In this document: in pieces, positions 1 through 22,035 of the stretch
Numbering within the stretch: position 1 is the first letter of the stretch
Layout: each line of letters begins with the position of its first letter
Source: a virus
IMG/VR virus record: IMGVR_UViG_3300006754_000215
Location: 1-22,035 of that record
Reading direction: 5' to 3' (one strand)
DNA: 22,035 nucleotides
Position numbers and translations under genes: made by a program
The notes under the pieces: generated by a model
The model's input: only the letters and a program-made list of their open reading frames with translations
Databases searched by the model: none
Told to the model about the DNA's origin: nothing

Positions 1-149
1 TAAGGAAAGTATCACCGTATGCTGAAACTATACGACAAAGATTAGAAGATAAGTATCCAGATGTATATTGGAAAAAGACTTGTGAGAAACATATTTATAT
101 TTATTATTTAGATAAAAAGTTAAAGAGGAAAAGAAATAAAAGTAATTGA
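1..149 (+). CDS. Mom-like protein, C-terminal fragment (5' end outside window)
   Basis: An open frame enters from the left edge (first full codon at base 3) and stops at TGA 147-149, giving about 48 residues. The tail contains EKHIYIYYLDKKLKRKRN. This closely resembles the end of the Mom-like protein at 15182-15793, which has PKHIYVYYLDKRMKRKYN, and the preceding residues also align (ETIRQRLEDKYPD against DEIRKRIKDKDEN). It is therefore probably the C-terminus of a second Mom-family DNA-modification protein. The catalytic part lies outside the window, so activity cannot be judged. Family assignment rests only on similarity to the in-window paralogue. Confidence 0.6.
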   Translation, partial: RKVSPYAETIRQRLEDKYPDVYWKKTCEKHIYIYYLDKKLKRKRNKSN

Positions 150-189
150 TTACAAAGTAGAATAAATATACATATTACGATCACATAAG

Positions 190-203
190 ATATTTATATA
201 TGA
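190..203 (+). promoter_or_regulatory. ATATTTAT motif, left-end copy
   Basis: ATATTTATATATGA, identical over 14 bases to the copy at 20924-20937, in the 98-base gap after the Mom-like fragment. It ends 44 bases before the start of the small membrane protein gene. Confidence 0.4.
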
Positions 204-247
204 TAATATTATAACACACGTATTAATTTAATAGAGGGATATAAGAA

Positions 248-439
248 ATGTATCGTCGTGATAATAACAAGGGAAAACAAGTTGATTACAATTCAAGTTT
301 ACGTCGGGCTTATCGTAGTCGGCATAGTATAAAGGATGTTAAGTTTGTATACACAGAGCTTGGTATAATAGAGAAGTTAATTTTAATATTTGGTCCTATG
401 TTTATATTATATATCATATATAAACTATTTAACATTTAA
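248..439 (+). CDS. Small membrane protein of unknown function
   Basis: A 63-residue protein with a ribosome binding site (AGAGGGA, about 8 bases before the ATG). The first 40 residues are polar and rich in Arg and Lys. Residues about 41-60 (LILIFGPMFILYIIYKLF) form one hydrophobic segment that would place the protein in the inner membrane with a basic, probably cytoplasmic, N-terminus. An ATATTTAT motif ends 50 bases upstream and may be its promoter. I do not recognise a family. The good start signal and the clear membrane segment argue that the gene is real. Confidence 0.6.
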   Translation: MYRRDNNKGKQVDYNSSLRRAYRSRHSIKDVKFVYTELGIIEKLILIFGPMFILYIIYKLFNI

Positions 440-460
440 AAAATTTTCAACTTGTAAGAT

Positions 461-739
461 ATGAAAGATAAATCACAAAGTATACAAGACAGTTATAGGA
501 AGAAGTTTCCGAAGGGTAAGGATTGGAGAGAGCCAACACCGAATCCATTTACTGAAGGTGGTAGTGGTATATCATCTGGTTCATATCATAATATGAAAGT
601 TATAGCCATATCTATGGATAAGCACAATAAGATAGTTAATGAATTGGAGCGAGAGATAGAGGAGCTTACGACGGAGTTATATTATTGTAGGCGTAACAGA
701 AAGATTGAAGATGTAATTAAAAAATTAAATGAAATTTGA
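461..739 (+). CDS. Hypothetical protein with C-terminal coiled coil
   Basis: A 92-residue protein I do not recognise. The N-terminal half is polar with Gly, Ser and Pro (around residues 27-42), which suggests disorder. Residues about 54-92 are charged with regular hydrophobic spacing (VNELEREIEELTTEL), suggesting a coiled coil or helical hairpin. No strong Shine-Dalgarno sequence precedes the ATG, so the exact start is uncertain. The last 11 bases overlap the start of the SufE-like gene in another frame, which suggests that translation of the two is coupled. Confidence 0.5.
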   Translation: MKDKSQSIQDSYRKKFPKGKDWREPTPNPFTEGGSGISSGSYHNMKVIAISMDKHNKIVNELEREIEELTTELYYCRRNRKIEDVIKKLNEI

Positions 740-1172
740 AACATTAAAAACTAATTTATCTTTGTTTGAAGGTTTAGATAGAATAAGTTATATAGTTGAT
801 TTAGCTAAAAAGAATGATGGTATACCAGATAATTTAAAAACAGATGATAATAGAATATTGGGATGTGTATCAACATCATATGTAATCCTCGATAGTGTAG
901 ACCCAGTTAAAATAAAAACAGATTCGGAGTCTATGTTAGTTAAAGGATTATTGTATGTTTTAAATATTTATGTAAACGGTAAAACAAAAAATGAAATACT
1001 TATTATTGACGAAGTAAAATTAATGAATGATATTGGTATGACAAATACAGTTACAGCTCAACGAATGAATGGATTTTATTCAGCTATAGTTACACTAAAA
1101 AAACTAGTGAAGTATATTGGAAATAAAAGAATAGAAAATATTAACAAAGCTCATGTCTGGAAGGTAGAATAA
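729..1172 (+). CDS. SufE-like Fe-S cluster assembly / sulfur acceptor protein
   Basis: A 147-residue protein matching the SufE/CsdE fold over nearly its whole length, which is the usual family size. Visible signatures are RISYIVDLAK near residue 18, then NRILGCVS around 41-48, DSESMLVKGLLYVL around 66-79, and QRMNGFYSA around 112-120. Cys46, in the position of the GCxS cysteine, is the residue that accepts persulfide sulfur from the SufS-type cysteine desulfurase in known SufE proteins. In bacteria SufE delivers sulfur to the SufBCD scaffold and stimulates SufS. No sufS or sufBCD is present here, so the phage protein would have to act with host partners, perhaps supporting Fe-S enzymes during infection. 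The ATG lies inside the preceding gene and has no obvious Shine-Dalgarno of its own. Confidence 0.8.
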   Translation: MKFETLKTNLSLFEGLDRISYIVDLAKKNDGIPDNLKTDDNRILGCVSTSYVILDSVDPVKIKTDSESMLVKGLLYVLNIYVNGKTKNEILIIDEVKLMNDIGMTNTVTAQRMNGFYSAIVTLKKLVKYIGNKRIENINKAHVWKVE

Positions 1173-1196
1173 ATTTGAAATTATGAAAAAAAAGAC

Positions 1197-1226
1197 TTGA
1201 CTCGTATTACTTAATTGTTGTATATT
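1197..1226 (+). promoter_or_regulatory. Sigma70-like promoter, copy 1
   Basis: TTGACT at 1197-1202 and TATATT at 1221-1226, separated by 18 bases and preceded by an A-tract. The box GTTGTATATTA (1217-1227) and the 18-base spacing are shared with three other intergenic copies in the window. It lies 45 bases upstream of the gene at 1272. The downstream leader up to about 1241 is almost identical to that of copy 2. Confidence 0.75.
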
Positions 1227-1271
1227 ACTATAGATGATGAGAGAAGAAATAATTAAAAAGGAGAAAATATA

Positions 1272-1523
1272 ATGAATATTAGTGAACTATATTTTGAAGC
1301 TGTAACTGAAAGTTCTTCCAATTTAGAATTGATAGATGAATTCTTTGAAGTAATAGAAGAACCATTACCAACTGGTAGGATATATAAGGGAGCGAAGTAT
1401 TATACTGAATTCGGTATAAGTGAAAGAAAAGATAAAACTATGACAGAAATAGTTTCTAAAGATGACAATCATTTAGTTGGATTTGAATCTGATCATAAAG
1501 GTTATTATTCCGTTCGAAATTAA
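1272..1523 (+). CDS. Small acidic hypothetical protein
   Basis: An 83-residue protein with a strong ribosome binding site (AAGGAG, 1258-1263) and its own sigma70-like promoter 45 bases upstream. It is acidic, especially residues 17-30, with no membrane segment, signal peptide or recognisable motif. The C-terminal half alternates polar and hydrophobic residues (KYYTEFGISERK, HKGYYSVRN) and may form a small beta fold. Having its own promoter of the same class as those before the VWA and zinc-ribbon genes suggests early or middle expression. Function unknown. Confidence 0.6.
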   Translation: MNISELYFEAVTESSSNLELIDEFFEVIEEPLPTGRIYKGAKYYTEFGISERKDKTMTEIVSKDDNHLVGFESDHKGYYSVRN

Positions 1524-1555
1524 TAAAAGGTTAAAGTTATTTACGACAAGAAGAA

Positions 1556-2038
1556 ATGAATAAACATATAGAATATAATAAGAAGAAATTTAGTCGTAGG
1601 ATTGAGCAATTAAGTGTTATAACTAAAGATAGTTCATATATTCCAAAATTTGGTTCACTCAATGGTTATCATGAATTTATATTTAGTATGTATGAAGCTT
1701 TAATAAGTGGTAGGAAGATTACACCGAAGATGGAATTGGCTATTACTAATATAGTTAAGTCATATGCTAAACATTTAAAAGATAGTACTGATCCTAAGTT
1801 ATATAAAGAGAAAGCAGATTTCATTGATAGTACTTTAAATAAGTTAAATATAATTAAGAAGAAATTAAATGAATGTAATTATACAGTAAGTTATACAACT
1901 GATAAATTATATTTTTTAAACTCTATTGAAAAACAAGTTCATAATAGAGGTAGTTTAACGGTGAAACAGATGAAGGCGTTAAACAATATGTACAAACAAT
2001 TTGATAAAAAAGTTAAAAATAGTGAAAAAAACACTTGA
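1556..2038 (+). CDS. Hypothetical basic helical protein
   Basis: A 160-residue lysine-rich protein, probably mostly alpha-helical (for example KADFIDSTLNKLNIIKKKLN near residues 86-105). The start has a purine-rich site (AAGAAG) directly upstream and lies 33 bases after the previous stop, so the two genes probably share the promoter at 1197-1226. I see no catalytic motif, Cys cluster or membrane segment. The C-terminus (KQMKALNNMYKQFDKKVK) is strongly basic and amphipathic, which could suit nucleic-acid binding, but that is only a guess. Its last codons overlap promoter copy 2. Confidence 0.55.
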   Translation: MNKHIEYNKKKFSRRIEQLSVITKDSSYIPKFGSLNGYHEFIFSMYEALISGRKITPKMELAITNIVKSYAKHLKDSTDPKLYKEKADFIDSTLNKLNIIKKKLNECNYTVSYTTDKLYFLNSIEKQVHNRGSLTVKQMKALNNMYKQFDKKVKNSEKNT

Positions 2039-2064
2039 CTCGTATTATAAAAATGTTGTATATT
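2035..2064 (+). promoter_or_regulatory. Sigma70-like promoter, copy 2
   Basis: TTGACT at 2035-2040 and TATATT at 2059-2064, again with an 18-base spacer and GTTGTATATTA. It overlaps the end of the preceding gene. Transcription would begin near 2071, so the ATG at 2072 would have no leader. This supports translation from ATG 2108, which has an AAGGGA site just upstream. Confidence 0.75.
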
Positions 2065-2107
2065 ACTATAGATGATAAGAGAGAAAATAAAAGAAAAGGG
2101 AAATTCA

Positions 2108-4258
2108 ATGATATTAAAAAAGGATGACAGTGGTTTTATATTTAGGAGTGGTTTTTCTAAATCAAGACCGATGTCAAAGTCATATTCATCATTTTGGGAT
2201 ACAACAGTTGATGATAATGTTCTTGATGATTTTTTAGGATTATCTATTGATAAGCCTAAAGGTAAAGATGTAATTGCTTTGGCTGGATATAAGAGAGCCA
2301 TTAGTAATTTTGTTAGTATTGTTACTGAAAAGAATATTCCTGTTGTTTTCAACAATAAGGATGAATCATTTACTGATGGTAAAAAAGTTGTTATCGGTGC
2401 TGATTTAAATGATAAGAAATTTGATGTTGCAGTTGGTTTGGCTCTACATGAGGCATCTCACATTAAACTTTCTAATTTTAGTTTATTAAAAAATTTAGAA
2501 TTTGAGATTCCTGCTGAAACTTATTTATTAGGATTAGATAAAGGAATTACAAAAAGTGAAACTTTAAAGTTGGTAAAGAATATTTTAAACTATATTGAAG
2601 ATAGAAGAATTGATAATTTCATTTTTTCTACTTCACCTGGTTATAAAGGTTATTATCATTCTATGTATGAGAAGTATTTTTATTCAAAGAATGTAGATAA
2701 TGGTTTATTGAGTTCTGAATTTAGAGTTGAAGATATTGAAAGTTATATGTTCAGAATTATCAATCTACATAATAAGAATTGTCAGTTGGGTGCGTTATCT
2801 GGTTTGAAAGAAATTTATTCATTTATTGATTTAAAAAATATTTCTCGATTAACTACAACAGCTGATGTTTTGAAAGTGGCACTTGATGTTGTAGGTGTTA
2901 TTTTCAAATCAATTGATAAAAGTGAAATATTAAATGATGAGGATGGTAATTCTTCTGATGAAAGTACTGAAGGTATGGAAGGTACTGACGACAATGCTTC
3001 AGGTGGTAGTTCTTCAGAAGGTGTTAATGAGAATGATGATTCTTCTGATAATGGTGGTAGTAATACTATTTCAGATGAAGATTTAAAAGAAGCTTTAGAT
3101 AATGATTCTATTGGTAATGGAACTTCCAATGATGATGGTTCAGAACCTATTGAACTTTCAGATAGACAAAAAGAATTATTGAAAAAACATTTTAAAAAAC
3201 AAGAAAAGTTTTTAGATGGTGATGTTAAGAAAACCAAACTTTCTAAAAAAGATAATGATTCGATTTCTGCCATTGATGAGTCTGGTGCGACATATGAGAA
3301 AGTTGGAAAAGGTTGTCCAACATCAAATTATTATTATAATCATAACAACATTAGTAATGGTATTAATTGTTTAGTTGTTAAGAAACTTACCAAAAGTTTA
3401 ATTGATTCGAATATATTTTCTTGTGCTACTACATATAATCACGATAGATATTTTGGGTATAACAGTTATAATTTTATTGAAGAGGGTTTAAGACTTGGTT
3501 CTATTCTTGGTAAGAAATTAAAGATTCGTGGAGAAGAAAATTCGTTAAAATATTCAAGAAAAGATTCTGGTAGAATTGATAAAAGATTGTTGGCTGAATG
3601 TGGATTTAATAATTCTAATGTATTTAGTCAGACTTTTGTTGAGAAATTTAACAAAGCTTATCTTCATATTTCAATTGATGCTAGTGGATCAATGAGTGGT
3701 AAGAAATGGAATAGAGCAATGACATCAGCAGTTGCAATGATTAAGGCTTGTGATATGGCTGGTAATATTGATGTTATTGTTTCAATTAGAACCACACATA
3801 TTCCCTACAGAGGTACTGTTAATGTTCCTTTGATTATGGTTATATATGATTCAAGTGTTGATAAACTTGCCAAAGTGAAGAGTATGTTTCCATCTATTAA
3901 CACCACAGGTACTACACCTGAAGGACTTTGTTTTGAATCGATAATGAAAGATTTGATTCCAGGAAATTCAAATCAGGATAGTTATTTTATTAATTATTCA
4001 GATGGACAGCCAATTTATTCTAATAAAGATATCTATTATGCTGGTGAGTGTGCTGAAACACACACTCGTAAAATGGTTAAAGAGATGAAGAATCGTGGTT
4101 TGAAAGTTATGAGTTATTTTATTACTGATGATGATTATAGTTCTTCTAATCTTGAAAAATCATTTAAAACTATGTATGGTAAAGATGCTTCTCTTATTAA
4201 TCCTACCAATATGATGGAAGTAGCAAAGACTATGAATAAAAAATTCTTGGAAAAATAA
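2108..4258 (+). CDS. Metallopeptidase-like/VWA-domain protein (CobT-like layout)
   Basis: A 716-residue protein with three parts. The N-terminal part has an HExxH-type motif (HEASH, residues about 114-118) in LALHEASHIKLS, and a downstream NYIEDRRIDNF segment typical of VWA-associated putative metallopeptidases. The middle (about 275-345) is a low-complexity linker rich in Asp, Ser, Glu, Asn and Gly. The C-terminal third is a von Willebrand factor A domain with the MIDAS motif DASGSMSG near residue 525, then TTGTTPEG and INYSDGQP, which supply the later metal-binding positions. Proteins of this layout often work with a MoxR-type AAA+ ATPase, as CobT does with CobS, but none is visible here. 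I chose ATG 2108 over the in-frame ATG 2072 because of its Shine-Dalgarno site and the promoter position. It may remodel a protein or metal-containing target. The substrate is unknown. Confidence 0.75.
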   Translation: MILKKDDSGFIFRSGFSKSRPMSKSYSSFWDTTVDDNVLDDFLGLSIDKPKGKDVIALAGYKRAISNFVSIVTEKNIPVVFNNKDESFTDGKKVVIGADLNDKKFDVAVGLALHEASHIKLSNFSLLKNLEFEIPAETYLLGLDKGITKSETLKLVKNILNYIEDRRIDNFIFSTSPGYKGYYHSMYEKYFYSKNVDNGLLSSEFRVEDIESYMFRIINLHNKNCQLGALSGLKEIYSFIDLKNISRLTTTADVLKVALDVVGVIFKSIDKSEILNDEDGNSSDESTEGMEGTDDNASGGSSSEGVNENDDSSDNGGSNTISDEDLKEALDNDSIGNGTSNDDGSEPIELSDRQKELLKKHFKKQEKFLDGDVKKTKLSKKDNDSISAIDESGATYEKVGKGCPTSNYYYNHNNISNGINCLVVKKLTKSLIDSNIFSCATTYNHDRYFGYNSYNFIEEGLRLGSILGKKLKIRGEENSLKYSRKDSGRIDKRLLAECGFNNSNVFSQTFVEKFNKAYLHISIDASGSMSGKKWNRAMTSAVAMIKACDMAGNIDVIVSIRTTHIPYRGTVNVPLIMVIYDSSVDKLAKVKSMFPSINTTGTTPEGLCFESIMKDLIPGNSNQDSYFINYSDGQPIYSNKDIYYAGECAETHTRKMVKEMKNRGLKVMSYFITDDDYSSSNLEKSFKTMYGKDASLINPTNMMEVAKTMNKKFLEK

Positions 4259-4362
4259 ATTGAGAGTTGCCCGCATACTGACAGGCTTCTTCTGTATAAC
4301 TTCGGCTTGGCCAAGACAGAACAAAAGTAAGTTCGGTCCCTCCGGGCACTCTCCTCACAATT
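4258..4362 (+). ncRNA. Possible structured RNA (GC-rich foldable intergenic element)
   Basis: This stretch is about half G+C in an AT-rich genome. Its ends pair: AATTG (4258-4262) with CAATT (4358-4362), GAGAG (4262-4266) with CTCTC (4349-4353), and TGCCCG (4268-4273) with CGGGCA (4343-4348). Inside, ACAG 4281-4284 can pair with CTGT 4292-4295, or TTCTGT 4290-4295 with ACAGAA 4316-4321, and CTTGGCCAAG (4306-4315) is a palindrome. There is no poly-T tract, so a simple terminator is unlikely. It does not fit a tRNA. It could be a stable small RNA, a riboswitch-like leader of the nucleotidase gene, or an RNA processing element. Family unknown to me. Confidence 0.4.
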
Positions 4363-4376
4363 AATAAAGGTTACAA

Positions 4377-4940
4377 ATGAGAATAGGAATAGATTGTGAT
4401 GGGGTATTAAGGGATTTCATTCCCGACCTTATCAATAAAATAAAAGAAACTCATCCGGAACACGCTGATAAGATTGGTATCCCACATAGTTGGGATTGGG
4501 AAGATTGGCTACCATTTTGGAATAGTGATGAAACTGAAGAATATATTTTTAAAAATCATTATAAAGAATTGTTTGGTCCTGAAACTTCTGTTATTGAATC
4601 TTCTTTTGAAGATTGGACTAAAATAAAAGAGTGGGCTAAAGAATATGACCATGAATTGATATTGGTATCAGCTCAGAGGAAGCAATGTATAGATCTGACA
4701 TTAGAATGGTTACAAAGGTGGGGATTTACATTTGATGAAATACATTTCACACCACATAAGTGGTCTGTTGATGTAGATGTATTAATAGATGATTCACCAA
4801 CTAAACTTGGTATGTTCAAAAAGAAATCTGTTGCTGATGGTGTTCCTATATGTTTCCGTCAGTCTTGGAATACAAAAAGTCAGAAATCTAAAATTAGTAT
4901 TGACAGGTTGTCAGATATTATGACAATATGTTTCGGATAA
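4377..4940 (+). CDS. HAD-family 5'(3')-nucleotidase-like phosphatase
   Basis: A 187-residue protein with all four HAD motifs: DCDGV (residues 6-10; Asp6 nucleophile, Asp8 acid/base), the motif II serine in VSAQ (97-100), the motif III lysine in PHK (126-128), and DVLIDDS (134-140). The size and the Trp-rich cap region (SWDWEDWLPFW, about 38-48) resemble 5'(3')-deoxyribonucleotidases (NT5C type), which dephosphorylate nucleoside monophosphates. In a phage this would fit nucleotide pool management, possibly clearing an unwanted dNMP during synthesis of modified DNA, but the substrate cannot be read from the sequence. A short AAAGG lies about 8 bases before the ATG. The structured element at 4258-4362 lies immediately upstream and may control it. 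Confidence 0.75.
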   Translation: MRIGIDCDGVLRDFIPDLINKIKETHPEHADKIGIPHSWDWEDWLPFWNSDETEEYIFKNHYKELFGPETSVIESSFEDWTKIKEWAKEYDHELILVSAQRKQCIDLTLEWLQRWGFTFDEIHFTPHKWSVDVDVLIDDSPTKLGMFKKKSVADGVPICFRQSWNTKSQKSKISIDRLSDIMTICFG

Positions 4941-4971
4941 ATCTTTTTTTATAGTTTTGTATGATTTTTGT

Positions 4972-4979
4972 ATATTTAT
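4972..4979 (+). promoter_or_regulatory. ATATTTAT motif upstream of hsp20 (possible promoter)
   Basis: ATATTTAT lies 83 bases before the Hsp20 start, inside TTGTATATTTA. That context also resembles the -10 box of the sigma70-like promoters, but a good -35 is missing (only T-rich sequence 18 bases upstream). It could belong to either promoter class. Confidence 0.3.
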
Positions 4980-5062
4980 GTGTGAAGTTTGGATTATCGC
5001 TCAAAAGAGGATAGTTCAATTAGTTAGACTAAATAGTTAATTAATAACACAGGAGAAATAAA

Positions 5063-5524
5063 ATGACAAGAATACTTGTAAAGCCAACACATCTCAACCG
5101 AGATGAATTTTTAACACCATTTGATAAAATTTTTGATGAACTGATGAGTAAGACATTTCCTACTTTTAAAGAAGAAGTTGGAGTATCTTTTAATCAAGGT
5201 TCTTATCCTAAAGTGAATGTGTATGAATATGATGACAAGATTGGTATCATAGCAGAGATTCCTGGATTGGATAAGAAGGATGTTACTGTTGATGTTGAGG
5301 ATGATATCCTTACTATATCAGGTGATAAGCATGGATTTAAAGATGGTGGAGTTAAATGTATAACGCGTGAATTAAAGCAATCATCATTTAAGAGATCTTT
5401 TAATCTTGGTGATCATTTGGATGGAGATGATATAAGTGCTTCATTCAAAGATGGGTTGTTATCTATATCAATTCCAAAGAAAGAACCGGAATCGCCCAAG
5501 AAGAAATTTGTTAAAATTTCCTAG
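5063..5524 (+). CDS. Small heat-shock protein, Hsp20/alpha-crystallin family
   Basis: A 153-residue ATP-independent holdase-type chaperone. A short N-terminal region with FDKIFDELM is followed by an alpha-crystallin domain at about residues 48-140. The domain holds EIPGLDKKDVTVDVEDDIL and ends in the classic signature ASFKDGLLSISIPKK. Hsp20 genes are common in marine T4-like phages, where they are thought to assist capsid or protein folding under infection stress. An AGGAG site lies 7 bases before the ATG. The stop codon overlaps the GTG start of the next gene by one base, so the two are probably translated together. Confidence 0.9.
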   Translation: MTRILVKPTHLNRDEFLTPFDKIFDELMSKTFPTFKEEVGVSFNQGSYPKVNVYEYDDKIGIIAEIPGLDKKDVTVDVEDDILTISGDKHGFKDGGVKCITRELKQSSFKRSFNLGDHLDGDDISASFKDGLLSISIPKKEPESPKKKFVKIS

Positions 5525-5715
5525 TGGAGAAAATAGAATATAATGATACATTATATATTGTTTATGGCAAAGTGCCTATAACAACAGAATTATCTATTGA
5601 GGAATTAAGAAAAGGTTATAATACTGATATTATTTTGCGTAAGGATAATTTATATTATATGTGTGATGAGATAATTGAAGCTGAGTTTGAAGAGATTCCA
5701 AAGGTAGATAAATAA
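5524..5715 (+). CDS. Small acidic protein of unknown function (GTG start)
   Basis: A 63-residue acidic protein beginning at GTG 5524, which shares its first base with the TAG stop of the Hsp20 gene. Reinitiation after Hsp20 is the likely way it is translated. It contains several aromatic and acidic stretches (LYIVYGKVPITTELSIEEL, IIEAEFEEIPK) and may form a small beta-rich domain. I recognise no motif. The tight overlap and the following terminator-like hairpin support a real two-gene unit with hsp20. Confidence 0.5.
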   Translation: MEKIEYNDTLYIVYGKVPITTELSIEELRKGYNTDIILRKDNLYYMCDEIIEAEFEEIPKVDK

Positions 5716-5735
5716 GGTTACATTATAAGTTATAG

Positions 5736-5760
5736 CGGGGTTTTATTTTATAAAACCCTG
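5736..5760 (+). terminator. Terminator-like hairpin after the hsp20 unit
   Basis: CGGGGTTTTA (5736-5745) pairs over 10 positions with TAAAACCCTG (5751-5760), with one G-T wobble and a 5-base loop. The following TTGTAATTTC is only moderately T-rich, so termination efficiency is uncertain. It separates the hsp20 unit from the promoter at 5800-5829. Confidence 0.6.
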
Positions 5761-5799
5761 TTGTAATTTCACATTGGGAAAAATAATTAAAAAAAGTTC

Positions 5800-5829
5800 T
5801 TGTTTTATATGTATATACCGTTGTATATT
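5800..5829 (+). promoter_or_regulatory. Sigma70-like promoter, copy 3
   Basis: TTGTTT at 5800-5805 and TATATT at 5824-5829 with the same 18-base spacer and GTTGTATATTA box as the other copies. The -35 element is weaker (TTGTTT instead of TTGACT). It precedes the operon from the zinc-ribbon gene through IMPDH. Confidence 0.7.
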
Positions 5830-5877
5830 ATAATATGAGAAAAATCAAAATAAATAATAAAAAAAAGAAGTCATTTA

Positions 5878-6297
5878 ATGAATAATAAAAAAGAAAGTTA
5901 TTTAAGTTTTGTAGAAAAGGGTCAACGTTATATGCAATGTAAGAGCTGTCATGATTATATTGAAGTTGATAATGATGTAACTGCTATAACTTGTTCAAGA
6001 TGTACATCTATACTATGTTTAAAGGCTATGCCACTAGACGAAATGTTACCATCATTAAATAAAAATAAAATAAGTGGTCGACCAGCCGGTTGGCATTTTA
6101 TGAAAGAGTATGTTGACAAAGATGGTAATGTGTTTCACAAAGGAAAAGAACAAACTGAATTAAAGGGAACACTTAAACCTACTAAAGTGAAACCACCGAA
6201 GAAGAGAAAGAAAAAGAAATTAACAGCAGACCAAAAATTATTCAAAGAAGTTAAAGAATATAAAAAACGAAAAAAGCTAAGGAAAAAAACCAAATGA
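5878..6297 (+). CDS. Zinc-ribbon protein with basic tail
   Basis: A 139-residue protein. Four cysteines in two CxxC pairs (CKSC near residue 21 and CSRC near 39, with a further Cys at about 46) look like a zinc ribbon. The middle segment GRPAGWHFMKEYVDKDGNVF is of a kind I associate with T4-like marine phages. The last 45 residues are extremely rich in Lys and Arg (PPKKRKKKKLTADQ), fitting nucleic-acid or ribosome binding. It is first in a probable operon behind promoter copy 3 and overlaps the next gene as ATGA. The role is unknown; a small transcription or RNA-binding factor is plausible. Confidence 0.6.
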   Translation: MNNKKESYLSFVEKGQRYMQCKSCHDYIEVDNDVTAITCSRCTSILCLKAMPLDEMLPSLNKNKISGRPAGWHFMKEYVDKDGNVFHKGKEQTELKGTLKPTKVKPPKKRKKKKLTADQKLFKEVKEYKKRKKLRKKTK

Positions 6298-6902
6298 TAA
6301 TTACAGAAATATCAAAGTTACAAACAATATGTGAAGAAGTTTCTTCAATTGAAGAGGGTGAAGAAATTGGAGCACAATTACTTAAAGTGTTAGCTGAATC
6401 TAAAAATGGAATTGGATTAGCAGCAAATCAAATTGGTATTAACAAACAAGTCTGTGTTGTTAATGTTAAAAAACCGATTGTATTGATTAATCCGCGAATT
6501 GTAGAACAATCAGAAGATACATTTGTGTTTCCAGAAGGTTGTTTATCATTTCCAAATAAACATATTAGAACAACACGATTCGTTGAAGTTATAGTTGAAG
6601 CTGATAATCACAAAGGACAATTATCTTTCTCAGCTGATAGTAATAATATGAATGATGCTTTTGAATGTGCTTGTGTTCAGCATGAGATGGATCATTTATC
6701 TGGAGTCACAATGTTTGATAGAGAATGGAAACAAAAACCATATAGAGCACCAAAGAAATTTGGTCGTAATGAGAGAGTTATGATTACGAATGGTAAAGAA
6801 TCAAAAGAGATTAAATACAAAAAAGCAGAACCATTAATAGCTTCAGGTAAGTGGGAGATTTATACACCAGCTATGGTTGAACCTGGTTCTTATGGAAAAT
6901 AA
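6294..6902 (+). CDS. def: Peptide deformylase
   Basis: A 202-residue metalloenzyme that removes the formyl group from the N-terminal methionine of new proteins. All three family motifs are intact: GIGLAANQIG (residues 39-48), EGCLS (81-85) and QHEMDH (129-134). Cys83, His130 and His134 should bind the metal, and Glu131 should be catalytic. About 65 residues follow the HEMDH motif (including PYRAPKKFGRNERVMI), making it longer than the compact deformylases known from some phages. The start overlaps the previous stop (ATGA), implying coupling. Marine phages are thought to use their own deformylase to keep up with the burst of phage or photosystem protein synthesis. Confidence 0.92.
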   Translation: MIITEISKLQTICEEVSSIEEGEEIGAQLLKVLAESKNGIGLAANQIGINKQVCVVNVKKPIVLINPRIVEQSEDTFVFPEGCLSFPNKHIRTTRFVEVIVEADNHKGQLSFSADSNNMNDAFECACVQHEMDHLSGVTMFDREWKQKPYRAPKKFGRNERVMITNGKESKEIKYKKAEPLIASGKWEIYTPAMVEPGSYGK

Positions 6903-6915
6903 ATAGTAAGATTAT

Positions 6916-7290
6916 ATGAAAATGGCATTAATTGTTACTTTAGGTAATACCATGCAGGGAGTTACAACTACCACTACTATTAATAAAGATGATGTTATAT
7001 ATCAATTTGTGGGAACATTTATTAAAAATCCCACCCGCACTTCAATACAAGTTGGTAAAAAACAACATGTAGAGGATGCGTTAGGAAGATATATAAATCA
7101 TAGTTGTACTCCTAATATTAAGATAGTTAAAGAAGATAAAATTATAAAGTTAATTGCTATTAAAGATATACAAGAAGGACAAGAAATAACATTTGATTAT
7201 AATAGTACTGAATGGAAATTGTTTCATCCTTTTAAATGTAATTGTCATGGTATATTAATAACAGGTAAATATTACAAGGTAAAAGATTAA
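6916..7290 (+). CDS. SET-domain protein (putative lysine methyltransferase)
   Basis: A 124-residue compact SET domain. Diagnostic motifs are GRYINHSCTPN (residues 57-67), which forms the SAM-binding pseudoknot, and GQEITFDYN (88-96) with the conserved catalytic-site tyrosine. A short post-SET-like FKCNC (106-110) follows. SET enzymes transfer methyl groups from SAM to protein lysines. The substrate-recognition part is minimal, so the target could be a host or phage protein such as a ribosomal or DNA-binding protein, but this cannot be read here. It lies 13 bases after the deformylase gene and abuts the IMPDH N-terminal gene with no gap, so all are probably one transcript. Confidence 0.8.
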   Translation: MKMALIVTLGNTMQGVTTTTTINKDDVIYQFVGTFIKNPTRTSIQVGKKQHVEDALGRYINHSCTPNIKIVKEDKIIKLIAIKDIQEGQEITFDYNSTEWKLFHPFKCNCHGILITGKYYKVKD

Positions 7291-8118
7291 ATGAAAGAAT
7301 GTTTAACTTATGATGATGTTGGTATTAAGCCATTATTAAGTGATATAAAACATCGTGAAGATTGTAATACAATAACAAGAGTTACAAAAAATGTTTATTT
7401 AGATATACCGATTGTTTCATCACCTATGGATACTGTTACAGATTATAAAATGTGTTTGGAGATGGATAGACTTGGTGGTATGGGTTTTTTACATAGATTT
7501 AAATCATCACATAAAATTGCAAAAACAATACGATGGTTTAGAAATGAAAAACCTGACGGAACTATTGGTGCATCAATAGGTGTAACTGGTGATTATTTAA
7601 AACAAGCACAATTATATGTTTATAGTGGAGCACAAATTATACTTATAGATGTAGCACATGGTCATCATATATTAGTTAAAGAAGCTATGGAGAAAATAAA
7701 AAATGAAGTTAAAGGACAATTTGATTTATTGGTGGGAAACATTGCAACGAAAGAAGCTGCAAAAGACCTTTGTGAATGGGGTGCGGATGGTTTACGAATT
7801 GGTATCGGCGGCGGTTGTTTTACTCCCGGTATGGAAGTTTTAACTGATAATGGATTAAAAAGAATAATTGATATTGAATTAAATGATATGGTTTATACAC
7901 ATACAGGTGAATTAAAACCTGTAATAAATAAATTAGAATTTGATAGAGATGAAGAAATCATTGAAATAAATGATATAGAATGTACAAAAAATCACGAATT
8001 TTATGTTATACATAAAAAATATAAAGATGTTGTTGATGATGATAATTTGGATAAATATGCTGAATGGGTAGAAGCTGATAATTTAACTGATGATTATTTT
8101 CTTGTAGAAATTTCGTAG
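7291..8118 (+). CDS. guaB: IMP dehydrogenase N-terminal half fused to N-half of a split intein
   Basis: A 275-residue precursor. Residues 1-175 are the first half of IMP dehydrogenase (IMP + NAD+ to XMP, the committed step of GMP synthesis): LTYDDV (5-10), IVSSPMDTVT (41-50), IGASIGV (92-98), IDVAHGHH (119-126), LVGNIAT (147-153) and GIGGG (171-175). The regulatory CBS pair that normally interrupts the barrel is absent. At Cys176 the frame turns into an intein N-half of 100 residues, ending at TAG 8116-8118. The rest of the enzyme is encoded at 9019-9639. Protein trans-splicing would give an enzyme of 175 + 166 = 341 residues. The GIGGG end sits two residues before the catalytic cysteine, so neither half could be active alone. 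GMP reductase is the nearest alternative, but the motifs favour IMPDH. Confidence 0.9.
   Translation: MKECLTYDDVGIKPLLSDIKHREDCNTITRVTKNVYLDIPIVSSPMDTVTDYKMCLEMDRLGGMGFLHRFKSSHKIAKTIRWFRNEKPDGTIGASIGVTGDYLKQAQLYVYSGAQIILIDVAHGHHILVKEAMEKIKNEVKGQFDLLVGNIATKEAAKDLCEWGADGLRIGIGGGCFTPGMEVLTDNGLKRIIDIELNDMVYTHTGELKPVINKLEFDRDEEIIEINDIECTKNHEFYVIHKKYKDVVDDDNLDKYAEWVEADNLTDDYFLVEIS
7816..8115 (+). other. Split intein N-fragment (IMPDH-1 type), 100 residues
   Basis: This begins with the nucleophile Cys (TGT 7816-7818) in CFTPGMEVLTDNGLKRI, the block A of inteins. It carries the block B TKNH within IECTKNHEFYVI and ends at a stop codon with no endonuclease domain. It matches in layout and sequence style the IMPDH-1 split inteins described from marine metagenomes. 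The His of TKNH normally assists the N-S acyl shift. Confidence 0.92.
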
Positions 8119-8135
8119 TTTTTTCTATTTTATTG

Positions 8136-8143
8136 ATATTTAT
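8136..8143 (+). promoter_or_regulatory. ATATTTAT motif upstream of the homing endonuclease
   Basis: ATATTTAT lies in the 68-base gap after the N-half gene, 43 bases before the endonuclease ATG. If this is a late-type promoter, the endonuclease would have its own expression timing, separate from the IMPDH operon. Confidence 0.35.
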
Positions 8144-8186
8144 TATTGGAATTGAAGGTGGTATATTATGATTTTGGAGATAATAA

Positions 8187-9068
8187 ATGTCAAAGATAAT
8201 TAAAAAATGTAAAGAATGTAAAGAATGTAATAATGAATTTGAGAGTTATATTAAAGCTAATAAAAAGTTTTGTAATAAAAAATGTTATGGTAAATTTATG
8301 AATGGTGAAGGGAATCCTTTTTATGGTAAAACACATACGGATAAAACAAAACAAACAATTGGTAAAAAAAATTCAATAAATATGATGGGTAAGAATAATC
8401 ATTTTTATGGTAAACATCATAGCGAAAAATCTATTGAAAAAATAAAACAAAATATGCCAGATATGAATGGAGAAAATAATCATTTTTACGGTAAAACTCA
8501 TACACCAGAAACTTCTAAATTTATTTCAGAAATAAATAAAGAATTATGGAAAGATGATGAATATAGAGAAAAACAAAGTAAAGCTTTTAGTGAAGGTCAA
8601 AAGAAATCAAGAGATAAAAATCCAGAATACTATTCAGAAATAAAAAGAAAAGCTGGGTCGGTCAGTCATCATAATCAACATAGATATAAAAAGAATAACC
8701 CAGAAAAGAAATTTGAGAAGATATTAAATGATAATAAAATTGAATATGATTATTCACCAGTAATAAGTGAATATCAATATGATTTTAAGATTAAAAATAA
8801 AAGGATATTGATTGAAATTGATGGTGATTATTGGCATAGTAATCCTAAATTCTATAATGAAGATGGTAGTAATGGTAGAAGGAAATTAAATAATATCCAA
8901 ATAAATAAAAAGAAAAAAGATAAAAAAAAGGAAGAATCTGCAGATAAACATGATTTTAAGTTGATTAGAATATGGGAATCTGATTTAGATAATGATAATT
9001 TAATACAAGAGGTTTTAGATGAAATTCAAACTTACGAAAATAAAATCAATAAAGAAAAAACAATATAA
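8187..9068 (+). CDS. Free-standing homing endonuclease, NUMOD3 repeats plus Vsr-like (EDxHD) nuclease
   Basis: A 293-residue protein with a GGAG site before the ATG. The N-terminus has five cysteines (8, 11, 14, 29, 33) of a likely zinc finger. Three NUMOD3 DNA-binding motifs follow, each built around N(P/H)FYGK(T/H)H, at about 43-54, 71-82 and 98-109. The C-terminal domain (about 172-270) is related to Vsr-type and EDxHD endonucleases: YDFKI, then IEIDGDYWH (209-217) with Glu210, Asp212 and His217 as likely catalytic residues, then FKLIRIWESDL. It lies between the two halves of the split-intein IMPDH gene and presumably cuts intein-free alleles to spread the locus. Its last 50 bases overlap the C-half gene in another frame. 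Confidence 0.88.
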   Translation: MSKIIKKCKECKECNNEFESYIKANKKFCNKKCYGKFMNGEGNPFYGKTHTDKTKQTIGKKNSINMMGKNNHFYGKHHSEKSIEKIKQNMPDMNGENNHFYGKTHTPETSKFISEINKELWKDDEYREKQSKAFSEGQKKSRDKNPEYYSEIKRKAGSVSHHNQHRYKKNNPEKKFEKILNDNKIEYDYSPVISEYQYDFKIKNKRILIEIDGDYWHSNPKFYNEDGSNGRRKLNNIQINKKKKDKKKEESADKHDFKLIRIWESDLDNDNLIQEVLDEIQTYENKINKEKTI

Positions 9069-9138
9069 GGGAAAAGTTTATGACCTTACAATTGAAAAAG
9101 ACCATTCATACAATATCAATGGTATCATCGTCCATAAT
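9019..9138 (+). other. Split intein C-fragment, 40 residues
   Basis: Forty residues from ATG 9019, containing block F/G: KGKVYDLTIEKDHSYNING followed by IIVHN. The penultimate His39 and terminal Asn40 (AAT 9136-9138) are intact, and the next codon is TCA, the Ser +1 nucleophile required for trans-esterification. All residues expected for trans-splicing with the N-fragment at 7816 are therefore present. Confidence 0.92.
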
Positions 9139-9639
9139 TCACTTTGTAGCACAAGGATTCAAACTGGTGTGGGAATACCTATGGTTAGTTCCATTCTTGA
9201 TTGCGTTTCTGTCGCTGACATTTACGATGTTCCTTGTATTGTTGATGGTGGGATTAGGAGTCCTGGCGATGTATGCAAAGGATTGGGTGCGGGAGCGGAC
9301 GCAGTAATGTTAGGTTCTCTTTTATCTGGAACAAAAGAAAGTCCGGGTGAGATAACGAAATCGGGTAAATGGCCCAATGAGATTTTACAAAAGAAATATC
9401 GTGGTAGTGCTTCACTTGATAGTAAAAAAGATAGAGGCGAAACAAAGAATGTTGAAGGTTCTAGTCGTTATGTAAATTATAAAGGTAAGGTAAAACGAAT
9501 TATTAATGATATAATGGATGGTGTTTGTTCTTCAATGAGTTATGTCGGAGCTGATAATATTAGTGAATTTCATAGTAATGTTAGTTTCATTAAAGTTACT
9601 AATGCTGGAATAGTTGAAGCTAAACCACATCTTTTATAA
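9019..9639 (+). CDS. guaB: Split intein C-half fused to IMP dehydrogenase C-terminal half
   Basis: A 206-residue precursor: 40 residues of intein C-fragment, then 166 residues of IMPDH starting SLCSTRIQTGVGIP. Cys43 here is the catalytic cysteine of the IMPDH loop (canonical GxGSxCTTR). Further IMPDH motifs are VDGGIRSPGDVCKGLGAGAD, VMLGSLLSGT and a YRG-S flap region, then YKGKVK and MSYVGA near the end. The start ATG lies inside the endonuclease gene, with an AGAGG site at 9008-9012 and a 6-base spacing, so the two proteins are probably translationally coupled. Joined to the N-half it restores a complete CBS-free enzyme. GMP made this way would feed phage DNA and RNA synthesis. Confidence 0.9.
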   Translation: MKFKLTKIKSIKKKQYKGKVYDLTIEKDHSYNINGIIVHNSLCSTRIQTGVGIPMVSSILDCVSVADIYDVPCIVDGGIRSPGDVCKGLGAGADAVMLGSLLSGTKESPGEITKSGKWPNEILQKKYRGSASLDSKKDRGETKNVEGSSRYVNYKGKVKRIINDIMDGVCSSMSYVGADNISEFHSNVSFIKVTNAGIVEAKPHLL

Positions 9640-9647
9640 AAACTATT

Positions 9648-9655
9648 ATATTTAT
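9648..9655 (+). promoter_or_regulatory. ATATTTAT motif upstream of 9677 gene and tmRNA
   Basis: ATATTTAT lies 21 bases before the ATG at 9677, in the 37-base gap after IMPDH. A start about 7 bases downstream would give a very short leader that still includes the AGGAG site. If real, it could also transcribe the tmRNA. Confidence 0.3.
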
Positions 9656-9676
9656 TATATATAGGAGAATATTATA

Positions 9677-10063
9677 ATGTCAGATAAACAAGATATATTA
9701 ATTAATATACTTAAACAAAACGAACTTATGGTTGATTTACTTGTATCCATAAATAAACGAATGGATAAAATAGATGAAGATATAGATTATGCTGGAAATG
9801 TATTAATTGATATTGTTAACCAAGGAAATCAAATTGTAGAAGTATTAAGTCAATTTGATGATGATATTCCGGAAGAATATGATGATATTCCAGAAGAATA
9901 TGAATTTGGTTTAGAAAGTGATAGACGCCACGATAGTCGATTTAGAAGTGTTGGAGATTTGTTAGAAGAATATGTTAATAAACATAAAGAGTTAAAAGAG
10001 TTTGAAAAAGAATTAAAAAAATATAAAAAAGATTTAGCACTTGGTCAAGTAGGTGAATCTTAA
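9677..10063 (+). CDS. Acidic coiled-coil protein of unknown function
   Basis: A 128-residue very acidic protein with an AGGAG site before the ATG. Residues 1-60 look helical, with regular hydrophobic spacing. A perfect duplication DDIPEEY-DDIPEEY follows at residues 62-75 and matches a 21-base tandem repeat. The C-terminal 35 residues (ELKEFEKELKKYKKDLAL) form another likely coiled coil. No catalytic motif is seen. The tmRNA begins two bases after its stop codon, so the two are almost certainly on one transcript. Confidence 0.6.
   Translation: MSDKQDILINILKQNELMVDLLVSINKRMDKIDEDIDYAGNVLIDIVNQGNQIVEVLSQFDDDIPEEYDDIPEEYEFGLESDRRHDSRFRSVGDLLEEYVNKHKELKEFEKELKKYKKDLALGQVGES
9860..9901 (+). repeat. 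21-bp tandem duplication inside the coding region
   Basis: Two adjacent 21-base units (9860-9880 and 9881-9901), each encoding DDIPEEY and differing only at a third codon position (CCG/CCA). It keeps the frame and looks like a recent in-frame duplication. Confidence 0.85.
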
Positions 10064-10064
10064 T

Positions 10065-10398
10065 GGGGATGAGTTTGGTTTCGATTGGTGTTTTTAGGTA
10101 TAAAAATACAAGTAGTATGATTGACTTAAACAATCAACAGCTAGTAATAACTGGCAATTATAACACATACAATGTAGCCTACGCGTAGGTTACCATCACC
10201 CTTTAACTCCGATAGAAGATAAGGTGGTGTCATAATCGGAAGAACCATCGTAAGTTAAGCAAATCTCAATCTCGATGTAAAATAACGAATTGTCTGGAAA
10301 GCGGACTTTGTTGGTGGGAAAGAAACCAAATAAACTTGTGAATAATTTTTATATTAATGGATATCAAGACCTGAGTTCGAGTCTCAGCATCTCCACCA
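10065..10398 (+). ncRNA. ssrA: tmRNA (transfer-messenger RNA), one-piece
   Basis: The 334-base element starts GGGGATG (10065-10071), which pairs with CATCTCC (10388-10394), followed by discriminator A and encoded CCA (10396-10398). The third acceptor pair is G-U, the alanine identity element. GGTTTCGATTGG (10078-10089) corresponds to the conserved 5' tmRNA segment. The T arm is perfect: CTGAG / TTCGAGT / CTCAG at 10371-10387. Hairpin GATTG/CAATC (10119-10135) could be part of PK1. TAGTA (10142-10146) then precedes the likely resume codon ATA 10147, giving the tag ITGNYNTYNVAYA and stop TAG 10186-10188. The stop lies in a hairpin (10174-10193), as in helix 5 of known tmRNAs. The molecule rescues stalled ribosomes and tags the peptides. 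SmpB is not encoded in the window, so the host's would be used. Confidence 0.92.
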
Positions 10399-10473
10399 AT
10401 TATTAAATTTGTTTAAAAATATGTTAATTTATCAACAGACAGAAAAAAAATTAAATAAAAAAAATTAATCGTT

Positions 10474-10501
10474 TTGGGATTTTTCCTTATACTTATATAA
10501 T
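10474..10501 (+). promoter_or_regulatory. Possible sigma70-like promoter before the outer-membrane protein gene
   Basis: TTGGGA (10474-10479) and TATAAT (10496-10501) with a 16-base spacer, in the 282-base gap between tmRNA and the beta-barrel gene. The -10 matches the consensus exactly, but the -35 is partial and the spacing short. Confidence 0.4.
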
Positions 10502-10549
10502 AAGTAGGTTATAAAGTTATTGTACGCACATATCAAACACAATCAAAAG

Positions 10550-10571
10550 AGATATTTTTTCTTAAATATCT
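10550..10571 (+). other. Hairpin in the leader of the beta-barrel gene
   Basis: AGATATTT (10550-10557) and AAATATCT (10564-10571) form an 8-bp stem with a 6-base loop, between the possible promoter and the start codon. It might be an operator or an mRNA-stability hairpin in the leader. A purely chance AT-rich palindrome is also possible. Confidence 0.35.
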
Positions 10572-10680
10572 AAAGTTCATAAGTTAATATAATGTTATCA
10601 ATGAAGGCAATTTGCTGTTGTAAGAGGATTGTGTGTATAATATAAAACAAGTAGTAAATCGTAACATAGGGAGAAACCAT

Positions 10681-11496
10681 ATGAAGAATAGTATGAAAAA
10701 CGTAATCATCACATTGGCACTTATGATTGGCACATTAGGTATTGTCAGTTCACAAGTGGCTGGTGAACTTGATACTGATAACACTAATGTTGTTAGTACT
10801 CAAGTAACTGGTGAATTTAGTACTGATATTGTTATTGGAGAAGATACATCTTTTTCTAATGCATATACAGGAATGATATTCAAAGGTGATGGTTGGGAAT
10901 TAAGTACAAATCTATCAGATGGTAATGTAAACATTGAAGAAGCTAAATATAGCTGGTCGGTAACTGATATGATTACATTAACATTCGGTAGTCAAGCAGA
11001 ACCATATGGGTTGGCTTGGGGTCTTCACAGACCATCAAACAACTACTATGTATCTACTCCAAGAGATCACTCTATAAGCAATGGTGTTGGGTTTTCGACA
11101 TCAGCGTGGGGGGTAGGAGTAAATGCATTTTATGGTAATGATGCTTATTGGGCAACTCGTTTGTCTTATAATGTATCACTGTTTGGGGTAGATTCGGAAG
11201 TTGGACTATCCGTGAATAGTAACGACGCTCAACTTATTGATGTTTCAGAAAGTGGTGTATTTTTTGGTATGCCATTTGAATCATCTTTTGAATACGACTT
11301 AGCAAATGACAATGCCTATTGGCTTCGTTGTGCTGTAATACCAGATTTTGCTAAAGGCGCTTTTGTACTCATTGGATATAATTCTGATGAGGAAGTGCTA
11401 TATGGAGTTGGGTATAATTGTTCTGATAAAGTACATTTGTCAACAGAGCTTTCTGCTGATGGTGATACATTAATCAGAGTCAGTTATTCATTCTAA
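10681..11496 (+). CDS. Secreted outer-membrane beta-barrel (porin-like) protein
   Basis: A 271-residue protein. The first 21 residues (KNSMKNVIITLALMIGTLG then IVSS) make a typical signal peptide with a basic start and hydrophobic core. The rest shows alternating polar and hydrophobic strands with many Tyr, Trp and Gly, such as YGLAWGLHR and GVGVNAFYGN, and the chain ends RVSYSF. A terminal Phe is the classic BAM-recognition signal of outer-membrane beta-barrels. The start at 10681 has GGGAG upstream, and the in-frame ATG at 10633 would bury the signal peptide. It might alter receptor availability (superinfection exclusion) or nutrient uptake in the host. The role is unknown. Confidence 0.7.
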   Translation: MKNSMKNVIITLALMIGTLGIVSSQVAGELDTDNTNVVSTQVTGEFSTDIVIGEDTSFSNAYTGMIFKGDGWELSTNLSDGNVNIEEAKYSWSVTDMITLTFGSQAEPYGLAWGLHRPSNNYYVSTPRDHSISNGVGFSTSAWGVGVNAFYGNDAYWATRLSYNVSLFGVDSEVGLSVNSNDAQLIDVSESGVFFGMPFESSFEYDLANDNAYWLRCAVIPDFAKGAFVLIGYNSDEEVLYGVGYNCSDKVHLSTELSADGDTLIRVSYSF

Positions 11497-11524
11497 TAAC
11501 ACTAAATCATAGGAGAAAAATAAC

Positions 11525-11755
11525 ATGAATATTAAAAGTGTATTTTCGACAATAAATGATGTGATTGTAGGATTCGTAGGTGTACTTACTGGATTAGTAA
11601 CCTTGGGCGTTATGGCTCAGGTAATATTCGGTACAGGTACTCTTGGATTAGACATCGTAGGCAATATATCAGCTTTAGTTACTACCTTTATGGGTGGTGG
11701 CTTGGCCGGTTTGATTGCACTTATTGTTTTATTCGGTTTATGGACTGATAAATAA
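11525..11755 (+). CDS. Small two-span membrane protein
   Basis: A 76-residue protein with an AGGAG site before the ATG, 28 bases after the beta-barrel gene and before a strong terminator. Two hydrophobic, Gly-rich spans are visible, about residues 12-36 (VIVGFVGVLTGLVTLGVMAQVIF) and 46-72 (ISALVTTFMGGGLAGLIALIVLFGLW). There are few charges outside them. The size and topology would also fit a holin or a small channel, but there is no lysis gene beside it. Function unknown; it is probably co-expressed with the outer-membrane protein. Confidence 0.6.
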   Translation: MNIKSVFSTINDVIVGFVGVLTGLVTLGVMAQVIFGTGTLGLDIVGNISALVTTFMGGGLAGLIALIVLFGLWTDK

Positions 11756-11758
11756 GTG

Positions 11759-11771
11759 ATGTAAATTACAT
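11759..11771. other. Perfect palindrome
   Basis: ATGTAAATTACAT: two 6-base inverted arms around a central A, right after the stop codon of the small membrane protein and just before the terminator. It could be a protein-binding site or simply part of the 3' end structure. Confidence 0.3.
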
Positions 11772-11780
11772 ATGATAATC

Positions 11781-11815
11781 TGGGTTCAGTTGAAATATAC
11801 TGAACCCATTTTTGT
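11781..11815 (+). terminator. Strong intrinsic terminator
   Basis: TGGGTTCAG (11781-11789) pairs perfectly with CTGAACCCA (11800-11808), with a 10-base loop, followed by a T-rich run (TTTTTGTTT). It ends the beta-barrel/membrane protein unit. Confidence 0.9.
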
Positions 11816-11849
11816 TTGATATAATTGTAATTATTCTTCAGTATATATG

Positions 11850-11857
11850 ATATTTAT
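11850..11857 (+). promoter_or_regulatory. ATATTTAT motif upstream of phoH-like gene
   Basis: ATATTTAT lies 37 bases before the ATG of the PhoH-like gene, and the preceding transcription unit ends at a terminator, so a promoter is needed here. The motif is the best candidate, with no TTGACT-type -35 at the right distance. Confidence 0.4.
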
Positions 11858-11894
11858 TAATAAGAATATCACACATAACTGGAGGTATTAATTT

Positions 11895-12761
11895 ATGTCA
11901 AAAAACAAAAATGTTAACAGCTCTACAAAAAAAGTTATAACCAAACAATCAGATAATCATACAATTACAAATAAACGACAAGCATTAAAAGACTTAAAGA
12001 ATATGGAGTGGAATATGGAATTTAGAAATGCAGCTCAAAAGCGTTTTTATAAAACTATATCTTCAAAAGATATCACTTTCTGTATTGGTCCAGCTGGTTG
12101 TGGTAAGACTTATCTTTCTGTATATCATGCATTGAAAATGTTGATATCAAAAGATAATTCAATCAATGGTATTATTATTGTAAAACCTTTAGTGGAAGCT
12201 GATGGAGAAAAGATTGGTTTCTTACCAGGTGATGTTGATGAAAAGACAGCACCATTTATGATGTCATTCTATTATAATATGGAACAAATCATAGGTAAGA
12301 ATCGTTTGGAAGTATTGAAACACGATGGTATTATTCAAGTTATTCCATTAGCATTTATGAGAGGTTTAACATTATCTGATAAAATTGTTATACTTGATGA
12401 AGCTCAGAATGCTACACCTGAACAAATTAAAATGTTTGTTACTCGTATAGGTGATAGAAGTAAATATATTATCACAGGTGATTTAGAACAATCTGATTTA
12501 AAGAAAAGAACAAGTGGATTAGAAGATGCAATTAAAAGATTCGCTGGTGTTAAGGGTATTGGATTAGCTTCATTTAAAGAAAAAGATATTGTCAGGCATC
12601 CACTTGTTAAAAAATTATTAAAGAGATATCGTGATAATTTTTCAATAATTGATGAGATATCAGCTGAGAAAACGATACCGATGTGGGTGAAGGATGAAGA
12701 GATATTACCAACTGATGGCTCGTTTGAAATATCAAATAAAATAGATTATAAATTAAAATAA
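11895..12761 (+). CDS. phoH: PhoH-like P-loop ATPase
   Basis: A 288-residue protein of the PhoH family, common in marine T4-like phages. The Walker A motif GPAGCGKT is at residues 65-72, RGLTL at 156-160, Walker B VILDEAQN at 165-172 and TGDLEQSDL at 194-202. These also fit the helicase-like core shared with PIN-PhoH proteins. About 40 basic N-terminal residues precede the core, and about 40 residues follow it. GGAGG precedes the start. The cellular role in phages is unsettled; an RNA-related ATPase or helicase role is the common guess, and expression under phosphate limitation is not always seen. Confidence 0.92.
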   Translation: MSKNKNVNSSTKKVITKQSDNHTITNKRQALKDLKNMEWNMEFRNAAQKRFYKTISSKDITFCIGPAGCGKTYLSVYHALKMLISKDNSINGIIIVKPLVEADGEKIGFLPGDVDEKTAPFMMSFYYNMEQIIGKNRLEVLKHDGIIQVIPLAFMRGLTLSDKIVILDEAQNATPEQIKMFVTRIGDRSKYIITGDLEQSDLKKRTSGLEDAIKRFAGVKGIGLASFKEKDIVRHPLVKKLLKRYRDNFSIIDEISAEKTIPMWVKDEEILPTDGSFEISNKIDYKLK

Positions 12762-12768
12762 AAAAAGC

Positions 12769-12798
12769 TTGACTCATATTATATAAATGTTGTATATT
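12769..12798 (+). promoter_or_regulatory. Sigma70-like promoter, copy 4
   Basis: TTGACT at 12769-12774 and TATATT at 12793-12798 with an 18-base spacer, the shared GTTGTATATTA box and an upstream A-tract. It lies between the PhoH-like gene and the 3D-domain gene. Confidence 0.75.
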
Positions 12799-12844
12799 AT
12801 ATGGTATGATAAAAATTAATAATTACTTAGTAAAGGAATCATAA

Positions 12845-13354
12845 ATGATAAGATCAACTTATGCTATATTAGGATATATAGCATCACTTACAATAATGTT
12901 TTGGTATTCAGATAATATAATTGAAGATTTACATAATAGAGTTACTGTATTGGAATCTGAAAATAACGAATTAAAAAATAAGATTGAATTATTTGAATAT
13001 AATGTAATAGTAACTATGTATAATCCAACTCGTGCTCAAACAGATAGAACACCAAATGAACTTGCTGACGGAACAAAGATAAATCCAAGAAAAGCTAGTT
13101 CATATAGATTTGTTGCTTTATCTCGTGATTTATTAAAGAGGTGGGGTGGTCCATTTGATTATGGAGATTATATTGTAATAGAGGGTATTGGTAATAACAG
13201 TGGTGTATATCAGGTTCGTGATACAATGAATTCTAGATTTACACAAAGAGTAGATATTCTTAAATCAAAAGGTTCTAATAAATTCAAATATACTAATGCG
13301 AGGATGTATAGTTATACTGCTGTAAATGAAAATAATTTATTAGCTGTAGATTAA
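12845..13354 (+). CDS. Membrane-anchored 3D-domain cell-wall protein
   Basis: A 169-residue protein. Residues 6-20 are a membrane anchor, about 24-51 a coiled coil (IIEDLHNRVTVLESENNELK), and about 54-145 a 3D domain. This double-psi beta-barrel is shared by MltA-like lytic transglycosylases and Gram-positive cell-wall factors. The three aspartates that name the domain are visible in ADGT (Asp75), VRDT (Asp126) and RVDI (Asp137). The domain would act on peptidoglycan from the periplasm. A role in lysis or in entry is plausible. The promoter copy just upstream suggests expression separate from PhoH. A GGA site lies 10 bases before the ATG. Confidence 0.75.
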   Translation: MIRSTYAILGYIASLTIMFWYSDNIIEDLHNRVTVLESENNELKNKIELFEYNVIVTMYNPTRAQTDRTPNELADGTKINPRKASSYRFVALSRDLLKRWGGPFDYGDYIVIEGIGNNSGVYQVRDTMNSRFTQRVDILKSKGSNKFKYTNARMYSYTAVNENNLLAVD

Positions 13355-13368
13355 TATAGAGGTAAAGT

Positions 13369-13590
13369 ATGAAAACAATGAAATCACCGACTGGTAAAGT
13401 AGTCAGAGTGGATGAACATAAGGCGTCAGTTTTATATGAAGAGGGTTTCAGATACATATCAAAAGAACAATGGAAAAATGAAGTTAGAGATATAAATAAA
13501 AATCCAAATGATGATGTTGAACCAGAACCTGAAAAGAAACATAATAAACCTTCCAAAGCACAAAAGAGACATGTAAGGAAAAAATTATAA
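13369..13590 (+). CDS. Small basic hypothetical protein
   Basis: A 73-residue protein with an AGAGG site before the ATG. Residues 1-40 contain SPTGKVVRVDEHKASVLYEE, where a short segment like the phrase VxxhkAxxLxxxGF may form a small beta-hairpin plus helix, as in small phage proteins that line up with structural genes. The C-terminal 30 residues are disordered and highly charged (EPEPEKKHNKPSKAQKRH). The function is unknown. Its stop directly abuts the GTG start of the next gene. Confidence 0.5.
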   Translation: MKTMKSPTGKVVRVDEHKASVLYEEGFRYISKEQWKNEVRDINKNPNDDVEPEPEKKHNKPSKAQKRHVRKKL

Positions 13591-13929
13591 GTGATAAATA
13601 AAGAGGTTATGATAACTATCTGTATATTATTTTTTACACAGATAATCATATGGTATCAATTAAATGGACAATTAATTTGGAAATGGGCAAAAGATAATCC
13701 ATTTTTATTGGCATGTCTTGGTCTTCCAATTTCTTATATGCTTATACTTTCAACTAAATATGGTTATATTGGATTTGGTCAATTATGGCCTATTAGATTA
13801 TTAGGATTTGCTACAGGTATGATTTCGTTTCCGATTATTACTTGGATGATGTTGGGGGAAGGTGTTTCGATAAAAACGGGGATATCTATGTTTTTAGGAT
13901 TGTTGATAATGTTATTACAACTAATATGA
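13591..13929 (+). CDS. Integral membrane protein, about four spans (GTG start)
   Basis: A 112-residue very hydrophobic protein. Likely membrane spans are about residues 7-22, 37-54, 66-88 and 92-111. GTG 13591 follows the previous stop codon immediately, with an AGGA about 11 bases upstream. The in-frame ATG at 13609 has an AGAGG only two bases before it, which is too close, so I prefer the GTG. No transporter motif is recognised. Coupled to the small basic protein before it, it forms a small module behind promoter copy 4. The size fits a small multidrug-like or holin-like protein, but neither is supported. Confidence 0.55.
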   Translation: MINKEVMITICILFFTQIIIWYQLNGQLIWKWAKDNPFLLACLGLPISYMLILSTKYGYIGFGQLWPIRLLGFATGMISFPIITWMMLGEGVSIKTGISMFLGLLIMLLQLI

Positions 13930-13933
13930 TCAA

Positions 13934-13984
13934 TTGCTTTATTGCTTCGTTGCTTATTGCTTATTGCTTCATTGCTTGCAGCAA
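13934..13984 (+). repeat. TTGCTT short tandem repeat with terminal hairpin
   Basis: Six copies of TTGCTT begin at 13934, 13942, 13950, 13957, 13964 and 13972 (period 7-8 bases). The last runs into TTGCT-TGC-AGCAA (13972-13984), a 5-bp hairpin. It fills most of the gap between the membrane protein and the DruA-like gene. It may be a protein-binding array, a control element of the cassette, or slippage-derived sequence. Confidence 0.8.
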
Positions 13985-14021
13985 ATAAGTAGTATAGTTT
14001 TGTATCAAAAGAGGAATATTT

Positions 14022-15182
14022 TTGAGTTTAATTAATAATTTTTTTGAAGTAACAGATGAATTTGATTTCGATAAAGAAAAGCAAAACTTTATTGATAATT
14101 TAGATATGTTAAAATTGATGTCTGTTCAGGAACAAACTTTATATAAGAAATGGCAAGAGTTTAATAAAGATGAATATAAGATGAGAACTAAAGCTCATAA
14201 GTTTAATACTATCAGATCGAAGTTGTGGAAACCAACTGACATTTATAATTATGATTTAACTGTTTCAGAAATAGAAGCTCTAGATCCAGTTGTTGAATTT
14301 ACAGAAGATGCGAAGACTTGGACTTTGGTTAGGAAATTAATTCATACAATGGATTGGAATGCTAATCCAGGTCGTAATCAAAAGTATTATGTTAAAGATA
14401 AAATTACAGGTAAAATACTTGGATTGATTTCATTGGGTTCAGATGTTACATCAATTAAAGTTAGAGATGATTATATTAAGTGGACAAAAGATAATAAGTT
14501 TGTTGACCATAAATTAAATAATACAGCTATAGCTTCTACTATTGTTTGTGTTCAGCCATTAGGTTTTAATATGTTAGGTGGAAAATTAATTGCAGCTCTT
14601 ACTACTGTTTCAGATGTTAGAGAGCAATGGAAGAAAGATTATGACGATATTCTTGTTGGTTTAACTACAACATCTCTTTATGGTGCTCATTCTCAATACA
14701 ATGGAATCCCACATTGGAAAACACTTGGTGAATCTGCTGGTAAGATTATGATTAAACCTGATGATTCAGTTTATCTTATTTGGAATAAATGGTTGAAAGA
14801 AAATCATTTTGAAGAACATAAGAAGGCTGTTGAGGCTACAGGTCCAAAACAAAATGTTATCAATAGAGTATTTAGACATCTTGGTATTAAAGGTAAAGAT
14901 TATGAACATGGATTTAAGAGAGGAGTTTATTTTGCTAATATGTACGACAATGGTTTAGAATATCTACGAAATGAAATTGATGATGGTGATTTGATAATGA
15001 AAAAAAGATCTTGTTTAGATTATAAATATGTTGTAAATTGGTGGAAGAGAAAAGCAATTAGAAGATATACAAAGATGTTTGAAGATAAAAGAATTAAACC
15101 AGAAGTATTATTTTATGGGGATGTGGTTGGGATGACTTGGGATGAATGTAAAGAAAAATATATAAGTGAGGTTGGTAGATAA
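14022..15182 (+). CDS. DUF4338 (DruA-like) protein
   Basis: A 386-residue protein starting at TTG 14022, with an AGAGG site 8 bases upstream. The conserved region, about residues 95-245, resembles the DUF4338 family, which includes DruA of the Druantia anti-phage systems. Visible blocks are KYYVKDKITGKILGLISLGS (121-140), RDDYIKW (148-154), HKLNNTAIASTIV (163-175), QPLGFNMLGGKLIAAL (178-193), TTTSLYG (215-221) and WKTLGESAGKI (232-242). The start and end regions are lysine-rich and helical. In Druantia the protein acts with large helicase partners, none of which are here. The TAATG overlap with the Mom-like gene implies a joint role, perhaps in phage DNA modification or protection. The family match is from recognised motifs, not a search. 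Confidence 0.7.
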   Translation: MSLINNFFEVTDEFDFDKEKQNFIDNLDMLKLMSVQEQTLYKKWQEFNKDEYKMRTKAHKFNTIRSKLWKPTDIYNYDLTVSEIEALDPVVEFTEDAKTWTLVRKLIHTMDWNANPGRNQKYYVKDKITGKILGLISLGSDVTSIKVRDDYIKWTKDNKFVDHKLNNTAIASTIVCVQPLGFNMLGGKLIAALTTVSDVREQWKKDYDDILVGLTTTSLYGAHSQYNGIPHWKTLGESAGKIMIKPDDSVYLIWNKWLKENHFEEHKKAVEATGPKQNVINRVFRHLGIKGKDYEHGFKRGVYFANMYDNGLEYLRNEIDDGDLIMKKRSCLDYKYVVNWWKRKAIRRYTKMFEDKRIKPEVLFYGDVVGMTWDECKEKYISEVGR

Positions 15183-15793
15183 TGAAGGTTACAGATTTTA
15201 CAGTAGACCCAGTACCACATAATCAAATAAAATGGTTTGTTAAGAAACATCATTATTCTGGTAGTACAAGAGGAATACATATATCCTATTGTTTTGGATT
15301 ATTTAAAGAAAGTGATTTTGGATTATCAAGAATGATTGGAACTATGATATATGGAATACCAGCTATGCCTGATGTTAGTAAAAAATATTGTCCTGATAAT
15401 CCAGATATTGTTTTGGAATTAAATAGATTATGTTGTATAGATGACACTCCAACAAATACTGAAAGTTATTTTATAGGACAAACTTTTAAATGGTTGAAAA
15501 AAAATACTAAATATAAGGTTATTATTTCTTTTGCAGATACTGCTCAAGGACATGAAGGTATAATATATAAAGCTACTAATTTTATTCATAGTGGTATGAC
15601 AACTGGTGCTAAAGCATTGATGGTTGATGGTGAAAGATATCATCAGAGAATGTTAACTAAAAAATGTCCTAAAGGAGATGAGATTAGAAAAAGAATTAAA
15701 GATAAAGATGAGAATATTTGGACTGAGCTACTTCCACCAAAACATATTTATGTTTATTATTTGGATAAAAGAATGAAAAGGAAATATAATTAA
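15182..15793 (+). CDS. mom: Mom-like DNA adenine modification protein
   Basis: A 203-residue protein of the Mom family. In phage Mu, Mom converts adenine in DNA to an acetamido-adenine derivative that blocks many restriction enzymes. Mom-family features visible are WFVKKHHYSGS (19-29), GMIYG-type strand GTMIYGIPAMP near 57-67, VLELNRLCCIDDTPTNTES around 80-98, and a GNAT-like end IISFADTAQGHEGIIYKATN around 118-137 followed by HSGMTTGA. The start overlaps the DruA-like stop codon (TAATG), and the stop overlaps the next gene the same way. A second Mom-like C-terminus lies at the left edge of the window. DNA modification is inferred from family; the modified base is not known here. Confidence 0.7.
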   Translation: MKVTDFTVDPVPHNQIKWFVKKHHYSGSTRGIHISYCFGLFKESDFGLSRMIGTMIYGIPAMPDVSKKYCPDNPDIVLELNRLCCIDDTPTNTESYFIGQTFKWLKKNTKYKVIISFADTAQGHEGIIYKATNFIHSGMTTGAKALMVDGERYHQRMLTKKCPKGDEIRKRIKDKDENIWTELLPPKHIYVYYLDKRMKRKYN

Positions 15794-16293
15794 TGTCAGC
15801 TCATAAATTAAATAAATATATTGAAAAACATTTTGAATTTGAAGAACCTCTTAATGAAAAAACAATGGGAATTCCCACAGAAATATTACATACATGTAAT
15901 ACTTGTGGATTGGATTTAGAATGGTATAATTACAATTGGATTCAAAAAGGAAAAAACAATTTGAAAAAAACCAAAAATTCTAGCAGATGTAAAAAATGTC
16001 AAAGGAAACGGGATAGAGTAGTTACAAAAATGAAAAAATTACATCCATTACAACCCAATCAGAAATGTGCTTTGGATGGTTGTGATAAACCAGCAGAACA
16101 TTGTGATCACGAAGAAGTGAGTAAAAGATTTAGAGGTTGGATGTGTCCTGATCATAATCAAGGATATGGTAAGATTGGTGATAGTCCAGAAGCAGCACTT
16201 AAATTTGTTAAATATGATTTACAAACATTAGAAGATGAAGATAGAAAAAAAGAATTAAAAAAAGAATTAGAAGAAATAATTAAGGGATTATAG
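15793..16293 (+). CDS. Endonuclease VII-like (His-Me finger) nuclease
   Basis: A 166-residue protein. Two CxxC pairs (Cys35/Cys38 and Cys66/Cys69) form a zinc site as in phage recombination endonuclease VII (T4 gp49). The catalytic His-Me region is CDHEEVSKRFRGWMCPDHNQ (104-123), with Asp105-His106 and the RGWMC loop leading to Asn122. The tail, GKIGDSPEAALKFVKYDLQ, matches the family's typical ending. EndoVII resolves branched DNA such as Holliday junctions during packaging. It overlaps the Mom-like stop codon (TAATG), so it is part of the coupled trio, and it might instead be a nuclease paired with the modification proteins. Confidence 0.75.
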   Translation: MSAHKLNKYIEKHFEFEEPLNEKTMGIPTEILHTCNTCGLDLEWYNYNWIQKGKNNLKKTKNSSRCKKCQRKRDRVVTKMKKLHPLQPNQKCALDGCDKPAEHCDHEEVSKRFRGWMCPDHNQGYGKIGDSPEAALKFVKYDLQTLEDEDRKKELKKELEEIIKGL

Positions 16294-16341
16294 ATGTTAA
16301 ATAAATGATGCGTTTTGTTAACATACTACATATATATATTC

Positions 16342-16357
16342 GACACTTGAGTGTGTC
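16342..16357 (+). other. Inverted repeat in the leader of the DUF262-HNH gene
   Basis: GACAC (16342-16346) and GTGTC (16353-16357) flank TTGAGT, a possible hairpin or operator site in the 129-base gap before the DUF262-HNH gene. Confidence 0.4.
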
Positions 16358-16382
16358 AATTAAAGAAATAAAAAATAATAAC

Positions 16383-16395
16383 ACCGCTAAGCGGT
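16383..16395 (+). other. Second inverted repeat next to the ribosome binding site
   Basis: ACCGC (16383-16387), TAA loop, GCGGT (16391-16395). The 5-bp GC-rich stem sits 11 bases before the AGGAG site of the DUF262-HNH gene. It could serve as a translational operator or a protein-binding site. Confidence 0.45.
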
Positions 16396-16422
16396 ATAAA
16401 ATAACATAGGAGAAAAAAAGTT

Positions 16423-17793
16423 ATGAACATGAAAAAAGAGCGTTGGAACATCAAAAACGCAGTAAGAAAATCCAAAAATAAAATAAATTTCAATCCAGCT
16501 TATCAGCGAGAATATGAAGCTCCAGATAAAGCAGGATGGCAACCTAAATTAATTAAATCTATATTTTTAAAAAGAGATTTACCTAAAATTTATATTAGAG
16601 TTCAAAATATTGGTGATGAAAATAAACCAAGACCTTCTGGACATTTATATGAATGTGTAGATGGTCAGCAAAGATTAAAAACTTTTGTTGATTTTCAAAA
16701 TAATTTATTTTCACTACCAAAGAAATGTGACATTACATTTGAAGGTACACCATATGAATTGGGTGAAAAAACTTATGAAGAAATTTTAGATATTAATTCT
16801 AATATTATAGATGATCTTTGGGAAGGTCATGATTTAGATATAACATATTGTGAAGGAAGTGATTCGGAAATGTCTGATATGTTTTATGATTTAAACGATT
16901 TGAATTCAATGAATCCACAACAAAAAAGAAATTGTATCATTAGTGATGTTGCAGTTTTCGTAAGAGATACAGCTAGAAACCCAGAAAATAAAGAAGATGT
17001 AAAACATTCTTTATTTGGTATAGATGATGAGGTTAAAAGAGATGGTACTTATTTAGGATTTAAATCTAAAAAAATGGCTTTTGATCATTTATTAGCTGAA
17101 ATGTGTTGTTATGAAACTTATGGTATTACAAGAGGTTTGAGTAACAAAGAGTTAGAAACTATGTATAGAGATTTAATAATGAAAAAAGAATTTCCATATA
17201 GAGAATCTGTTAATGATAATTTAAATCATATTTATGGTATTTTAAAAAATCAAGATTATACGAAAGCAGCTAATAAAAATGTAGTTACAAATCTTTATAT
17301 GGTTGTTAATTATTTCGTTAATACATATTCAAATGTTAAGTTTAATTACGATAAATTTTCAGATTGGTTTTTTACAACACATGGTAATTTAAAAACATTA
17401 ACGAAACAAATGAAAATAGATAAATTATATGAAACACCATATTCAGCTGACACTCGTGTTGGTAAAGATAAAGATGCTGTTTCTCGAAGACTTAACTATT
17501 TTATTGAAAAATTAAATATCGTAGAATTATCTGATATTGGTATTATTACTAGAGATAGTAATAGAGTTTTAAATGATACAGATACTCTTGTCTTATATAT
17601 AGAATCTAAAAAGAAATGTCAAGCTTGTGATAAAAGTTTAAAACTCGGTGAAGTCTGTAAAGGACATAAAACTGCTTGGAGTAAAGGTGGTGAATCAGTA
17701 AAAGATAATACTGTAATATTATGTCAACCTTGTAATAGTAAACAAGGTGATATGGATTTCGATGAATTTGTAAAATTGGAGGCATTCGTATAA
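16423..17793 (+). CDS. DUF262-HNH fusion protein (GmrSD/ParB-like)
   Basis: A 456-residue protein. The N-terminal third is a DUF262 (ParB/Srx-like) domain: NPAYQREYE (24-32), then KLIKSIFLKRDLP and the hallmark DGQQRLKTF (80-88). The middle is helical. The C-terminus carries a zinc-finger HNH nuclease: two CxxC pairs at about 399-402 and 434-437 with H415 in GHKTAWSKGG and an intervening DNTVILCQPCN. This architecture, DUF262 joined to an HNH, is that of modification-dependent type IV restriction enzymes such as GmrSD, which recognise glucosylated DNA. In a phage it might attack rival phages, or cut host DNA while self DNA is protected. AGGAG precedes the start, and the stop overlaps the glycosyltransferase start (TAATG). 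Confidence 0.75.
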   Translation: MNMKKERWNIKNAVRKSKNKINFNPAYQREYEAPDKAGWQPKLIKSIFLKRDLPKIYIRVQNIGDENKPRPSGHLYECVDGQQRLKTFVDFQNNLFSLPKKCDITFEGTPYELGEKTYEEILDINSNIIDDLWEGHDLDITYCEGSDSEMSDMFYDLNDLNSMNPQQKRNCIISDVAVFVRDTARNPENKEDVKHSLFGIDDEVKRDGTYLGFKSKKMAFDHLLAEMCCYETYGITRGLSNKELETMYRDLIMKKEFPYRESVNDNLNHIYGILKNQDYTKAANKNVVTNLYMVVNYFVNTYSNVKFNYDKFSDWFFTTHGNLKTLTKQMKIDKLYETPYSADTRVGKDKDAVSRRLNYFIEKLNIVELSDIGIITRDSNRVLNDTDTLVLYIESKKKCQACDKSLKLGEVCKGHKTAWSKGGESVKDNTVILCQPCNSKQGDMDFDEFVKLEAFV

Positions 17794-19133
17794 TGAACTT
17801 AAATAATTTTATAGATATTAAAGACAATGATAAAGAATATAAATACAAGATTCTTGTATATCCAAATATAACTTATCAGAAGGATTTAGAAAAAGATTCT
17901 TATGTTGTTGTCCTTGGCAATATTATAAGAGAATTAAATAAAGTTAGAGATGATATTCATTGGACTATATTATCTCCGGGTGGTGAAATTAAAAGTTTAG
18001 TATTTGAGAATACATCTCAATTACCAATAGAGTTTCCACCATATCCCAATGCAATGAGATTACATTTTAATCAAAAACAAATTATTAAACAAATTGATTT
18101 TAGAAAAAATGATTATGATATTGTATATTCACATTTACCAGAACATACTTTACAATTAAAAAATCTATTTCTAAATGAAACAAATATAGAACCTAGATTT
18201 ATTGGTTATACTCATTGGACAGAATTTCCAGAAATTACAAATTATGCAATGACAGTTATGAACATTAATTTTCTAGGACTATTAGAGATGAATAGATGCG
18301 GTATCAATACGCAGGGGCAAAAGAACCTTATACTCAAGAATGCTAAGACAGTTTTTAATAAAGATACACTTATACGATTAGAAGAGAAAATTGTTCCCCA
18401 ATATTTAGGTTGGGAGATTCCAAAGTATGAGAAAAAAGAAACAGATAAAAAAATAATTGTTTTCAATCATAGACCACATAAATATAAAAGTTATGATTGG
18501 TTTTTAAAACAGATGGATAAGCTATGGGAAACAAGACAAGACTTTGAAGTATGGGTGCCATTAACTGATTCTGTTACAAAACCATATATGACAAATGATA
18601 AGTATGATAGATTTGGATATTTTTCTAAACTATCAAGTTGTCATGTGGGTATTTGTGCTAAACAATTATATGCTGGTTGGGCTGTATCCGCTACTGATGG
18701 AATGAGTGTTGGTGTTCCATATATGTTTTCTGATGATTCATATTATCATGAATTAGCTAATGGTGCTGGGATATATTACAAGAATGAAGAGGAATTCTTT
18801 GATAAAATAAATGATATGTTAGATGATAAAGAATTAAGAGATAAGTGGTCTGATATATCATTGGAAAGATTTAAAGAATGTAAATGGGAAAATGCTATCA
18901 AACCATTTAATGATATGATAAATGAAACAATTGATGATTTACCAACATTAAAGAATGATACAGACACTTATAAAAGAGTTGTGGATTTTATTCATAGAAA
19001 AGGTTCTGTATCTAAAGCAGATATTCTTAACTTTCTTAATTGGGGTGTTAGGATATCATTTAGTGGATATAGAAATAGATTGAGAAAAGAACCAACAATT
19101 AAATTTACAAAAAACAGATACGAGGTAAGATAA
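17793..19133 (+). CDS. GT-B glycosyltransferase with C-terminal winged-helix-like domain
   Basis: A 446-residue protein. Residues about 18-200 form a Rossmann-type N-terminal half. The donor-binding half has the GT-B fingerprint at 295-330 (GWAVSATDGMSVGVPYMF and then HELANGAGIYY), with the acidic-Gly-rich stretch that holds the nucleotide-sugar. The last 70 residues (around 377-446) contain KGSVSKADILNFL and YRNRLRKEPTIKF, which look like a winged helix, so the enzyme may be guided to DNA. A DNA base or hydroxymethyl-base glycosyltransferase is likely. The overlap with the DUF262-HNH gene favours a modification-and-restriction pair. Cell-surface glycan synthesis is the alternative. Confidence 0.72.
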   Translation: MNLNNFIDIKDNDKEYKYKILVYPNITYQKDLEKDSYVVVLGNIIRELNKVRDDIHWTILSPGGEIKSLVFENTSQLPIEFPPYPNAMRLHFNQKQIIKQIDFRKNDYDIVYSHLPEHTLQLKNLFLNETNIEPRFIGYTHWTEFPEITNYAMTVMNINFLGLLEMNRCGINTQGQKNLILKNAKTVFNKDTLIRLEEKIVPQYLGWEIPKYEKKETDKKIIVFNHRPHKYKSYDWFLKQMDKLWETRQDFEVWVPLTDSVTKPYMTNDKYDRFGYFSKLSSCHVGICAKQLYAGWAVSATDGMSVGVPYMFSDDSYYHELANGAGIYYKNEEEFFDKINDMLDDKELRDKWSDISLERFKECKWENAIKPFNDMINETIDDLPTLKNDTDTYKRVVDFIHRKGSVSKADILNFLNWGVRISFSGYRNRLRKEPTIKFTKNRYEVR

Positions 19134-19874
19134 ATGAAAAAGTTAACTGCAGAGCAAATGCAATTAAATTGGGAATCACTAATGGATATTATTGAAAAAT
19201 ACATTGGTGATGATAGAAAAGAAAATCTTCTGAAGATGTATGAAGATTTTGAAGAAAGAATGATAATGTCTCCGGCGAGTGGTAAGGAGCATTTTCATAA
19301 TGCTATGCCTGGTGGATATGTTGAACATATTTTACATGTAATTAAATTTTCATTACAACTTTATAAGTTGTGGGAAAAGAATGGTGCAGAAATTAATTTT
19401 ACAGATGAAGAGTTGGTGTTTGCAGCTATGCATCACGATTTGGGTAAGGTTGGTGATTTGGAACACACTTATTATGCTCCACAAGATTCAGATTGGCACA
19501 GAATGAATCGTGGCGAAATATATAAACAGAATCCAGATATTCAATATATGAAAGTACCTGATAGGGCATTGTGGTTACTACAGCATTATAGTGTTAAGGT
19601 TACTGATAAAGAATATATTGGAATTAAATTAACAGATGGTTTATATGATGATGCAAATTCTGCTTATTTAAAATCATATAATCCAGCTTATAATCTTCGT
19701 TCTAATATAGCTTATATTTTACATCAAGCTGATATGATGGCGACACATATTGAGTTTGATGAGTGGAAGAGAAGTGATGAGGATGTTGTAGTAAAAGTTA
19801 AACCACCAGTAACAAAAAAAGAACAAGAAACAATTGACAATATGAAAATGAAGTTCAATGAACTTTTTGATTAG
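19134..19874 (+). CDS. HD-domain phosphohydrolase
   Basis: A 246-residue protein with the HD superfamily metal-binding pattern: His65 in GGYVEH, HHDLGK at 100-105, His151-type residue in LLQHY, and the later QADMMATH (about 197-204). These form a two-metal site typical of phosphohydrolases on nucleotides or cyclic nucleotides. The start codon immediately follows the glycosyltransferase stop. The N-terminal 40 residues look helical, and the last 40 residues are polar. The substrate is unknown. A dNTP-type triphosphohydrolase or a cyclic-nucleotide phosphodiesterase acting against host signalling would both fit. Confidence 0.75.
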   Translation: MKKLTAEQMQLNWESLMDIIEKYIGDDRKENLLKMYEDFEERMIMSPASGKEHFHNAMPGGYVEHILHVIKFSLQLYKLWEKNGAEINFTDEELVFAAMHHDLGKVGDLEHTYYAPQDSDWHRMNRGEIYKQNPDIQYMKVPDRALWLLQHYSVKVTDKEYIGIKLTDGLYDDANSAYLKSYNPAYNLRSNIAYILHQADMMATHIEFDEWKRSDEDVVVKVKPPVTKKEQETIDNMKMKFNELFD

Positions 19875-19883
19875 GAGAAGATT

Positions 19884-20159
19884 ATGGTATTAATTTTATT
19901 AACAATATTATTTGCAATTATTTCAGTTGGTACATCAACTGTATTATATTTTGCATTAAAGAGAATAAATCAATATGAAGATTTGATTGTACAGTTTCAG
20001 AGTATAATTTCTATAGCGACTGAAAAAGTAAAACTTGTTGACGCGTCTGGTCATTATGAATCTGATGATGAAACAGGTTTCTTTTTTGAACAATTAAAAG
20101 AATTACAAAAATTATTAGATAACATATTTGAAAGTGATGAGGAGAATACAGATGGGTAG
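19884..20159 (+). CDS. Small membrane-anchored coiled-coil protein
   Basis: A 91-residue protein with an AGGAG site before the ATG. Residues 1-25 (VLILLTILFAIISVGTSTVLYFAL) are a membrane anchor. The rest is a helical region with a negatively charged end (FFEQLKELQKLLDNIFESDEENTDG). The last 8 bases overlap the start of the sigma-factor gene, and the Shine-Dalgarno of that gene lies inside it. No family recognised. Confidence 0.6.
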   Translation: MVLILLTILFAIISVGTSTVLYFALKRINQYEDLIVQFQSIISIATEKVKLVDASGHYESDDETGFFFEQLKELQKLLDNIFESDEENTDG

Positions 20160-20844
20160 AAAAAGAAAAGGTAGAATATATTTTGACCAAGATGTTGAAG
20201 ATGCTATTATTAAATATAATCAATCTGAAAATGATTTTGAACGAAATAAAATATATCAAGAAGAAATACATTATGCGTTTGATAAGTTATCAGAAAACAT
20301 TATTAACACTTTTAAGTTTAGTTATTTTGATTATGGTTTTGAAGATGTGAAGGCTGAAGTTGTTTCGTTTTTAGTTATGAACATTCATAAGTATAATAAT
20401 ACTAAAGTTTCAAATGAATTCAGTTATTTTTCAGTTGTTGCTAAAAATTATTTAATACTACATAATAATAATAATTATAAGAAATATAAAATGACTGATA
20501 AACTTGATGTATTAGATATGAGAAAATCTAATGGTGGTATAACTAAAGAGCATATGGAAGAATTACTTGAAGAACTTATAGAATATTTTGATAAGAATAT
20601 TCCAATTATTTTTAAGAAAAAGCGAGATATTGATGTTGCATATGCGTTACTTGAATTGATGAAACGGAAAGACGAGATTGAAAGTTTTAATAAGAAATCA
20701 CTTTATATTCTTATCAGAGAAATGACGGATGTAAATACGGTACATATAACATCTGTTGTAAATGTATTTAAGAAACATTATATTGCAGCGTCAAACGAAT
20801 TTTATGATAAAGGTATAATTGAAACGAAGAAGTTCTTCTTCTAG
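20152..20844 (+). CDS. 55: Late-transcription sigma factor, T4 gp55-like
   Basis: A 230-residue protein. GRIYFDQDVEDAIIKYN (residues 7-23), RNKIYQEEIHYAFDKLSENI, INTFKF and the FSYFSVVAKNYLILHNNNNY block (about 92-111) correspond to the gp55 family, the small sigma factor that directs host RNA polymerase to late promoters in T4-like phages, there aided by gp33 and the gp45 clamp. T4 gp55 is about 185 residues, so the C-terminal extension of about 45 residues (after the ELLEELIEYF region) is notable. The start ATG 20152 has GAGGAG upstream. It is directly followed by a terminator and then by the probable structural block. Confidence 0.82.
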   Translation: MGRKRKGRIYFDQDVEDAIIKYNQSENDFERNKIYQEEIHYAFDKLSENIINTFKFSYFDYGFEDVKAEVVSFLVMNIHKYNNTKVSNEFSYFSVVAKNYLILHNNNNYKKYKMTDKLDVLDMRKSNGGITKEHMEELLEELIEYFDKNIPIIFKKKRDIDVAYALLELMKRKDEIESFNKKSLYILIREMTDVNTVHITSVVNVFKKHYIAASNEFYDKGIIETKKFFF

Positions 20845-20871
20845 CTTAATTATTCATATAAAACAATTTAA

Positions 20872-20898
20872 AAACCTATCTTATTGATAGGTTTTTTT
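20872..20898 (+). terminator. Intrinsic terminator after the sigma-factor gene
   Basis: AAACCTATC (20872-20880) pairs with GATAGGTTT (20886-20894) with a 5-base loop, followed by a run of Ts. It ends the gp55 unit, and the next gene needs its own promoter. Confidence 0.9.
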
Positions 20899-20923
20899 TA
20901 TTTCATCAATTTTTACATTTTTA

Positions 20924-20931
20924 ATATTTAT
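20924..20931 (+). promoter_or_regulatory. ATATTTAT motif before the structural block (possible late promoter)
   Basis: ATATTTAT followed by ATATGA, 40 bases before the ATG at 20972 and just after a terminator. The same 14-base string (ATATTTATATATGA) occurs at 190-203. It precedes genes expected to be expressed late. Confidence 0.45.
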
Positions 20932-20971
20932 ATATGAATCGGTACATTTATTCGTAATAGAGGATTTTAAA

Positions 20972-21382
20972 ATGAAAAATAAAAAAGATATTGAGATATT
21001 TGATGGGAAATCATTTCAAGATTTGACTAAAGATATCTATGAAAACACACAGAATAAGAAAAAGCAGATTGACTTGTTAATTCAAGAAATTCATGGGTTT
21101 ATACAAACAGTAGATGATGTAGTTATGATAGCACCTATAATAAAAGAATATATGGAAGTATCAATTAAGAATGATGAGCATCTTGTGAAACTAGCTGGAG
21201 TATTACAACGGATAGTGACAAAATCAGTTGATGGTACTAGTGATGAGAGTATGTTATTATCAGATGAAGAAAAAGAAGAATTGATGTCTACACTTCAAGA
21301 CACTGTAAATGATTTACAAGAAGAGAGTGATAGATTTAATAAGATAAAAGATGAAACAACAAAACATTTTATGGGGAATTAA
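20972..21382 (+). CDS. Hypothetical helical protein, first gene of the probable late block
   Basis: A 136-residue acidic protein predicted to be almost all helix, with long charged stretches (about 25-50 and 88-130) and a hydrophobic heptad-like pattern, so coiled coil is likely. AGAGG precedes the start. Its stop codon is immediately followed by the next ATG at 21383. The position after the gp55 terminator and before a probable virion protein suggests a baseplate or tail chaperone or structural role, but no motif is recognised. Confidence 0.6.
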   Translation: MKNKKDIEIFDGKSFQDLTKDIYENTQNKKKQIDLLIQEIHGFIQTVDDVVMIAPIIKEYMEVSIKNDEHLVKLAGVLQRIVTKSVDGTSDESMLLSDEEKEELMSTLQDTVNDLQEESDRFNKIKDETTKHFMGN

Positions 21383-22035
21383 ATGGGTTCAACTTTTACA
21401 ACGTACAAAGATGTTAAAACAGATTCTTCTTTATTTAATAAAGGAAAACCAATACCTGTTTATTTACAATTTGTTCCTGGTATAGTAATTGATACAATAA
21501 CATCTTCTGAATCACAAGCGTTTGCTGCTAATTTAAGAAATATAAATAGTATATTAGCAATACCTCATGTGGGGAAGAAAACTTTTACACGGAGTGGAAC
21601 TGTTGGTGAAAGTAATAGATATTATCCATTATTTAGAGGGATGTCTGATGTACCAGCAAAGGGTGATCCAGTTTTGTTATGCACAATTGGAAATATTCAA
21701 TATTATTTAGGACCATTAAATACAACAAATAATCCTAATTGGAATATTGATCATCTTAATGTTCAAGAAAAATCTTATAAGGATGGAGAAAAGGTTAAAA
21801 ATGTAGATAAAACATCACCTAATTTTGGTAGAACAGGTCATAGTAGATTACAGAAGAAATATAATGATAAGTTAGATCATCCAAATGGAGAAGTAGAAGG
21901 TAGAGCTATAAAAGATATACATGGTGATACGATATTTGAAGGACGACATGGAAATAGTATTCGTATTGGTAGTAGAAATATAAATCCTTACATAATAATA
22001 TCTAATAATGATTATAGGAATGAAAATTTAGATTA
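21383..22035 (+). CDS. Probable virion (baseplate-type) structural protein, 5' part only
   Basis: An open frame of 217 codons that runs off the right edge. It starts at ATG 21383, directly after the previous stop. The visible part contains PVYLQFVPGIVIDTITSS (25-42), RGMSDVPAKGDPVLLC (84-99) and a repeated beta-strand style with IHGDTIFEGRHGNSIRIGSR (186-205). This is reminiscent of OB-fold or beta-helix regions of T4-like baseplate proteins such as the gp5 type. The match is by general style only, so I claim only structural. The rest of the gene is outside the window. Confidence 0.5.
   Translation, partial: MGSTFTTYKDVKTDSSLFNKGKPIPVYLQFVPGIVIDTITSSESQAFAANLRNINSILAIPHVGKKTFTRSGTVGESNRYYPLFRGMSDVPAKGDPVLLCTIGNIQYYLGPLNTTNNPNWNIDHLNVQEKSYKDGEKVKNVDKTSPNFGRTGHSRLQKKYNDKLDHPNGEVEGRAIKDIHGDTIFEGRHGNSIRIGSRNINPYIIISNNDYRNENLD

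What the first reader, a model, noticed from the sequence alone, without database searches (positions are those of the whole stretch)
7291..9639. Fractured IMP dehydrogenase gene: split intein with a free-standing homing endonuclease between the halves
The enzyme is coded as an N-half ending in a 100-residue intein N-fragment and a C-half starting with a 40-residue intein C-fragment. A separate NUMOD3/Vsr-like endonuclease gene lies between them. Cys1, TKNH, HN and Ser+1 are all present, so trans-splicing should restore a 341-residue enzyme. The arrangement matches the fractured genes and IMPDH-1 split inteins described from marine metagenomes. Seeing it inside a phage with gp55, PhoH and a tmRNA gives it a genome context.
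Basis: partly seen in the sequence, partly recalled or inferred. Interest (0 to 1): 0.88.

Follow-up and report, generated by a model that had tools for sequence, protein, structure and literature searches.

The report
Phage enzyme gene broken by split intein
A phage enzyme is encoded in two pieces that a self-excising protein tag should stitch back together, with a DNA-cutting 'selfish' gene in the break; this layout was known, but close phage relatives with and without the insert show how it arrives, how its cutter decays, and that the cutter seems to carry a copy of its own target just upstream.

Summary
Observation confirmed. The N-half (7291-8118) ends in a 100-aa intein N-fragment; a separate EDxHD/Vsr-fold NUMOD3 endonuclease gene (HEG, 8187-9068) follows; the C-half (9019-9639) starts with a 40-aa intein C-fragment. 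The joined exteins make a 341-aa IMPDH/GMP-reductase-family enzyme (which of the two is unsettled). The layout is the known 'fractured gene': a new member of a known kind.

Added here: (1) relatives at 80-85% and 72% identity, some from the same samples, carry the uninterrupted gene, so the insertion is scarless and probably recent. (2) Related loci show full HEG, truncated HEG and a short HEG 3' stub with the gene still split; the C-half start codon lies inside the HEG 3' end in 15 of 17 loci, which would explain the stubs. (3) HEG leaders carry a decayed copy of the extein junction, the presumed homing site (window 8142-8171, p 0.0025; combined p about 1e-14, partly post hoc), and a hairpin covers the HEG start here, as for I-TevI.

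Side find: L090, a GMP reductase in three pieces with its catalytic Cys on a 10-residue middle extein. Splicing, cleavage and autorepression are inferred, not shown.

The parts
7291..7815 (+). ExtN: N-terminal 175 residues of an IMPDH/GMP-reductase-family enzyme, ending ...RIGIGGG
   Evidence: Pfam PF00478 model 2-178, E 1e-42; 85% aa identity to the uninterrupted gene in L009
7816..8118 (+). IntN: 100-aa intein N-fragment (Cys1, TKNH block B) plus stop
   Evidence: profile of homologous split inteins E 6e-52, but the window is itself a row of that profile; C1 and T57-K58-N59-H60 invariant in 7 loci
8133..8193 (+). RNA hairpin that would hide the HEG Shine-Dalgarno and ATG
   Evidence: z -2.69 and -2.85; comparable hairpins in L034 (z -4.7), L028 (-3.2), L061 (-5.8), L042 (-2.2)
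8142..8171 (+). decayed copy of the uninterrupted extein junction (presumed HEG target) in the HEG leader; pseudo-insertion point 8162/8163
   Evidence: leave-one-out junction profile: score 6.6 vs shuffles -11.6 +- 4.9, p 0.0025, the floor of 400 shuffles (coordinates); pairwise test for the window alone not significant, p 0.32
8187..9068 (+). free-standing homing endonuclease gene: zinc-finger-like Cys, 3 NUMOD3 motifs, EDxHD/Vsr-fold nuclease
   Evidence: PF07460 E 3e-17; TIGR00632 vsr E 9e-7, below its cut-off; phmmer 3r3p E 0.0037; Foldseek 3r3p E 3.7e-5, Vsr next
8682..8990 (+). nuclease catalytic domain of the HEG (residues about 166-268; conserved D199, E210, G213, H217, K248)
   Evidence: 16-sequence alignment; pLDDT mostly 93-97
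9009..9013 (+). Shine-Dalgarno-like GAGGT for the C-half, inside the HEG coding sequence
   Evidence: SD-like matches of 4 or more bases before C-half starts: 67% vs 23% at other HEG-internal ATGs, Mann-Whitney p 1e-6
9019..9138 (+). IntC: 40-aa intein C-fragment ending HN; first 50 nt overlap the HEG 3' end
   Evidence: TIGR01443 above cut-off; overlap counted over 17 loci
9139..9639 (+). ExtC: C-terminal 166 residues, starting at Ser+1, SLCSTR (catalytic Cys at +3)
   Evidence: Pfam PF00478 model 178-345, E 2e-45; 80% aa identity to L009

Best explanation
The locus is a mobile 'fractured gene'. The enzyme is translated as two precursors. IntN and IntC associate and trans-splice (Cys1 and Ser+1 nucleophiles, Asn cyclisation at HN), joining GGG to SLC and restoring the loop that holds the catalytic cysteine. 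The gene between them encodes an EDxHD homing endonuclease that most likely cuts intein-free alleles at the conserved catalytic-loop sequence; repair from the intein-bearing phage in a co-infection would copy IntN-HEG-IntC into the cut gene. The C-half start codon, and here an SD-like motif, lie inside the HEG 3' end, so the HEG can be lost only upstream of that point and the gene stays split. The HEG is probably held low by a hairpin over its start and possibly by binding a decoy copy of its own target upstream, as I-TevI does. Shown by sequence: the parts, their conservation, empty alleles, HEG stubs, the overlap, the junction-like leader sequence. Inferred: splicing, cleavage, homing, autorepression.
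For: Parts and families. Same insertion site, Cys1, TKNH and HN in the related IMPDH/GMPR loci. Uninterrupted alleles at 80-85% (L009, L008) and 72% identity (L143-L145); L009 and L144 come from sample 3300025141 and L145 from 3300025131, the two samples that hold the intein-bearing contigs. Window and L009 are sisters at 100/100 in the extein tree, while IntN identity to the window usually exceeds extein identity in other loci, as expected of a mobile intein. HEG decay with the split kept: L062 (full HEG) and L057 (stub) have identical inteins; stubs in L074, L017, L015, L012, L057 at E 1e-9 to 1e-24. C-half start inside the HEG gene in 15 of 17 loci. Junction copy in HEG leaders and hairpins, matching the reviewed I-TevI operator and hairpin control (PMC2988022). 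IntN profile found no relative in 84,980 cellular species genomes at that scan's sensitivity.
Against: No expression, splicing or cleavage data. The published IMPDH-1 sequence and the Dassa 2009 paper could not be read here, so identity with IMPDH-1 rests on memory. The junction-copy idea arose from looking at most of the leaders later tested; the window's pairwise test alone is not significant, and its profile p is at the floor of 400 shuffles. No sigma-70 promoter excess and no T4 late-promoter box in the region. The HEG could be inactive.
Confidence: 0.85

Rival explanations
1. The two halves do not splice; they assemble non-covalently, as in split NrdA of phage Aeh1, or the gene is dead.
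For: Split phage enzymes that work without splicing exist (PMC2988022). Splicing was not assayed.
Against: Splicing residues are kept across divergent loci. The break falls in the catalytic loop. Inteins persist after HEG loss, identical in L057 and L062, which suggests selection on splicing, although that pair may simply be recent.
Confidence: 0.08
2. The junction copy in the HEG leader is only a relic of how the HEG first inserted (for example at an empty extein site), not an operator.
For: It resembles both sides of the uninterrupted junction, mostly in the same orientation. DnaE loci show it too, partly on the other strand.
Against: It persists next to HEGs that share only 23-57% identity with the window's, where an unconstrained 30-bp relic should be gone; but repeated fresh insertions would also explain that.
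Confidence: 0.35
3. The HEG targets a different sequence and is a passenger that landed in an already split intein.
For: HEG types differ between loci at the same split point: Vsr-type subgroups, L090 without a Pfam nuclease hit (HNH-like by eye), methyltransferase-like ORF plus HEG in L067.
Against: Leaders resemble their own family's extein junction more than the other family's (Wilcoxon p 6e-4).
Confidence: 0.15

Closest known systems
Fractured genes / IMPDH-1 split intein (Dassa et al. 2009, doi 10.1093/nar/gkp095; not readable here; content from memory)
   Same: enzyme gene broken by a split intein, free-standing Vsr-like HEG between the halves, IMPDH-family host gene, intein split near residue 100
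   Different: here with intein-free alleles from the same samples, HEG stubs, the C-half start inside the HEG, and a junction copy in the HEG leader; whether the 2009 paper noted any of these could not be checked
EDxHD homing endonuclease I-Bth0305I (PDB 3r3p; PMC3943268)
   Same: predicted nuclease fold and conserved acidic/His residues; NUMOD DNA-binding region
   Different: lies between intein halves rather than in a group I intron; target and activity untested
Split PolB intein of phage MIJ3 (PMC6892783)
   Same: phage gene split by an intein with a HEG gene between the halves
   Different: PolB and an HNH HEG
I-TevI operator and RBS hairpin (PMC2988022)
   Same: homing-site-like sequence and RBS-hiding hairpin just upstream of the HEG
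   Different: the I-TevI operator is proven and overlaps a late promoter; here no promoter was identified
mobE-split nrdA of phage Aeh1 (PMC2988022)
   Same: HEG insertion splits a nucleotide-metabolism gene
   Different: no intein; the halves work without splicing

Membership tests
Fractured gene with split intein | conserved enzyme coding region broken in two by intein N- and C-fragments | tested here: met
Fractured gene with split intein | free-standing endonuclease gene in the break | tested here: met
Naturally split intein | Cys1, TxxH block B, HN terminus, Cys/Ser/Thr at +1 | tested here: met
Naturally split intein | trans-splicing activity | not testable with these tools
   needs co-expression
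IMPDH-1 split intein | sequence match to the published IMPDH-1 fragments | not tested
   published sequence not available here; resemblance is from memory
EDxHD homing endonuclease | Vsr-like fold with conserved active-site residues | tested here: met
EDxHD homing endonuclease | site-specific cleavage of the intein-free allele | not testable with these tools
   needs a cleavage assay
IMP dehydrogenase (as against GMP reductase) | equivalog score above cut-off | tested here: not met
   TIGR01302 257 bits vs cut-off 481.5; no GMPR model reaches its cut-off either
IMP dehydrogenase (as against GMP reductase) | Arg-Tyr dyad in the flap | tested here: inconclusive
   the DRY(F) stretch of 3khj aligns to a gap in the spliced sequence; the role of the dyad is from memory

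The most novel reading that the evidence does not exclude
HEGs in fractured genes carry two built-in controls: a decoy copy of their own homing site upstream that represses them without being cut efficiently, and the start site of the C-half in their 3' end. The second makes the split hard to reverse and leaves a coding stub after the nuclease is lost.
Probability: 0.45. Interest if true: 0.72.

Novelty: new member of a known kind. Interest (0 to 1): 0.6.

Why it matters
How split inteins arise and why they stay split is open. This set of loci has the states side by side: empty alleles in the same samples, full HEG, truncated HEG, stub, and contiguous mini-inteins, with close pairs (L062/L057; L054/L055) that differ in state. 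It turns the question into ordinary bench tests and offers new split inteins for protein engineering.

Tried and rejected
Single frame or frameshift: 20 stops in the shared frame, and two further contigs with the same layout. Group I intron or other known RNA in the break: no Rfam hit except tmRNA. Promoters: sigma-70-like sites at chance level; TATAAATA at chance and absent from the region. Cellular origin: the IntN profile finds none in genome contigs; the C-half profile finds mostly other inteins plus one Patescibacteria MAG contig. State clustering on the trees: HEG/short-gap/cis labels are not clustered beyond shuffles, so the direction of cis-to-split change cannot be read from the tree. 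Hairpins are not general: weak or absent in L051, L056, L064, L016, L077, L090. L010 stub: E 2.9e-4, about the same as the best shuffled hit, so weak by score though in the expected place. Literature searches for a natural three-piece split-intein gene found none; absence from an open-access library is not proof.

Full report
Observation. The window is a whole 22,035-bp virus record. Joining the exteins at GGG^SLC gives 341 aa. The two halves share a frame but 20 stops lie between them. Two other contigs carry the same locus, with 0 and 1 differences over 2,349 bases, so an assembly slip is unlikely.

What the parts are. Both halves match Pfam IMPDH (PF00478), meeting at model position 178. 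IntC passes the TIGR01443 cut-off. The HEG has three NUMOD3 stretches and a Vsr/DUF559-type nuclease region. Its predicted structure (mean pLDDT 84; 93-97 over most of the nuclease domain) matches the I-Bth0305I catalytic domain best and E. coli Vsr next. The enzyme cannot be assigned to IMPDH or GMP reductase: no equivalog cut-off is reached, and the DRY stretch of the IMPDH flap falls in a gap.

Empty alleles. L009 and L008 carry the uninterrupted gene at about 80-85% protein identity with a clean GGG|SLC junction. L143-L145 do so at 72% (identity given to L009's protein). L009 and L144 come from sample 3300025141 and L145 from 3300025131, the samples of the intein-bearing contigs. Window and L009 are sister rows at 100/100 in the extein tree. 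The simplest reading is a recent gain in the window's lineage, though loss in the others is possible.

Related loci. Searches with the intein profiles and a part-by-part scan found many more loci with inteins at the same site. Contiguous ORFs: L037, L052, L055, L070. Split with a HEG-sized gap: window, L016, L028, L034, L042, L051, L054, L056, L061, L062, L064, L067-L069, L073, L075, L077 and others. Split with a short or shrunken gap: L010, L012, L014, L015, L017, L057, L074. Intein identity to the window is usually higher than extein identity.

HEG stubs. The gap of L074, L017, L015, L012 and L057 still matches the HEG C-terminus at E 1e-9 to 1e-24; the best of the shuffled gaps scored 3.6e-4, and L010 (2.9e-4) is about at that level. 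Matched stretches run about 24-46 codons, or about 60 in L074. L062 and L057 have identical intein sequences, yet one has a full HEG and the other only the stub. In 15 of 17 HEG-bearing loci the C-half start lies inside the HEG gene (overlap 4-50 nt; L068 and L069 are the exceptions). SD-like matches before C-half starts exceed those at other ATGs in the HEGs (p 1e-6), although 8 of 24 starts have only a 3-base match. Deleting the HEG past its 3' end would remove the C-half start; this is my inference for why stubs remain.

Junction copy in the leader. Between IntN and the HEG, several loci read like the uninterrupted junction. I saw this by eye in most of the IMPDH leaders before testing. Pairwise alignment against dinucleotide shuffles gave combined p 1.8e-7 for IMPDH loci and 4e-5 for six DnaE loci with other HEGs. 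A leave-one-out profile gave combined p about 1e-14 for the non-redundant IMPDH leaders, with the window at p 0.0025, the floor of 400 shuffles. For the window and most others the opposite strand scores far lower, but L016, L061 and L064 also score high on the reverse strand. Leaders that I had not singled out beforehand are mixed: L077 strong, L067 and L069 near 0.06, L073 and L075 not significant. The signal is well supported for the set but partly post hoc.

Hairpin. The window leader folds over the HEG ribosome site and start (z -2.85); L034, L028, L061 and L042 have comparable folds, others do not. In T4, I-TevI has both an operator resembling its homing site and an RBS-hiding hairpin, and control elements of neighbouring genes embedded in HEGs are said to favour HEG retention (PMC2988022). 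That is the model I apply by analogy.

Known or new. The layout is the published fractured-gene arrangement; I know that paper's content only from memory because it is not held. IMPDH-1 is a known fast split intein (PMC7090010), and MIJ3 shows a split intein with a HEG in a named phage. I file the window as a new member of a known kind. The stub series, the overlap and the junction copy may add to it; whether the 2009 paper described any of them I could not check.

Three-piece gene. L090 reads as ExtN-IntN1, then IntC1-SACTTRFMTG-IntN2, then, after an endonuclease-like gene, IntC2-CGFPQL.... If both inteins splice, the catalytic Cys comes on a 10-residue middle extein. It rests on a single contig. 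L066, L086 and L097 also have middle pieces with an IntC and an IntN.

Noticed in passing
L090:1807-4570: GMP reductase encoded in three pieces by two split inteins, with a 10-residue middle extein (SACTTRFMTG) holding the catalytic Cys; one contig only.
   Followed up: partly
L066:66-2400: Middle piece IntC1 - about 54 aa extein - IntN2, followed by a nuclease-like ORF and IntC2; the contig starts inside the gene.
   Followed up: partly
L086, L097: DNA polymerase III alpha genes with a middle piece that carries an IntC and an IntN, implying two split inteins in one gene.
   Followed up: partly
L085, L091, L097 leaders: DnaE-type split loci also show a copy of their own extein junction near the HEG, on the opposite strand in L085 and L097.
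   Followed up: partly
L067:1978-5000: The break holds a DNA-methyltransferase-like ORF as well as a NUMOD3 HEG.
   Followed up: no
L015:439-1290, 5689-6732; L118: In-frame TGA codons, some where relatives have Trp, suggest that TGA may be read as sense (Trp) in these phages.
   Followed up: partly
L118 (Patescibacteria MAG contig JAIPJN010000030.1): A C-half with IntC preceded by a NUMOD3/Vsr-like HEG in a bacterial MAG, possibly a phage contig binned with it.
   Followed up: partly
L140:3464-4300: Intein N-fragment at the same site interrupted by a stop after CFIA; decayed intein or recoded stop.
   Followed up: no
window 6916-7290, 729-1172, 15182-15793, 6294-6902, 5063-5524: Unusual phage cargo: SET-domain protein, SufE-like protein, Mom-like DNA modification protein, peptide deformylase, Hsp20.
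   Followed up: partly
window 10065-10398: Phage tmRNA with predicted tag GNYNTYNVAYA.
   Followed up: no
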